Positions 1-64,000 of a DNA stretch of 64,000 nt are shown piece after piece (within the stretch, counting starts at the first letter, position 1; each line of letters starts with the position of its first letter). The notes beneath the pieces were generated by a model. That model saw only the letters and a program-made list of their open reading frames with translations. It did no database searches and was not told the DNA's origin. The position numbers and the translations under genes are program-made. Origin of the DNA: Schumannella soli (GTDB taxonomy: Bacteria > Actinomycetota > Actinomycetes > Actinomycetales > Microbacteriaceae); the NCBI RefSeq assembly GCF_006517435.1, contig NZ_VHQG01000004.1, forward strand, positions 248,001 through 312,000. Direction: 5' to 3'.

Positions 1-2
1 AT

Positions 3-236
3 CAGGTGCGCGCCACCAAGGACGACCTGCAGAAGGCCGTCGACAAGGTCAAGAACGACGATGTCAAAGCCTCGGCGCAGAAGGTCGTGGATGCCCTCGG
101 CGACCTCGAGACCGCGATCGACGCCCGGGTCGCGAACCCGGCCGACCTCGACACCAGCGCCCTGACCGACGCCGGATCCGCGGTGCAGACCACGGCGAAG
201 GATCTCGTCGACCTCTGCGCGTCGAGCCTCAACTGA
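3..236 (+). CDS. C-terminal part of a secreted lipoprotein paralogue (5' end outside window)
   Basis: The frame is open from the window edge to a TGA at 234-236, so only about the last 77 residues are visible. They align with the C-terminal half of the next gene: both have a K-V/I-x-N-x-DVK-x-SAQK-V segment, a D(T)DTSAL segment, and a single Cys near the C-terminus (CASSLN here, CSKA there). The pair is therefore a tandem duplication. The sequence is helical and charged, with no transmembrane segment in the visible part. A signal peptide and lipobox would be expected upstream of the window. The function is not recognised. Confidence 0.75.
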   Translation, partial: QVRATKDDLQKAVDKVKNDDVKASAQKVVDALGDLETAIDARVANPADLDTSALTDAGSAVQTTAKDLVDLCASSLN

Positions 237-364
237 TCCGACTCCGGCGCCGGCGCGGACGACATGGGGATGGGCACCGGTCCCCACGCTCGCGGCCATA
301 GCCGGGCCACATCCCGTGCATAGACTGCAGACTCCTGCTCACCTATCGCACCAAGGAGTCCCCC

Positions 365-787
365 GTGGTTTCGACCCGTCGTCTCACCGTCGCCGCCCTC
401 AGCGTCGCGACCCTCAGCATCGCCCTGCTCGCCGGCTGCGCCGGCGGTCAGAGCAAGGCCGAGGCCTGCGCGTCGCTCAAGAGCGTGACCGAGAAGACCA
501 ACAGCGAGCTGTCGAGCGCCTCGAGTGACATCGCGACCGACCCGTCGAAGGCCGCCGACGCGATCGACACGTTCAAGGGCGAGTGGCAGAAGGCCACCGA
601 CAAGATCCAGAACGCCGACGTCAAGAAGTCGGCGCAGAAGGCCGTCAACTCGCTCGACGACTTCTCGAAGGCGCTCTCCGACCGCACCGACGACCCCACG
701 GACACCGACACGAGCGCCCTCATGGATGCCGCCACCGCCGCCCAGGAGGCCTTCACCGACCTCGGCACCGTCTGCTCCAAGGCCTGA
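365..787 (+). CDS. small secreted lipoprotein, helical, unknown function
   Basis: This 140-residue protein starts at GTG 365, chosen because AAGGAG lies at 353-358. A TAGACT hexamer at 320-325 is a plausible -10. The N-terminus is a classical lipoprotein signal: RR, a hydrophobic stretch, then lipobox LLAGC with the lipidated Cys near residue 25. The mature part is helical and rich in K, D, S and A, with two further Cys residues (the one near residue 37 and the one in the terminal CSKA) that could pair. It is a tandem paralogue of the truncated gene before it. The product is probably anchored on the outer face of the membrane. No enzymatic motif is visible, so the role remains unknown. Confidence 0.8.
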   Translation: MVSTRRLTVAALSVATLSIALLAGCAGGQSKAEACASLKSVTEKTNSELSSASSDIATDPSKAADAIDTFKGEWQKATDKIQNADVKKSAQKAVNSLDDFSKALSDRTDDPTDTDTSALMDAATAAQEAFTDLGTVCSKA

Positions 788-837
788 CGCCCGCGCCGGC
801 GGCAGTGCGCTCACCGCCTGCCGCCCGGCGCCGACGC

Positions 838-875
838 AGAAGGGGCCCGGATGCTTCCGCATCCGGGCCCCTTCT
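838..875. terminator. bidirectional stem-loop terminator
   Basis: A perfect 17-bp stem (838-854 with 859-875) with loop ttcc lies between the lipoprotein gene and the convergent icd gene. Its core is gggcccGGATGC, shared with other terminators in this window. It reads A-rich then T-rich on both flanks, so it could end both transcripts. Confidence 0.85.
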
Positions 876-889
876 CTGTTCAGCGCGAC

Positions 890-2107
890 TCAGCCGAGCT
901 TCGCCTGCAGGTTCTGGTCGAGGGTCTCGAGGAACTCCTCGGTCGTCTGCCAGGCCTGGTCGGGCCCGACCAGCAGCGCGAGGTCCTTCGTCATCTTGCC
1001 GCTCTCGACGGTCTCGATGACGACCTGCTCGAGGGCGAGCGAGAAGTCGATCAGCGGCTGGTTGCCATCGAGCTTGCCGCGGTGCGCGAGGCCGCGCGTC
1101 CAGGCGAAGATCGACGCGATCGGGTTGGTCGACGTGGGCTTGCCCTGCTGGTGCTGGCGGTAGTGGCGCGTGACGGTGCCGTGCGCGGCCTCCGCCTCGA
1201 CGACCTTGCCGTCGGGCGTCGAGAGCACCGAGGTCATGAGGCCGAGCGAGCCGAATCCCTGCGCGACGGTGTCGGACTGCACGTCGCCGTCGTAGTTCTT
1301 GCAGGCCCAGACGTAGCCGCCCTCCCACTTCATGGCCGAGGCGACCATGTCGTCGATGAGGCGGTGCTCGTAGGTGAGGCCGGCGGCCTCGAAGCGGTCC
1401 TTGAACTCGGTGTCGTAGATCTCCTGGAACAGGTCCTTGAAGCGGCCGTCGTAGGCCTTGAGGATCGTGTTCTTGGTGGAGAGGTACACCGGGTAGCTGC
1501 GGGCCAGGCCGTAGTTGAGCGAGGCGCGCGCGAAGTCGCGGATCGAGGCGTCCTGGTTGTACTGCACCTGGGCGATGCCGTCATCCGGGGCGTCGTAGAC
1601 CTCGAACTTCATCGGCTCGGAGCCGTCTTCGGGCGCGAACTCGACCGTGAGCTTGCCCTTGCCCTTGAAGACGAAGTCGGTGGCGCGGTACTGGTCGCCG
1701 AAGGCGTGACGGCCGATGATGATCGGCTTGTTCCAGCCGGGCACCAGGCGCGGGATGTTCGAGATGATGATCGGCTCGCGGAAGATCACGCCGCCGAGGA
1801 TGTTGCGGATCGTGCCGTTGGGCGACTTCCACATCTTCTTCAGGCCGAACTCCTCGACGCGGGCCTCGTCGGGGGTGATGGTCGCGCACTTGACGCCGAC
1901 GCCGTGCTTCTGGATCGCGTGCGCCGCGTCGATCGTGACCTGGTCGTCGGTCGCGTCGCGGTGCTCGATTCCGAGGTCGTAGTACTCGAGGGTCACGTCG
2001 AGGTAGGGGTGGATCAGGCGGTCCTTGATGAACTGCCAGATGATCCGCGTCATCTCGTCGCCGTCGAGCTCGACGACCGTGCCTTCGACCTTGATCTTCT
2101 CCGCCAC
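890..2107 (-). CDS. icd: NADP-dependent isocitrate dehydrogenase
   Basis: The gene encodes the TCA-cycle enzyme that oxidises isocitrate to 2-oxoglutarate and CO2, making NADPH. The chosen GTG start at 2107 follows AAAGGA at the right distance and gives 405 residues, the normal size of the homodimeric type found in many actinobacteria and eukaryotes. The frame is open further upstream, but that part is not conserved. Visible motifs are the substrate loop KSPNGTIRN (S95, N97, R101), Arg110 and Arg133, and the coenzyme segment HGTVTRHYR typical of NADP enzymes. A TAGGCT -10 candidate (2145-2150) and a palindrome at 2167-2180 lie upstream. The same palindrome type precedes sucCD, which suggests co-regulation of the TCA cycle. 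Confidence 0.97.
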
Positions 2108-2166
2108 TGATGTGTCCTTTGGTTCGCGTAACAGGCCGTAGCAGAGCCTACCGCCCCGCCCAGATA

Positions 2167-2180
2167 TCTCGACATCGAGA
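2167..2180. promoter_or_regulatory. palindromic operator candidate upstream of icd
   Basis: TCTCGA-CA-TCGAGA is a perfect 6+2+6 inverted repeat placed about 17 nt upstream of the presumed icd -10, so a bound protein would cover the -35 region. Two diverged copies lie upstream of sucC. The regulator is not identified. Confidence 0.6.
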
Positions 2181-2296
2181 GAATCGGCGCCGGTCCCCCG
2201 AACAGCGGACACCGCAATCCCTGCGCACGCGATGAGTCAGCCGATCTCCTCCTGGGGGCTTACACGGGGGTGGACGAAGCGGGTTAGTCTCGTGTC

Positions 2297-2749
2297 ATGG
2301 CTGACCTGAGACTCGAGGAGCTGTCGGCTCAGACGATCGCCGCGGCGAACAGTCTGACGCTCAAGCCGGGCCAGGAGGCCTTCCTCGCCCCCGAGACCTA
2401 CACGCACTACGAAGACAAGATCGATCCCACCACGTCATGGGCGCGGGTCGTGCTCGACGGCGACGAGGTCGTCGGCTACCTCGTGGGCAACTTCGACGAG
2501 ACCGCCGGCGACGACTTCCTGCGCGCCGCCCTCTGGCGCATCAACGTCGCCGCCGACGCCCAGGGCAGCGGCGTCGGCAAGTTCGCCGTCCACGCGCTCG
2601 CCGACGAGGCCCGCAAGCGCGGCTTCAGCCGCATCACCGTCGTGTGGGAGTCGGGCGAGGTCGGGCCGGAGAAGTTCTTCCAGGCGGTCGGCTTCACCGT
2701 GATCGGCGAGACCCCCTACGGCGAGAACCTCGGCGCGCTCGACCTCTGA
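2297..2749 (+). CDS. GNAT family N-acetyltransferase
   Basis: This 150-residue single-domain GNAT protein probably moves an acetyl group from acetyl-CoA to an amine, perhaps a polyamine or antibiotic. The acetyl-CoA loop is seen as INVAADAQGSGVGKFAV (a Q-x-S-G-V-G-K version of the Q/RxxGxG/A motif), followed by the ALADEARKRGF helix and a C-terminal E-K-F-F-Q-A-V-GF element equivalent to the usual Y..GF segment. The ATG at 2297 is preceded by TAGTCT (2285-2290) with 6 nt between and no Shine-Dalgarno, so a leaderless mRNA is likely. It is transcribed divergently from icd. The substrate cannot be told from the sequence. Confidence 0.9.
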   Translation: MADLRLEELSAQTIAAANSLTLKPGQEAFLAPETYTHYEDKIDPTTSWARVVLDGDEVVGYLVGNFDETAGDDFLRAALWRINVAADAQGSGVGKFAVHALADEARKRGFSRITVVWESGEVGPEKFFQAVGFTVIGETPYGENLGALDL

Positions 2750-2795
2750 TCGGCACCGGCAGGCAGCCTCGCCGACTCGGTGACAGACTGGCCGG

Positions 2796-3107
2796 ATGCC
2801 GCCCTCCGACGACTTCGTGAGCCGCGTGCTCGAGGTGGTCGCCGACATCCCCGAGGGCCGGGCGATGGCCTACGGTGACGTCGCCGCGGCGCTCGGCTCG
2901 TGTGCCGCGCGCGGTGTGGGCCAGGTCATGGCGTACTACGGCTCGGACGTGCCGTGGTGGCGCGTCGTGCGGGCGAGCGGACACCCCGCGCAGGATCACG
3001 AGCACCTCGCGCTTGAGCACTACCGGGTCGAGGGCACGCCGCTGCTCTGGTCGCGCGACGGCTCGGTGTTCCGCGTCGATCTCGCGCGCGCCCGCCACCT
3101 CCCCTGA
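2796..3107 (+). CDS. alkyltransferase-like (ATL) DNA-binding protein
   Basis: This 103-residue protein matches the C-terminal DNA-binding domain of O6-alkylguanine alkyltransferases, with the helix-turn-helix region GRAMAYGDVAAALG and a segment PWWRVVRASG. In true MGMT the corresponding PCHRV motif carries the acceptor Cys. Here that Cys is replaced by Trp, as in ATL proteins, which bind alkylated bases and hand them to nucleotide excision repair rather than repairing them directly. The length fits ATL. The ATG at 2796 lies 6 nt after CAGACT, a weak leaderless-type promoter. It follows the acetyltransferase by 46 nt in the same direction. Confidence 0.9.
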   Translation: MPPSDDFVSRVLEVVADIPEGRAMAYGDVAAALGSCAARGVGQVMAYYGSDVPWWRVVRASGHPAQDHEHLALEHYRVEGTPLLWSRDGSVFRVDLARARHLP

Positions 3108-3147
3108 CCCCGTCAGGATCGCGCGGCCATTCCGTTCAGTTCGAGGC

Positions 3148-3183
3148 TTGACAGTTAGAAATCTAACAGTTAGAGTTCTGAAC
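3148..3183 (+). promoter_or_regulatory. marR promoter with two overlapping inverted-repeat operators
   Basis: TTGACA (3148-3153), a 17-nt spacer and TAGAGT (3171-3176) form a near-consensus promoter whose start would fall at the ATG at 3184. The inverted repeat GTTAGAAATCTAAC (3154-3167) fills the spacer. A second diverged copy, GTTAGAGTTCTGAAC (3169-3183), covers the -10 and abuts the ATG. This placement suits autorepression by the MarR protein encoded directly downstream. Confidence 0.75.
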
Positions 3184-3627
3184 ATGGACGCACCGGAGAA
3201 CGCCTTCGACAGCAGCCTCGGCTTGCTGCGATGGATCGGCTGGGCCCAGCGCAAGGCCGCTGAGGACTGGGTTCGCGAACGCGAGCTCAGCTTCGAGCAG
3301 GGTTTCGTGCTCGGGTACCTCGTCGACTCCCCCGGCGCGATCCAGCGCGACATCGCGCGGATGACCCGCACGAGCGCCGCGAGCGTGTCGAGCCTGCTGC
3401 AGGGACTCGAGCGCCGCGGACTCGTCGAGCGCCGCACGGAGGAGGGCGACGACCGCAGCAAACGCGTCTACACGACGCCGGCCGGGGCCGAGCTCATCGC
3501 CGGATTCGAGACCGCCATGGCCTCGGCCGACGAGGTCATCCTCGCCCCGCTCAGCGACGACGAGCGCTCCACGCTCGACGGCCTGCTGCGCAAGATCACC
3601 GCCGCGCTGCCGAAGCCCAGCCGCTAG
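3184..3627 (+). CDS. MarR family transcriptional regulator
   Basis: This 147-residue winged-helix repressor has the classic MarR layout: helical N-terminus, a helix-turn-helix region (GAIQRDIARMTRTSAASVSS, about residues 53-72), wing residues EEGDDRSKRVY with the conserved DxRxxxxxLT-like element, and a C-terminal dimerisation helix. The longer upstream frame is rejected because promoter and operators sit immediately before ATG 3184. No Shine-Dalgarno is possible, so the mRNA is probably leaderless. The MATE efflux gene follows 229 nt downstream on the same strand, so this is likely its ligand-responsive repressor. The inducing compound is unknown. Confidence 0.92.
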   Translation: MDAPENAFDSSLGLLRWIGWAQRKAAEDWVRERELSFEQGFVLGYLVDSPGAIQRDIARMTRTSAASVSSLLQGLERRGLVERRTEEGDDRSKRVYTTPAGAELIAGFETAMASADEVILAPLSDDERSTLDGLLRKITAALPKPSR

Positions 3628-3856
3628 CAGCCCGCCACCGCAGAACCCGGCACCACCGCACCACAGCCACCACCCTCGACGCCGCCCGAGCGGCGCCCTC
3701 GACGACCGGGATCTCCGGCGCGGATCCGTCCCGCGCATCCCGACGACTCATCCCGCCACGCCGGCTGCCGCCGGCGCGCGCTCGACCCTGCCCGACCGGC
3801 CCCGCCGACCGAGCGCTGGCGGGCATGCCCTCGGCGTGCCCGGAAGGAGAACCACC
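3628..3856. other. intergenic spacer between marR and the MATE gene
   Basis: The spacer is 229 nt without a convincing gene. The first part is unusually rich in C and A (repeated cacc/ccac). A 7-bp hairpin with stem CGCCGGC and loop tgcc is at 3759-3776. No strong -35/-10 pair was found near the MATE start, which favours co-transcription with marR. Confidence 0.5.
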
Positions 3857-5335
3857 ATGAGCACCTCAGAACCCGCCGCCACCGCGGCATCCACCGCAGC
3901 GGAGTCCACCACCCCGTCCTCCGCCGGCGCCGTCGGCTCGAACCGCTGGTACCTGTCGGCCGCGCCGATCGTGCGCGCCCTCATCCGCCTCTGCGCCCCC
4001 ATGGCCGCCGGCATGATCGTCGGCGCCGTCTACAACGTCATCAACGCCGGCTTCATCGGCTCACTGCACGACACCGCCCTGCTCGCGGCGATCACCTTCG
4101 GCACCCCGCTGCTCGGCCTCGTCATGGCGGTCGGCGGCGTCTTCGGCGTCGGCGGCGGCGCGCTCATCTCGCGCCTGCTCGGCGCGGCCGAGAAGAACCC
4201 GGCCGAGGCAGACGAGATCAAGCACGCCTCCGCGGTCGCCGTCTGGGGCTCGGTCATCGCCGGCGCCGTCTTCGGCGTCGCGGGCCTGCTGCTGCTGAAC
4301 CCGCTCGTCGGCCTGCTCGGGGCGGATGCCGCGGCGTACGCCGCCACCGCGTCGTACGTCGCGGTCATGCTCGCCTTCGTGCCAGTGCTGGCGCTCACCT
4401 TCTGCCTCGAGCAGCTGGTGCGCGCCGAGGGCGCCGCCCGGCAGTCGATGATCGGCCTGATCCTCTCGACCGTCGGCAACCTCGTCTTCGACGTGCTGTT
4501 CATCCTGGTGCTGCACTGGGGCGTCGCCGGCGCGGCGCTCGCAATGGGCCTGTCGAACGTCATCGCGGTGATCTACTACGGCGCCTGGCTGCAGCGGAAC
4601 AGCGAGTTCGTCAGCCTCTCGCCGCGCTGGTTCACGCTGCGCGGCAGCATCCTCAAGCCGATCTTCGGCGTGGGGGTGAGCGAGCTGCTGCAGTCGTCGT
4701 TCCTCATCGTGACCTCGCTCGTGCTGAACAACCTCGCCGTCGCCTACGGTGATGGCCCGCTCGCGGCCATGGGCGTCGCGGTGCGCATCGCGCAGCTGCC
4801 GGAGTTCCTCGTGATGGGCATCACGATCGGCGTGCTGCCGCTGCTCGCCTACGCCTACGGCAAGGGCGACCGCGAGCGCCTCAACTCGGCGCTGAAGGCG
4901 GCGGCCGTCGCGGTCGGCGTGATCGTGCTGGTGTTCTCGACGGTCGTGTTCGTCTTCCGCGAGCCGGTGTTCGAGCTCTTCTCCGACGACCACGCAGTGC
5001 TCGGCATCGGCCTCACGATCCTGACGGCGCAGCTCGTCGCGGCCATCGTGAACGGCTTGACGGGCCTCATGACCTCGCTGTTCCAGGCGACTGGGCGCTC
5101 GGTGCCGGCGATCGTGATCTCGATGGCGCAGGGCGTGCTGTTCATCCCGATCGTGCTGCTCGGCAACTGGTGGTTCGGCCTGGCCGGCATCATCTGGTCG
5201 CTGACGGTGAGCGAGATCCTCGTCTTCCTCATCGGCGGAGGTATGTGGCTGGCCTCGCGCCGCGCCATCGACCGCGGCCTCGCCGAGGGCAGCCCCGAGC
5301 GCGCCGAGGAGGCGCTGGCCATGGCGGAAGGCTGA
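3857..5335 (+). CDS. MATE family multidrug/cation antiporter
   Basis: The gene encodes a 492-residue membrane transporter that exports drugs or organic cations in exchange for Na+ or H+. ATG 3857 is chosen because GAAGGAGA lies at 3843-3850; the frame is open slightly further upstream without an RBS. After a Ser/Ala/Thr-rich cytosolic head of about 35 residues come about 12 hydrophobic segments in two pseudo-repeats, with MATE features such as MAAGMIVGAVYNVINAGFIG in helix 1 and AEGAARQSMIG near helix 5. The position directly after a MarR repressor supports an inducible efflux role. The substrate is unknown. A long terminator hairpin follows the stop. Confidence 0.92.
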   Translation: MSTSEPAATAASTAAESTTPSSAGAVGSNRWYLSAAPIVRALIRLCAPMAAGMIVGAVYNVINAGFIGSLHDTALLAAITFGTPLLGLVMAVGGVFGVGGGALISRLLGAAEKNPAEADEIKHASAVAVWGSVIAGAVFGVAGLLLLNPLVGLLGADAAAYAATASYVAVMLAFVPVLALTFCLEQLVRAEGAARQSMIGLILSTVGNLVFDVLFILVLHWGVAGAALAMGLSNVIAVIYYGAWLQRNSEFVSLSPRWFTLRGSILKPIFGVGVSELLQSSFLIVTSLVLNNLAVAYGDGPLAAMGVAVRIAQLPEFLVMGITIGVLPLLAYAYGKGDRERLNSALKAAAVAVGVIVLVFSTVVFVFREPVFELFSDDHAVLGIGLTILTAQLVAAIVNGLTGLMTSLFQATGRSVPAIVISMAQGVLFIPIVLLGNWWFGLAGIIWSLTVSEILVFLIGGGMWLASRRAIDRGLAEGSPERAEEALAMAEG

Positions 5336-5350
5336 GCGCCGCGACGATCC

Positions 5351-5390
5351 ACGAGGGGCCCGCATCCGTCTCCGGATGCGGGCCCCTCGT
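5351..5390. terminator. bidirectional stem-loop terminator
   Basis: A perfect 18-bp stem (5351-5368 with 5373-5390), loop tctc, sits between the convergent MATE and ABC exporter genes. The arms contain GAGGGGCCC and GCATCC/GGATGC, the recurrent terminator core of this genome. Confidence 0.88.
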
Positions 5391-5406
5391 GTCAGCGCGA
5401 GCCGAC

Positions 5407-7215
5407 TCAGACCAGCGAGTCGCGCCAGGCCGCGTGCAGTTGGGCGAAGCGCCCCGTGCCCGTGATCAGCTGCTCGGGGCTGCCGTCCTCGACGATGCGA
5501 CCGTGCTCCATCACGAGCACCCGGTCGGCGATCGCGACCGTCGACAGGCGATGCGCGATGATCACCGCGGTGCGGTCGGCGAGGAGGGTCGTGAGCCCCT
5601 CCTGCACGAGGCGCTCCGAGGGGATGTCGAGCGAGGCGGTCGCCTCATCCAGGATGAGCACCGCCGGGTCCGCCAGGAAGGCGCGCGCGAACGAGATCAG
5701 CTGCCGCTGCCCCGCCGAGACGCGCCCGCCGCGCTTGTTGACGTCGGTGTCGTAGCCGTCGGGCATCGACATGATGAACTCGTGCGCGCCGACCGCCTGC
5801 GCGGCCCGGCGGATCTCGTCGAAGCTCGCGCCCGGCTTGCCCAGCGCGATGTTCTCGCCGACCGAGCCCGAGAACAGGTACGCCTCCTGCGTGACCATGA
5901 CGATCGCGCGGCGCAGGTCCTGCGCATCCAGCTCCCGCAGGTCGACGCCGTCGAGCGTCACCGCCCCCTTGCTCGGGTCGTAGAAGCGCGAGATGAGCTT
6001 CGCGAGCGTCGACTTGCCCGCACCGGTCGAGCCGACCAGCGCGATCGTCTGGCCCGAGGGGATGTCGAGCGAGAACTCCGGCAGCACCACCCGGTCGCCC
6101 TTGTAGGCGAAGGTGACGTCATCGAAGCGCACGGCTCCCGTCGAGTGCGCGACGTGTACGGGCTTGACGGGGTCCGGCACGCTCGGCTTCTCCTCGAGCA
6201 CGCCCGAGATCTTCTCCAGCGCCGACGCGGCCGACTGGTAGGAGTTGTAGAACATCGCCATCTCCTCCATCGGGTCGAAGAAGCGGCGCGTGTACAGCAC
6301 CACGGCCAGCAGGGCGCCGATCTCGAGCCCGCCGCCGATCACCCGGAAGCCGCCCACCAGCAGCACGACCGCGACGGTCACGTTGCCGATGAGGATCAGG
6401 CCGGGGTCGAAGATCCCGAACAGCTGGATGACCTTCGCATTGGCGTCGCGGTACTCCTCGACGTGCTCGCCGAACTCCTTCTCGTTGCGCTTCTCCTTGC
6501 GGAAGGCCTTGACGGCCCGGATGCCGGTCATCGACTCCACGAAGTGCACGATCACGGCCGCCGAGGCGACGCGGGTGCGGCGGAACAGGTTCTGCGAGCT
6601 CTTCTGGAACCAGCGCACCAGGAACCACAGCGGCACGAGCGAGGCGGCCAGCACGAGCCCGCTGAACGGGTCGAGCGACACCAGCGCGATCGCGATGAAC
6701 ACCATGTAGAGCACGCCGCGCACGAGGCCGTTGATGCCCGAGTCGAGCAGCTCGCGGATCGCATCCAGGTCGCTCGTCTGACGGGCGATGATGCGGCCGG
6801 AGGTGTAGGTCTCGTGGAACTCGAGACTCAGCCGCTGCGCGTGCACGTACACCCGCTTGCGCAGGTCGAACAGGATGGCCTGGCTGATGCGCGCCGACAG
6901 CACCGTGTACTGCGCGATCAGCACCGCGCCGGCGATGCCCGCGATCAAGTAGCCGCCGACCGCGGCGCCCAGCGGAAACCAGTCGGAGGCCTTCATCAGC
7001 GCGGGCAGGCCCTGATCGATGCCGAAGGCGATCAGCGCCGGCCCCGCGACCTGCAGGCCGGTGGAGACGACGATGACCGCCGCCGTCAGCACGAGCTTCG
7101 CGCGCAGCGGCTTCAGCAGCGAGCCGAGCAGGCGCAGCGAGCGCTGCCGGATCGCCCGGCTCTCGTCTTTGGTGTAGTCGGAGCGCTCTTCGCCCGCGAC
7201 GCCCGAGATGCTCAT
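5407..7215 (-). CDS. ABC exporter half-transporter, subunit with canonical Walker B
   Basis: This 602-residue type IV ABC exporter subunit has six transmembrane helices in about the first 330 residues, then a nucleotide-binding domain with Walker [11 protein letters not shown] (about residue 392), signature VSAGQRQ (about 498) and Walker [13 protein letters not shown] (about 518) with a catalytic Glu. The signature departs from LSGGQ. Its start overlaps the stop of the partner gene by 4 nt (ATGA), so translation is coupled and the two probably form a heterodimer. Combined with the partner's degenerate Walker B, one ATP site should be weak and one active, as in TM287/288 or BmrCD. It lacks a peptidase C39 domain. 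Substrate unknown: drug, lipid or peptide. Confidence 0.93.
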
Positions 7216-9128
7216 TCGCGTCCCTCCTCGGCTGCGGCGACCGCATCCCGCTCGAACGATCCCTCGTCGGGGATGATGTCGAGCGTTCCGGTCTGGGTGT
7301 GCTTCTGTCGCGCTTCCTCCTCCTCGTCGAGCGACGAGATGACGAAGCGGTAGTGCTCGTTGCGGGCCAGCAGCTCGCTGTGCTCGCCCACATCGGTCAC
7401 GCGCCCGTTCTCGAGCAGCGCGACCCGGTCGGCGAGGGTGACGGTCGACGGACGGTGCGCCACGATCAGCGCGGTCGTGTCGCTGAGCACGCGGCGCAGC
7501 CCCGCCTCAACCCGCGCCTCGGTGTCGACGTCGAGCGCCGACAGCGGGTCGTCGAGCACGAGCACCTCCGGGCGGGCGGCGACGGCACGGGCGAGCGCGA
7601 GGCGCTGCCGCTGACCGCCGGAGAGGCTGAGCCCCTCCTCGCCGACCTTCGTGTCGACGCCCTCGGGCAGCTCGTCGACGAACGACGCCTGCGCCACATC
7701 CAGGGCCTCGCGCATGACGCGCTCGGCCTCGACGGCCTGGCTCGGATCCGCGAGCTCGGGCCGGCCGAGCAGCACGTTCTCGCGCACCGACGCCGAGAAC
7801 AGCGTCGCGTCCTCGAAGGCCATCGCGATGTGACGGCGCAGATCCTCGCGGGTGAGGTCGCGCACATCCACGCCGTCGAGGCGCACCGCGCCGCCGGTCA
7901 CGTCGTAGAGGCGCGTCGTGAGCGCGGTCAGAGTCGTCTTGCCCGAGCCGGTGAGCCCGACCAGCGCCATGGTCTCGCCGGGGCGGACCTCGAGCTGGAT
8001 GCCGTTGAGCAGGTCGGGGAACTGCTGCGGCGAGTCCTGGTACCGGAAGTGCACGTCGTCGAAGACGAGGCGCCCCTTCGCATCCTGAACCGTCGCCGGC
8101 TCGGCCGGATCGGTGATCGCGTTCTCCGAGTCGAGCACCTCGTAGAGCCGGTCGACGGCCGTGCGGGTGTCGAAGGTCATCGACAGCAGGAAGCCGATCG
8201 ACTCGATCGGGAAGCGCAGCACGGTCGCCGTCGCGAAGAACGCGAACAGCTGCCCGACCGTGAGCACGTCGTTCGCCGCCAGCAGCACCCCGCCGAGCAG
8301 GCTCAGCGCGAAGGCGACATCGGGCACCAGCAGCAGCCAGAGCCAGATGCCGGCGATCGCCTGCGCCTTCTCGATCTCGGTTCCGCGCAGCTCCTCGGCC
8401 TGACGGGCGAACTTCTCGAGCGAGTGCCGACCGCGGCCGAAGGCCTTGAGCACGCGGATGCCGTGCACGCTCTCCTCGACGGCGGTCGCCAGGTCGCCCT
8501 GCTGGTCCTGGCTGCGGCGGGCGACGACCGAGTACTTCTGCTCGAAGACGTAGCCGTAGATCCAGAGCGGGATCGAGCAGATCAGGAACAGCAGACCGAG
8601 CTGCCAGCTCCAGAAGAACAGCACCACGAATCCGACGACGATCGTGATCACGTTGACCACGAGCAGCACGATGCCGAACGACAGCCAGCGGCGGATCAGC
8701 CCGAGGTCGCTCATCGCGCGCGACAGCAGCTGCCCGCTCGCCCAGCGGTCGTGGAAGGCGACCGGCAGGTCCTGCAGCTTCGCGTAGAAGGCGTTGCGCA
8801 TGCTCGCCTCGACGTGCGTGCCCGGGGTGAGCACGAACCAGCGACGCAGCGCGATGAACACCGCCTCGCCGGCGCCGAGCAGCAGCACGAGGATGACGGC
8901 GGGCCAGATCTGCGCGCCGTCACGGGAGCGCAGCGGACCGTCGACGAGGTTCTGCAGGATCACCGGGATCGCCAGCGACACGAGGCCCGCGAGCAGCGCC
9001 GCGACGGCGCCGAGGATCAGCCGGCCGAGCGCCGGCTTCACGAAGGGGTAGATCTTGGCGAGCGTGGCGACGGTGCCGGCGCGATGCTCACGCGGTCGAG
9101 GACGGTCGGGGGACGTGGTGGAGCGCAT
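7212..9128 (-). CDS. ABC exporter half-transporter, subunit with degenerate Walker B (DDP)
   Basis: This is the 638-residue partner of the downstream exporter subunit. It has six transmembrane helices, then an ATPase domain with Walker [11 protein letters not shown] (about residue 390), canonical signature [10 protein letters not shown] (about 500) and Walker [13 protein letters not shown] (about 524), where Asp replaces the catalytic Glu. A non-hydrolytic site in this subunit paired with the altered signature of the partner is the hallmark of asymmetric heterodimeric exporters. The ATG at 9128 has only a weak upstream GGA; a small ORF with a strong RBS precedes it by 118 nt. The C-terminus has an acidic tail (EEEEARQKH). 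It lies downstream of a two-component system on the same strand. Confidence 0.93.
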
Positions 9129-9246
9129 GCGTCATCCAGGGTCGTTTCGGCGCACGGAGACGCCGGAGCGGAGATGGTGGTGGTGTGGATGCTGCGGGCG
9201 GCCGGTGAGACCGGGGCCCGCCGAGATGGGGCTGGGGGTGCCGCCG

Positions 9247-9339
9247 CTACGGCCGCTTCGCGGCGCGCACGGCGTGCACGACGGAACCGACCGGGGAGAG
9301 GCGGACGCCCTCGATTCGCGTGATGGTCGTGGTGTCCAT
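9247..9339 (-). CDS. small ORF (30 aa) with strong RBS upstream of the ABC exporter
   Basis: The ATG at 9337-9339 is preceded by GAGGAGG with normal spacing, and the frame runs 30 codons to TAG at 9247-9249. The peptide begins MDTTTITRIEGVRLSPVGSV and ends in a basic stretch (RAAKRP). Nearly all third codon positions in the second half are G or C. Upstream lies a perfect hairpin (9366-9382). A stem-loop can also form between this ORF and the exporter start (around 9205-9230). It may be a small protein or a leader peptide that controls the exporter. No homologue is recognised, so the coding status is unproven. Confidence 0.5.
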   Translation of the reverse strand: MDTTTITRIEGVRLSPVGSVVHAVRAAKRP

Positions 9340-9365
9340 GTCGCCTCCTCGTCGCGTCCGCAGCC

Positions 9366-9382
9366 CGCGGGGTGACCCCGCG
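9366..9382 (-). promoter_or_regulatory. palindrome/hairpin in the exporter leader region
   Basis: CGCGGGGT-G-ACCCCGCG is a perfect inverted repeat 27 nt upstream of the 30-aa ORF. It could be an operator or an RNA hairpin. A possible promoter (TTCACA ... TAAGGC, 16-nt spacer) lies just upstream at about 9389-9416 on the minus strand. Confidence 0.45.
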
Positions 9383-9429
9383 CGAGCCTTACAACCTATC
9401 CCCGGGCTGTGAATCCGCGCAAGAGCCGA

Positions 9430-9457
9430 TCAGTCCGGCCGAACAGTCCGGCCGATC
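9430..9457. repeat. short direct repeat at the 3' end of the histidine kinase gene
   Basis: The 12-mer CAGTCCGGCCGA occurs twice, 13 nt apart, just after the kinase stop. The CGGCCG parts can also pair to give a short hairpin on the minus strand, possibly a weak terminator. Confidence 0.4.
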
Positions 9458-11378
9458 AGTCGCGCTGTGCGGGAACGGCCGGCAGCCGCACCGTCACGGT
9501 CGTGCCCGTGCCGACGTCGCTCGCGAGCTCGAGCTCACCGCCGAGAGCCTCGACCCGGTCGACTAGGCCGCGGATGCCGGTGCCGGCATCCAGTGACGCT
9601 CCCCCTCGACCGTTGTCGCGCACCGTCAGCACGAGCGATCCGGCCTCGCCGTCGCCGACGACATCGCGGGTGTCGTCGCTCTCGAGGTGCAGGCGCACCC
9701 ACGCGCGCCGGGCTCCCGAGTGCCGGGCGATGTTGGCCAGGCACTCCGAGGCGACGAAGTACACCGTCGCCTCGACCAGCTCGGCCGGGCGCTCGTCGAC
9801 GAGCACGTCGACCTCGGTCGGAACCGGGCAGCGCGACGCGAGCTCGGGCAGCGCGAGGGCGAGCCCGCCCTCGACCAGCACGGTCGGGTGGATGCCGCGG
9901 GCCAGTTCGCGCAGCTCCTTCAGCGCCGACGACAGCCGGCCGAGCGTCTCCTCGAGCCTCTGCGCCAGCTCGTGCGCGCCCTCCGCACGGGCGGCGGAGA
10001 CGAGCGTGCGCAGCTCCATGGCGAGCGCGACGAGCTGCTGCTGCGAGCCGTCGTGCAGGTCGCGCTCGAGCCGCTTGCGCGCCTCGTCGCCGGCCTCGAC
10101 GATGCGCTGACGCGACTCGCGCACCTGCGAGAGCGTGAGCTCGACCTCGCTGCGCAGCGCGCGGTTGTCGACGCTGAGGCGCAGGGCGGCCGAGACGCCG
10201 TCGAGCAGCCGCTCGTTCTCGGCGAGGGCGCGGTCGTGACGGATCACGGCGATCGGGGTGCCCCCGTCGCCGGAGATCGGCAGCAGCGTGCTCGTCGGCT
10301 CGGCCACATCCAGGTCGACCTCGACCGGGGCGCCGGCGTCGTCGATCCAGCCGCCCGTGCGCTGATCCCACCAGAACACCTCGACGCCCGGATCGCGCAG
10401 CACCGTCGCGAGCGACTCGCGCCAGGCCGCGCGGTCGACGCCGTCGCGGGTGATCATCATGAGGTCGGCGACGCGGCCGCGGGTGTTGCGCAGGTGCACA
10501 CTGCCGGCGATGTAGCAGATCGGCACCGACGCGACCGCGAACAGCGAGACGACCGCGACGGATCCGTCTCCCGTGATCGCGACGACGAAGGCGCCCTTCG
10601 CAGCGCTGTGCATCGCGTAGCTGATCGCCTCGGCGACGAGCGCGGCCGTCCACGCGAAGAGGCCGATCGGCATCACGAAGGCGACGCTGCGGGTCGGCTG
10701 GCTGCCGCGGCTCCACTGCCAGAGCAGCCGGGTCGCGACGAACAGCACGATGACCGCACCGATCACGCGGTAGATCGTGTCGACCGTCGTGAAGGTGCTC
10801 TGGTCGCCGACGAGAGCGTAGGCGTTGCTCACGCACAGGCAGTCGCGGTTCTCGGTCTTGTCGGCGATCAGCACGACCACGGCCCGCACGACCGAGACGC
10901 TCACGCCGAAGCCGACGACCGCCCAGTCGACGACGCCGACGTAGCGGCCCCGCGGATAGGCGAGCGCGATTAGACCGAGCAGCAGCGCCCAGATCAGGTC
11001 GATGCTGCGCAGGATCGGCCAGACGTAGCCGAAGTAGGCGACCACCGCGAAGAAGGTCTGCGGGATCCAGAAGTAGGGGAACAGCGCCATCATGACGATC
11101 GGCAGCCGCCGCTCGCCGAGCTGCAGTCCGACCATGGCCGAGAACGCGAAGACGAACGGCACCGCGGCGTGCAGCGTCACCCACGAGACATCGGGGCGGT
11201 CGAGGGGCGGCGTCGACTGCCAGCCGAGCACCTGCATGACCAGGTTGAGCAGCGGGCCGGCGGCGATGAACACGCCCCAGGCGATCGAGCGGCCGACACC
11301 GAGGCGGCGCGGCGGCGTCGGGCGCACGTCGAGCGGCCGCGGGTGGACGGAGCGCGCGGCCGCCGCCGCCGCGTTCAT
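9456..11378 (-). CDS. NarL-type sensor histidine kinase
   Basis: This 640-residue membrane kinase carries about eight hydrophobic segments in residues 30-295, followed by a region that may fold as a small sensory domain (about 300-385), a coiled coil, and a HisKA_3 dimerisation domain with phospho-acceptor His442 in RDLHDGSQQQ. The C-terminal HATPase domain ends with VRDNGRGG and a G-x-G box (GTGIRGLVDRVEALGG). This domain order pairs with LuxR/NarL-type response regulators, and the regulator gene precedes it with a 4-nt overlap. The signal is unknown. Its position between a possible RiPP locus and an ABC exporter makes cell-envelope or peptide sensing conceivable, but that is inference. Confidence 0.92.
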   Translation of the reverse strand: MNAAAAAARSVHPRPLDVRPTPPRRLGVGRSIAWGVFIAAGPLLNLVMQVLGWQSTPPLDRPDVSWVTLHAAVPFVFAFSAMVGLQLGERRLPIVMMALFPYFWIPQTFFAVVAYFGYVWPILRSIDLIWALLLGLIALAYPRGRYVGVVDWAVVGFGVSVSVVRAVVVLIADKTENRDCLCVSNAYALVGDQSTFTTVDTIYRVIGAVIVLFVATRLLWQWSRGSQPTRSVAFVMPIGLFAWTAALVAEAISYAMHSAAKGAFVVAITGDGSVAVVSLFAVASVPICYIAGSVHLRNTRGRVADLMMITRDGVDRAAWRESLATVLRDPGVEVFWWDQRTGGWIDDAGAPVEVDLDVAEPTSTLLPISGDGGTPIAVIRHDRALAENERLLDGVSAALRLSVDNRALRSEVELTLSQVRESRQRIVEAGDEARKRLERDLHDGSQQQLVALAMELRTLVSAARAEGAHELAQRLEETLGRLSSALKELRELARGIHPTVLVEGGLALALPELASRCPVPTEVDVLVDERPAELVEATVYFVASECLANIARHSGARRAWVRLHLESDDTRDVVGDGEAGSLVLTVRDNGRGGASLDAGTGIRGLVDRVEALGGELELASDVGTGTTVTVRLPAVPAQRD

Positions 11379-12046
11379 CGCGACCCGAGGAAGGCGAGCA
11401 CCGCCAGCACCCGACGGTGGTTGTCGGGCGAGTCGTCGAGGCCGAGCTTCTGCATGATGTTGCGCACGTGCGTCTCGACCGTCTTGACGCCGAGGAACAG
11501 CTGACGCGAGATGCCCGCGTTCGAGTTGCCCTGGGCCATCGCCTCGAGCACGGACAGCTCACGTGCTGTCAGCGTCGACAGCGGGCCGTCGGCGCGCGGC
11601 CGGTTCATGAGCTGCGCCACGACCTCCGGGTCGACGACCGAGCCGCCGCGCGACACCGTCGTGACGGCGGCGACGAGCGTGTGCGGCTCGGAGACGCGCT
11701 CCTTCAGCAGGTAGCCGGTGCCGGCGCCGGCATCCAGCGCACGCATCGCGTACTCGGGCGTCGCGTACATCGACAGCAGCAGCACGCCGATGCGTGAACC
11801 CTGCCGACGCAGGGTCTCGAGGGCGACGATGCCCTCGTCGCGGAACTTCGGCGGCATGCGGATGTCGAGCACCGCCACGTCGATCCCGCCCGACTCGACG
11901 GCCGCGACGAGCTCCTCGCCCGAGCCGACCGAGACGACGACGTCGACTCCGCCGTCGGCGAGCACCTTGCCGATGCCTTCGCGCAACAGCATCGCGTCAT
12001 CGGCGACCGCTGCGCGCAGTCGCGTTCCAGGTGTTGCGTCGGTCAT
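11375..12046 (-). CDS. NarL/FixJ family response regulator
   Basis: This 223-residue DNA-binding response regulator has a receiver domain with acidic pair D16-D17, phospho-acceptor D61 and the conserved Lys in YLLKERV, then a LuxR helix-turn-helix (LTARELSVLEAMAQGNSNAG ... VKTVETHVRNIMQKL). ATG 12046 follows GGAGGT (12056-12061 on the plus strand) with 9-nt spacing. The stop overlaps the kinase start by 4 nt, so the pair is one operon. The gene is transcribed divergently from the small ORF/ATP-grasp pair, so the 12047-12215 region likely carries both promoters and is a natural place for it to bind. Confidence 0.95.
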   Translation of the reverse strand: MTDATPGTRLRAAVADDAMLLREGIGKVLADGGVDVVVSVGSGEELVAAVESGGIDVAVLDIRMPPKFRDEGIVALETLRRQGSRIGVLLLSMYATPEYAMRALDAGAGTGYLLKERVSEPHTLVAAVTTVSRGGSVVDPEVVAQLMNRPRADGPLSTLTARELSVLEAMAQGNSNAGISRQLFLGVKTVETHVRNIMQKLGLDDSPDNHRRVLAVLAFLGSR

Positions 12047-12154
12047 AGCAACCCGACCTCCGATGGGCGGCGGGGCTCCGCCCGAGCGTCCCGATCTCCC
12101 CTCGGGACAGGTTGAGGATACCTAATCAGGGCTTCCCCCGATGAACTGGACAGA

Positions 12155-12204
12155 CCGTTCCGCCAGATTGTGGCTCGGAGCAAGCGCTCCCAGCGACGGA
12201 ACGG
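12155..12204 (+). promoter_or_regulatory. nested inverted repeats in the leader of the ATP-grasp locus
   Basis: CCGTTCCG (12155-12162) pairs perfectly with CGGAACGG (12197-12204). Inside lies a second hairpin GGAGC-aagc-GCTCC (12177-12190). The nested structure ends 12 nt before the small ORF start, so it may be a 5'-UTR fold or a regulator site in the divergent promoter region. Base composition here is less GC-rich than in flanking genes. Confidence 0.5.
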
Positions 12205-12215
12205 GGGTAGAGCGG

Positions 12216-12458
12216 ATGTCGTCCCACATCGCGAAGCTCACCGCCCCCGTCGGCGTGTCGGTCGGCAGCCCCGCGACCGATGCCGACTCCGACACCGTGA
12301 TCCGCTCGACGCGCAACCCGAAGCGCCCTGCGCTGCGCCCGAGCGGGGCGAGGAGTCGTCTCGCCCCCCGTGCGGTTCCCAGCTCGGCCCCGGCGGGCCG
12401 GGAACCGCACGGGTCCCCTCGTCCTCTCGTGGGCATCCGAGGAGAGCTCCGCCTGTGA
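12216..12458 (+). CDS. small ORF coupled to the ATP-grasp gene; candidate RiPP precursor
   Basis: This 80-residue ORF starts at ATG 12216, and its TGA overlaps the GTG start of the ATP-grasp gene by 4 nt, a strong sign of translational coupling. The first about 45 codons use almost only G or C at the third position. The second half does not and contains a large hairpin. The peptide begins MSSHIAKLTAPVGVSVG and has a segment TDADSDTVIRST (residues 21-32) in which Ser/Thr and Asp alternate, as needed for side-chain ester links. It then turns basic and Pro-rich. An in-frame ATG exists at 12141, but the nested hairpins lie after it. This may be a graspetide precursor. No known precursor family is clearly matched. 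Confidence 0.5.
   Translation: MSSHIAKLTAPVGVSVGSPATDADSDTVIRSTRNPKRPALRPSGARSRLAPRAVPSSAPAGREPHGSPRPLVGIRGELRL
12367..12413 (+). terminator. large hairpin between the small ORF and the ATP-grasp gene (attenuator candidate)
   Basis: A perfect 14-bp inverted repeat, CCCGTGCGGTTCCC (12367-12380) with its complement at 12400-12413, encloses a further 5-bp stem (ggccc/gggcc, loop cggc). A pyrimidine-rich stretch follows, then the GAGGAGAG RBS of the ATP-grasp gene. It could partially terminate transcription, giving more small-ORF transcript than ligase transcript, a common arrangement in RiPP operons. It also lies inside the annotated small ORF. Confidence 0.5.
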
Positions 12459-13420
12459 TCCTGCTCGTCGCCCCGCCCGATGACCGTCATGCCGCCGCCG
12501 TCGCCGACCGCCTCCGTGCCCGCGGCGACGAGGTCGCCCTCATCGACGTCGCCAGCCTGACCGCCCAGCTCACCGTCGGCCTCGACTTCGCCCCCGGAAT
12601 CCGCGCCTCCGGCTCCGTGCAGCTGCGCGGCCTCGACGGCTCCACCACCCAGACGATCGACGTCTCCCGCGTCACCGCGGGCTGGTGGCGACGCAGCTGG
12701 ATCCCCCTGCTCGGCGCCGACGACCCCCGCCTCACCGGCGCCCCCGTCGACTTCGGCGAAGCGCTGGTCTCGACCGCCGAGGCCCTCGACATCGCCTGGG
12801 CCAACGAGCCCGTCGCCGTCGACCTGGCGCAGCGCCGCACCCGCCTGTGGGCGGCCGCCCGGCGCGCCGGCCTGATCATGCCGCACACGATCGTCACCCG
12901 CGACCCGGGCGCCGCGCACCGCTTCGCGAAGCAGCACCTGCGCACCGGCGTCATCTGCCGTCCGCTCGTGAAGTCGCACGCGGAGTGGCCCGCGCAGGAC
13001 CGCATCGTGGGCGTCTCGGCGATCGACGAGCTCGTCGAGCAGAGCGGCCCCGACCTGGTGCTGCGCGCCTTCGTGCCCGGCTCCGACGTGCGCGCCTTCG
13101 TCGCCGGAGACCGCGTGCTCGCCGCCGATCTCGGCGCGGCCGCGGCCTCCGACTCCGATGCACCGTTCCCCGCGGTGCCGGACTGCGCTCGGGCCGTCGA
13201 CCTGCCCGACGACATCCGCGACGGACTGATCGCGCTCGTCGCCGACCTCGGGCTCGGCCACGCCGCCGTCGACCTGCGCCGCACCCGCGCCGGCGAGCAC
13301 CTCTTCCTCGACCTCGACCCGCTCGCCGAATGGCTCGACGTCGAAGCCGCGACGGGACTGCCGCTCACCGAGTCCCTCGTCGACGAGCTGGTCGCCCGCT
13401 CCGCCTCGCGCGTCGCCTGA
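12455..13420 (+). CDS. ATP-grasp ligase of RimK/MvdD (graspetide synthetase) type
   Basis: The GTG at 12455 follows GAGGAGAG (12439-12446) and gives 321 residues, the size of ATP-grasp RiPP maturases. The N-terminal domain has WWRR (77-80), comparable to the W/Y-RR of MvdD-like enzymes. The ATP-grasp core has ICRPL (167-171), a segment at 204-215 ending DVRAF, AVDLR (271-275), LFLDLDP (283-289) and WLDVEAATGLP (293-303), the last diagnostic of this group. The usual catalytic Lys (VKPL) is Arg here, and the usual E-x-N metal ligands read D-x-D. It probably couples a carboxylate to a hydroxyl or amine using ATP, with the upstream small ORF as possible substrate. A free-peptide or metabolite ligase role is the alternative. 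Confidence 0.75.
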   Translation: MILLVAPPDDRHAAAVADRLRARGDEVALIDVASLTAQLTVGLDFAPGIRASGSVQLRGLDGSTTQTIDVSRVTAGWWRRSWIPLLGADDPRLTGAPVDFGEALVSTAEALDIAWANEPVAVDLAQRRTRLWAAARRAGLIMPHTIVTRDPGAAHRFAKQHLRTGVICRPLVKSHAEWPAQDRIVGVSAIDELVEQSGPDLVLRAFVPGSDVRAFVAGDRVLAADLGAAAASDSDAPFPAVPDCARAVDLPDDIRDGLIALVADLGLGHAAVDLRRTRAGEHLFLDLDPLAEWLDVEAATGLPLTESLVDELVARSASRVA

Positions 13421-13509
13421 GCTGCGGCGCCTGCTCCGCCTCGCCTGAACTGCGGCGCCTGACGCTCCTCGCCGGATCCGCGTCTCCTGTTCGCGGGCTG
13501 GAGACGACG

Positions 13510-13547
13510 GACGCCGGGGTGGATGCTCGCGCATCCGCCCCGGCGTC
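13510..13547. terminator. bidirectional stem-loop terminator
   Basis: A 17-bp stem (13510-13526 with 13531-13547, one G-U pair), loop tcgc, lies between the convergent ATP-grasp gene and purH. The arms contain GGATGC/GCATCC, like the other strong terminators. Confidence 0.82.
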
Positions 13548-13579
13548 GTGCCGAGTCGCGGGCCGTCAGGCCCGTCGGC

Positions 13580-15169
13580 TCAGTGGAAGAAGTGGCGCTC
13601 CCCCGTGAAGTACATCGTCACGCCCGCCGCCGCGGCCGCGTCGATCGTCTCCTGATCGCGCACCGATCCGCCGGGCTGCACGATCGCGCGGATGCCCGCC
13701 TCGAGCAGCACGGCCGGGCCGTCGTTGAACGGGAAGAAGGCGTCCGAGGCGGCGACGCTGCCCGCGGCGCGGTCGCCGGCGCGGTCGACGGCCAGCTTGC
13801 ACGAGTCCACGCGGTTGACCTGGCCCATGCCGATGCCGACCGAGGCGCCGTTCGCCGCGAGCAGGATCGCGTTCGACTTGACCGCGCGGCACGCCGTCCA
13901 GGCGAAGGCGAGGTCGGCGAGGGTCTGCTCGTCGGCCGGCTCGCCCGCGGCGAGGGTCCACGTGGACGGGTCGGCGAAGTGCGCGTCGACGTCCTGCACG
14001 AGCACGCCGCCCGAGATGTCCTTGAACTCGCGCGTCGGGCGCTGGAAGCCCTCGGGCAGGGTCAGCAGACGGATGTTCTTCTTCGTCGACAGCACCGCGA
14101 GGGCGTCATCGTCGAAGCCGGGCGCGACGACGACCTCGGTGAAGATGTCCTTGATCGACTCGGCCGCCGCCAGATCGATGCGGCGGTTCGCGGCGATCAC
14201 GCCGCCGAAAGCCGACACCGGGTCGCACTCGTGCGCCTTGCGGTGGGCGGCGGCGATGGTCGCGCCGACGGCGATGCCGCAGGGATTCGCGTGCTTGATG
14301 ATCGCGACAGCCGGCTCGGCGAGGTCGTAGGCGGCGCGCACCGCCGCATCCGCATCGACGTAGTTGTTGTACGACATCTCCTTGCCGTGCAGCTGCACGG
14401 CCTGGGCGATTCCGCGCTCGGCGGGCACCGTGTAGAGCGCGGCGCCCTGGTGCGCGTTCTCGCCGTAGCGCAGCTGGCCCTGCAGCTCGGCGCTGTAGCT
14501 GAACTCGAGCGGGAAGCCGTCGACGCGGCCGATCGCCTGGGTGTCCTCGACCTCGAACCAGCTCGCGACGGCGGCGTCGTAGGCGGCCGTGTGCTGGAAG
14601 GCCTCGCGGGCGAGGCGGCGGCGCTGCGCCAGGTCGGTTCCGCCCGCGTGCACGGCGGCGATGACGTCGGCGTAGCGGTCGGGGGCGACGACGATCGCGA
14701 CGTTCGCGTGGTTCTTCGCCGAGGCGCGCACCATCGCCGGGCCGCCGATGTCGATCTGCTCGACCACGTCGTTCGCGGCCGCGCCCGAGCGCACCGTCTC
14801 GACGAAGGGGTAGAGATTGACGACCACGAGCTCGAAGGGGCGGATGCCGAGCTCGTCGAGCTGACGCTCGTGCGACTCCAGCCGCAGGTCGGCCAGCAGA
14901 CCGCCGTGCACGCTCGGGTGCAGGGTCTTCACCCGGCCGTCGAGCGACTCGGGGAAGCCGGTGACGCTCGAGACCTCGGTGACCGGGTGCCCGGCGTCGG
15001 CGATGGTCTTCGCGGTCGAGCCCGTCGACACGATCTCGATGCCGGCGGCGGCGAGCTCGCCGGCCAGCTCGAGCAGTCCGGTCTTGTCGCTGACCGAGAT
15101 CAGCGCGCGACGGATCGGGACGATGTCCCTGCTGCGGTAATCGGCGGGGTCGTGGCTGGGACCGCTCAC
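13580..15169 (-). CDS. purH: bifunctional AICAR transformylase / IMP cyclohydrolase
   Basis: PurH catalyses the last two steps to IMP: formylation of AICAR with 10-formyl-THF, then ring closure. GTG 15169 overlaps the purN stop by 4 nt, follows GGAG and gives 529 residues, the family size. The N-terminal cyclohydrolase domain begins [17 protein letters not shown] and has [14 protein letters not shown]. The transformylase part shows [20 protein letters not shown] and ends in the typical TGERHFFH. The long upstream extension of the frame is not conserved. It is co-transcribed with purN, so folate-dependent purine steps are grouped. Confidence 0.97.
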
Positions 15170-15753
15170 GCGAGCTCCTTCAGATCGAGATGTCCGTTGG
15201 CGATGTCGAGCACGGTCTGGATGAGCAGACGGCGCTCGACGGGCTTGATGCGCTCGTGCAGCGCGGCTTCGGTGTCGTCGGGCAGGATCGCGACGCGCTC
15301 CTGGGCGACGATGGGGCCGGAGTCGACGCCGTCGTCGACCACGATCACGCTGGCCCCGGTCTGCTCGGCGCCTGCCCGCACGGCATCGCGCACGGCGTGC
15401 GGGCCGGGGAACTCGGGCAGGTAGGCGGGATGCGTGTTGAGCAGCGCCGGGGTGAGCGCGCGCACGAAACGCGGCGGCACCAGGCGCATGAGGCCCGACA
15501 GGATCACGAGATCGGGCTGCCACTGCTGCACCTGGGCGAGCAGCTCGTCGCCCCAGGCATCGCGGTCGGGGAAGGCGCCGTACGGCACCGTGAAGCTCGG
15601 GATGCCGAAGGCCTCGGCGTGCGCGAGCCCCTCGGCGTCGCGGTCGGCGCCGATGGCGACGACGCGCGCGGGGAACTCGGCGTCCTGGGATGCCTCGAGC
15701 AGGGCGCGGAGGTTCGATCCGCCGCCGGAGATGAGCACGACCAGCCGGAGCAC
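15166..15753 (-). CDS. purN: phosphoribosylglycinamide formyltransferase
   Basis: PurN transfers a formyl group from 10-formyl-THF to GAR in purine synthesis. The 195-residue protein has the phosphate loop ISGGGSNL and the catalytic triad Asn106, His108 and Asp144 ([19 protein letters not shown]) at the same positions as in the E. coli enzyme. The GTG start at 15753 lies 6 nt after TAGTCT without a Shine-Dalgarno, so the operon purN-purH is probably a leaderless transcript. The stop overlaps the start of purH by 4 nt. Confidence 0.97.
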
Positions 15754-15848
15754 CCGACAAGACTAGGGGACGCGCGCCGGGGCGCCGACCACGGCGGCGA
15801 CGGCCCGGATGCGGTCTCGCGGCACGGGCGCCGCCGACGTCCGGCTGC

Positions 15849-17645
15849 TCAGCGCGGCAGGTCGACCGGACCGGTGTCGACGTCGTCCTCGGCGGCGCGC
15901 GCATCCGGCTTCCCGTCGCGGCTCTGCCCGGCAGCCACGGAGCCGGCGTGGGCGGACGGGGCGCCGGCGCCGCCGCCAGCGCTGTCGGCGCGGTCGGCGC
16001 TGTCGACGGGCGCGGCGTCGTCGACCCGCGCCCGTCGTTCGGCGCCCGGACGACGCAGGCGGCCGCGCAGCGAGCCGAGGCTGTCGAGGAACGAAGCGCC
16101 CGAGCGCACCGTGTCGATCGGACCGGTGTCGGCGTGCATGTCGACGCTCGCGTCACGATGCGCCGCCGCGTCGTGCACGACGATCGGCTCGGGCTCGGAT
16201 GCGGTTCCGACCTTCTCGGGAGCCGGCTCGGGCGACGCCGGAGCGGCATCGCGACGCGGCCGATCCGCGAACCGCGCTGCGGCCGACGACGACGCGACGG
16301 GCGTCGGAGTCGGACCCGCGCCCGCGCCCGCGCTCATCGTCCCCTCGGGAACCAGGGCGCCGCGGCGCTCGGCCGCCGTGCGCGCATCCAGCTCCGCCGT
16401 CGCGTCCGCCTCGTCGGCGTCGAGTTCGGCACGACGCCGCAGCGGCCGCCCGGCCGCGAAGCCGATGCCGATCGCGACGGCGAACTCGATCGCCGAGACC
16501 GCGCCCACCGCGATCGGATCCGGCCCGACCGACACGAGCCTCCCCGGTCCGGCCGCGCCGCCCGACGCCCACGCCAGAAGACCCATGACGAGCCCGCCGG
16601 CGACGCCGCCGCCCAGCGCGGCGACGAGCATCCACCGGCCGGAGCCCTCCTCGCCCAGGTCGCGCCGCAGTCCGCCCCGCGTCGCCGCCCCCGCCAGGAA
16701 GCCCGCGACGATCGGCACGAGCAGACCCGCGAAGCCGAAGGCCGACGAGCCCTCCGGGATCGCGCCGAAGATCGGGAGCGCCGGGATCGGCCCCAGGCTC
16801 GTGCCCAGCGGCGACACGCTGGACCCCGTCCCGATCGCGAAGCCCGGACCCACGAACCACGACGCGGTCCAGATGATCAGATTCGGCAGCAGCGCCAGCT
16901 GTCCCGCGGTCAGCGCGACGCTGCCCGCGACGCCCGGGTGCAGCGACTCGTAGAGACGGATGATCTGCGCGTACGACACGACCAGCGCGAGCGCGAGCGC
17001 CGCCGCGGAGACGAGCAGCGTGATCGACGCGGCAGCCGCCCCCGACCGCAGAGCCCCGGTGAGCACGATGCGCGGCAGCTCGGGGATCATCCGATGCACG
17101 CGTCGACGCACTCGCTCGGCCGTCTCGTCGTTGCGGTTCCAGGCCCACTCGCGCAGCAGTCCGAGCATCAGTCCGACCGCGAAGGCGACCGTGGGCAGCA
17201 GCGCGCCCTGCCAGATCGACGGGCGCGCCGACGCGTGTAGCGCCGAGAGCGTGGCCAGCAGCGACAGGGCGCCGAAGACCCCGGCCGAGGCGAGAGTGCC
17301 GAGGATCGGATGGTGCGTCTCGAAGATCCGCGCACCGGCGCGCAGCCCCAGCAGCGCCGTCAGCAGCGCGAAGCCGAGCGCCGCGATCGTGACCACGACC
17401 ACCGAGGTCTCCGGGCCGGCGCCGAGCGCGGCGGCCGTCGTCGGATCGAGCGCGAGCCGCACATCCGCCCCGTGTCCGATCAGCCAGCTGTCGACCGACG
17501 CGCGCCAGAAGATCAGCCAGTCGGGTCCGAAACCGTACTGCGCGGCCCACAGGATCGTCAGCGGAACGAGCGGGATCGCGATGCCGATCGCGAACGCGAG
17601 GGCCGCCTCGAACGCGGAGAGCAGCAGGGTGAGGCGGCGGGTCAC
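15849..17645 (-). CDS. DUF6350-type polytopic membrane protein
   Basis: This 598-residue protein has about ten hydrophobic segments within residues 1-430, followed by a long Ala/Asp/Pro-rich cytosolic tail of about 165 residues containing repeated DTGPIDT / DTGPVDL motifs. The GTG at 17645 is preceded by TACAGT with a 6-nt gap, a leaderless pattern; the frame extends further upstream without support. The family is an actinobacterial membrane protein often found next to purN/purH, and its function is unknown to me. The conserved part includes a cytosolic loop [12 protein letters not shown]-like segment near residue 190. Confidence 0.75.
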
Positions 17646-17830
17646 GTGCCGACTGTATTCGGGCGTCCGGCATCCGCCGCGGGGGCGCGGCGGGCGCGGG
17701 CGAACCGGGGCGTCGATCGGGCGCCGCGTTCTCTCCGCGGCCCTGTATCGGCGATTCAACAAGGTCCTGAGCCGGCGCGGACAGCAGCGCGGATCGGCCC
17801 GGCGCTAGGGTCGGAGACCAGGAGGCGCGC

Positions 17831-18445
17831 ATGGCGGAGTCGGTGTACCAGCGGGTGCTCGGCGACGACTTCGCGCTGCTCGACCTGCGACTGCGACGGT
17901 ACTTCGGCATGCCGCCCGAGGGAGCCGTCGGCGTCGGGCGCGGCGTCTACGACCACGCCGGAGCCGTCGGGATCGGCGGCCGCCTGCTGCGACCGGTGCT
18001 GACCTGGCTAGCGTGGCAGCGCATCCTCTTCCCCGAGAGCGGCGACGAGATCGCGTTCACGGTCGTGAACCGCGCCGACGAGCGCCGCGGCACGCTCTCG
18101 GCGCAGCGCACCTTCGACTTCGACGGCGTGCGCCGCGTCATGGAGGACACCATGTCGGTGCGCCGCGGGCGCCTGCGTGACCGCCTCGGCCGCACGCGCT
18201 GGCTGGAGGTCGACCTCGAGCTCAGCGTCGTCGACGGCGGGCTGCACATGGTCTCGCGGGGCCTCGGCATCCGTCTCGGTCTCGTGCGGCTGCCGCTCCC
18301 CCGCGTCGCCCGGGTCACGCTCGACGAGCGCAGCGACCCCGACGGCGTGCACCAGCGGGTGGATGTGCGGCTCACCGCGCCGCTCATCGGCGAGTTCTTC
18401 CGCTACTCGGGCATCTTCAGCTACGACTACCGCCAGCTGCGCTGA
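17831..18445 (+). CDS. DUF4166 domain protein
   Basis: This 204-residue soluble protein begins MAESVYQRVLGDDFALLDLRLRRYFG and matches the DUF4166 pattern: a conserved start, a central RTFDFDG, and an end of FFRYSGIFSYDYRQL. The start is supported by AGGAGG at 17821-17826. A TAGGGT hexamer at 17807-17812 is a likely -10, leaving a short leader. The biochemical function is not known. It is monocistronic, divergent from the DUF6350 gene, and ended by a strong hairpin. Confidence 0.85.
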   Translation: MAESVYQRVLGDDFALLDLRLRRYFGMPPEGAVGVGRGVYDHAGAVGIGGRLLRPVLTWLAWQRILFPESGDEIAFTVVNRADERRGTLSAQRTFDFDGVRRVMEDTMSVRRGRLRDRLGRTRWLEVDLELSVVDGGLHMVSRGLGIRLGLVRLPLPRVARVTLDERSDPDGVHQRVDVRLTAPLIGEFFRYSGIFSYDYRQLR

Positions 18446-18474
18446 CCCCTCCGCGGACCAGCGCCGGCGAGACG

Positions 18475-18512
18475 ACGAGGGGCCCGCATCCGGGTGGATG
18501 CGGGCCCCTCGT
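18475..18512. terminator. bidirectional stem-loop terminator
   Basis: A perfect 17-bp stem (18475-18491 with 18496-18512), loop gggt, lies between the DUF4166 gene and convergent sucD. It has the same GAGGGGCCCGCATCC arm as the 5351-5390 terminator. Confidence 0.87.
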
Positions 18513-18551
18513 GCATGTGCGCGAGCCGCGACGGCTCGACGCGGGCACGGC

Positions 18552-20653
<2,102 letters not shown>

Positions 20654-20700
20654 GCTGGCTGCTTCTTCCTTGCGCGTCGGAGTCGTCGGGGAACAGCCGG

Positions 20701-20732
20701 TATCTCGACATAGAGATAGTTCGACATCAAGA
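20701..20732. promoter_or_regulatory. two tandem operator candidates upstream of sucCD
   Basis: TATCTC-GACATA-GAGATA (20701-20718) is a perfect inverted repeat, and GTTCGACATCAAGA (20719-20732) is a weaker copy. Both resemble TCTCGACATCGAGA at icd (13/14 and 11/14 matches). They are likely binding sites of one regulator of TCA genes. Confidence 0.58.
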
Positions 20733-20838
20733 GATATCGGCGGCACCAACCCTAGCGCTCCCGCGCGACCGCTTCGTGCGAGCGCGTTCAGGATGCGGAG
20801 CGCAGGCGCCACCGGACGTGCGGCCGTACGATCGCCGC

Positions 20839-21597
20839 GTGAGAGCTGCCCGCGACTGGCCGGAGTACGCGGCCGACGGCGCGCTCGTGCTGGGCGGCGC
20901 GGCGGCGATCCTGCTGCAGCTCGGCGATCCGGTGGTCGCCCGCGGGGTGGCCGCGCACAGCGCCTTCGCCCGCGATCCGCTGCGTCGGCTCGAGCACACC
21001 CTCGCCTACGTCTACGCGGTGTCGCTCGGCGACGACGAGCTCCGCCGCCTCGTCGCCGGGATGGTCGACGGCGCGCACGACGGTGTGCCGGGCGCCCGCG
21101 ACGCCGAGCACCAGACCTGGGTGGCGGCGACGCTGTGCTGGACCGGCATGCGCACGCACGCGCTGCTGCGGGGTCCGGTCGCGGCGGCGCTGGCCGACGA
21201 GATCGTCGCCCGCAGCGAACGCCTCGCCACCGCGCTGCAGCTGCCGGCCGGCGCGTGGCCTGCCGATCGCGCGGCTTTCGACGCCTACTGGGATGCGCGC
21301 ATCCTCGCCCTCGAGATCGGAGCAGAGGCCCGCGAGGTCGCCGGGCAGCTGCTGCACCCGACCGCGCTGCCCTGGTGGGCGCGGCCGGCGATGCCGATCG
21401 TGCGCGCGCTGACACCGGCGCTGCTGCACCCGTCGGTGCGCGCCGCCTACGGGTTGCCGCTGCGACGCCGGCGCGCGGCGCTCGCGCTCGCACTGGTGCG
21501 CACGGTGCTGGCGATCACGCCGCGACGGCTGCGCGAGCTGCCGTCACGGCGCCTGCTCGCGCGGCTGCGGCATCACTCCTCGCGGAAGCCGCGGTAG
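20839..21597 (+). CDS. MpaB-like oxygenase family protein (DUF2236)
   Basis: This 252-residue protein has the layout of the DUF2236/MpaB family: N-terminal [40 protein letters not shown], then [16 protein letters not shown]-containing helices and a C-terminal basic tail. Family members include latex-clearing-type and MpaB haem proteins, but the substrate here is unknown. The GTG at 20839 follows TACGAT by 6 nt without an RBS, so a leaderless mRNA is likely; an upstream ATG would put the promoter inside the gene. Its 3' end overlaps the convergent unknown gene by 25 nt. Confidence 0.85.
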
Positions 21598-21950
21598 ATG
21601 CCCGCGGCCGAGGCCGCGTGGCCCACCGCGTCGACGAGCTGCCGGAAGGCGTTGTCGGTGCGGGCGATGCCGATCGTTCCGGAGTTCGCGAAGATGCTGC
21701 GGCTGCCGCGCTGGATGAGCGCGGTCGGCGCGCCCTGCGCATCGATCCCGAAGACGACGTGGAACTCGATGTACATCATCTCGGCCGCGTTGGCGCCGGC
21801 GAGCGCGGTGAGGTTCGCGTCGCCCCGGCTGAAGCGGTGGCGCCCGTCGGGCTGCACCTGCGCCGAGTAGCCGATCCCGACGATCGTCCGGCCGACCAGC
21901 TCGATCGCGGCCACCGGCGAGCCCGAGAACGTGAACAGCACGTCGGACAT
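21573..21950 (-). CDS. unknown protein, tandem paralogue A
   Basis: This 125-residue protein begins MSDVLFTFSGSPVAAIELVG and ends with [18 protein letters not shown] plus an acidic tail. It is clearly homologous to the gene just upstream (22057-22437): shared LFT..G, LV..T, GYSA.V.P.G.HR.SRG, and QLVDA.G.AAS.AGIY.G. There is no signal peptide or membrane helix, and no catalytic motif is recognised. Alternating short strands and a conserved C-terminal helix suggest a compact alpha/beta fold. The 3' end overlaps the convergent DUF2236 gene. Confidence 0.75.
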   Translation of the reverse strand: MSDVLFTFSGSPVAAIELVGRTIVGIGYSAQVQPDGRHRFSRGDANLTALAGANAAEMMYIEFHVVFGIDAQGAPTALIQRGSRSIFANSGTIGIARTDNAFRQLVDAVGHAASAAGIYRGFREE

Positions 21951-22056
21951 GGCGGCTCTTGGCGTTCGAGAAGTGGATGCCGGCCGCGCGGGGTGCGCGC
22001 GGCCGGCGGATCGGAGGCCCGAGCGGGCCGCCGGGGCGGTCACACCGCCGGGGAGA

Positions 22057-22437
22057 TCAGGCCGCGGGGCCCGAGCCGATGTAGATGCCGGCGTTCGAGG
22101 CGGCGCCGCCGATCGCATCCACCAGCTGGCCGTAGGCGCTGTCGGTCTTCGAGACGCCGATCGCGCCGCCCTTGAGAAAGCTCGCGCCGCCGTCGCGGTC
22201 GACCCGCACGGTCAGGTTGCCCGACTCGTCGTGGGCGTAGGCGACGACGAAGGCGACGTGGAAGTCGTCGCCGGAGAGCGCGCCGAGCCAGAAGGTCTTG
22301 GTCTTGCTGCCGCGGCTGAGGCGGTGGGCTCCGTTCGGCAGCACCTCGGCCGAGTAGCCGAGCGCCGACACCGTGTTCGCGACGAGGGTGGAGGCGGCGG
22401 TGCTGTCGCCGCCGAGGGTGAAGAGGGTGCCGGCCAT
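22057..22437 (-). CDS. unknown protein, tandem paralogue B
   Basis: This 126-residue protein begins MAGTLFTLGGDSTAASTLVA. It is a duplicate of the following gene in the same operon (107-nt gap), with the same GYSAEVLPNG-HR-SRG centre and QLVDAIGGAASNAGIYIG end. ATG 22437 is chosen over an upstream ATG because the homology begins here and a 16-bp palindrome lies between them (22456-22471). No known family is recognised. The presence of two copies suggests subunits of a hetero-oligomer or diverged functions. Confidence 0.75.
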   Translation of the reverse strand: MAGTLFTLGGDSTAASTLVANTVSALGYSAEVLPNGAHRLSRGSKTKTFWLGALSGDDFHVAFVVAYAHDESGNLTVRVDRDGGASFLKGGAIGVSKTDSAYGQLVDAIGGAASNAGIYIGSGPAA

Positions 22438-22455
22438 GATGCTCCAGATGCTCGC

Positions 22456-22471
22456 GACGTGCGCGCACGTC
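22456..22471. promoter_or_regulatory. 16-bp perfect palindrome upstream of the paralogue pair
   Basis: GACGTGCGCGCACGTC is fully palindromic and lies 19 nt upstream of ATG 22437. It may be an operator or leader hairpin for the unknown gene pair. Confidence 0.5.
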
Positions 22472-22631
22472 GATGGTGGTGGTGGCACCGCGACGGGGCA
22501 GTCGCGGCACCGGCGCCGCGAGCTCCCCCGAGGATGGAGAGCGGCGTTTCGCTCACATTAGCGCCGGGATGCGCGGCCGCGCGATGGGCACATCTGCCCG
22601 CGCGGATCCGGCCCGGTCCTAGGCTGGCGCG

Positions 22632-23882
22632 GTGAGATTCGCCGCGCTGCGCGCCCCCTGGTACCGCGGCTACCTGATCGGCGGCATCCTGCTCATGTCG
22701 GGCGACCACGTCGAGCACGCGATCACCTACTTCGTCATGTGGCAGAAGTTCCAGTCGCCCGTGCTCGCGGGCTTCGCGACGATCAGCCACTGGGTGCCGT
22801 TCCTGCTCGGCGCGATCCCCTTCGGACATGTCGCCGATCGCTTCGACAACCGGCGCATCATCCAGGCCTCGTGCGTGCTCTTCGCCCTCGTCTCGGTGGC
22901 GTGGGCAGTGCTGATCGGCACGAACACGCTGCAGCCGTGGCCCTGCGTGATCCTGCTCGTGCTGCACGGACTCTCGGGCGCGTTCTGGAATCCCGCCGAC
23001 CAGCTCATGCTCTACGACATGGTCGGTCCGAAGGATCTGCCGAGCGGGGTGCGGCTCATGGCGACCGGACTCAACCTCGGCCAGCTGGCGGGGCCGGCCC
23101 TCGGCGCCGCGCTGCTGTTCATCGTCGGGCCGGTGTGGGGCATGGCGCTCAACGTGCTGCTCTACGTGCCGTTCTTCGTCTACCTCGCGATCACGCCGGT
23201 CACCGGTCACCGCACGCGCCGCGTGACACCGCCGCGGATGCGCGTGCGCGACGTGCTCGGCGTGCTGCGCGAGGTGCCGCGCTATCCGGCGATCCTGCTG
23301 ATGATGCTCGTGCAGGGCGCGGTCGGCCTGTTCATCGGAACCGCGCTGCTGCCGCTGCTGCCCGACTTCGGCCGACTGCTCGGGCAGGACCAGGGGCCCG
23401 GCTACATCCTGCTGCTCATCGCGATGTCGACGGGGGCGGTCGCGGGCGGGCTCGGCATGGAGGCGCTCGGGCGCATCGCCGCGAGCACGCGCGTCGCGAT
23501 CATCGCCTCGGCGCTGTTCGGCCTCGGCGTGCTCGTCTTCGCGCTCTCGCGCAGCTTCCCGCTCTCGGTCGCGGCGCTCGTGCTCGCCGGCCTCGGCAAC
23601 CTCGTCGGCGCCTCGACCGCGCAGACCGTCGTGCAGCTCGCTGCGCCCGAGGACCGCCGCGGCGCCTTCATCGGCGCGTTCGGCATGGCCGCGAACGGCT
23701 TCCGCGCGGGCAGCGGCATCGTCGTCGGCGGACTCAGCGCGCTGCTCGGCGTCGCCAGCGGCGTCGGCATCGGGGCGGGCGCACTTCTCGTGGTCGCGCT
23801 CGTGCTGCTGACCGTCGTCACGCTGCGGCGACGGCGCGGGGATGCGTCGGTCGACCCGGCGGGTGTGGTCGCGCTCGACTGA
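22632..23882 (+). CDS. MFS exporter (EntS-like, MFS_3)
   Basis: This 416-residue transporter of 12 predicted helices starts MRFAALRAPWYRGYLIGG, typical of the MFS_3 exporters that include the enterobactin exporter EntS. The cytoplasmic loop between helices 2 and 3 carries GHVADRFDNRRI, the motif A equivalent. GTG 22632 follows TAGGCT by 6 nt, so the mRNA is probably leaderless. It is divergent from the paralogue pair. The exported compound is unknown; siderophore and drug are both possible. Confidence 0.9.
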   Translation: MRFAALRAPWYRGYLIGGILLMSGDHVEHAITYFVMWQKFQSPVLAGFATISHWVPFLLGAIPFGHVADRFDNRRIIQASCVLFALVSVAWAVLIGTNTLQPWPCVILLVLHGLSGAFWNPADQLMLYDMVGPKDLPSGVRLMATGLNLGQLAGPALGAALLFIVGPVWGMALNVLLYVPFFVYLAITPVTGHRTRRVTPPRMRVRDVLGVLREVPRYPAILLMMLVQGAVGLFIGTALLPLLPDFGRLLGQDQGPGYILLLIAMSTGAVAGGLGMEALGRIAASTRVAIIASALFGLGVLVFALSRSFPLSVAALVLAGLGNLVGASTAQTVVQLAAPEDRRGAFIGAFGMAANGFRAGSGIVVGGLSALLGVASGVGIGAGALLVVALVLLTVVTLRRRRGDASVDPAGVVALD

Positions 23883-23943
23883 GGCGAGCGCCGACGAGGA
23901 CGGCGATGACGGCTCGATGCCGACCGCGCGACGCCGACCGACG

Positions 23944-24438
23944 TCAGCGCTGCTGCGCGGCGATCGGCCCCGAGAAGCGGCCCGGCTGCGCGACCGTGAA
24001 CGTCGGGGCCTCGAGCCCTGCGGTGAGCGCCTGCCCGACGGCGGCCGCCAGGTCGGCGCGCTCGGGGAAGGGCTGCGGAATGCCCTCCGCCTCGCCGATC
24101 GCGAGCTGGCCGACGAGCTGCATCGTGACGCCGCCCTGCTGGCCGACGCCGGTCAGCGGAGCGAGCCCCGTGCCCGGCAGCATCACGATCTCCTGCTCGG
24201 CCGGGTTGGCCGACAGCACGCCGATCTCGCGGGCGGTCAGCGACACGATCGCGAGCAGCACCGGCGCGGTGAAGTTCTCACTGGCGACGCGGGCGTCGAG
24301 CGACCCCGAGAACGGCTGCGCGGCCACGATCGGACCGCCGAGCCCCTCGGGCGCACCGCGCCAGACGATGCCGCTGAACTGCGGCAGCTTCTGGATGATC
24401 GGCAGCAGCTGCTCGATCGGCGGCGGAGTCGTGCTCAT
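23944..24438 (-). CDS. ADP-ribosyltransferase-like protein, small stand-alone domain
   Basis: This 164-residue protein without signal peptide or membrane helix starts MSTTPPPIEQLLPIIQ. The order VWRG (Arg motif, about residue 26), ASENFTAP (possible Ser motif, about 53) and SANPAEQEIVMLPGTG (about 76-91, with E-Q-E as the E-x-E motif followed by V/IMLPGT) resembles R-S-E type mono-ADP-ribosyltransferases, in which S-x..E-x-E-V-L-x-P-x-G-T is typical. The remainder has VTMQLVGQLAIG. It could alternatively be an unrelated fold with chance matches. ATG 24438 lies 6 nt after TAGGGT, a leaderless pattern. It is convergent with the MFS gene. No partner gene is apparent. Confidence 0.45.
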   Translation of the reverse strand: MSTTPPPIEQLLPIIQKLPQFSGIVWRGAPEGLGGPIVAAQPFSGSLDARVASENFTAPVLLAIVSLTAREIGVLSANPAEQEIVMLPGTGLAPLTGVGQQGGVTMQLVGQLAIGEAEGIPQPFPERADLAAAVGQALTAGLEAPTFTVAQPGRFSGPIAAQQR

Positions 24439-24612
24439 GCCGACACCCTAGCTTCCCCGGCGCGCGCAGCCGCGGCCCCTGTTCGTGCCACAGCATCCAG
24501 CAGGTCGTCCATCGCGTTCCCCCTCGTCGGTCTCGCGGCGCCCGTCGGGTCGGGCGCCGCGCCTCCTTCTCGCCGACCGCCCCCCGCGGCCGGACTCGTC
24601 ACCTCGCTCGCG

Positions 24613-27006
24613 TCAGAGCTTCTCGATCGGCGCGATCTTGATGAGCAGCTTCTTGCGCCCGGCCGTGTCGAACAGCACCTCGGCGATCGACTTCGGCCCC
24701 TGCCCGGTCACGCCGGTGACGCGGCCCTCGCCGAAGTCGGCGTGACGGATGCGGTCGCCGATCTCGAGGGTCAGATCGCCGTTGTCGCGAACCTTGGCCG
24801 TGACGGCGTTCGCCCACTCGCGCTTCTCGCGGTTCGGGGCCGGCGGCAGCGACGAGCCGTAGCTGAACCGGTCGGATGATCCGCCGCGCCGGGCGTTGAG
24901 CGCGCGCGGCTGCGATCCTCCTCGCGAGTTCGCGAAGCCCGGCGACTGACGCCACTCGATGAGCTCGGCCGGCACCTCCTGGAGGTAGCGGCTCGGCAGG
25001 GCGACGGTCGTGTCGCCGAACTGCGCGCGCTGCATCGCGAGCGAGAAGAACAGGCGGCGCTTGGCGCGCGTGACGCCGACGTAGAACAGCCGGCGCTCCT
25101 CCTGCACTCCCCCGGGCTCGCCGGCCGACATCTGGTGCGGCAGCAGCCCCTCCTCGATGCCGGTGAGGAAGACGGTGTCGTATTCGAGGCCCTTGGCCGT
25201 GTGCAGCGTCATGATCGACACCGAGCCGTCGGTGTCGTCGATCTCGTCGGCGGCGGCGAGCAGGGCCACGTTGGTGAGGAACTCGATGAGGGTGCCGTCG
25301 GGGTTCTGCTTGCGGAACTCCTTGGTCTGCGCGAGCAGCTCCTCGAGGTTCTCGGCGCGCGCCTCGTCCTGGGCGTCGCGCGTGGCGCGCAGCCCGGTGA
25401 CGTAGCCGGTGCGCTCCATGAGCAGCGCGAAGATGTCGGCGGGGGCGGCGGTGAGCGCCTGGCCGGAGGCCTCGTCGAGCAGGTCGACGAGGGTTCGGAT
25501 CGCGCCGGTCACCTTGGGCCCGAGCCCGAGCTGCTCGACATCGCGCAGCGCATCCCGCAGCGGCACGCCCTCGCGGTCGGCGTGCGCCTGCAGCGTCGCC
25601 TCGGTCGCCGGGCCGATGCCGCGGCGCGGCACGTTGAGGATGCGACGCAGCGCCAGGTCGTCGGCCGGGTTGACGACCTGGATCAGGTACGCCATCGCAT
25701 CCTTGATCTCGGCGCGCTCGAAGAACTTCGTGCCGCCGGGGATGCGGTACGGCAGGGCCGAGCGGATGAAGATCTCCTCCAGGGGCCGGGTCTGCGAGTT
25801 CGTGCGCACGAACACGGCCATGTCGTTGAGCGAGGTGCCCGCCGTGCGCAGCTTGTCGATCTCGTCGGCCACGAACTGGGCCTCGTCGTGCGCCGAGTAG
25901 CCGGTGTAGCCGGTGATCTTGTCGCCGGCGCCGATCGTCGTGAAGAGGTTCTTCGCGGTGCGGTCGAAGTTGTTGCCGATGACGGCGTTCGCCGCGTCGA
26001 GGATGTTCTGCGTCGAACGGTAGTTCTGCTCGAGCAGGATCGTCTTCGCCTCGGGGAAGTCGCGTTCGAACTCGACGATGTTGCGGATGTCGGCGCCGCG
26101 GAAGGCGTAGATCGACTGGTCGGAGTCGCCGACGACCGTGAGCGAGGCGGGCGCGATCGACCCGTCGGCCTCGAGCCGGGTGCGGGTGTCGGCGGGCACG
26201 TTCTGCGGCTTCACGGCGCGTACGAGCTCGCGGATGAGCGCGTACTGGGCGTGGTTGGTGTCCTGGTACTCGTCGACGAGCACGTAGCGGAAGCGGCGCT
26301 GATAGAGCGCGGCCACCTCGGGGAAGGCGCGGAACAGGTAGACGGTCTGCGCGATGAGGTCGTCGAAGTCGAAGGCCTTCGCGCGGGCGAGCCCCTCGCT
26401 GTAGCGGCGGAAGACCTCGAGGAACGCCGACTCCTTCGGGTCGTCGACGTTCGCGTTCCGGGCGAAGCTCTCCGCATCCGTCAGCTCGTTCTTGAGCTTC
26501 GAGATGCGCCCGGCGACGCTCGACACCGTCAGCCCGAGGGTGTCGGCCTCGAGCTCCTTGAGGATGCGCTTGATCAGCGCGCGGCTGTCGGCCGAGTCGT
26601 AGATCGTGAAGCTCGGCGAGAGACCGAAGGCCTCGGCCTGTCGCCGAAGGATGCGCACGCAGGCGGAGTGGAAGGTCGAGATCCACATGCCCTGCGCGGC
26701 GTCGCCGACGAGTCCGTGGATGCGCTCGCGCATCTCGGCGGCGGCCTTGTTGGTGAAGGTGATCGCGAGGATCTGGCTCGGCCAGGCCTCGCGGGTGTCC
26801 AGCAGGCCGGCGATGCGGCGGGTCAGCACGCTCGTCTTGCCCGAGCCGGCTCCGGCGACGATGAGCAGCGCGCGCCCGCGGTAGAGCACGGCCTCGCGCT
26901 GCTGCGGGTTGAGCCCGGCGAGCAGGCGCTCGTCGACCTCGGACGATCCGCCGAAGGAGGAGGTGGTCGGGTGGTCGGGCTCGAAGCCGTCGAGGACGAA
27001 GCTCAT
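24613..27006 (-). CDS. pcrA: ATP-dependent DNA helicase, UvrD/PcrA family
   Basis: This 797-residue superfamily 1A helicase unwinds DNA 3'-5' in repair and replication restart. Motif I is AGAGSGKT (51-58), followed by ITFTNKAAAEMRER, motif II VDEYQDTN, motif III GDSDQSIYAFRGAD, motif IV LEQNYRST and motif VI VGVTRAKRRLFF. The C-terminus has a basic linker and a Tudor-like domain (GDRIRHADFGEGRV) that in PcrA contacts RNA polymerase. TAGACT lies 9 nt before the ATG, so the leader would be only a few nt. It is monocistronic. Confidence 0.96.
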   Translation of the reverse strand: MSFVLDGFEPDHPTTSSFGGSSEVDERLLAGLNPQQREAVLYRGRALLIVAGAGSGKTSVLTRRIAGLLDTREAWPSQILAITFTNKAAAEMRERIHGLVGDAAQGMWISTFHSACVRILRRQAEAFGLSPSFTIYDSADSRALIKRILKELEADTLGLTVSSVAGRISKLKNELTDAESFARNANVDDPKESAFLEVFRRYSEGLARAKAFDFDDLIAQTVYLFRAFPEVAALYQRRFRYVLVDEYQDTNHAQYALIRELVRAVKPQNVPADTRTRLEADGSIAPASLTVVGDSDQSIYAFRGADIRNIVEFERDFPEAKTILLEQNYRSTQNILDAANAVIGNNFDRTAKNLFTTIGAGDKITGYTGYSAHDEAQFVADEIDKLRTAGTSLNDMAVFVRTNSQTRPLEEIFIRSALPYRIPGGTKFFERAEIKDAMAYLIQVVNPADDLALRRILNVPRRGIGPATEATLQAHADREGVPLRDALRDVEQLGLGPKVTGAIRTLVDLLDEASGQALTAAPADIFALLMERTGYVTGLRATRDAQDEARAENLEELLAQTKEFRKQNPDGTLIEFLTNVALLAAADEIDDTDGSVSIMTLHTAKGLEYDTVFLTGIEEGLLPHQMSAGEPGGVQEERRLFYVGVTRAKRRLFFSLAMQRAQFGDTTVALPSRYLQEVPAELIEWRQSPGFANSRGGSQPRALNARRGGSSDRFSYGSSLPPAPNREKREWANAVTAKVRDNGDLTLEIGDRIRHADFGEGRVTGVTGQGPKSIAEVLFDTAGRKKLLIKIAPIEKL

Positions 27007-27074
27007 GTCCCGACGAGTCTAGGTGCGACCGCCGACGCCCGAGGGCTCGCCGCCGAGACCTCGACGCGGAGGCG

Positions 27075-28091
27075 TCAGCGCTCGTCGCGTACCGCGACGG
27101 CGAGGTCGGGCTGGTCGGCGAACACCCCGTCGACGCCCGTGTCGTAGATCGCCCGGAACTCGGTGCGCCAGTCGCCCGGCGCCTCCTTGCCGCCGCCGAG
27201 CCGCGCGGCACGGGTGAGGAAGCGGTTCTCGGCACGCAGCGTCCAGGTGAAGACCTGGAGGCCCGCGGCGCGGATGCGCTCGACCGTGCCGGTCGACTCG
27301 ACCTCGTCATCCTCGGAGACGATCACCAGGCTCTTCGCCAGGCTCACCCCGTCGACCGCGCCGATCAGCGCCGGCAGTCCGCGCGGTCCGATCTGCGCCG
27401 CGTAGCTCAGCGCGTTGACGCCGTCGCGCGCCTCGAGGTCGGGGGCCGCGCCGTCCGCCTCGATCAGGTAGACGGTGGAGCCGGACACGCCCCGGTCGCG
27501 CACCTTCGTGAGCACGCTCTGCTCGAACGACTCGACGGTGAGGCGATCGGCCACGTCATCCCAGCCGGCGATCTCGCGGGCGAACAGCTCGTCGAGCGGC
27601 AGCCCGATCGACGCGAAGTAGTGGGCGTGCTTGATCTCGGCGACCATGCGCAGCATCCGTCCGGCCACGTCCTGGCACTCGTCGATCAGCCCCAGCAGGT
27701 CGACCAGGCGCAGCATCGGCTCGGCGCCGTCGTGGCCCGCGGATGCCGGACGCACCTTCGGCAGACGCTCGACCGCGCGCAGGGTCGCCAGCTCGGCCCA
27801 GTCGAAGTCCTCGGTGAACCAGCCAGTCAGCCGCTGGCCGTCGATCTGCTTCGTCGTGCGGCGGTCGGCGAACTCCGGGCGACGCGCGACGTCGGTCGTG
27901 CCCGAGATCTCGTTCTCGTGCCGGATCACCAGCACGCCGTCGCGGGTGGCCACCAGATCGGGCTCCACCGCATCCGCCCCCTGCTCGAAGGCGAGCCGGT
28001 AGGCCGACTCGGTGTGCTCGGGACGATAGCCGCTCGCACCGCGATGACCGATGACGAGAGGACGGTTCGGCACGGGGAGGGATCCGGTCAC
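27075..28091 (-). CDS. glycerophosphodiester phosphodiesterase
   Basis: This 338-residue GDPD-family enzyme hydrolyses glycerophosphodiesters to glycerol 3-phosphate and an alcohol. The family core is visible: IGHRGASGYRPEHT with the catalytic His-Arg, DAVEPDLVATRDGVLVIRHE with the metal-binding E-x-D and the second catalytic His, and VFTWTLRAEN near the end. There is no signal peptide, so it is cytosolic. GTG 28091 lies 7 nt after TATCTT (minus strand, 28099-28104), a leaderless pattern. It is divergent from the zinc-ribbon gene, with overlapping promoter elements. Confidence 0.92.
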   Translation of the reverse strand: MTGSLPVPNRPLVIGHRGASGYRPEHTESAYRLAFEQGADAVEPDLVATRDGVLVIRHENEISGTTDVARRPEFADRRTTKQIDGQRLTGWFTEDFDWAELATLRAVERLPKVRPASAGHDGAEPMLRLVDLLGLIDECQDVAGRMLRMVAEIKHAHYFASIGLPLDELFAREIAGWDDVADRLTVESFEQSVLTKVRDRGVSGSTVYLIEADGAAPDLEARDGVNALSYAAQIGPRGLPALIGAVDGVSLAKSLVIVSEDDEVESTGTVERIRAAGLQVFTWTLRAENRFLTRAARLGGGKEAPGDWRTEFRAIYDTGVDGVFADQPDLAVAVRDER

Positions 28092-28115
28092 GCGACCCAA
28101 GATAATGGGGTCACG

Positions 28116-28466
28116 ATGAACAGCAGGGATACGGCGAGCGCCTGCACGCACTGCGGTCGCGACCTCGACCCGGCGTGGAAGTTCTGCGTCTGGTGCGGTG
28201 CGCGCGTCATCCCCGCGGAGGCCGCGCCGGAGCCGACCCCGCACGCGGAGCGGCACCTGAATCCGGTCGCGGTGTTCGCGCTCGTGCTCGGCATCCTGCT
28301 GTCGCCGCTCGCGATCGCCTTCGGGCACGTCGCGCTGCACCAGCTCAAGTCGAGCGAAGACCGCGGCCGGCTCATCGCCCTCATCGGCACCGTGCTCGGC
28401 TACGCCGCCGTCGTTCTGATCGTGCTCGTCGTCGTCGCCTGGGTGCAGCTGCGTGTCCCGCTCTGA
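28116..28466 (+). CDS. zinc-ribbon membrane protein with DUF4190-like helices
   Basis: This 116-residue protein has an N-terminal double-CxxC zinc ribbon (C10, C13, C24, C27), a Pro/Glu/Ala linker, then two hydrophobic segments around an HVALHQLKSSEDRGR loop that resembles DUF4190 proteins. It is probably a small membrane protein with a cytosolic zinc finger. No RBS is seen before ATG 28116; TAATGG or GATAAT 7-9 nt upstream may be the -10. Its 3' end overlaps the next gene by 14 nt. Function unknown. Confidence 0.78.
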   Translation: MNSRDTASACTHCGRDLDPAWKFCVWCGARVIPAEAAPEPTPHAERHLNPVAVFALVLGILLSPLAIAFGHVALHQLKSSEDRGRLIALIGTVLGYAAVVLIVLVVVAWVQLRVPL

Positions 28467-29052
28467 TCGCGGCGCCGTCGGGGCCGCCGTCGCGCGGCGC
28501 TTCGTCGAGCCCGCCCGGGCTCTCCCCCTCCGCTGGGGCTCCTACCGCCCGCGGCTGATCGGCGGGCTCGCCCTCATCGTCGCCGGCGGCGTGGCGATCG
28601 CCGGCTCGAACACCTTCCAGCTGCTGCTGCTGCTCGCCGGATCGACCGCCCACATCGTCGGCTGGGGCATCATCCCGAGCGACGGCTGGCGCCGCGTCGT
28701 CGCCGCTCTCCCCGCCACGCTCGGCTGCTGGATGGCGCTGCCCGGTCCGCGCTACCTCGCCGTGCTCGTGCTCCCCTTCGCCGCCTGGCTGCTCGTGCGG
28801 CACCGTCCCCCGCTCGCCTGGCTGACCGCGCCGCTCGTCGTGATCGCCGCGATCGGCGTCGCGCTCGCGATCGGCGAGCTCGAGAGCGGCGCCCCGGGCG
28901 CCTACCGGTGGATGCTGCCGGGCACCGCGGTCATGGCGGCCGTGCTGGTGGGCTGCGCCTCGCTGGCGCGGGCCATCCACGCCGGCCTCGATCGCTCACG
29001 GCGGAACGGCATGCAGGGGATGCCCAGCCGCCGGGCTACAGGTGATCTTTAG
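28453..29052 (+). CDS. small polytopic membrane protein, unknown function
   Basis: This 199-residue protein has a basic N-terminus of about 35 residues and then five or six hydrophobic segments (GGLALIVAGGVAIAG, QLLLLLAGSTAHIVGWGI, YLAVLVLPFAAWLLV, LVVIAAIGVALAIG, AVMAAVLVGCASLARAI). GTG 28453 overlaps the end of the zinc-ribbon gene, so the two are coupled. No family is recognised. It ends just before the Bax inhibitor-1 promoter. Confidence 0.7.
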   Translation: MSRSDRGAVGAAVARRFVEPARALPLRWGSYRPRLIGGLALIVAGGVAIAGSNTFQLLLLLAGSTAHIVGWGIIPSDGWRRVVAALPATLGCWMALPGPRYLAVLVLPFAAWLLVRHRPPLAWLTAPLVVIAAIGVALAIGELESGAPGAYRWMLPGTAVMAAVLVGCASLARAIHAGLDRSRRNGMQGMPSRRATGDL

Positions 29053-29126
29053 ACTGGTGCGACCCGGCATTCCCGGGCGTGACCCGCATCCAGCGGGCCC
29101 ACCCTGACCATGAGCATGGAGGCGAC

Positions 29127-29921
29127 ATGGCCAACGGCAACCCGGCGTTCCGATCCCCCGCGTTCTCGGAGCGCGGCACGGCGGTTCCGCCGATCCCCAC
29201 CCCCGAGCAGCTGGCCCACCACTACGACCTGCCCTCGGCGACCCCGATCGACACCGACCGGATGACCTACGAGGACACGGCGGTCAAGACCGTCGTCAGC
29301 TTCGGCGTGCTGCTCATCGGCGCGGTCGTCGGCTGGTTCTTCCCGATCCTGCTGTTCCCCGCCGCGATCGCCGGCCTCGTGCTCGCGCTCGTCAACATCT
29401 TCAAGAAGCGCCCCTCGGCGGCGCTCGTGCTGGCCTACTCGGCCGTGCAGGGTGTCGTGGTCGGCGCGGTCTCGCAGTTCTACTCGACGAAGTTCGACGG
29501 GATCATCCCGATCGCCGTGTTCGGCACCCTCGCCGTCGTCGGCGTGACGCTCGCGCTGTTCGCGAGCGGCAAGGTGCGGGCCTCGGCGCGCGCGACCAAG
29601 ATCTTCCTCGTCGCGATGCTCGGCTACGTCGCGTTCTCGCTCGTCAACGTCGTGCTCATGCTGACCGGCGTCGTCGACAACTACGGCGGACTGCGCGGCG
29701 TCGAGATCGCGGGCATCCCGCTGGGCATCCCGCTCGGCATCCTCGTCGTGATCATGGCCGCGTACTCGCTCGTGCTCGACTTCGACAGCATCCAGCAGGG
29801 CGTGCGCAACGGCGCCCCGCGGGTCTACGCCTGGGCCGGCGCCTTCGGCATCATCGTCACGGTCGTCTGGCTGTACCTCGAGATCCTCCGCCTCGTGAGC
29901 TACTTCATGCCGCGCAACTGA
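29127..29921 (+). CDS. Bax inhibitor-1 / YccA family membrane protein
   Basis: This 264-residue integral membrane protein has seven hydrophobic segments and matches the actinobacterial Bax inhibitor-1-like group (MANGNPAFRSPAFSERG start, TYEDTAVKTVV before helix 1, DFDSIQQGVRNGAPR before the last helix). Family members are proposed to be calcium leak channels, but the physiological role here is unknown. ATG 29127 follows GGAGG (29118-29122) at correct spacing, and TAGACT at 29051-29056 is a likely -10. Confidence 0.9.
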   Translation: MANGNPAFRSPAFSERGTAVPPIPTPEQLAHHYDLPSATPIDTDRMTYEDTAVKTVVSFGVLLIGAVVGWFFPILLFPAAIAGLVLALVNIFKKRPSAALVLAYSAVQGVVVGAVSQFYSTKFDGIIPIAVFGTLAVVGVTLALFASGKVRASARATKIFLVAMLGYVAFSLVNVVLMLTGVVDNYGGLRGVEIAGIPLGIPLGILVVIMAAYSLVLDFDSIQQGVRNGAPRVYAWAGAFGIIVTVVWLYLEILRLVSYFMPRN

Positions 29922-29932
29922 CGTACCGCAAC

Positions 29933-29976
29933 CGAGAAGGGCCCCGTCGCGATCGCTCGCGACGGGGCCCTTCTCG
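29933..29976. terminator. bidirectional stem-loop terminator
   Basis: A perfect 20-bp stem (29933-29952 with 29957-29976), loop tcgc, stands between the convergent Bax inhibitor-1 gene and guaA. The ends read GAGAAGGGCCC and GGGCCCTTCTC, giving U-rich tails both ways. Confidence 0.9.
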
Positions 29977-29998
29977 TGTGCGCAGGCGAGCCGGAGGC

Positions 29999-31588
29999 TC
30001 ACTCCCACTCGATCGTCCCCGGCGGCTTCGACGTGACGTCGAGCACGACGCGGTTGACCTCGCTCACCTCGTTCGTGATGCGGTTCGAGATGCGGGCCAG
30101 CACGTCGTAGGGCAGGCGCGTCCAGTCGGCCGTCATCGCGTCCTCGCTCGAGACCGGACGCAGCACGATGGGGTGGCCGTAGGTGCGGCCGTCGCCCTGC
30201 ACGCCCACCGAGCGCACATCCGCGAGCAGCACGACCGGGCACTGCCAGATTTCGCCGTCGAGGCCCGCCTTGGTCAGCTCGGCACGAGCGATCGCGTCGG
30301 CGTGACGCAGAATCTCGAGACGGTCAGAGGTGACCTCACCCACGATGCGGATTCCGAGGCCGGGCCCCGGAAAGGGCTGACGCCCGACGATCTCCTCCGG
30401 AAGCCCGAGCTCCCGGCCGATCGCGCGCACCTCGTCCTTGAACAGGGTGCGCAGCGGCTCGACGAGCTCGAACTGCAGGTCCTCCGGCAGCCCGCCGACG
30501 TTGTGGTGGCTCTTGATGTTCGCGGTGCCCGAGCCGCCGCCCGACTCCACCACATCCGGGTAGAGCGTGCCCTGCACGAGGAAGCGGATGGGGTCGCCCT
30601 CCGACGCCGCCTCGGCGACGAGCTCGGACTGCACCTTCTCGAACGAGCGGATGAACTCGCGGCCGATGATCTTGCGCTTCTGCTCCGGATCGCTCACCCC
30701 GGCGAGGGCGTCGAGGAACTGCTGGCGCGCGTCCACCGTCACCAGGCGCACGCCGGTCGAGGCGACGTAGTCGTTCTCGACCTGCTCGCGCTCACCCTGA
30801 CGCAGCAGTCCGTGATCGATGAAGACGGCGACGAGCTGGTCGCCGACGGCCTCGTGCACGAGCGCGGTCGAGACGGCCGAGTCGACGCCGCCGGAGAGCG
30901 CGGAGAGCACCCGGCCGGTTCCGACCTGGGCGCGGATGCGCTCGACCTGCTCGGCGATGACGTTGCCGCTGTTCCAGTCGGCGGGCAGCCCGGCGGCCTT
31001 GTGCAGGAAGTTCTCGATGACCCGCTGGCCGTGGTCGGAGTGCTTGACCTCGGGGTGCCACTGCACGCCGTAGAAGCGGCGGGCGTCGTCGGCGAAGGCC
31101 GCGACCGGGGTGTGCTCGGTGCGGGCGAGCACCTCGAAGCCCTCGGGAGCGCGCGCGACCTGGTCGCCGTGGCTCATCCACACGTTCTGCTCGGCCGGCT
31201 GCCCGTCGAGCAGCGTGCCCTGGGTGACGACGGTCGCGTTGGTCGCGCCGTACTCGCGCAGCCCCGTGTTGGCGACCTCGCCGCCGAGGGTCTGCGCCAT
31301 GACCTGGAAGCCGTAGCAGATGCCGAGCGTCGGCACGCCGAGGTCGAAGACGCCGGCGTCGAGCGCGGGCGCGCCCTCGTCGTAGACCGACGACGGACCA
31401 CCGGAGAGGATGATGCCGACCGGGCTCTTCGCCGCGATCTCGGCGGCGGTCGCCGAGTGCGGCACGATCTCGCTGTAGACGCCGGCCTCGCGCACGCGGC
31501 GGGCGATCAGCTGGGCGTACTGGGCGCCGAAGTCGACGACGAGGACGGGGCGCTGCTCGGTCGGCGCCGCGGGGGTGGGGTCGGTCAC
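29999..31588 (-). CDS. guaA: GMP synthase (glutamine-hydrolysing)
   Basis: GuaA aminates XMP to GMP using glutamine and ATP. This 529-residue protein has an N-terminal class I amidotransferase ([17 protein letters not shown], catalytic Cys in LGICYGFQ, His-Glu in VQWHPEV), an ATP pyrophosphatase domain ([10 protein letters not shown]) and the dimerisation domain ending in [14 protein letters not shown] 31588 overlaps the preceding DUF3817 gene by 4 nt. It works with guaB2 and guaB3 encoded further along this window. Confidence 0.97.
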
Positions 31589-32070
31589 GCGTTGGTCTCC
31601 ACGGTGTTGTCAGATGAACCGGTGTTGCCGGACGGGGACGAGGCGCCGACGCGAGCACGCTGCTCAGCTTCGGCCTTCTGGATGATGGCCTCGATCTGGC
31701 GGGGCACCCGCCGCTCGAGGAAGAACGACAGCAGCGGGATGACGCCGCCGGCGGCGATGAAGAGGAAGCGCCCGAAGCTGAAGCGCGAGAAGCGCCACAG
31801 CACGAAGTCGAGACCCACGTAGAGCACGTAGAACCAGCCGTGCGCGATGAGGATGATCGTCGTCAGATCCGTGCCGCCGGGGCTGTGCGGAGCAGCTAGG
31901 AAGAAGCCGCGCGGGCCTCCGGCGTAGACGTCGTAGCCCCATCCCCAGCGGATCGCCGTGACGACGCCGAGCAGGAGGAGCATGGTGCCGGTGATGATCG
32001 ACGACACCTTGTAGATCTTGACCGCCAGACGCAGCCGCGGGATGTCGGAGGGGCGGGGGCCGAGAGGCAT
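31585..32070 (-). CDS. DUF3817 membrane protein
   Basis: This 161-residue protein with three or four hydrophobic segments matches DUF3817 ([16 protein letters not shown] near the N-terminus, [41 protein letters not shown]). ATG 32070 is preceded by TAGAAT with 7 nt between, so the transcript is probably leaderless. The first three bases of that hexamer are the stop codon of the SURF1 gene. The C-terminal tail is polar ([16 protein letters not shown]). It is coupled to guaA. Function unknown. Confidence 0.88.
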
Positions 32071-32080
32071 GAGGCCCATT

Positions 32081-32908
32081 CTACGGGCGGCTCGAGGGCT
32101 CGCCGGCCGCCTCCGCCGCCTCGCGCTCGGCGAGGATCTCGCGCTCCATGGCATCGCGCACGAGGCGGTACCAGAGATAGAACGCGAAGCCGGCGAAGAT
32201 GACCCACTCGATCGCGTAGAAGATGTTCAGCACGTTGAGCGCCGCATCCTGCTCGGGCGGCGGCGCGACGATCTGCCGGGTGCCGGCGATCGGCTCGTCG
32301 TCGACCACGTAGCCGCCGTAGACCGGGCCGACCTCGGCCCATTCGTTGATCAGCGCCGCGGGCGCGAGCGCCGAGCGCTGGCCCTTCTCGAATTCGTCAT
32401 CGGTCGGCGCCTCACCCGGCATGTAGCGTCCGCGGATGCTGCGGGGCTCGGCGTCGAGGCCGGCGGCGGCCTTCTCGGCGGCGGCGCGCGTCGCGGTCCA
32501 GCCGAGCGCGACGGCGAGCGAATCGCCGTCGTCGTCGACGAGATGACCGACGACCCAGTAGCCGGCGCGCCCATCCACCTCGCCCGCGGTTCCGACGCGC
32601 ACCCGGTCGCTGAGCACGACGGTGTCGCCGGGCACGACCGCGCCGCTGACGCTGACGCGTCTCCCGGCCTCGTCTCCGGTCACCGCGGTCTGCGGGCGGT
32701 CGACCTGCGACAGCGGCAGCACTTTCTCGGTGTCGAGCTTCTCGGTCGTCGCCGTCAGCACGGCCCGGCCCAGCTGCCACTGGGCGAGTGCGGCGAAGGT
32801 CGCGGCGATCGCCATGACGAGCAGCAGCGCGCCGATCCAGCGCGGCGTGCGCGCGATGCTCCACCAGCGCCGGCCGTCGAAGGCGGGGCGCTCGTCGCTC
32901 GAGGCCAT
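32081..32908 (-). CDS. SURF1 family cytochrome oxidase biogenesis protein
   Basis: This 275-residue protein has one transmembrane helix near each end (about 24-46 and 230-250) and a periplasmic-side domain between them, the SURF1 layout. Motifs seen are AQWQLGRA after helix 1, GWTATR in the middle and NVLNIFYAIEWVIFAGFAFYLWYR at helix 2. SURF1 proteins help insert haem into terminal oxidases. ATG 32908 shares one base with the stop of the antiporter gene (TGATG), so they are co-translated. Confidence 0.92.
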   Translation of the reverse strand: MASSDERPAFDGRRWWSIARTPRWIGALLLVMAIAATFAALAQWQLGRAVLTATTEKLDTEKVLPLSQVDRPQTAVTGDEAGRRVSVSGAVVPGDTVVLSDRVRVGTAGEVDGRAGYWVVGHLVDDDGDSLAVALGWTATRAAAEKAAAGLDAEPRSIRGRYMPGEAPTDDEFEKGQRSALAPAALINEWAEVGPVYGGYVVDDEPIAGTRQIVAPPPEQDAALNVLNIFYAIEWVIFAGFAFYLWYRLVRDAMEREILAEREAAEAAGEPSSRP

Positions 32909-34485
32909 CAGTACTCCGGGTCCCTCTCGCGGCGACGCGGGCGGGCGTCGCCGTCGCTCTGCTGCATCGCCTGCTCGGCGAGGCGCAGGGCGTTCTCACG
33001 CTCGCGCTCACGCGCGGCGGCAGGATCGTCGGAGGCGCGCCGGGCCTCGGCTTCGGCCGCCGTCGCGGCGTCGACCGACTCGGCGCGCGCGGCACCCGCC
33101 GCCCGCTCTGCCGCATCCTCGCGGTCGCCCGCGCGCTCGGCCTGCTCGACCGTGGCCGAACGGGGAGCCTGCAGCGGCGTCTCGTCGTCGAGGTACTCGC
33201 CGTCGATCGTCGGCTCGTCGGCGACGGCGTCGGTCTCGGGCTGCTGCCCCTCCATGGCCGCCTCGGCGATCGCGAGCTCGAGGTCGCGCCCGGCATCGGG
33301 TCGCTTGGCGATCTTCGGGCGCACACGGAAGATCGCGGCGCCGATCTTCTCGCTGTTGACCGACAGGATCGGACCGACCACGGCCATGATCAGCACGTAG
33401 AGACCCGCGAAGGGCTGCAGCCGTTCATCCAGCCCGGCCCCGGCCGCGAGCGTCGCCAGGATCAGCGCGAACTCGCCGCGGTTCTGCAGCATCGCGCTCG
33501 CGTTGAGTCCCTCGGCCGGCGTGAGCTTGTTGAAGCGGGCGATCAGCTGGCCGCTCGCGGTGTTGATGATGAGCGTCATCACGACCGCGACGAGCACCGG
33601 CACGAGCACGCCGCCGAACTGGCGCACGTCGAGCGCGAGGCCGAAGTTCAGGAAGAAGAACGCCGCGAAGACGTCGCGCATCGGCAGCGCGAACTGCTCG
33701 ATGCGGGCGCGGAAGCGGGTCGCCCCCAGCACGAGGCCGATGAGGAACGCGCCGATCGCGTCCGAGACGCCGAGCAGCTCGCCGATTCCGCCGAAGGCGA
33801 CCGCGAGGCCGAAGAACAGGATCGTGAACAGCTCGTCGTCGCGGGTCTGCACGATGCGCGAGACGATCCGGCCGCCCCAGCGCGCCACCGTGAACATGAC
33901 GACGAGGAAACCGAACGAGATCGCCAGCTTCAGCACGATCGCGCCGAGGTCGGTCTCACCGCCGACCACGACGCCGACGATCGCGAGGTACGCGGCGACG
34001 AAGATGTCCTCGAGCACCGCGATGCCCAGGATCATCGGCGTCTCGCGGTTGGCCAGACGCCGCAGCTCGATCAGCAGCTTCGTGACGATCGCACTCGACG
34101 ACACCGCCGTCATGCCGGCGATGATGAGCGCCTCGCGCGTGCCCCATCCCACCCACATGCCGAAGGCGAAGCCGGCGCCCATGTTGGCGAGGATGCGCAC
34201 GCCGCCCGAGAGGGCGAGCTTGCCCGCATTGCCGAAGAACTCGTCCTGATCGAACTCGAGGCCGAGGTTGAAGAGCAGGAAGATCAGGCCGAAGGTCGCG
34301 ACGAGCTCGACGTCGGCCGGCTCGAAGGCGAGCGGGAAGAAGTGCGTGTTCGGGCTCGCGAGCACGCCGACGACCATGTAGATCGGGATCGCGGGCAGGC
34401 CGATCAGCTTGCCGAGGCGTCCGAGACCCCAGGCCAGGACGAAGAGGATGCCGAGGACGAGCAGCTCTCCGCCGAGGGAGTGCAC
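32908..34485 (-). CDS. CPA2-type cation/proton antiporter (KhtU/KefB-like)
   Basis: This 525-residue protein has about 12-13 helices in residues 1-385 with CPA2 motifs (FGLIFLLFNLGLEFD, MTAVSSSAIVTKLL, ILGIAVLEDIFVA, LGVSDAIGAFLIGLVLG, LQNRGEFALILA). It lacks the TrkA-N domain of KefB/KefC and instead ends in an acidic, Ala/Glu/Arg-rich tail of about 140 residues. The preceding gene encodes a TrkA-C protein, as in Bacillus khtTU, which exports K+ in exchange for H+. GTG 34485 follows that gene after 3 nt. Confidence 0.92.
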   Translation of the reverse strand: MHSLGGELLVLGILFVLAWGLGRLGKLIGLPAIPIYMVVGVLASPNTHFFPLAFEPADVELVATFGLIFLLFNLGLEFDQDEFFGNAGKLALSGGVRILANMGAGFAFGMWVGWGTREALIIAGMTAVSSSAIVTKLLIELRRLANRETPMILGIAVLEDIFVAAYLAIVGVVVGGETDLGAIVLKLAISFGFLVVMFTVARWGGRIVSRIVQTRDDELFTILFFGLAVAFGGIGELLGVSDAIGAFLIGLVLGATRFRARIEQFALPMRDVFAAFFFLNFGLALDVRQFGGVLVPVLVAVVMTLIINTASGQLIARFNKLTPAEGLNASAMLQNRGEFALILATLAAGAGLDERLQPFAGLYVLIMAVVGPILSVNSEKIGAAIFRVRPKIAKRPDAGRDLELAIAEAAMEGQQPETDAVADEPTIDGEYLDDETPLQAPRSATVEQAERAGDREDAAERAAGAARAESVDAATAAEAEARRASDDPAAARERERENALRLAEQAMQQSDGDARPRRRERDPEY

Positions 34486-34488
34486 GGT

Positions 34489-35013
34489 CTACGCTCCGGC
34501 GTCGGCGGCGACCTTGGGCGTCAGCTCCCCCGTGCGATAGAAGTTGAAGGCCTTCGCGACCTTCTCGGGGCTGCCCGCGACGACGAGCGTGTCGCCGGGG
34601 AACACCTTGAAGTCGTCGGCCGGAGCCGGGTTCGCCGATTCGCCGCGCACGACCGCGACGACCGTCAGGCCGACGAGTCCGCGGGTGGCGAGGCTGCCCA
34701 GCTGCTGCCCGGCGATGTGGTGGTCGTAGTCGACCGTGAACCAGTCGATCGAGAGGCCCGGCAGGGTCTCGAGCGCCGAGAGCGACTCGGTGATGCGGGT
34801 GCCGCCGAGCAGTTCGGCGAGCGTGTGCGCCTCGTCTTCGTCGAGACGCAGAGACACCTTGGCGGCGTCGGCGCCGTCGCCGGCGTCGGAGAACGTGATG
34901 AGGTCGCTGTGCCCGGAGCGGTGCGTGATCACGCCGACCTTGCCGCCGTCATCCGTGACGAAGGTGTGGAGCACGCCGACCCCCGGGAGCTTGACCCGTC
35001 GGACATCGACCAT
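34489..35013 (-). CDS. TrkA-C domain regulatory subunit of the K+/H+ antiporter (KhtT-like)
   Basis: This 174-residue cytosolic protein has an N-terminal part (MVDVRRVKLPGVGVLHTFVT) and a C-terminal TrkA-C/RCK-C domain (VVAVVRGESANPAPADDFKV, FPGDTLVVAGSPEKVAKAFNF). KhtT homologues sense pH and c-di-AMP and gate the adjacent antiporter; ligand binding here is inferred only from family. ATG 35013 follows AAGGAG. A TAGACT -10 candidate lies at 35048-35053 (minus), inside the end of glpD and an inverted repeat. Confidence 0.9.
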   Translation of the reverse strand: MVDVRRVKLPGVGVLHTFVTDDGGKVGVITHRSGHSDLITFSDAGDGADAAKVSLRLDEDEAHTLAELLGGTRITESLSALETLPGLSIDWFTVDYDHHIAGQQLGSLATRGLVGLTVVAVVRGESANPAPADDFKVFPGDTLVVAGSPEKVAKAFNFYRTGELTPKVAADAGA

Positions 35014-35043
35014 GGATGAGCTCCTTCAAGCTGTGGGGAATGC

Positions 35044-35059
35044 CCTCAGTCTACTGAGG
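35044..35059. promoter_or_regulatory. inverted repeat spanning the glpD stop and the next promoter
   Basis: CCTCAG-tcta-CTGAGG is a perfect 6-bp stem that includes the glpD stop codon (TAG, 35051-35053) and the TAGACT -10 candidate of the TrkA-C gene. It may be a short terminator overlapping a promoter, or an operator. Confidence 0.4.
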
Positions 35060-36952
35060 CCCGTCCCCGGTGGCCGGACGCTTCGCCTGCGGCGTACGTC
35101 CCGTGCGCGGTGCGCGGGTCGTGCGCGACGCCGCGGACTTCGCCGTGCGCGGCTTCGCCGAAGCCGTCCGTCCGGCCGGCTTCGGAGCGGTCGTCACCGG
35201 CGCATCCGCCGCACTCGGCAGCTCGGCGAGGATCGTCGAGATGTCGGGAGCCTCGAGACGCACCCGGTCGGCCGCGGCATCGTCGGGCTCGAGCTGGCTG
35301 GCCCGCTCGGCGGCGACACGGCGCAGATAGTTCTCCGTCTCCTCCTGGATGCGGTCCGCATCCCAGCCGAGTACCTCGCCCATGAGCGCAGCGGCGACGG
35401 GCGCGGCGCTGACGCCGCGATCCCAGGCCTCGATCGAGATGCGGGTGCGGCGCGCGAGCACGTCCTCGAGGTGCAGCGCTCCCTCGTGGCTGGCCGCGTA
35501 GACGAGCTCGGCCTGGATGTAGTCGTCGGCCCCCGGCACCGCCTCGGCGAGCTCGGGCCGCTCCTTGATGAGCTCGAGCACCTCGTCGGTCAGCACGCCA
35601 TAGCGGTTGAGCAGGTGCTCGACGCGCACCCGGTGCACGTCGAAGGCGCGGGCGATGCGGGCGCGCTTGTTCCACGCCGCCTGGTAGCCCTCGGCGCCGA
35701 GCAGCCCGATGTCCTGCGTGACGCTCTCCGACCATCTGCCGTCGAGCGCCGCGACGGCCTCGTCGATCGCGTCCTTCGCCATCACGCGGTAGGTCGTCCA
35801 CTTGCCGCCGGCGATCACCACGAGACCCGGCACCGAATGCGCCACGAGGTGTTCGCGGCTGAGCTTCGAGGTCTGCTCGCTCTCGCCCGCCAGCAGCGGA
35901 CGCAGGCCCGCGTAGACGCCCTCGACATCCTCGCGGGTCAGCTTCACGGCGAGTACCTGGTTGACGTGCTCGAGCAGGTAGTCGATGTCGGCGGCCGTCG
36001 CAGCGGGATGCGCCTTGTCGAGGTTCCAGTCGGTGTCGGTCGTGCCGATCAGCCAGTGCCGACCCCACGGGATGACGAAGAGCACGCTCTTCTCGGTGCG
36101 CAGGATCATGCCGATCTTCGACTGGAAGCGGTCGCGCGGCACGACCAGGTGAACGCCCTTCGACGCGCGCACCTTGAATCCGCCGCGGGCGCCCACCATC
36201 GCCTGCGTGTCGTCCGTCCAGACGCCGGTCGCGTTGACGACCTGCTTGGCGTGGATCTCGAAGCGCTCGCCGGTCTCGACGTCGAGCGCCTGCACGCCGA
36301 CGACGCGCTCGCCGACCTTGAGGAAGCCCTCGACCCGCACGCGCGGGGCGACGTGGGCGCCGTAGAACGAGGCCGTGCGCGCCAGATTCGCCACGTAGCG
36401 GGCGTCGTCGACCTGCGCGTCGTAATAGGTGAGGCCGCCGATGAAGGCGTCCTTGTCGAGCCCGGGCATCGCCTTCGCGAGCTGCCGCTTCGACAGGTGA
36501 CGGTGGTGGGGCACGCCGGGCGGGCGGCCGCCGCTCCACGAGAAGGCGTCGTAGAGCAGCATTCCGGCGCCGATGTAGAGGCGCTCGAACACGGGCTTCG
36601 TCAGCGGGTAGAGGAAGCGCACCGGCTTCACCAGGTGCGGGGCGATGCGCTGCAGCAGCAGGCCGCGTTCGATGAGCGCCTCGCGCACGAGCCCGAAGTC
36701 GAGCTGCTCGAGGTAGCGGATGCCGCCGTGCACGAGCTTCGACGAGCGGCTCGAGGTTCCGGAGGCGAAGTCGCGCGCCTCGAGAAGACCCGTGCGCAGA
36801 CCGCGGGTGACGGCGTCGAGTGCAGATCCCGTGCCGACGATCCCGCCGCCGACGACGAGGATGTCGAGCTCGCGATCGCGCATCGAGGCGATCGCCGCCG
36901 CGCGCTCCTCGGGACCGAGCTTGGTGGATCGGGTCACGGACCTGCGGGCCAT
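35051..36952 (-). CDS. glpD: FAD-dependent glycerol-3-phosphate dehydrogenase
   Basis: GlpD oxidises glycerol 3-phosphate to dihydroxyacetone phosphate at the membrane and passes electrons to quinone. The 633-residue protein has the FAD motif ILVVGGGIVGTGSALDAVTR, SSKLVHGGIRYLEQLDFGLV, VNATGVWTDD, GGKWTTYRVMAKDAID and the C-terminal domain. The last about 60 residues are a Lys/Arg/Ala/Thr/Pro tail that is unusual for GlpD and could bind nucleic acid or lipid head groups, or may simply be disordered. ATG 36952 follows GAGGAGG. No glpF or glpK is in the window. Confidence 0.95.
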   Translation of the reverse strand: MARRSVTRSTKLGPEERAAAIASMRDRELDILVVGGGIVGTGSALDAVTRGLRTGLLEARDFASGTSSRSSKLVHGGIRYLEQLDFGLVREALIERGLLLQRIAPHLVKPVRFLYPLTKPVFERLYIGAGMLLYDAFSWSGGRPPGVPHHRHLSKRQLAKAMPGLDKDAFIGGLTYYDAQVDDARYVANLARTASFYGAHVAPRVRVEGFLKVGERVVGVQALDVETGERFEIHAKQVVNATGVWTDDTQAMVGARGGFKVRASKGVHLVVPRDRFQSKIGMILRTEKSVLFVIPWGRHWLIGTTDTDWNLDKAHPAATAADIDYLLEHVNQVLAVKLTREDVEGVYAGLRPLLAGESEQTSKLSREHLVAHSVPGLVVIAGGKWTTYRVMAKDAIDEAVAALDGRWSESVTQDIGLLGAEGYQAAWNKRARIARAFDVHRVRVEHLLNRYGVLTDEVLELIKERPELAEAVPGADDYIQAELVYAASHEGALHLEDVLARRTRISIEAWDRGVSAAPVAAALMGEVLGWDADRIQEETENYLRRVAAERASQLEPDDAAADRVRLEAPDISTILAELPSAADAPVTTAPKPAGRTASAKPRTAKSAASRTTRAPRTGRTPQAKRPATGDGPQ

Positions 36953-37053
36953 CGGCGCCTCCTCATCGAAACCACCTCAACGCTACGCCGGAGCGTCGCG
37001 CGGGGCCGAGGGATGCCGTCTGCACGTTTTCCCGGAATGGTCCGGGAGCCGCC

Positions 37054-38175
37054 TCAGCCCTGGGCGTAGGGCGCGACGACGACCTCGACGCGCTGGAACT
37101 CCTTGAGGTCGGAGTAGCCCGTGGTCGCCATCGAGCGACGGAGCGCGCCGATCAGGTTGGTCGTGCCGTCGGCCGCCGTCGACGGCCCGAAGAGCACCTG
37201 CTCGAGCGGAGCGATGGTGCCGACCTCGACGCGGTTGCCGCGCGGCAGCTCGCCGTGGTGCGCCTCGGCGCCCCAGTGGAATCCGCGTCCCGGCGCCTCC
37301 TCGGCGCGGGCCAGGGTGGAGCCGAGCATGACCGCGTCGGCGCCGACCGAGATGGCCTTGACGATGTCGCCCGAGGTGCCGAGTCCGCCGTCGGCGATGA
37401 CGTGCACGTAGCGGCCGCCCGACTCGTCGAGGTAGTCGCGGCGAGCGCCGGCGACATCCGCCACCGCGGTGGCCATGGGCGCGTGGATGCCGAGCGCCGA
37501 GCGGGTCGTCGACGCCGCTCCCCCGCCGAAGCCGACGAGCACGCCGGCCGCACCGGTGCGCATGAGGTGCAGCGCCGCGGTGTACGTGGCGGCGCCGCCG
37601 ACGATGACCGGCACGTCGAGCTCGTAGATGAACTTCTTCAGGTTGAGCGGCTCGACGGTCTTGGAGACGTGCTCGGCGCTGACCGTCGTGCCGCGGATGA
37701 CGAACAGGTCGACGCCCGCATCCACGACCGCCTGGTAGTGCTCCTGCGTGCGCTGCGGGCTCAGCGCGCCGGCGACCGGCACGCCCGCGGCGCGGATCTC
37801 GGCGAGGCGCGCCTTGATCAGCTCGGGCTTGATCGGCTCGGCGTAGATCTGCTGCATGCGCTTCGTCGCCGACTCGGCCGGCAGCGTCGCGATCTCGGCG
37901 AGCACCGCGGTCGGGTCCTCGTAGCGGGTCCAGACGCCCTCGAGGTCGAGCACGCCGAGTCCGCCGTGGCGGCCGATCGCGATCGCCGTCTCGGGGCTGA
38001 CCACCGAGTCCATGGGGGCGGCGAGCACCGGGATGTCGAAGGTGAAGGCGTCGATCGTCCAGCTCACGCTGACGTCCTGCGGGTCGCGGGTGCGCCGGCT
38101 GGGGACGACGGCGATGTCGTCGAAGGCGTACGCGCGTCGGGCCCGCTTGGACCGGCCGATCTCGATGTCAGTCAC
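37054..38175 (-). CDS. guaB3: GuaB3 family IMP dehydrogenase-related protein
   Basis: This 373-residue TIM-barrel protein is related to IMPDH but lacks the CBS domains and the catalytic Cys loop: where GuaB2 has GPGSICTTR, this reads GFGGGAASTTR. GuaB3 proteins are found in actinobacteria and cyanobacteria; a cyanobacterial member has been reported to act as a GMP reductase, so true IMPDH activity should not be assumed. The N-terminus (MTDIEIGRSKRARRAYAFDD) and end (FQRVEVVVAPYAQG) are typical. GTG 38175 lies 6 nt after TAGGCT, a leaderless pattern. Confidence 0.93.
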   Translation of the reverse strand: MTDIEIGRSKRARRAYAFDDIAVVPSRRTRDPQDVSVSWTIDAFTFDIPVLAAPMDSVVSPETAIAIGRHGGLGVLDLEGVWTRYEDPTAVLAEIATLPAESATKRMQQIYAEPIKPELIKARLAEIRAAGVPVAGALSPQRTQEHYQAVVDAGVDLFVIRGTTVSAEHVSKTVEPLNLKKFIYELDVPVIVGGAATYTAALHLMRTGAAGVLVGFGGGAASTTRSALGIHAPMATAVADVAGARRDYLDESGGRYVHVIADGGLGTSGDIVKAISVGADAVMLGSTLARAEEAPGRGFHWGAEAHHGELPRGNRVEVGTIAPLEQVLFGPSTAADGTTNLIGALRRSMATTGYSDLKEFQRVEVVVAPYAQG

Positions 38176-38228
38176 CGGGCAAGCCTAGCGGCGACGCGGT
38201 GGATGCGATCCGGGTGCGGCCGAGGTCG

Positions 38229-39389
38229 TCAGCCGTCCGACTCCCGGTCCGCGTCGATCGACGGGCCGGCCGCGGCCCCGGCCGCCGCGCGACGACGCCG
38301 CAGGCCCGCGATGACGGCGAGCGCCGCCCCGACCGGCACCGCCGCGGCGGCGCCGACGATGAGCCACGGCGGCGCGGTGACGCCGGTCGCGGCCAGCTCG
38401 GGCGCGGTCGCGGCCGGAGCCGTCACCGGCGGCGCCTGCACGATCGGGTCGCCGGCGCGCACCGCAGCCGCGGTCGCGAAGACCGGCTGTCCGTCGTCGT
38501 TCGGAATCGGGCTGACGGTGAGCGCCGGGCCGTCCTCACGCCCGTCCTCGGTGGCGACGAGCGTGACCGGCTGCGGGAACAGCTCGGGGATGTCGAAGGC
38601 GCCGTTCTCGTCGGTCGTCGCCGTGGGCGCACCGGGAAGCGGCTGCCCGGCCGAGTCCGCGACGACGACGGTCGCGCCGGGCACAGGGGCTCCGGACGCA
38701 TCCGTGACGTTGCCGGCGAGGCTCGCCGTGTGCCCGACGAACCAGAGCTGCGCGAGTGGCGAGCCGTCGATGCGGGTCGAGGTGATCGACAGTGTCGTGA
38801 TCGGCACGGAGGGGCTGAACCAGCCCGCGGCACCGTTCGTGTCCTGTCCGGTCGGAGAGAGCACCCCGGTCAGCACGCCGGAGTCCGGATCGAACGCCGT
38901 GATCGCGGCGGGCGTGCTCGCGTAGTTGAACCCGCCCTGGAAGCCGAGCTGGTCACCGGTGACCGAACCGGCTGGCCCGGCGGCGCTGATCGTGATCGAC
39001 TCCGCGTCGATGTCACCGAGGATGAACGACCATCCCGAGGTCGGAGTCGGCGCGGCGAAGGTGAATGTGGTGGTCGACGGCGCCGTGTTCGAGACCGGGC
39101 CGAAGCTGAGGTAGCTGCTGCCCGACGAGGTGCCGTACAGCTGCCCGGGCGGGGTGCCCGCTCCGATGGTCGCGCTGACCGGGGTCGACGGCGGCGGGGC
39201 CGTGGTCGTGTAGGTCGAGTCGGGGAAGCCGGGCGCGAGCGAAACCGCAGCGGGGGCGGTCGTGATGGTGGCGTATTTTCCGGCGCGCTGCCCGGGCGCC
39301 GCCTGCGCGCTCAGCGCCGTCGTGGTCAGCAGCGCCGCGGCCACCGCGGTCACGCCGAGCGTCCGTCCCCGAAACCCCATGCGCCCCAT
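38229..39389 (-). CDS. secreted, sortase-anchored surface protein with LAATG signal
   Basis: This 386-residue protein has a signal peptide (residues 1-31, ending SAQA), a Ser/Thr/Pro/Gly-rich beta-type domain, a CnaB/carboxypeptidase-regulatory-like repeat (LAGNVTDASGAPVPGATVVV ... TTDENGAFDIPEL, about 230-285) and a C-terminal sorting signal: ELAATG (about 336-341), a hydrophobic helix and RRRR. LAxTG is the type used by class E sortases of high-GC actinobacteria. A polar tail after the arginines is longer than usual. TACTGT lies 7 nt before the ATG, a leaderless pattern. The ligand is unknown. No sortase is in the window. Confidence 0.85.
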   Translation of the reverse strand: MGRMGFRGRTLGVTAVAAALLTTTALSAQAAPGQRAGKYATITTAPAAVSLAPGFPDSTYTTTAPPPSTPVSATIGAGTPPGQLYGTSSGSSYLSFGPVSNTAPSTTTFTFAAPTPTSGWSFILGDIDAESITISAAGPAGSVTGDQLGFQGGFNYASTPAAITAFDPDSGVLTGVLSPTGQDTNGAAGWFSPSVPITTLSITSTRIDGSPLAQLWFVGHTASLAGNVTDASGAPVPGATVVVADSAGQPLPGAPTATTDENGAFDIPELFPQPVTLVATEDGREDGPALTVSPIPNDDGQPVFATAAAVRAGDPIVQAPPVTAPAATAPELAATGVTAPPWLIVGAAAAVPVGAALAVIAGLRRRRAAAGAAAGPSIDADRESDG

Positions 39390-39401
39390 GCGTCACACAG
39401 T

Positions 39402-39444
39402 AGAGCGGCCCTTGTCCCCCTGTCGAGGGGAGAAGGGCCGCTCT
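39402..39444 (-). terminator. stem-loop terminator downstream of guaB2
   Basis: AGAGCGGCCCTT (39402-39413) pairs with 39433-39444. An inner tcccc/gggga stem extends it. It lies after guaB2 and directly upstream of the surface protein gene, whose -10 it touches. Confidence 0.75.
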
Positions 39445-39465
39445 GCTGACGCGTGGTGTCGGGGA

Positions 39466-39508
39466 TCAGCGCGAGGAGCTCGGCGCCTCGACCGTCATCG
39501 GGATGTCG
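39466..39508 (-). pseudogene. duplicated fragment of the guaB2 3' end
   Basis: This 43-nt copy of 39531-39573 has 40 identical positions (period 65). It would encode DIPMTVEAPSSSR-stop, against [13 protein letters not shown]-stop in guaB2. It is a remnant of a short tandem duplication and is probably not translated. Confidence 0.8.
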
Positions 39509-39530
39509 GATCGGGGAGCTCGTGTGCGAC

Positions 39531-41359
<1,829 letters not shown>

Positions 41360-42778
41360 GTGGGAATTCTCCCTGTCGACCCCCGGCGTCAACGCGCCGT
41401 CGGCATCGGACTGATCGGGATGGCGTTCGCAGCGCTCGTCGCCGTTCTGCCGATCGCCGCGCCGCTCGCCGCCGCGGCCGATCCCATCGACCCCAGCACC
41501 GCCGACGAGAGCATCTCGATCTGGCTGCGCGAGCGCGACTCGAAAGCGCCCGTCCCTAACGTCACGGTGGAGGTGAAGGGCAAGAGCTTCGACGAGACGT
41601 TCACCACCGATCCGGATGGACGCGTACTCGTCGGGCTGCCGAGCGGCGGCGACTACACGGTCACCGTCGACACCTCGACGGCGCCGGCCGAGATCGGCAC
41701 GCTGCCCGCAGCTCAGAACCCGCGCAAGCTGACGGTTCAGAACACCAACAAGAACGTGCCGGTGAACTTCCTGTTCACGACCGACGCGGGCGCCGGAGGC
41801 GGAGCGTCGACGACGCCGAGCGACGGGGCCAGCCCCTCGCCCGACAGCAGCGCCGGTTCGAGCTCCGGCAGCGGCGACAGCTCCGGCAGCCCCGCGATCA
41901 CCGGCGGCCTCGTGGCCTCGAAGATCGTCACCGGCATCATCTACGGCCTGCTGCTCGCGCTTGCCTCGATCGGCGTCTCGCTGATCTACGGCACCACCGG
42001 GCTCAACAACTTCGCCCACGGCGAGCTGGTCACCTTCGGCGCGCTGATGGGCTACCTGTTCTCGAGCATCCTCGGACTTCCCGGCTTCGTCGGCATCATC
42101 GCCGCGGTCCTGCTCGGCGGCCTGTACGGCTTCGTGCAGGACACGGTGCTCTGGCGCCCTCTGCGCAAGCGCGGCGTGGGCCTCGTGCCGCTGATGATCG
42201 TCAGCATCGGCCTCGCCCTCGCGACCCGCTACCTCTACAGCTTCTTCTTCGGCGCCGACCGCCTGACGCTGCCGAACGACCCGTCGCCGTTCCTCAGGAT
42301 CGGCTCGGTCAGCCTGCGCTTCACGGATGTGATGGGCGCGGTCGTCGCGCTCGTCGTGCTGCTGGCGGTGGCCTGGGTCATGCTGCGCACGCGGCTCGGC
42401 AAGGCCGCCCGCGCGGTCTCCGACAACCGCTCGCTCGCCGCGGCATCCGGCATCGACGTCGACGGCGTCATCCGCTGGATCTGGATCGGCGGAGGCGCGC
42501 TCGCCGGCCTCTCCGGCGTGCTGATCGCCTACTACCAGTCGCTGCGCTGGGACACGGGAAGCCAGATCCTGCTGCTGATCTTCGCGGCCGTGACCCTCGG
42601 CGGTCTCGGCTCGGCGTTCGGCGCCCTCGTCGGATCGATGGTCATCAGCGTCTTCATGAACCTGTCGACGCTGTTCATCCCCGACAACCTGAAGTACGTG
42701 GCGGCTCTGGCCGTCATGATCGTCATCCTCCTGGTGCGACCGCAGGGCATCCTCGGCCGCCGCGAGCGGATCGGCTAG
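41360..42778 (+). CDS. livH: branched-chain amino acid ABC permease LivH with an extracytoplasmic N-terminal domain
   Basis: This 472-residue protein is unusually long for LivH (about 290-310). Residues 1-40 resemble a signal peptide (GLIGMAFAALVAVLPIAAPLAAAA). Residues about 50-130 form a CnaB/transthyretin-like beta domain (PVPNVTVEVKGKSFDETFTTDPDGRV). A Ser/Gly/Pro linker (about 138-175) leads to the permease (ASKIVTGIIYGLLLALASIG ... GTTGLNNFAHGELV ... YYQSLRWDTGSQILLLIFAA), about eight helices. GTG 41360 follows AGGAGGC. It is the first gene of livHMGF. The added domain could bind substrate protein or the wall; this is inference. Confidence 0.92.
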   Translation: MGILPVDPRRQRAVGIGLIGMAFAALVAVLPIAAPLAAAADPIDPSTADESISIWLRERDSKAPVPNVTVEVKGKSFDETFTTDPDGRVLVGLPSGGDYTVTVDTSTAPAEIGTLPAAQNPRKLTVQNTNKNVPVNFLFTTDAGAGGGASTTPSDGASPSPDSSAGSSSGSGDSSGSPAITGGLVASKIVTGIIYGLLLALASIGVSLIYGTTGLNNFAHGELVTFGALMGYLFSSILGLPGFVGIIAAVLLGGLYGFVQDTVLWRPLRKRGVGLVPLMIVSIGLALATRYLYSFFFGADRLTLPNDPSPFLRIGSVSLRFTDVMGAVVALVVLLAVAWVMLRTRLGKAARAVSDNRSLAAASGIDVDGVIRWIWIGGGALAGLSGVLIAYYQSLRWDTGSQILLLIFAAVTLGGLGSAFGALVGSMVISVFMNLSTLFIPDNLKYVAALAVMIVILLVRPQGILGRRERIG

Positions 42779-42788
42779 GAGGGCGACC

Positions 42789-43760
42789 GTGGACTTCAAC
42801 TTCATCCCCCTGGCCTTCGGCGAGGCGATCTCGCCGACCACCGCGGCGTACGCGCTCGCGACCATCGGTCTCGTGGTGCACTTCGGCTTCACCGGCCTCG
42901 TGAACTTCGGTCAGGCCGGGTTCATGGCGATCGGCGGCTACGCCTTCGTCGTGACCAGCCTTCAGTTCAACTGGCCGCTGCCGTTCGCGATCCTCGCGAC
43001 CATCGTCTGCAGCGTGATCTTCGCGTTCCTGCTGGGGCTTCCGACGCTGCGACTGAGGGCCGACTATCTGTCGATCGTCACGATCGCCGCGGCCGAGATC
43101 GTCAGACTCTCGGTCAAGACCCCCGAGCTCACCGGCCTCACCGGCGGCGCGACGGGTCTCAACGGCGGCGCCGAGTCGTTCCAGGACCTCAACCCGATCC
43201 CGAACGGCCAGTACCTCGGACCGCTGCACATGAGCGCGGCCGACCTCTGGTCGGCGATCGTCGGCTGGTCGCTGGTGCTGCTCGCCTGCCTGCTCGTCTG
43301 GGCGCTCATGCGCAGCCCCTGGGGCCGCATCGTCAAGGGCATCCGCGAAGACGAGGATGCGGTGCGCGCCCTCGGCAAGAACGTCTTCAGCTACAAGATG
43401 CAGGCGCTCGTGCTGGGTGGTGTGCTCGGCGGTCTGGCCGGAGCGCTGTTCATCCTGCCGCGCTCCCTGCAGCCGGATAACTACGGCACGCAGCTGACGT
43501 TCTTCCTCTACACGATCATGCTGCTCGGCGGCGCGACGACGATCTTCGGGCCGCTGCTCGGCGCGGCGATCTTCTGGGTCGTGCTGTCGCTCTCCGACGG
43601 CCTGCTCAGCGTGGCCGTCACCAACAACATCCTTCCCATCTCGAGCACCCAGCAGGGCCCGATCCGATTCATCATCGTCGGCGTCGCGCTCATGCTGCTC
43701 GTGATATTCCGACCCCAGGGCATCCTGGGCAAGAAGGCCGAGGTGTTCTTCCGTGCCTAA
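42789..43760 (+). CDS. livM: branched-chain amino acid ABC permease LivM
   Basis: This 323-residue polytopic permease is the second membrane subunit of the importer. Family motifs are GLVVHFGFTGLVNFGQAGFMAIGGY, FLLGLPTLRLRADYLSIVTIA, and the EAA-like coupling loop SPWGRIVKGIREDEDAVRALGKN. GTG 42789 is preceded by AGGAGGGCGACC, whose AGGAG starts at the livH stop codon. The 3' end overlaps livG by 8 nt. It forms the channel with LivH. Confidence 0.95.
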   Translation: MDFNFIPLAFGEAISPTTAAYALATIGLVVHFGFTGLVNFGQAGFMAIGGYAFVVTSLQFNWPLPFAILATIVCSVIFAFLLGLPTLRLRADYLSIVTIAAAEIVRLSVKTPELTGLTGGATGLNGGAESFQDLNPIPNGQYLGPLHMSAADLWSAIVGWSLVLLACLLVWALMRSPWGRIVKGIREDEDAVRALGKNVFSYKMQALVLGGVLGGLAGALFILPRSLQPDNYGTQLTFFLYTIMLLGGATTIFGPLLGAAIFWVVLSLSDGLLSVAVTNNILPISSTQQGPIRFIIVGVALMLLVIFRPQGILGKKAEVFFRA

Positions 43761-44688
43761 GACGGATGTGAACGAGCTCATCGCGGGGCCGGTCGCCCCG
43801 GGCGTGCCGAAGAAGAACCCGATCGTCGTCGCCGACGGCATTACCCGCACCTTCGGCGGCTTCACCGCGGTGAACGTCGACCACGTGGAGATCCCGGCGA
43901 ACGCGATCACGGCGCTGATCGGGCCGAACGGCGCCGGCAAGACGACGTTCTTCAACCTGCTCACCGGCTTCGACAAGCCGAACGAGGGGCGCTGGACGTT
44001 CCTCGGCGAGCAGCAGTACGGCGTGCCCGCCCACAAGGTCGCCCGGCGCGGCATGGTGCGCACCTTCCAGCTGACGAAGGCGCTCAACCTGCTCAGCGTG
44101 ATCGACAACATGCTGCTCGGCGCACCCCAGCGCCCGGGCGAGCGGTTCCTCACGTCGCTGATCCCCTCCACCTGGCGTGCGCGCGAGGAGGAGCTGACGG
44201 CGAAGGCCGACGACCTGCTGAAGAAGTTCAAGCTCGACGCCAAGCGCGAGGACTTCGCCGGCGCCCTCTCGGGCGGCCAGCGCAAGCTGCTCGAGATGGC
44301 CCGTGCGCTCATGAGCGACCCGAAGATGGTCATGCTCGACGAGCCGATGGCCGGCGTCAACCCGGCGCTGACCCAGTCGCTGCTGGGCCACATCCTCGCT
44401 CTCAAGGAGGAGGGGATGACGGTGCTGTTCGTCGAGCACGACATGCACGTCGTGCGCGAGATCGCCGACTGGGTCATCGTCATGGCCGAGGGCAAGGTCG
44501 TCGCCGAGGGCTCCCCCGACACCGTCATGGACGACCCCGCGGTCGTCGAGGCGTACCTCGGCGCCCACCACGACACCGACCTCGGCGACGTGCGCGGCCA
44601 GCAGGAGATCGCGAAGGACATGGAGTCCGATCTCATCAAGCAGGAGATCGAGGAAGAGATCGAAGAGGAGGCCGCCGATGGCCGCTGA
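43753..44688 (+). CDS. livG: branched-chain amino acid ABC ATPase LivG
   Basis: This 311-residue cytosolic ATPase has Walker A LIGPNGAGKTT, Q-loop QLTKALNLLSV, signature ALSGGQRKLLEMARAL, Walker B MVMLDEPMAGVNP and switch His in VEHDMHVV. GTG 43753 overlaps the end of livM. A C-terminal tail rich in Glu, Asp and Lys (about residues 275-311) is longer than in E. coli LivG. It pairs with LivF to power uptake. The start of livF overlaps by 11 nt. Confidence 0.96.
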   Translation: MPKTDVNELIAGPVAPGVPKKNPIVVADGITRTFGGFTAVNVDHVEIPANAITALIGPNGAGKTTFFNLLTGFDKPNEGRWTFLGEQQYGVPAHKVARRGMVRTFQLTKALNLLSVIDNMLLGAPQRPGERFLTSLIPSTWRAREEELTAKADDLLKKFKLDAKREDFAGALSGGQRKLLEMARALMSDPKMVMLDEPMAGVNPALTQSLLGHILALKEEGMTVLFVEHDMHVVREIADWVIVMAEGKVVAEGSPDTVMDDPAVVEAYLGAHHDTDLGDVRGQQEIAKDMESDLIKQEIEEEIEEEAADGR

Positions 44689-45514
44689 GCTGGAGACGGT
44701 GCTGAAGACCACCGACCTCGTCGCGGGCTACCTGCCCGGTGTCAACATCCTCAACGGATGCTCGGTCACGGTCGGCAAGGGCGAGCTGGTGGGCATCATC
44801 GGCCCGAACGGCGCCGGCAAGTCGACCCTGCTCAAGGCGATCTTCGGTCAGGTGAACATCCGCGGCGGCTCGGTCACCCTCGCCGGCCAGGACATCACCG
44901 GGCTGAAGGCCGACAAGCTCGTCAGCCGCGGTGTCGGCATGGTTCCGCAGACGAACAACGTGTTCCCGTCGCTGACCATCGCCGAGAACCTGCAGATGGG
45001 CCTCTACCAGAAGCCCAAGATCTACAACGAACGCCTCGAGTTCATCACGGCGCTGTTCCCGGAGCTGTCGAAGCGTCTCGCGACGCGCGCCGGCTCGCTC
45101 TCGGGCGGCGAGCGCCAGATGGTCGCGATGTCGCGGGCGCTGATGATGGATCCGAGCGTGCTGCTGCTCGACGAGCCGAGCGCGGGCCTCTCGCCCGTGC
45201 GTCAGGACGAGACCTTCATCAACGTCTCGCAGATCAACCGCGCCGGCGTCTCGGTTCTGCTCGTCGAGCAGAACGCGCGCCGCGCGCTGCAGATCTGCGA
45301 CCGCGGCTACGTGCTCGACCAGGGGCGCGATGCCTACTCGGGCCCGGGTCGCGAGCTGATGAACGACCCCAAGGTGATCGAGCTGTACCTCGGCACCCTG
45401 GCGGCCGATCAGGAGAAGGCGAAGGCCTCGGCAGCGAAGCCCGCTGCCGCGGCGAAGAAGCCCGCTGCGGCGGCGAAGGCCGCGAAGCCGGCGGAGTCGT
45501 CGACCGAGGGCTGA
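44678..45514 (+). CDS. livF: branched-chain amino acid ABC ATPase LivF
   Basis: This 278-residue ATPase has Walker A IIGPNGAGKST, signature SLSGGERQMVAMSRAL and Walker B VLLLDEPSAGLSP. The core is about 238 residues; the last about 40 form an Ala/Lys/Pro repeat tail (AAKPAAAAKKPAAAAK), typical of disordered extensions in this genome (compare glpD). It is the last gene of the operon and is followed by a strong terminator. Confidence 0.96.
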   Translation: MAAELETVLKTTDLVAGYLPGVNILNGCSVTVGKGELVGIIGPNGAGKSTLLKAIFGQVNIRGGSVTLAGQDITGLKADKLVSRGVGMVPQTNNVFPSLTIAENLQMGLYQKPKIYNERLEFITALFPELSKRLATRAGSLSGGERQMVAMSRALMMDPSVLLLDEPSAGLSPVRQDETFINVSQINRAGVSVLLVEQNARRALQICDRGYVLDQGRDAYSGPGRELMNDPKVIELYLGTLAADQEKAKASAAKPAAAAKKPAAAAKAAKPAESSTEG

Positions 45515-45531
45515 TCGCCCGTCAGAACGCC

Positions 45532-45569
45532 ACGAGGGGCCCCGGATGCGTGCATCCGGGGCCCCTCGT
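45532..45569. terminator. stem-loop terminator after livF
   Basis: A perfect 18-bp stem (45532-45549 with 45552-45569) with a 2-nt loop. The arms contain GAGGGGCCCC and GGATGC/GCATCC. It is the same family as the terminators at 838, 5351 and 18475. Confidence 0.87.
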
Positions 45570-45875
45570 CGGTGTGCGGTGCGGCGCGGCGCGGCGTGCG
45601 GTGCGGATCACAGTCGCGCGACGTCGTCCCGCTGCTCGATTCAGGACCGACGCGTCGAGTCGCTCGGGCTCGCCAGTCCGACGCGCCGGTGTGGAGCGTG
45701 TCGGATGCGCGGAACGCATCGCGGTCGCCGGTGCGGGTTCGGGCGCGGGCCGGGGAGATCCCCGGGAGAAGTCGGTGGCGTCGACCCCGCGCAGCGGCAC
45801 CGCACGGCGGCACCGCGAGGGCTACCGCGCTGCGGCATCGCACGGCGGCACCGCGCACGCTCCCGTGCACGACGA
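45570..45875. other. intergenic region between the livF and livK terminators
   Basis: About 300 nt with no convincing gene. It begins with a low-complexity gcggcgcggc tract. A 17-mer, CGCACGGCGGCACCGCG, is repeated at 45801-45817 and 45839-45855. Open frames here lack RBS and coding bias. Confidence 0.55.
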
Positions 45876-45905
45876 AGGGGGCCCGGCCTGATGGCCGAGC
45901 CCCCT
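45876..45905. terminator. stem-loop terminator after livK
   Basis: AGGGGGC-c-CGGCC pairs with GGCCG-a-GCCCCCT around loop tgat, with one mismatch. It lies just downstream of the livK stop on the minus strand. Confidence 0.78.
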
Positions 45906-45933
45906 CGAGATCGCGGTCAGAGACCGCGTGACC

Positions 45934-47202
45934 TCAGTTCTTGGTCAGGTCGCCGAAGACGGCGTCCTCGTACTCGGTCTTGTTGCCGGCCGTGTACTTC
46001 CACACCGAGACGTAGGCCTGCGACGGGTCGCCGTTCTTGTCGAACGAGATCGGGCCCGACTGGCCTTCGTAGTCGACGTCCTTGCCGTCCTTGATCAGCT
46101 TCGCGCAGTCCTCGAAGGTCTTGCACTTCTCGCCGCCCTCGGAGACCGACTGCAGGTTGTCGCGGATCGTCTTGCCGTCGGTCGCCTTGCCCTGCAGCGC
46201 GGCGAGCGCGAGCAGGATGGTGGCGTCGTACGACTCGGGACCGTAGGTGAACACCGACAGCTTCTTGCCGGCGGCCTTGTCGAGCTTCGCGGCGAAGTCG
46301 TCGCTCGCCTTGACGCCCGGGTTGGTGAACTGCGCGCCGGCGATGTCGACGTTGGTGTACTTGTCGTCGATCACGCCGTAGTTGCCGTCGACGCCGTAGA
46401 GCTTCGTGAAGTCGAAGCCCTGGCCCTTGAGCTGCTCGGCGATGACCTTGATCTCGTCGTAGCTGATCACGAGCAGCGCGTCGGGGTTCGGCGCGAGGGC
46501 GGTCGTCACCGCGGAGGTGAAGTCGCTGGCGCCCTCATCGAAGGTGACGTTGGCGGCGAGCTCGATGCCGTTCTCGTCGAAGTACTTCTTCACCGAGTTG
46601 TCGAGGCCGATGCCGTAGTCGTTGTTGCCGTAGAGCACCGAGACCTTGGTGGCGCCGTCGGAGACGATCTTCTGAGCGACGACCTGGCCCTGCAGCACGT
46701 CCGAGGGAGCGGTGCGGAAGTAGTAGCCGTCGTCCTTGTAGGTGGAGAAGGCGGGCGAGGTGTTCGCCGGCGAGATCTGCACGACACCGGCCTGCGTGAT
46801 CTGGTCGATGACCGAGAGCGAGACGCCCGAGGAGGCCGCGCCGACGATCGCCGAGACGCCGCTGGCGAGCAGCGCCTTGGTCGACTGCGTGGCGATGTCG
46901 GTCGAGGTGTCGCCCGAGTCCTTCTGCGTGGTCGAGATCTTGATCCCGGCCTTGGCGGCGTTGATGTCGTCGACGGCGGCCTGGACGCCCGCGATCTCGG
47001 GCGGGCCGAGAACCGCGAGGGTTCCGGTCGTCGGCAGCAGCGAGCCGATCTTCAGGTCGAGGTCGCCGCCCGAGCCGCTGTCGCCGCCGCTGCCGCCAGT
47101 GGCGCAGCCGGAGAGGACGAGCGCGGAGGCTCCGAGCAGCGCGACGCTGCCGAGAACCGCCCGGATCGAGCGGGAAGACGTGGGGCGTGAAAGGGCACCC
47201 AT
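45934..47202 (-). CDS. livK: branched-chain amino acid ABC transporter substrate-binding lipoprotein
   Basis: This 422-residue type I periplasmic-binding protein has a lipoprotein signal with lipobox LVLSGC (Cys about 33), a Gly/Ser linker, and the LivJ/LivK fold starting IGSLLPTTGTLAVLGPPEIAG. It captures leucine, isoleucine or valine (or a related amide) for LivHMGF, encoded convergently. ATG 47202 follows AAGGAG. It has its own promoter region with two GTAAC-type inverted repeats upstream, suggesting nitrogen control separate from the permease operon. Confidence 0.95.
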   Translation of the reverse strand: MGALSRPTSSRSIRAVLGSVALLGASALVLSGCATGGSGGDSGSGGDLDLKIGSLLPTTGTLAVLGPPEIAGVQAAVDDINAAKAGIKISTTQKDSGDTSTDIATQSTKALLASGVSAIVGAASSGVSLSVIDQITQAGVVQISPANTSPAFSTYKDDGYYFRTAPSDVLQGQVVAQKIVSDGATKVSVLYGNNDYGIGLDNSVKKYFDENGIELAANVTFDEGASDFTSAVTTALAPNPDALLVISYDEIKVIAEQLKGQGFDFTKLYGVDGNYGVIDDKYTNVDIAGAQFTNPGVKASDDFAAKLDKAAGKKLSVFTYGPESYDATILLALAALQGKATDGKTIRDNLQSVSEGGEKCKTFEDCAKLIKDGKDVDYEGQSGPISFDKNGDPSQAYVSVWKYTAGNKTEYEDAVFGDLTKN

Positions 47203-47269
47203 GTTGCTCCTTGAAGGTGATGTGCAGGGAAAGCTTCAGGTGCAGACGCACCCTCGCGTGGGTGCAAAA

Positions 47270-47320
47270 GTAACCGCCCTGTAAGGCGGAGACAATAAGC
47301 CGGTGTTACAGCCCTGTAAC
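47270..47320 (-). promoter_or_regulatory. two GlnR-like boxes upstream of livK
   Basis: GTTACAGCCCTGTAAC (47305-47320) is a perfect 7+2+7 palindrome, and GTAACCGCCCTGTAAG (47270-47285) is a related copy. Both fit GTnAC-n6-GTAAn, close to the actinobacterial GlnR box (AC-n9-AC). They are candidates for nitrogen regulation of livK. Confidence 0.5.
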
Positions 47321-47326
47321 GCCTGA

Positions 47327-48259
47327 TCAGGCGAGCACGCGCCGCTCCCGGCGCGCCGCCCCCGCGGCCCGCAGCGCATCCGCGCTGAGCAGGATGAGCG
47401 CCAGCCAGACGAGCCCGAACCCGATCCAGCGCTCGAGGTCGATCTGCTCGTGCAGCAGCACGACGCCGGTGATGAACTGCAGGACCGGCGCGAGGTACTG
47501 GGTGAGTCCGAGCGCGACGAGCGGGAGCCGGCGCGCCGCCGCCGAGAAGAGCAGCAGCGGAGCTGCGGTCGCGATGCCCGACAGGGCCACCAGGATCGTG
47601 TGCGCGACGCCGTGCCGCCCGAAGTCGAGCCCGGTGATCGAGCCGACGACGATGAGCTGCACGATCGCGACGGGCAGCAGCCAGGCGGTCTCGACGGTGA
47701 GGCCGCCGATCGCGTCCACTCGGCCGCCGACCTGCTTCTTGATGAAGCCGTAGGTGCCGAAGCTCAGCGCGAGGATGAGCGAGATCCACGGCACGCTGCC
47801 GTAGCCGACGGCGATGACCGCGATCGCCACGACCGAGATGCCGACCGCGACCCACTGCGCCGGACGCAGCCGCTCGCGCAGGAAGACCACGCCGAAGAGC
47901 ACGGTCACGAGCGGGTTGATGAAGTAGCCCAGCGAGGCCTGCAGCACCTGGCCGCCGAGCGCGGCGACGACGAACACCTGCCAGTTGACGTAGATGACGA
48001 CGGCGGCCGCGAGCAGGGCCAGCATCGCGCGCCGGTCGCGCAGCAGCCGACCGAAGGAGCGCCAGCCGCGCACGATCGTGATGAGCACGACGCAGACGAC
48101 GAGCGAGAAGAGGATGCGCCACGGGATCAGCTCGAAGGGGCCGATCGGGGCGAGCAGCACGAAGTATCCCGGCAGCAGCCCCCAGAGCAGGTAGGCGCTG
48201 CCGGCGAAGGCGAGCCCGGAGCCGAAGCGCGGAGAGGATTCGGGCTCGGGCTCGGTCAC
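47327..48259 (-). CDS. rarD: RarD/EamA family transporter
   Basis: This 310-residue protein of ten predicted helices shows the RarD signature: GSAYLLWGLLPGYFVLL, PFELIPWRILFSLVV, NWQVFVVAALGGQVLQASLGYFINPLV, and LTQYLAPVLQFITGV with HEQI after it. RarD proteins are drug/metabolite transporters of uncertain substrate (called chloramphenicol-sensitive proteins by homology). GTG 48259 lies 6 nt after TAGGCT, a leaderless pattern. It is followed by livK with its own promoter. Confidence 0.92.
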   Translation of the reverse strand: MTEPEPESSPRFGSGLAFAGSAYLLWGLLPGYFVLLAPIGPFELIPWRILFSLVVCVVLITIVRGWRSFGRLLRDRRAMLALLAAAVVIYVNWQVFVVAALGGQVLQASLGYFINPLVTVLFGVVFLRERLRPAQWVAVGISVVAIAVIAVGYGSVPWISLILALSFGTYGFIKKQVGGRVDAIGGLTVETAWLLPVAIVQLIVVGSITGLDFGRHGVAHTILVALSGIATAAPLLLFSAAARRLPLVALGLTQYLAPVLQFITGVVLLHEQIDLERWIGFGLVWLALILLSADALRAAGAARRERRVLA

Positions 48260-48280
48260 CGCGCGAGCCTAGCGGGACGA

Positions 48281-48317
48281 CGAAGGGCCCCGCCGCGCGA
48301 TGCGGCAGGGCCCTTCG
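48281..48317 (-). terminator. stem-loop terminator after groES
   Basis: CGAAGGGCCC (48281-48290) pairs with 48308-48317, and GCCGC with GCGGC inside, with one mismatch. It lies after groES and before rarD on the same strand. Confidence 0.8.
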
Positions 48318-48336
48318 GAAAGCGGAAGAACGCGGG

Positions 48337-48633
48337 TCAGCGCTCGACGACCGCGAGCACGTCGCGCGCCGAGAGCACCAGCAGGTCCTCGCCGCCGAAC
48401 TTGACCTCGGTGCCGCCGTACTTGGAGTAGATGACCTTGTCGCCCACGGCCACGTCGACCGGGACGCGGTTGCCGTTGTCGTCGACGCGACCGGGGCCGA
48501 CGGCCACGACCTCGCCCTCCTGGGGCTTCTCCTTGGCGGTGTCGGGGATCACGAGGCCCGACGCGGTGACCTGCTCCGCCTCGACCTGGCGGATGACGAT
48601 GCGATCTTCGAGCGGCTTGATTGCGACCGACAC
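48337..48633 (-). CDS. groES: co-chaperonin GroES (Cpn10)
   Basis: This 98-residue protein is the lid of the GroEL chaperonin. Visible features are the N-terminal [17 protein letters not shown], the mobile loop [18 protein letters not shown] and the C-terminal [13 protein letters not shown] 48633 has GAGGG upstream. Two CIRCE elements lie 29-100 nt upstream, so HrcA control is expected. groEL does not follow: a terminator and rarD come next, so the groEL partner must be elsewhere. Confidence 0.97.
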
Positions 48634-48661
48634 TCTGACCCTCTTCTTTCGTTGAAGTCCG

Positions 48662-48688
48662 TTGGCACACTCCGTTCGAGAGTGCCAA
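48662..48688 (-). promoter_or_regulatory. CIRCE element 1 upstream of groES
   Basis: TTGGCACAC-n9-GAGTGCCAA matches the HrcA operator with one mismatch in an arm and the exact 9-nt spacer. It is the promoter-proximal copy relative to groES. Confidence 0.85.
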
Positions 48689-48706
48689 AGACACCATAGC
48701 GCGTCG

Positions 48707-48733
48707 TTAGCAGTCGTTCAATGCGAGTGCCAG
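48707..48733 (-). promoter_or_regulatory. CIRCE element 2 upstream of groES
   Basis: TTAGCAGTC-n9-GAGTGCCAG matches the CIRCE inverted repeat with two arm differences and the exact spacer. It lies 18 nt from the first copy and also near the promoter of the divergent methyltransferase. Confidence 0.8.
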
Positions 48734-48786
48734 CGACGCGACACCCGGCGCAACCCGGCCGGCGCATCCGCGCATAGGGTTGCCGG

Positions 48787-49959
48787 ATGGACACGGCCGA
48801 GCTGCAGGAGCTGCTCACCCCCGAGAGCCTGGCCCTGCTCGACGAGCTCGACCTCGACGCGCTCGGCGACGCCGTGGCCGCCGTCTCGCGGCTGCGCGCG
48901 GCAGGCCACTCCCCTGCCCGTGTCGCCGCCGTGCTCTCGCAGGCGCGCCTGCGCCGCCGCGCCCGGGCGAAGTTCGGCGCCTTCGCCGACCGGATGCTGT
49001 TCACCGGCGCCGGTCTCGAGCAGTCGACGCGCCTCGCGGTCGCCTCGCTGCACGCGGGGCGATTCGCGGCCGCGGGTCTCGACCGCGTCGCCGACCTCGG
49101 CTGCGGGATCGGGGCGGATGCGCTCGCGCTCGCCGGCCTCGACCTGGCGGTGCTCGCCGTCGAGCGCGACGAGCCGACGGCGGCCCTCGCGGCCTACAAC
49201 CTGGCCCCGTTCCCCCGGGCGCGCGTCGAGTGCGCCGACGCCACCTCCGTCGACCTGAGCGAGGTGGATGCGGCCTGGCTCGACCCGGCCCGGCGCAGCG
49301 CGGGCCGCCGTCTCGACGACCCGGGCGACTGGGAGCCGTCGCTCGACTTCTGCTTCGACCTCGGCCGCCGCATCCCCGTCGGCATCAAGCTCGGGCCCGG
49401 CGTCGACCGCGGGCTGCTGCCGGAGGGCTTCGAGGCGCAGTGGATCTCGGCCGATCGGGAGGTCGTCGAGCTCGTGCTGTGGTCGGGTGTGCTGGCCCGC
49501 CCCGGCGTGGGCCGTGCGGCGCTCGTGCTCGGCGCGCACGGCGCCGCCGAGCTGGTCGCGGACGCCGACAGCGCGGACGCCGAGACGGGCGACCTCGGCG
49601 AGTGGATCTACGAACCCGACGGCGCCGTCATCCGCGCCCGCCTGATCGGCGACCTCGCGCGGCGACTCGACGGGCGGATGCTCGACGAGACGATCGCCTG
49701 GATCACCGCCGACGAGGCCGTCGACACCCCGTTCGCGCAGCGTTTCCGGGTCGTCGACGAGCTGCCGTTCGACGAGAAGAGACTCAAGCGGGAGCTGCGC
49801 GAGCGCGGAATCGGCACGCTCGAGATCAAGAAGCGCGGCGTCGACGTGGATCCCGCGCAGCTGCGCAAGCGACTCGCCCTGAGCGGGGCGGCCTCCGCGA
49901 CGCTGGTGCTGACGCGCCGCGCGGGCGCACGCGTGGCGCTGCTCGCCGAGCGCGCCTGA
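48787..49959 (+). CDS. SAM-dependent methyltransferase with THUMP-like C-terminal domain
   Basis: This 390-residue protein has an N-terminal helical part, a class I methyltransferase domain with SAM motif VADLGCGIGADALAL (about 101-115) and DPARRS at motif IV (about 160), then a THUMP-like region (about 320-390, FDEKRLKRELRERGIGTLEIKKRGVDVDP). It is probably an RNA methyltransferase; the substrate is unknown. ATG 48787 lies 6 nt after TAGGGT with no RBS, a leaderless pattern. It is divergent from groES, and CIRCE 2 lies 53 nt upstream. Confidence 0.88.
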   Translation: MDTAELQELLTPESLALLDELDLDALGDAVAAVSRLRAAGHSPARVAAVLSQARLRRRARAKFGAFADRMLFTGAGLEQSTRLAVASLHAGRFAAAGLDRVADLGCGIGADALALAGLDLAVLAVERDEPTAALAAYNLAPFPRARVECADATSVDLSEVDAAWLDPARRSAGRRLDDPGDWEPSLDFCFDLGRRIPVGIKLGPGVDRGLLPEGFEAQWISADREVVELVLWSGVLARPGVGRAALVLGAHGAAELVADADSADAETGDLGEWIYEPDGAVIRARLIGDLARRLDGRMLDETIAWITADEAVDTPFAQRFRVVDELPFDEKRLKRELRERGIGTLEIKKRGVDVDPAQLRKRLALSGAASATLVLTRRAGARVALLAERA

Positions 49960-50000
49960 CGCGGCGCGGCGCGGCGCATCCGGACCGGTGCCCGGAACGA

Positions 50001-50036
50001 CGAAGGGGGCCGGCTCATCCGAGCCGACCCCCTTCG
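50001..50036. terminator. bidirectional stem-loop terminator
   Basis: CGAAGGGGGCCGGCT (50001-50015) pairs with 50022-50036 with one C-A mismatch. It lies between the convergent methyltransferase and DUF4190 genes. Confidence 0.8.
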
Positions 50037-50045
50037 CGAACCGAC

Positions 50046-50525
50046 TCAGTAGTCGTAGTAGGCGCTGGTCGACGCCGCGGCGATGATCGCGATGATCCAG
50101 AAGATCACCGCGATGACGCCACCCGCGATGCCGATGTAGCCGAGGATCAGGCCGGCGAGAGCCAGGCCGCGGCCGCCCTCACCCGTGCGCTTGATCTGAC
50201 CGAGCGCGATGTGGCCGGTGATGACGGCGCCCAGCGAGACGACGAAGGCGAGCACGAGCGAGATGATCGCGAGCGTGTTCGTGCCCTGCGACTGCACGGG
50301 CTGGTAGCCGCCGTACTGCGAGCCGGGGGCGCTGTAGGTCTGCGGCGCGGCCTGGCCGTAGGGCTGGGCGGGCTGACCGTAGGGCTGCTGCTGCGGCTGC
50401 TGACCGTAGGGCTGCTGCCCGTACGGCTGCGCGGGCTGCTGGCCGTAGGGCTGCTGGGGCTGCTGCGGCTGGCCGTAGGGGTTGCCGCCGGCCGGCGACG
50501 CGGGAGGAGGAGGGATGTCGCTCAT
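50046..50525 (-). CDS. DUF4190 membrane protein with Pro/Gln/Tyr/Gly-rich head
   Basis: This 159-residue protein has an N-terminal about 80 residues of low-complexity repeats (units like QPYGQQP). Two hydrophobic segments follow around the conserved DUF4190 loop GHIALGQIKRTGEGGRGLALAGL, then a Tyr/Asp tail (AYYDY). It is probably a small membrane protein with an exposed flexible head. It is paralogous to the next gene, which lies upstream in the same direction but is separated by a hairpin. The function of DUF4190 proteins is unknown. Confidence 0.85.
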   Translation of the reverse strand: MSDIPPPPASPAGGNPYGQPQQPQQPYGQQPAQPYGQQPYGQQPQQQPYGQPAQPYGQAAPQTYSAPGSQYGGYQPVQSQGTNTLAIISLVLAFVVSLGAVITGHIALGQIKRTGEGGRGLALAGLILGYIGIAGGVIAVIFWIIAIIAAASTSAYYDY

Positions 50526-50560
50526 GCGAAGACTCTATTCATTGTGGGGCGGTGGCAGAC

Positions 50561-50594
50561 GACGATGCCCCGGCATCGGAGCCGGGGCATCGTC
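50561..50594 (-). terminator. stem-loop between the two DUF4190 genes
   Basis: A perfect 14-bp stem, GACGATGCCCCGGC (50561-50574) with 50581-50594, loop atcgga. It lies directly after the 50603-50893 gene and separates its transcript from that of its paralogue. Confidence 0.8.
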
Positions 50595-50602
50595 GCTGAG
50601 GT

Positions 50603-50893
50603 TCAGTAGCTGGTGTAGTTCCCGGCGCCCGAGGCGGCGAGCACGACGCCGAAGATGATCCACAGCACGCCGATCACGAGGCTGGCGATGCTGATGATGA
50701 GACCCGCGAGGGCCAGGCCGCGGCCGCCCTCACCGGTCTGCTTGATCTGGCCGAGGGCGATGATGCTGACGATCAGACCCGCCAGGCTGAAGACGAAGGC
50801 CAGGATCAGGCCGACGATCGCCAGCGTGTTGGTCTTCGCCGCCGGGGCCGGGGTGTATCCGGTGGGCTGGGCGGGAGGAGGGGTTGCGGTCAT
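50603..50893 (-). CDS. small DUF4190 membrane protein
   Basis: This 96-residue protein has a short Pro/Ala/Thr head, then two hydrophobic segments flanking IIALGQIKQTGEGGRGLALAGL, nearly identical to the loop in the downstream paralogue. It lacks that protein's long Gln/Tyr-rich head. AGGAGCC upstream of ATG 50893 supports the start. It is monocistronic by virtue of the hairpin after it. Function unknown. Confidence 0.85.
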   Translation of the reverse strand: MTATPPPAQPTGYTPAPAAKTNTLAIVGLILAFVFSLAGLIVSIIALGQIKQTGEGGRGLALAGLIISIASLVIGVLWIIFGVVLAASGAGNYTSY

Positions 50894-51032
50894 TTTCGGC
50901 TCCTAGATAGGTGAGTCGTCAGCGCATGACAGCCTGTCAAAGCCCTGAATGCGTGTCAACGCGCCAGACCGTGTATTTCGAGATGTGTTCAGCAGTTCGC
51001 CGGGGCCCGTTCGCCGGTCGACGCGCGGCGGG

Positions 51033-52145
51033 TCACACCGCCTGCACCTCGGTGACCGGCAGAGTCGAGTCGGCGGCGAAGTCGAGGGGCGACGGCGCCC
51101 GCCCCGCGGCGACGAGCTGAGCGCCGACGCTGGCGATCATCGCCCCGTTGTCGGTGCACAGCGAGAGCGGCGGGATGCGCAGCGCGACGCCCGCTGCCGC
51201 ACAGCGCTCTTCGGCGAGTCCGCGGATGCGGGCGTTCGCGACCACTCCCCCGCCGAGCAGCAGCCGCGGCACGCCGTGCTCGGCGCAGGCGTCGAGCGCC
51301 TTCGTGATCAGCACGTCGGCGACGGCCTCGCGGAACGACGCCGCCACATCCGCCGTCGGCACTTCGTCGCCGCGGTCGCGCGCGGCTTCGACCGTGCGCG
51401 CGACGGCGGTCTTGAGCCCCGAGAAGGAGAAGTCGAAGCGGTGGCGCTCGCGATCCTTCGGCGCCGTGAGCCCGCGGGGGAAGCGGATCGCGCGCGGATC
51501 GCCCGTCGCCGCGGCGCGGTCGATCTGCGGACCGCCCGGGTACTGCAGGCCGAGCAGCCGGGCGACCTTGTCGAAGGCCTCGCCGGCGGCGTCGTCGATC
51601 GTCTCGCCGAGCAGCTCGACGTCGTCGATGAGGTCGCGCACGAGCAGGAGGCTCGTGTGGCCGCCGCTCACCAGCAGCGCGATCGTCGGCAGCTCGAGCT
51701 CGCCGCGATCGTCGGAGACGGCGGGCGTGCCGGCGGTCGAGCCCGCCGCAGTGCCGACGGCGGCGGGCGGGCGCAGCAGGTCGGCCCCGACGTGCCCGAC
51801 CAGATGGTTCACGCCGTAGAGCGGCTTGCCCGTCGCCAGCGCGAGCCCCTTCGCGGCGCCGATGCCGACCATGAGCGCGCCGGCGAGTCCCGGTCCGCTC
51901 GTGACGGCGATCGCATCCAGCTCGTCGAGCGTCACGCCGGCTTCGGCGAGCGCCGCCTGCAGCGTCGGCTCGATCGCCTCGAGGTGCGCGCGCGCCGCGA
52001 CCTCCGGCACCACGCCGCCGTAGCGCGCGTGCTCGTCCATCGACGAGGCGATGACATTGGCGAGCAGAGTCCGGCCGCGCACGATGCCGACGCCGGTCTC
52101 GTCGCAGCTGGTCTCGATCCCGAGAACAAGCGGTTCGGCGGTCAC
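51033..52145 (-). CDS. tsaD: tRNA N6-threonylcarbamoyladenosine transferase TsaD
   Basis: TsaD transfers the threonylcarbamoyl group to A37 of ANN-decoding tRNAs. The 370-residue ASKHA protein has [14 protein letters not shown], the metal-binding HxxxH (H114, H118 in GVNHLVGHV), LVSGGHTSL, and [10 protein letters not shown] near the end. A loop around residues 125-150 ([15 protein letters not shown]) is a low-complexity insertion. GTG 52145 overlaps the rimI stop by 4 nt. It is the last gene of tsaB-rimI-tsaD. Confidence 0.96.
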
Positions 52146-52786
52146 GGCGAGGCCTCCTCGGTCGGGTCGACGGCGAGCTGCTTGCGCATGATGACCGCGT
52201 CGATCGCGCCGCGGTAGTAGCGGGGGCGGATCGCGATCTGCTCGAATCCCTCGGCGGCGTAGAGCGACTGGGCGACGCTGTTGTCGATGCGCACCTCGAG
52301 CAGCACATCACTGAGTCCACGCCGCTCGGCCTCGGCGACGAGGCGGCGCAGCAGGTGCCGGCCGAGACCGGCGCCGCGCAGCTCGGCGACGACGGCGATG
52401 TTCTGCACGTCGCCCTGCTCGGCCGACGACGGGGCGGAGAGCCCGGCGTAGCCGACGATGTGGGAGGCCGAGGCGGATGCCGACCCTGACGGCGGGAGCG
52501 GCGGCACCGTGCCGACGACCTCGGCCCCGACGGGGCCCGCGCCGCCGGACCGGCCCGCGCCGGCGACGGCAGGCGGGCCGGCGACCTCCCGCGCCCCGTC
52601 GCGCTCGGCGACCAGATAGAAGGTGTGCGGCGAGGCGAGCTCGCTGCGCATCGCCTCGGTCGGCCACGGGTCGTCGGCGAAGACCTCGTGCTCGAGCGCC
52701 ATCAGCTCGTCGAGATCACCCGGCTCAGCCCGACGCACGTGCACGCCCGGCGGCGGGGATCCCGGGTCGGTCGCCGCGGCGTTCAC
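52142..52786 (-). CDS. rimI: ribosomal protein S18 alanine N-acetyltransferase-like GNAT protein
   Basis: This 214-residue GNAT-family protein lies between tsaB and tsaD, the standard position of rimI. The acetyl-CoA motif is [19 protein letters not shown], with the [16 protein letters not shown] element at the end. A Gly/Ala/Pro/Ser-rich insertion of about 45 residues (about 68-112) interrupts the domain compared with the usual about 150-residue RimI. GTG 52786 and the 3' end overlap both neighbours by 4 nt, so the three genes are translated together. Substrate assignment rests on position. Confidence 0.9.
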
Positions 52787-53478
52787 GCGGTGACCCGCTT
52801 CGGCCCGGCCGAGAGCGTGACGTCGGGCGGGCGCAGATAGAGGGGCTCGAGCGCGGGGCTCACGACGCCGCTCGCCCGCAGACGCTCGGCGAGCAGCCCG
52901 AGGGCTCCGGCAGGGATGACCGCGGCATCCACGCGCAGCGCGCCGGCGAGCTCAGCCCCGGGCGCGGTCAGCTCGGCGAACAGGCTCTCCGCGTCGTCGC
53001 CGCGCACGAGCTCGGGTCCGCGCAGGGCGACGGGGATGCGGGGCGCGGCGGGCGCGGCGGGCGAGGCCGACGAGGCGGTCGAGGTCGACAGCGACGCGGG
53101 AGCGGGCGCGGCGAAGGCGGTCCACGCGAGTTCCCGACGACGCGCGTCCGTCACCACGAGGACCGGGCCGTCGGCGTCGAGCGCGACGGCGGCGTGCGAG
53201 GGCACGCCGATCACCGGGACGCCCCGCCCGAGCGCGAAGACGCGGGCCGCGGCGATGCCGACGCGCAGCCCCGTGAACGGACCGGGGCCGAGCCCCGCGG
53301 CGACCGCATCCACCTCGCCCGCGGCGATGCCGGCCTCGGCGAGCGCGGCCGCGATGAGGGTGCCGACCTTCTCCGCGTGCGAGCGCGTGTCGGTCTCGAC
53401 GAGTTCGGCGACGACGCGGTCGGGTCCGTCGACGACGGCGACGCTCGTGCCCGCCGAGGTGTCGATGGCGAGCAGCAT
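52783..53478 (-). CDS. tsaB: t6A biosynthesis protein TsaB
   Basis: TsaB is the ASKHA-fold scaffold that pairs with TsaD and TsaE in t6A formation. The 231-residue protein starts MLLAIDTSAGTSVAVV and has GLGPGPFTGLRVGIA (about 62-76). A Ser/Ala/Pro insert lies near residues 125-147. ATG 53478 lies 6 nt after TACGCT with no RBS, so the tsaB-rimI-tsaD operon has its own leaderless promoter, needed because a DUF899 gene separates it from tsaE. The longer frame upstream is rejected. Confidence 0.94.
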   Translation of the reverse strand: MLLAIDTSAGTSVAVVDGPDRVVAELVETDTRSHAEKVGTLIAAALAEAGIAAGEVDAVAAGLGPGPFTGLRVGIAAARVFALGRGVPVIGVPSHAAVALDADGPVLVVTDARRRELAWTAFAAPAPASLSTSTASSASPAAPAAPRIPVALRGPELVRGDDAESLFAELTAPGAELAGALRVDAAVIPAGALGLLAERLRASGVVSPALEPLYLRPPDVTLSAGPKRVTA

Positions 53479-53517
53479 CCCTCGAGCGTACCGTTGACCG
53501 GTCTGCCCGGCCCGCGT

Positions 53518-53538
53518 AATGTGGACGGCGTTCACATT
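53518..53538. promoter_or_regulatory. 21-bp inverted repeat between tsaB and the DUF899 gene
   Basis: AATGTGGACG (53518-53527) and CGTTCACATT (53529-53538) form a 10-1-10 inverted repeat with one mismatch. It lies in the divergent promoter region, about 80 nt before the DUF899 start, and may be an operator. Confidence 0.5.
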
Positions 53539-53619
53539 GTCGTGACGCGCGACGCCCGGCCCGCTCGGAACCCCGCCCCGGACCGTGCCCGTGCAGCATC
53601 CGTTCGAGGAGGAACCGCC

Positions 53620-54360
53620 GTGACCGACGTCATCTCGCCCTTCGACGCCCCGCCCGGCGACCCCGTCGTCGTCAGCCGCGACGCCTGGCGCGAGGCGCGC
53701 ATCCGCCTGCTGGCGCTCGAGAAGGAGGCGACCCACGCGCGCGACCGGGCGCTGCGCGCCCTGCGGGAGCTGCCCTTCGAACTCGTCGAGACCGACTACC
53801 GCTTCCTCGGACCCGAGGGCGAGGTCGGGCTGATCGACCTCTTCGAGGGGCGACGTCAGCTCTTCGTGCACCACATGATGTGGCTCGACAGTGACGAGGC
53901 CTGCCCCAGCTGCTCGATGTTCTACGACAGCCTGGGCCGCCCCGAGCACTTCGCCGCCGCCGACACGTCCGTGCAGTTCGTCGCCAAGGCGCCCTTCGCC
54001 TCGATCGAGCGGATGCGGGAGCGACTCGGCTGGGAGCGGCCGATCTACGCCACGGTCGGCACCGCGTTCAGCGACGACTTCCAGGCCACGATCGACCCCG
54101 CGCGCGGCGTGACCGAATACAACTGGGCGCCGTTCGGGGTCGGCGGCGACACCGCGTTCGACATGCCCGTGCAGTCGACCTTCCTGCGCGACGGCGACCG
54201 GGTGCTGCACAAGTACTCGGCGTGCGCGCGAGGAACCGAGCTCACGCAGAATTACCACGCGCTGCTCGACGTGACCCCGCTCGGACGGCAGGACGCCCGC
54301 GGTTGGGTGCGGCACCGAGACCGCTACGGCGCCGAGCACTCGCACCGCCATCACCACTGA
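53620..54360 (+). CDS. DUF899 family (thioredoxin-like) protein
   Basis: This 246-residue protein matches DUF899: R-x-AWREARIRLLALEKEATHARD at the N-terminus, LPFELVETDYRFLGPEG, a thioredoxin-like CPSCS motif (about residue 91-95), then FVAKAPFASIERMRERLGW and the end QNYHALLDVTPLGRQ. GTG 53620 follows GAGGAGGA. The tail is His-rich (HSHRHHH) and may bind metal. The function is unknown. The gene is on the opposite strand to, and in the middle of, the conserved tsaE/tsaB gene order, and is followed by four 16-bp repeats. Confidence 0.9.
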   Translation: MTDVISPFDAPPGDPVVVSRDAWREARIRLLALEKEATHARDRALRALRELPFELVETDYRFLGPEGEVGLIDLFEGRRQLFVHHMMWLDSDEACPSCSMFYDSLGRPEHFAAADTSVQFVAKAPFASIERMRERLGWERPIYATVGTAFSDDFQATIDPARGVTEYNWAPFGVGGDTAFDMPVQSTFLRDGDRVLHKYSACARGTELTQNYHALLDVTPLGRQDARGWVRHRDRYGAEHSHRHHH

Positions 54361-54364
54361 GGCG

Positions 54365-54428
54365 TCGCCGATGCAGGGCGTCTCCGATCCAGGGCGTCTC
54401 CGATCCAGGGCGGCGCCGATGCAGGGCG
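54365..54428. repeat. four tandem 16-bp repeats
   Basis: Units of 16 nt (tctccgatccagggcg and variants with gcgccgatgc) start at 54365, 54381, 54397 and 54413, directly after the DUF899 stop. Units 2 and 3 are identical. It is a small minisatellite, perhaps a mark of the rearrangement that placed the DUF899 gene here. Confidence 0.85.
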
Positions 54429-54490
54429 GCGCCGCGCCCCGCGCCGAGCGCGCCGTCTCCGGCGCGCAGCAGGACCGCGACCCGGGTCGG

Positions 54491-54994
54491 TCAGTCGAGC
54501 GGCGGCAGCTCGACCCAGCGCGGCCCGACGCCCTCGACCACGACGTGCCGGGGCTCCTCTTCGGCATCCACCTCGTCGCCCGGTCCGAGCGCGGCATCCG
54601 CTGCCGCGCCGGTGCGCCGCTCGATCGCGATGCGCAGCCACGACGCGCTGACGCCGTCGAGCTTGCCCGCGCCCCACTCGACGACGGTGATCGATCCGGC
54701 CCAGTCGATGTCGAGATCGTCGAGCTCGAGCGCAGTCGCCAGCCGGTAGGCGTCGACGTGCACGAGCGGGACGCCGCCGGCGGTGGGATGCGTCCGCGCG
54801 AGCACGAAGGTCGGGCTCGTGACCGCGCCGCGCACGCCGAGCCCCTCGCCGATGCCCCGGGTCAGCGTCGTCTTGCCCGCGCCGAGCTCGCCGTCGAGCT
54901 GGATGAGATCACCCGCGCGCAGGTGCGCGGCGAGACGGATGCCGAGCTGCTCCATCGCGGAGGTGTCGGGGATCGTGAGCTCGAGCGCGGTCAC
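54491..54994 (-). CDS. tsaE: tRNA threonylcarbamoyl biosynthesis ATPase TsaE
   Basis: TsaE is the P-loop ATPase that drives multiple turnovers of t6A synthesis. This 167-residue protein has Walker A GELGAGKTT, SPTFVLARTH and HVDAYRL followed by the acidic segment. GTG 54994 overlaps the alr stop by 4 nt; the longer open frame is not supported. A C-terminal acidic extension (DEVDAEEEPR) is present. The usual neighbour tsaB is displaced 1 kb downstream by the DUF899 gene. Confidence 0.93.
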   Translation of the reverse strand: MTALELTIPDTSAMEQLGIRLAAHLRAGDLIQLDGELGAGKTTLTRGIGEGLGVRGAVTSPTFVLARTHPTAGGVPLVHVDAYRLATALELDDLDIDWAGSITVVEWGAGKLDGVSASWLRIAIERRTGAAADAALGPGDEVDAEEEPRHVVVEGVGPRWVELPPLD

Positions 54995-56223
54995 GCGAGG
55001 CCACCCGCCGCCGCGGCCGGCGGCGTCGCCCGCGCCGCCTGCGCCGGCTGCGGCGCGCCGACGACCGTGCGCGCGGCACGTCCGCCGACGCGCGTGACGA
55101 TCTCGTAGTCGATCGTGCCCGCGGCATCCGCCCAGTCCTCGGCGCTCGGCGCGCCCGTCGCCGGATCGCCCCACAGCACGGCGCGGTCGCCGACCGCGAC
55201 CGGGGCATCGCCCACGTCGACGACGAACTGGTCCATGGCGATCCGGCCGACGACGGGATGCCGCACGCCGTCGATCGCGACGCTCGCCCCGCCCGAGGCG
55301 GAGCGCGGCACGCCGTCGGCGTAGCCGAGCGGCACGAGCGCGAGCGTCGTCGGCGCGGCGGTGCGGTGGATGTAGCCGTACGAGACGCCCTCTCCCGCGG
55401 GCACGCGCTTGACGTGCGCGATCCCGGCGCTGACCTCCATGACCGGCCGCAGCCCGAGCACGTCGACCGGAACCCGCGGATCGGGGCTGAGGCCGTAGCT
55501 CGCGATGCCGATCCGCACCAGGTCGAGGCGGGTCGCCGGCAGCGCGATCGCGGCGGCGCTCGCGGCCAGGTGACGCAGCTCGGGATGCACCCCGGCTTCG
55601 GCGAGCGCCGCGACGGCGAGCTCGAAGCGGGCGAGCTGAGCGAGATCCTCCTCCGGTGAGGTGCCGGAGAGGTGGCTGAAGACGCCGCGCACGCGCAGCC
55701 CCGCGTCGCGCTGCAGCTCGGCGACGCGGGCGATGACCGCGGGGGCGTCGTCGGCCTGGATGCCGTTGCGGCTCAGCCCGGTGTCGAACTTGAGGTGCAC
55801 GGTCGCCCCGGCGGCCGCCGCGCGCTCCAGCTGGTCGAGCGAGCTCACCCCGACATCCACCCCGGCCTCGGCCGCCGGGCCGAAGTCAGTGTCCGGGCCG
55901 TGCAGCCAGGCCAGCAGCGGGGCGCGGATGCCGGCGGCGCGCAGGGCGAGCGCCTCGTCGAGGTCGGCGGTGCCCAGCCAGTCGGCGCCGCCGCCGAGGG
56001 CGGCACGCGCCGCGACGAGCGCGCCGTGGCCGTACGCGTCCGCCTTGACGACGACCATCGTGAGGGCGGGCGCGACGAGCGGCTTCAGGGTCGCGACGTT
56101 GTGGCGCAGCGCCTCCGCGTCGATGCGGATCTCGCGCAGCGGGCGCGCGGTCGCGGCGCTCATCCGGTCGGCGCTCATCTCCTCGGCGCTCATCCGGTCG
56201 CCGCTCGTCTCCTCGGCGCTCAT
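54991..56223 (-). CDS. alr: alanine racemase
   Basis: Alr makes D-alanine for peptidoglycan with PLP. In this 410-residue frame the PLP lysine is Lys60 in [12 protein letters not shown]. Other features are [20 protein letters not shown] and the Tyr-containing [11 protein letters not shown]. The start is uncertain: a tandem 30-bp repeat supplies in-frame ATGs at 56223, 56193 and 56163, with the first two units each containing GAGGAG. The conserved sequence begins only after the third ([16 protein letters not shown]), so 56163 may be the main start. It is coupled to acpS by an ATGA overlap and to tsaE by GTGA. Confidence 0.94.
56164..56223 (-). repeat. tandem 30-bp repeat carrying RBS-like and start codons at alr
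   Basis: Two 30-nt units (56223-56194 and 56193-56164) encode [10 protein letters not shown] and [10 protein letters not shown], followed by a partial third MSA. Each full unit has GAGGAG located upstream of the next ATG, though at long spacing. Confidence 0.85.
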
Positions 56224-56582
56224 CGCGCATCGCCTTTCTCGGCGACGACCATGGCGATCGCGACCCCCGCGTCGTGCGAGAGCGAGAGGTGCAGCCGGGT
56301 CACGCCGAGGTCGTCGGCGATCGCCTTCGCGGCGCCGCCGAGCGTGATCTCGGGCGATCCGTGCTCGTCCGAGCTGACGATCATGTCGTGCCAGCGGATG
56401 CCGGTCGAGCGCCCGAGCGCCTTCATCACGGCCTCTTTCGCGGCGAATCGCGCGGCGAGCGAGCGCAGCGGACGGTCGCGTTCGCTCTCAGCGAACAGGC
56501 GCTCGGCCAGCTTCGGCGTGCGCGAGACCGCGCGCTCGAACCGCGCCAGATCGACGACATCGGCCCCGATGCCGACGATCAT
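56220..56582 (-). CDS. acpS: holo-[acyl-carrier-protein] synthase
   Basis: AcpS transfers 4'-phosphopantetheine from CoA to apo-ACP. The 120-residue protein starts [16 protein letters not shown], with magnesium ligands D8 and E50 ([11 protein letters not shown]), and ends with [17 protein letters not shown], typical of the family. ATG 56582 is chosen by family alignment; the frame is open further upstream. There is no strong RBS. It is 46 nt after glmS and overlaps alr by 4 nt. Confidence 0.95.
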
Positions 56583-56628
56583 CGCCGCACGCCGATCCGC
56601 GCATGCACCTCGCTCATCACCGCCCGGT

Positions 56629-58479
56629 CTACTCGACCGTGACCGACTTCGCCAGGTTGCGCGGCTGGTCGACGTCGAGGCCCTTCGCCGCGGCGAGCTC
56701 CATGCCGAAGACGTGCAGCGGCGCGACCGCCAGCAGCGGCTCGAACATCGGGCCGGCCAGCGGGATGCGGATGACCTCATCGGCCGACGACACGACCGCG
56801 GCGTCGCCGAGCTCGGCGATCGCGATCACGCGGGCGCCGCGCGCGCGGATCTCCTGGATGTTCGAGACGACCTTCGGGTGCAGCGACCCGGTGTGACGCG
56901 GGCTCGGCACCACGACGAAGACCAGCTGGCCCGGCTCGATCAGGGCGATCGGACCGTGCTTCAGCTCGCCGGCCGCGAAGCCCTCAGCGTGGATGTAGGC
57001 GAGCTCCTTGAGCTTCAGCGCACCCTCGAGCGCGATCGGGTACCCGACGTTGCGCCCCAGGAAGAGCACCGACTGCGTGTCGGCCGACCACTGCGCCAGC
57101 TCGGCGATGCGCTCTGAGGAGTCGGCGATGACCGACTGCAGCTTCTCGGGCAGGCTCGTCAGCTCGTCGATGAGCGGCTGGGCCGACTCCGGCGTCAGCA
57201 GTCCCCGCGACTCGCCGAGCTTGAGCGCCAGGAGATACAGCGCGGTCGCCTGCGCGACGAAGGCCTTCGTCGATGCGACCGCGACCTCCGGGCCGGCGTG
57301 GGTGTAGAGGATCGCGTCCGACTCGCGCGGGATCGTGGCGCCCTGCACGTTGCAGATCGACAGGGTGCGCGCGCCGGCGGCGCTCGCGTACTTGACGGCC
57401 ATGAGCGTGTCCATGGTCTCGCCCGACTGACTCACCGACACGACCAGCGTGCGCTCGCTCAGCACCGGCTCGCGGTAGCGGAACTCGTGCGACAGCTCGA
57501 CGTCGACGGGGATGCGCGCCCAGGCCTCGATCGCATACTTGCCGAGCATGCCGGCGTAGTAGGCGGTGCCGCAGGCCAGAACGACGACGCGGTCGATGTC
57601 GGCGAAGACGGGCTCGAGCGGCTCCAGCTCGGGGATCACCGTGCGCCCGTCGACGAGACGGCCGCGCAGCGTGTTCGCGATCGCCTCCGGCTCCTCGCTG
57701 ATCTCCTTCTTCATGAAGCTCGGCCAGCCGCCCTTCTCGGCGGCGGAGGCGTCCCACGCGATCTCGAACTCGCGGGTCTCGACCGGAGCGCCCGCGAAGT
57801 CCGTCACCGCGACGCTGTCGGGGCGGATCGTGACGATCTGGTCCTGACCGATCTCCATCGCGTGCCGCGTGTGCTCGACGAAGGCCGCCACATCCGAGCC
57901 CAGGAAGTTCTCCCCCTTGCCGAGGCCGATCACGAGCGGGGAGTTGCGACGGGCCCCGACGACGACGCCGGGCTGATCGGCGTGCACGGCCAGCAGCGTG
58001 AAGGCGCCCTCGAGACGGTCGACCACGCGACGCAGCGCCTCGGTCAGGTCGTGCACCTCGCGGTATTCGCGGGCGACGAGCAGTGCGGCGACCTCGGTGT
58101 CGGTCTCGCTGAGGAACGTCTCGCCGGCATCGAGCAGCTCGGCCTTGAGCTCGGCGAAATTCTCGATGATGCCGTTGTGGATGAGCGCCAGGCGCCCGCC
58201 GTCGGCGAGGTGCGGGTGCGCGTTCACGTCGGTCGGCCCGCCGTGCGTCGCCCAGCGGGTGTGCCCGATTCCGGTGCGGCCGTCGGACAGCGGGGTCGCC
58301 GCGAGATCGTCGGTGAGGGTCTTCAGCTTGCCGGCGCGCTTGCGCATCCCCAGCTCGCCCGACTCGTCGAGGATCGCGACCCCGGCCGAGTCGTATCCGC
58401 GGTACTCCTGACGACGCAGGCCCCCGATCAGCACGTTCAGGCTGCTGCCCGGACCGACGTAACCCACGATTCCACACAT
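56629..58479 (-). CDS. glmS: glutamine--fructose-6-phosphate aminotransferase (isomerizing)
   Basis: GlmS makes glucosamine 6-phosphate from fructose 6-phosphate and glutamine, the first step to UDP-GlcNAc. The 616-residue enzyme has the N-terminal nucleophile Cys2 (MCGIVGYVG), GHTRWATHG and HNGIIENF in the glutaminase domain, then two SIS domains ([25 protein letters not shown]) and the end [13 protein letters not shown] 58479 lies 7 nt after TAGAAT, so it is probably leaderless and no glmS riboswitch is seen. It is divergent from coaA, with only 47 nt between. Confidence 0.97.
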
Positions 58480-58526
58480 GGGGTCGATTCTAGGTGGAGC
58501 GGCCTGTGCCCCTACGCTGAGGCACG

Positions 58527-59471
58527 ATGTCTGACAGCGGTGCGGGCGGGACGACGCCCTTCGTCGAGATCCCTCGTGCCGAGTGGGCGGATCTCGCCTC
58601 CGAGGTCCCCCAGCCCCTGACCGAGGCCGAGGTCGCCGCGATCCGGGGACTCGGTGATGCGCTCGACCTCACCGAGGTCGCCGAGGTGTATGTACCGCTG
58701 AGCAGGCTGCTCAGCCTCTACGCCGCCGGCGCCAAGTCGCTGCACGCCGCGACGCGGGGCTTCCTGCGCGCCGACGACGAGGCTCCCACGCCGTTCGTGA
58801 TCGGCGTGGCGGGATCGGTGGCGGTCGGCAAATCCACCATCGCGCGGCTGCTGCGCGAGCTGCTCGGCCGCTGGGATGACACGCCCCGGGTCGAGCTCGT
58901 GACGACCGACGGCTTCCTGCACCCGAACGCCGAGCTCGAGCGGCGCGGCCTCATGACGCGCAAGGGCTTCCCCGAGAGCTACGACCGACGCGCACTCCTG
59001 CGCTTCGTCAGCCAGGTCAAAAGCGGGGCCGCCGAGGTCGCGGCGCCGGTCTACTCGCACCTGACCTACGACATCCTGCCCGGCGTCGAGAACGTGACCC
59101 ACCGCCCCGACGTGCTCATCGTCGAGGGCCTCAACGTGCTGCAGCCGCCGACCGCCGGCGGGCGCCTCGCGGTCAGCGACCTGTTCGATTTCACGATCTA
59201 CGTGGATGCGCGCACGGCCGACATCGAGGAGTGGTACGTGCAGCGCTTCCTGCGCCTGCAGCGCGGGGCGTTCGCGGATCCCTCGTCGTACTTCCACCGC
59301 TACGCCGCGCTCAGCGAGGACGAGGCGGTCGCCCGGGCCCGCTCGATCTGGCAGGAGATCAACGAGCCGAACCTCGTGCAGAACGTGCTGCCGACCCGCG
59401 CCCGCTCCTCGCTCGTGCTGCGCAAGCAGTCGGATCACACGGTCTCGTCGGTGCTCCTCCGCAAGATCTGA
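58527..59471 (+). CDS. coaA: type I pantothenate kinase
   Basis: CoaA phosphorylates pantothenate, the first and often rate-limiting step to CoA. The 314-residue protein has the P-loop GSVAVGKS (96-103), TTDGFLHPN, the typical [11 protein letters not shown] and [11 protein letters not shown] 58527 lies 8 nt after TACGCT with no RBS, a near-leaderless pattern. It is divergent from glmS and convergent with glmM. Confidence 0.96.
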
Positions 59472-59523
59472 GCGCCGAGCCGAGGCGGCACTCGGCGTCA
59501 GCGGACGGGTGACGCCCGGAGGG

Positions 59524-60888
59524 TCAGAGGGCGAGTGCGGCGCGCACGACGTCGGCGAGGTGCTCGGCGGTCGACCGGGCGACCGACTCGGTCGACGCCT
59601 CGACCATGACGCGCACGAGCGGCTCGGTGCCGCTGGGGCGCAGCAGCACGCGACCCGTGTCGCCGAGCGCCTCGGTCGCCGCGGCGACCTCGGCCGCGAC
59701 GGTCTCGTCGGAAGCGAGACGCTCGCGATCGACGCCCGCGACGTTGATGAGCACCTGCGGGTACACCGTCATGACCGACGCGAGGTCGGCGAGGGTGCGG
59801 CCCGTGCGCGCGATCTCGGCGGCGAGGTGCAGGCCGGTCAGCACGCCGTCGCCGGTCGTCGCGTGGTCGGTGAAGATGATGTGGCCGCTCTGCTCACCGC
59901 CGAGGTTCGCGCCGTGCTCGGCGAGACCCTCGAGCACGTAGCGGTCGCCGACCGCCGTCTCGATCAGGCGGATGCCGTGCTCGGCCATCGCGACGCGCAG
60001 GCCGAGGTTCGACATGACGGTCGCGACGAGCGTGTCGTCGACGAGCAGTCCGCGCTCCTGGCGCGACACCGCGAGGATCGCCATGATCTGGTCGCCGTCG
60101 ATGACGTTGCCGTCGGCGTCGACGGCGAGGCAGCGGTCCGCATCCCCGTCGTGCGCGATGCCGAGGTCGGCGCCGACCTCGAGCACCTTCGCCTGCAGCT
60201 TCTCGAGGTGGGTCGAGCCGACGCCGTCGTTGATGTTGATGCCGTCGGGCTCGGCGCCGATGAGCGTGACCGTCGCGCCGGCGAGAGCGAACGCCTCGGG
60301 CGAGACGCCCGCGGCGGCGCCGTGCGCGGCGTCGATGACGACGTGGATGCCGTCGAGCCGGTTCTTGAGCGTGCCGACGAGGTGCACGATGTAGCGGTCT
60401 TCGGCGTCGGCGAAGCGGCGGATTCGCCCGACGCCTGCGCCGGTCGGCAGGAGGTGCTGCTTGTCGAGAGCCGCCTCGATGCGGTCTTCGACGAGATCGG
60501 GGAGCTTGGCCCCGCCGAAGGAGAAGAACTTGATGCCGTTGTCGGGCATGGGGTTGTGCGACGCGGACACCATCACGCCGAAGTCGGCGTCGATGTCGCC
60601 GACCAGGAAGGCGGCGGCGGGGGTCGGGATCACACCGGCGTCGAGCACGTCGATGCCGGAGCTCGCGAGGCCGGCCGCGACGGCGGCTGCGATGAACTCG
60701 CCCGAGACGCGGGGGTCACGCGCCAGGACGGCACGAGGACGTCGACCGCGAGTGCGGTTCTCGTCCGCGTGCCGCCCTTGCGTGAGCACGACAGCCGCGG
60801 CCTGAGCCAGGCCGAGAGCGAGGTCCGCGGTGATGATCTCGCCGTTGGCGAGTCCGCGGACCCCGTCCGTTCCGAAGAGTCGAGGCAT
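59524..60888 (-). CDS. glmM: phosphoglucosamine mutase
   Basis: GlmM converts glucosamine 6-phosphate to glucosamine 1-phosphate. The 454-residue protein starts [15 protein letters not shown], with the active-site phosphoserine in MVSASHNP (Ser110), the metal loop DGDADR, GGEQSGH and the phosphate-binding [12 protein letters not shown]. It follows rpsI by 23 nt, so it is likely co-transcribed with the rplM-rpsI ribosomal operon, a common order in actinobacteria. Confidence 0.97.
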
Positions 60889-60911
60889 GTGAGCCGGCCC
60901 GGAGGGGCGGA

Positions 60912-61403
60912 TCAGCGCTTCGAGAACTGCGAGGCCTTGCGGGCCTTCTTGAGACCGGCCTTCTTGCGCTCGATGACGCGCGCGTCGCGCGTCAGGAAGC
61001 CGGCCTTCTTCAGGGTGGCGCGGTTGTTCTCGCGGTCGATCTCGTTGAGAGCGCGCGCGATCGCGAGGCGCAGAGCGCCGGCCTGGCCCGAGGGGCCGCC
61101 GCCGGTGATCTTCGCGGTCACGTCGTAGCCGCCGATCAGGTCGAGCACCTTGAAGGGGTCGTTGATCAGCTGCTGGTGCAGCTTGTTCGGGAAGTAGTCC
61201 TCGAGCGTGCGGCCGTTGACCGCGTAGCTGCCGGAGCCCGGCACCAGGCGGACCTGGGCGATGGCCTCCTTGCGACGGCCGACGGCCGCGCCCGAGACGG
61301 TGAGGGGGGCACGCGGGGTGCTGGTCTCGACGGCGCCGGCGGGCGTCTCAGTCGAGTAGTTCTGCAGCGCCTCGCCGGTGATGGTGTCTTCGATCTTCGC
61401 CAT
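60912..61403 (-). CDS. rpsI: 30S ribosomal protein S9
   Basis: This 163-residue S9 has an N-terminal actinobacterial extension of about 35 residues ([20 protein letters not shown]), then the conserved [36 protein letters not shown] and the basic end [12 protein letters not shown] that reaches the ribosomal P-site. ATG 61403 is preceded by GAGGAT. It lies 26 nt after rplM in the classical rplM-rpsI operon. Confidence 0.97.
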
Positions 61404-61429
61404 GATTCGGTGATCCTCGGTTTCGGCGC

Positions 61430-61876
61430 TTACTGGGCGACCTGGGTCAGGGTGTAGGGCTTGGGCTGCTGAGCGGCGTGCGGGTGCTCGGCACCGGCGT
61501 AGACCTTCAGCTTCTTGATCTGGGCGCGGCCCAGCGAGGTCTTCGGCAGCATGCCGCGGATGGCCTTCTCGACCGCGCGCGTCGGGTGCTTCTCGAGCAG
61601 CTCCGAGTAGGCGGTGGCGGTGAGGCCGCCCGGGTAGCCCGAGTGGCGGTAGGCGAGCTTCTTCTGAAGCTTGGCGCCGGTCAGCGCGACCTTCTCCGCG
61701 TTGATGATGATGACGAAGTCACCACCGTCGACGTGGGGGGCGAAGGTCGGCTTGTGCTTGCCGCGCAGCAGGGCGGCGGCGTGGCTGGCCAGGCGGCCGA
61801 GCACGACGTCGGCGGCGTCGATGATGACCCAGTCGCGCTGGATGTCAGCGGGCTTGGGGCTGAAAGTGCGCGTCAC
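61430..61876 (-). CDS. rplM: 50S ribosomal protein L13
   Basis: This 148-residue L13 begins [21 protein letters not shown] and contains [24 protein letters not shown] and the conserved [13 protein letters not shown] 61876 is chosen by family length; the longer frame is not conserved. A weak purine tract (GAGAGAAAG) precedes at long spacing. About 158 nt separate it from truA, which is upstream on the same strand, and the operon promoter should lie there. Confidence 0.97.
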
Positions 61877-62034
61877 GATAGGACTGCTTTCTCTCGAGGT
61901 GGTCGTGAATCCCGCTCCGGTGTGCGTTCGGCGCCGATGGCGTCGAACCCGACGGTGGAGGGCTCGGTATCGCCGCACGCAGTGGAACTGCGAGCAGACA
62001 ACCTGGCAAGACTACGCGACGCGAGAGGATGCGG

Positions 62035-62991
62035 TCAAACCGGGCGGGTCGCAGCATCCACCTCGTGCGCTCCGCGGCGGTTGCGGGTCTGGGCGGCCCG
62101 CTCGGCGAGCTCGGCGTCGGCCGGGTAGCCGACCTCCATGAGGGTGAGACCCTTCGCCGGCGCGACGATGAACTCGGAGCCGCGCCGGGCCTCGTCGCGG
62201 ATGCCGACCATCCGCTCGGGGTCGAGCTTGCCGGCGCCGACGGCGATCGAGGCTCCGACGAGCGCGCGCACCATGCTGTGGCAGAAGGCGTCGGCCTGCA
62301 GCCGGGCCACGAGAACGCCATCGGCGTCGCGGCGCCAGCTGAACGACTGGAGGGTGCGGATCGTCGTCGAGCCCTCGCGCGGCTTGCAGTAGGCGGCCCA
62401 GTCGTGCAGCCCGGTGAGCGCGGCGGCCGCCGCATCCATCGCCTGGTCGTCGAGTTCGGCGGGGTGCCAGAGCGTCGCGCCGCGGCGGCGCGGATCGCGC
62501 AGCGCGCGCGGGTCGGCGACCCGGTACTCGTAGCGACGCCAGATCGCCGAGAAGCGGGCGTCGAAGCCGGCCGGCGCGCGGGTGACCGACGATACCCAGA
62601 CGTCCGCGTCGAGACCGGCGATGCCGTTGAGACGGCGGGCGAGCGCCGCCGGACCCTGCGGGGCCTTCGAGCGATCGCCGCCGCGGTGAGCGGCATCGAG
62701 GCTCGCGAGCTGGGCGTCGTCGAGGTCGACGTGCGCGACCTGGCCGAGCGCGTGCACACCGGCGTCGGTGCGCCCGGCGACGGTCAGCAGCGGAGGCGTC
62801 GCGCTGCGGCGGAACACGGTCGCGAGCGCCGCCTCCAGCTCGCCCTGCACGGTGCGCAGCCCGGGCTGACGACCCCATCCCGAGAAGCCGGCGCCGTCGT
62901 AGGCGATGTCGAGGCGCAGCCGGTGCAGCGCGCCGGGATGCTGCTCCACGGGGGTCGTCGGCGCATCCAGCGCGGACTCGGCGTCATCCAC
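62035..62991 (-). CDS. truA: tRNA pseudouridine(38-40) synthase TruA
   Basis: TruA isomerises uridines 38-40 in tRNA anticodon arms. The 318-residue protein has the catalytic Asp76 in AGRTDAGVHALGQVAH and the family start RLRLDIAYDGAGFSGW after an about 24-residue extension. GTG 62991 lies 6 nt after TAGACT, a leaderless pattern, and this -10 overlaps that of the divergent acyltransferase gene. A short Gly/Ala segment is inserted around residues 95-110. The gene lies upstream of rplM, the usual actinobacterial order. Confidence 0.96.
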   Translation of the reverse strand: MDDAESALDAPTTPVEQHPGALHRLRLDIAYDGAGFSGWGRQPGLRTVQGELEAALATVFRRSATPPLLTVAGRTDAGVHALGQVAHVDLDDAQLASLDAAHRGGDRSKAPQGPAALARRLNGIAGLDADVWVSSVTRAPAGFDARFSAIWRRYEYRVADPRALRDPRRRGATLWHPAELDDQAMDAAAAALTGLHDWAAYCKPREGSTTIRTLQSFSWRRDADGVLVARLQADAFCHSMVRALVGASIAVGAGKLDPERMVGIRDEARRGSEFIVAPAKGLTLMEVGYPADAELAERAAQTRNRRGAHEVDAATRPV

Positions 62992-63018
62992 TCATCGAGT
63001 CTAAAGTGGGTGCCGCCC

Positions 63019-64000
63019 ATGACTCCGACGCCATCCGCACGCCCCGCCGCGGGCACGGATCCGCGCCCCGTCGCCGACACCGCCGCGGCCTCGCGCGGGC
63101 TGCGCGGACGTCTGACCGGACTCGATGGGCTCCGCGCGATCGCGGTGACGCTCGTCGTGGTCTTCCATCTCGCGCCGATCCCGGTGCTGCCCGGCGGTTT
63201 CCTCGGCGTCGACGTCTTCTTCGTCATCAGCGGCTTCCTGATCACGACGCTGCTGCTGCGCGAACACGTCCGCACGGGCCGCATCCGTCTCGGCGCGTTC
63301 TGGCTCCGCCGCGCACGGCGCCTGCTGCCGGCGCTCGTCCTGCTGCTGCTGGTCTGCGGCGCGGCGGCCGCCGCCGTCGGCGGCGACACGCTGCTGCACC
63401 TGGGATCGCAGCTGCTCGGCGCGGCGACCTTCTCGAGCAACTGGATCTTCATCGCCCAGGGGTCGAGCTACTTCGACGCGGCGACGCCGGAGCTGTTCCG
63501 CAATCTGTGGTCGCTCGCCGTCGAGGAGCAGTTCTACCTGCTGTGGCCGCTCGCGGTGCTGCTGCTCGTGCTGCTGCCCCGCCGGGTGCGGATGTGGATC
63601 GCGCTCGCGCTCGCCGCGGCGAGCGCCGCCGCGATGTGGGTGATCGCCGACCCGAGCGACGGCACGCGCGCCTACTACGGCACCGACACCCACAGCTTCG
63701 GGCTCGCGCTGGGCTCCTTCCTCGCCTTCGCAGCGCAGGGCTGGGCCGGCGATCGGGCCCTCTGGTCCCGTGCCCGCCGGGCCGCTCTCGGCATCCTCGG
63801 CCTGCTCTCGATCGGCGCGCTCGTCGCGCTGGCGATCCTGCTTCCCGAGCACGACCCCTTCGTCTTCCGCGGCGGCCTGCTGCTCGCCGCGGTGCTCACC
63901 GTGGTGGCGATCGCGGCCGCCGTGACCCCCGGCTCCCTGCTCGGCCGCGCCCTCGACCTCGCCCCGCTGCGCTGGATCGGCGCTCGCAGCTACGGCATCT
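63019..64000 (+). CDS. acyltransferase family (OafA/YrhL, acyltransferase 3) protein, 3' end outside window
   Basis: The frame is open from ATG 63019 to the window edge (327 codons, no stop). After a polar head of about 35 residues it shows GLDGLRAIAVTLVVVFHL with the catalytic-type His, PGGFLGVDVFFVISGFLIT, a basic loop (FWLRRARRLLPAL) and SLAVEEQFYLLWP, the acyltransferase 3 signature. About eight hydrophobic helices are visible. Family members O-acetylate cell-envelope sugars or peptidoglycan, sometimes with a C-terminal SGNH domain that would lie beyond the edge. TAAAGT at 63002-63007 may be its -10. The start is moderately certain; an in-frame GTG lies at 63010. Confidence 0.88.
   Translation, partial: MTPTPSARPAAGTDPRPVADTAAASRGLRGRLTGLDGLRAIAVTLVVVFHLAPIPVLPGGFLGVDVFFVISGFLITTLLLREHVRTGRIRLGAFWLRRARRLLPALVLLLLVCGAAAAAVGGDTLLHLGSQLLGAATFSSNWIFIAQGSSYFDAATPELFRNLWSLAVEEQFYLLWPLAVLLLVLLPRRVRMWIALALAAASAAAMWVIADPSDGTRAYYGTDTHSFGLALGSFLAFAAQGWAGDRALWSRARRAALGILGLLSIGALVALAILLPEHDPFVFRGGLLLAAVLTVVAIAAAVTPGSLLGRALDLAPLRWIGARSYGI

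What the first reader, a model, noticed from the sequence alone, without database searches (positions are those of the whole stretch)
12216..13420. Possible new graspetide (ATP-grasp RiPP) locus: 80-aa ORF translationally coupled to an MvdD-like ligase
Seen: a small ORF with strong GC3 bias in its first 45 codons ends in a GTGA overlap with a 321-aa ATP-grasp gene. The ligase has WWRR near residue 78 and WLDVEAATGLP near the C-terminus, features of MvdD/graspetide synthetases (known for that family). The ORF contains TDADSDTVIRST, alternating hydroxyl and acidic side chains suited to ester cross-links. Inferred: the ORF is the precursor. The precursor does not match the common actinobacterial GRASP-target pattern that I know, so it could be a new class.
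Basis: partly seen in the sequence, partly recalled or inferred. Interest (0 to 1): 0.75.

Follow-up and report, generated by a model that had tools for sequence, protein, structure and literature searches.

The report
Orphan graspetide-type ligase without a precursor
The enzyme gene is a genuine relative of the ligases that tie peptides into rings, but the small reading frame before it does not evolve like a protein and is very probably not its peptide substrate, so the proposed new peptide class is not supported.

Summary
The sequence features are real. An 80-codon frame (12216-12458 +) with first-45-codon GC3 of 0.96 ends in a GTGA overlap with a 321-aa ATP-grasp gene (12455-13420 +). The ligase belongs with graspetide synthetases: TIGR04187 E 2.5e-32; best solved relatives are MvdD-like, MdnB/C, CdnC and PsnB-type chains. 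The precursor claim fails its own refutation test. Across the three congeneric genomes that keep the frame, substitutions fall least at codon position 3; pN/pS is 1.27 (0.87-2.0) for the distant pair and 6 non-synonymous to 0 synonymous for the close pair. Graspetide-like precursor frames in the same family give 0.09-0.30. No homologue occurs elsewhere, even in the two further congeners that keep the ligase. The TGA overlap is forced because codon 2 of the ligase is Ile (ATC). The region instead looks like a conserved leader with a 13-bp hairpin found once per genome. The ligase is under purifying selection and forms a clade with a second genus in which the metal motif ExNP is DxDP. Its sister ligases lie next to metalloproteases with Lys/Glu-repeat tails, the likely ancestral substrate type; Schumannella has no such protease. 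Best reading: an orphan, catalytically altered graspetide-synthetase relative, substrate unknown.

The parts
12455..13420 (+). Orphan graspetide-synthetase-like ATP-grasp gene (321 aa, GTG start), between a response-regulator gene (-) and purH (-)
   Evidence: TIGR04187 2.5e-32, MvdC 7.8e-21, MvdD 5.8e-16; PDB 9bou, 5ig8, 7m4s, 5ig9, 7mgv, 7drm; pN/pS 0.29 against the nearest congener; present in all 5 held genomes of the genus
12216..12458 (+). 80-codon open frame proposed as precursor; judged not a conserved protein-coding gene
   Evidence: Substitutions at codon positions 1/2/3 are 28/32/21 (L001-L004) and 1/5/0 (L001-L003); pN/pS 1.27 and >1; no homologue elsewhere
12057..12456 (.). Slowly evolving intergenic/leader region between the response-regulator gene and the ligase (96-99% identity per 100 nt to the nearest congener, flanks mostly 85-96%)
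   Evidence: Identity profile; alignment
12368..12412 (+). 13-bp hairpin (arms 12368-12380 and 12400-12412), 42 nt before the ligase start
   Evidence: Predicted fold; found once in each of G000, G001, G002, always here, control pattern 0; arms kept while the loop diverges, outer pair C-G to G-C
12345..12367 (+). 8-bp hairpin GGGGCGAG/CTCGCCCC just before the large one; not kept in the third species
   Evidence: 4 of 8 pairs broken in L004
12177..12190 (+). 5-bp stem GGAGC/GCTCC upstream of the ORF start, with one compensatory G-C to A-U change
11375..12046 (-). LuxR-type response-regulator gene, divergent from the ligase; neighbour shared by the congeners
   Evidence: Translations and N-terminal alignment

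Best explanation
The ligase is an orphan: a relative of graspetide synthetases kept by selection in Schumannella but no longer next to a recognisable substrate. The DNA between it and the divergent response-regulator gene is non-coding. It carries promoter and leader sequence and a 13-bp hairpin that most likely tunes transcription or translation of the ligase (inferred). The 80-aa frame is a by-product of 71% GC DNA, and its terminal TGA follows automatically from the ligase's Ile2 codon. The enzyme most likely still uses ATP to activate a carboxylate and join it to an amine or hydroxyl of a substrate encoded elsewhere, with an Asp-x-Asp metal site in place of Glu-x-Asn (inferred). Shown: family kinship, purifying selection, the residue changes, lack of constraint on the ORF. 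Not shown: any catalytic activity, the substrate, the hairpin's role.
For: ORF frame shows no protein constraint: pN/pS 1.27 (95% 0.87-2.0) L001-L004 and 6 non-synonymous to 0 synonymous L001-L003, with position 3 the least changed. Controls in the same family: graspetide-like precursor frames of L013-L015 give 0.09, 0.29 and 0.30. ORF protein search of 400 family genomes finds only the orthologous DNA in G001 and G002; G003 and G004 keep the ligase but give no hit; no hit in Pfam, NCBIfam, PHROGs or plasmids. No GRASP_targ precursor over cut-off in the genome. Ligase pN/pS 0.29 (0.20-0.42). D-x-D in all 8 clade members against E/D-x-N in all 21 other aligned ligases, RimK-like ones included, and in the 8 further ligases; clade support 95/97. 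Hairpin once per genome at this place in three species, loop diverged, outer pair compensated. Upstream DNA 96-99% identical per 100 nt while the ligase is 76-95%.
Against: The ORF's first 45 codons have GC3 of 0.96 (0.87 in L004), a coding-like signal met by only 1.4% of comparable frames. Start (ATG/GTG/ATG), open frame and in-frame indels are kept in three species, and L004 has a strong Shine-Dalgarno GGGGAGG. Only three usable sequences exist, two of them near-identical, so selection estimates are coarse, and a fast-diversifying core peptide could raise pN/pS. Covariation in the hairpin rests on one changed pair; shuffles reach the overall score in 55 of 500.
Confidence: 0.74

Rival explanations
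1. The ORF is a real graspetide precursor whose core diversifies fast; the ligase cross-links Thr/Ser with Asp in TDADSDTVIRST.
For: GC3 signal, kept start and open frame, adjacency to a graspetide-type ligase; acid and hydroxyl residues in L001.
Against: A precursor keeps its leader; here N- and C-parts alike lack constraint. L004 replaces TDADSDTVIRST by VGVETDTAHLPS. There is no P-h-h-x-h or RPFG-type recognition motif shared by the versions, whereas leader motifs are conserved per ligase branch (PMC8939145, PMC13003496). No ORF homologue was found in the congeners G003 and G004, which keep the ligase.
Confidence: 0.08
2. The ORF is the decayed remnant of a former precursor or other coding sequence; GC3 periodicity is a fossil.
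For: GC3 signal without selection on the protein; sister ligases have substrate genes directly upstream, L110 and L111 overlapping the ligase start.
Against: No sequence similarity to the sister substrates (astacin-tail proteins), and no astacin or M43 gene in the genus. The DNA is conserved better than the coding flanks between the close pair, which is not decay.
Confidence: 0.1
3. The ligase really starts upstream: the ligase reading frame stays open and codes for a basic N-terminal extension.
For: The ligase frame has the lowest pN/pS of the open frames: 0.68 (0.46-0.94) L001-L004, and 5 of 5 changes synonymous L001-L003.
Against: The only possible start in L001 (GTG 12170) lies upstream of a 1-nt indel and is GTC in L004. 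All homologues begin at MIL-V. Wobble-position GC in that frame is low (ORF position 2, 0.64-0.72). One of six frames tested.
Confidence: 0.07
4. The true precursor is on the minus strand, where the translation holds RFGLRVERI, resembling the PFxLR / RPFG leader of actinobacterial precursors.
For: The motif is visible in L001 and L003; the frame shares the GC3 phase with the ORF.
Against: Motif and frame are not kept in L004, which has a stop there; pN/pS 0.9-1.38; no start codon near the motif.
Confidence: 0.03

Closest known systems
Actinobacterial graspetide synthetases, TIGR04187 (GRASP_SAV_5884), with TIGR04186 GRASP_targ precursors
   Same: Best NCBIfam family over the full length (E 2.5e-32); GWWRR and DLRR motifs
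   Different: 112 bits against a cut-off of 350; no GRASP_targ precursor over cut-off; DxDP for ExNP, ATP-site Lys to Arg, hinge Gln to Arg
Microviridin ligases MdnB/MdnC (MvdC/MvdD), PsnB, CdnC (PDB 5ig8, 5ig9, 7m4s, 7drm, 7mgv) and 9bou
   Same: Only solved relatives at strong scores; full-length alignment
   Different: Those aligned keep Glu-x-Asn; the named ones act on small adjacent precursors with a conserved leader (own knowledge; PMC8939145)
Sister ligases next to proteases with Lys/Glu or Thr/Asp repeat tails (L010, L039, L110, L111 and others)
   Same: Nearest relatives in tree and search
   Different: They keep ExNP and a substrate-like gene directly upstream; Schumannella has lost or never had it
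Graspetide ATP-grasp branches 7 and 8 of Makarova et al. 2022 (PMC8939145)
   Same: Graspetide-type ATP-grasps for which no precursor could be predicted
   Different: Membership not tested; those loci carry peptidase genes, this one does not

Membership tests
Graspetide synthetase (MvdD/SAV_5884-type ATP-grasp) | Full-length sequence kinship with characterised synthetases, apart from RimK-type ligases | tested here: met
   9bou 5.7e-36 against the best RimK-like chain 8.1e-11
Graspetide synthetase (MvdD/SAV_5884-type ATP-grasp) | Curated score of TIGR04187 (350 bits), MvdC (425) or MvdD (475) | tested here: not met
   112, 74.5 and 58.6 bits. The order-level relatives found also stay below 350, so the cut-off is strict.
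Graspetide synthetase (MvdD/SAV_5884-type ATP-grasp) | Canonical ATP-grasp metal ligands (E-x-N) and ATP-binding Lys | tested here: not met
   D-x-D and Arg in L001, L003, L004
Graspetide biosynthetic locus | Precursor gene with conserved leader and core of paired nucleophile and acid residues | tested here: not met
   ORF unconstrained; no homologue; no GRASP_targ over cut-off. A precursor elsewhere in the genome was not excluded.
Graspetide biosynthetic locus | ATP-dependent side-chain macrocyclisation | not testable with these tools
   Needs co-expression and mass spectrometry
RimK-like / metabolite ATP-grasp ligases | Clusters with RimK-type sequences | tested here: not met
   RimK-like rows of the same genomes fall outside with 100/100 support

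The most novel reading that the evidence does not exclude
The D-x-D ligases of Schumannella and one other Microbacteriaceae genus are a descendant clade of protease-tail graspetide synthetases that lost the substrate gene, changed the metal and ATP sites, and took on a new substrate encoded elsewhere or a non-catalytic role under selection.
Probability: 0.35. Interest if true: 0.5.

Novelty: new variant of a known kind. Interest (0 to 1): 0.3.

Why it matters
It removes a plausible but false precursor from the list of new peptide classes. It also shows a cheap test: pN/pS of the candidate frame against precursor frames of the same family, plus the check that an NTG-A start forces the overlap. 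What remains is an orphan ligase clade with an altered metal site, useful for asking how a ring-forming enzyme loses or changes its substrate. The sister loci suggest where part of the precursor-less ligases may find their substrate: in the tails of neighbouring proteases.

Tried and rejected
Antisense precursor with RFGLR (rejected: not kept in L004). N-terminal extension of the ligase (weak selection signal, no conserved start). Known RNA family in the leader (no Rfam match above gathering score). Consensus promoter or terminator in 12040-12470 (none). Precursor in the small region after the ligase (identity drops with indels, no conserved frame). Substrate in trans of the astacin or M43 kind (absent in the genus). 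RPFG/PFxL-type motifs elsewhere in the window with paired cores (none convincing). GRASP_targ family search of the genome (7 hits, all below cut-off; controls also ring). No structure was predicted: the rule admits only window and the search for related loci sequences, which would give two rows, and the family was already clear by sequence.

Full report
OBSERVATION. The ORF (12216-12458 +, 80 aa) and the ATP-grasp gene (12455-13420 +, 321 aa, GTG) exist as described, with a GTGA overlap, GWWRR at residues 76-80 and WLDVEAATGLP at 293-303. The GC3 bias is real: 0.96 in the first 45 codons, then 0.69. Its weight is moderate. The window is 71% GC and holds 234 ORFs of 80 aa or more; 7.3% of comparable RTGA stops end an ORF of this length, and 1.4% also show the same GC3 signal. 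The overlap itself is not evidence of coupling. The ligase starts NTG-ATC, and Ile2 is kept in all six aligned members, so a TGA in the +1 frame is forced.

THE LIGASE. NCBIfam gives TIGR04187 (2.5e-32), MvdC (7.8e-21) and MvdD (5.8e-16), all below the curated cut-offs. Among solved structures the profile finds 9bou, 5ig8, 7m4s, 5ig9, 7mgv and 7drm first and RimK-like chains far below. In a 27-row tree the RimK-like ligases of these genomes fall outside with full support. The gene occurs in all five held genomes of the genus; where examined it follows a divergent response-regulator gene. In the window purH (-) lies on its other side. Selection holds it: pN/pS 0.29 (0.20-0.42) against the nearest congener and 0.65 (0.51-0.81) against the next.

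THE ORF. Three genomes keep the frame: L001 (window), L003 (GTG start) and L004. In the ORF frame the changes between L001 and L003 are 6 non-synonymous and 0 synonymous; between L001 and L004 pN/pS is 1.27 (0.87-2.0). Changes by codon position are 1/5/0 and 28/32/21; in the ligase they are 23/14/64 and 79/59/101, as expected of a protein. As a positive control, the graspetide-like frames next to related ligases in L013-L015 give 0.09, 0.29 and 0.30. A search of 400 family genomes with the ORF protein returns only the orthologous DNA of G001 and G002; the other hits are weak and many contain stops, and G003 and G004, which keep the ligase, give none. Two cautions apply: only three sequences, two of them close, and the GC3 signal remains unexplained.

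WHAT THE REGION IS INSTEAD. From 12057 to 12456 the close pair is 96-99% identical per 100 nt, while flanking genes are mostly 85-96%. A 13-bp hairpin (12368-12412) lies 42 nt before the ligase start. The exact palindrome occurs once in each of G000, G001 and G002, always here, and not in G003 or G004, with a reversed control at zero. Its arms are kept while the loop changes, and the outermost pair changes from C-G to G-C. That covariation is one event and is not strong by itself (55 of 500 shuffles reach the overall score). The best ORF-protein similarity between L001 and L004 (RLAPRAVP...GREPH) coincides with the arms. I read this as a regulatory leader, inferred rather than shown. No Rfam family or consensus terminator matches.

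THE CLADE. At conserved ATP-grasp positions the window ligase departs from its relatives: ATP-site Lys to Arg, hinge Gln to Arg, metal motif E-x-N to D-x-D. D-x-D is shared by all five Schumannella ligases and three of another Microbacteriaceae genus, and by none of the other 21 aligned ligases, nor the eight added later. The eight form one clade (95/97), sister to ligases L010 and L039. The two D-x-D groups have different coupled frames: 80-aa type in Schumannella, 14-16 aa in the other genus, and one of the short ones (MHAPIPAAVSGTAA) has no Asp, Glu or Lys, so the short frames cannot all be substrates.

THE SISTERS. Directly upstream of L010, L039, L085, L087, L088, L110 and L111 is an astacin-like protease, of L011 (and by its tail a second locus in L076) an M43-like protease, and of L086 a trypsin-like protease (Pfam for five of them; the rest by sequence). 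Each carries a C-terminal tail of repeated Lys plus Glu/Asp, or Thr/Ser plus Asp, and most have a PF(V/A/L)(L/I) motif behind it. Makarova et al. 2022 found no precursors for two ligase branches that associate with peptidases (PMC8939145). A leader with the RPFG motif still works when moved behind the core (PMC13003496). My inference is that these tails are the substrates. Schumannella has neither astacin nor M43 genes and no homologue of the L073 protein, so its ligase is an orphan.

VERDICT. Ligase family: supported. Precursor and new class: not supported. Mechanism of the orphan: ATP-dependent ligation with a changed metal site on an unknown substrate is the most likely; a non-catalytic role is possible.

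Noticed in passing
L073:3626-4942, L072:3323-4687, L075, L076, and upstream of the ligases in L085, L086, L087, L088, L110, L111: Zinc or trypsin-like proteases with C-terminal Lys-Glu/Asp or Thr/Ser-Asp repeat tails, most followed by a PF(V/A/L)(L/I) motif, sit directly before graspetide-type ligases. They look like graspetide substrates fused behind a protease with a natural C-terminal recognition motif, and may answer why some ligase branches show peptidases but no precursor (PMC8939145). No paper in the held library joins ATP-grasp, astacin and RiPP.
   Followed up: partly
L013, L014, L015 (upstream of the ligase): Two small frames per locus before the ligase, e.g. MDTSTSLFGLLAVDTQR...IETSDHGFG and MQTREAPASLFAELA...TATITETIESSDTDEAV, both under purifying selection (pN/pS 0.09-0.30): likely a two-precursor graspetide system.
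   Followed up: partly
window 12216-12455: The ligase reading frame upstream of the start has pN/pS 0.68 (0.46-0.94) and 5 of 5 synonymous changes in the close pair, without a conserved start codon. Unexplained.
   Followed up: partly
window 12057-12456: Intergenic DNA more conserved between L001 and L003 than most of the coding flanks; could be regulation or local recombination.
   Followed up: partly
L065 (G082), L066 (G424), L071 (G440): D-x-D ligases of the second genus follow a 14-16 codon frame with a good Shine-Dalgarno and overlap or abut an HAD-like phosphatase frame downstream.
   Followed up: no
L112, L113, L114, L117: Ligases in another family follow a short frame MxxIRIDDIAAAGPELDEGDLRLVNGG...DxDF, a small conserved precursor-like peptide.
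   Followed up: no
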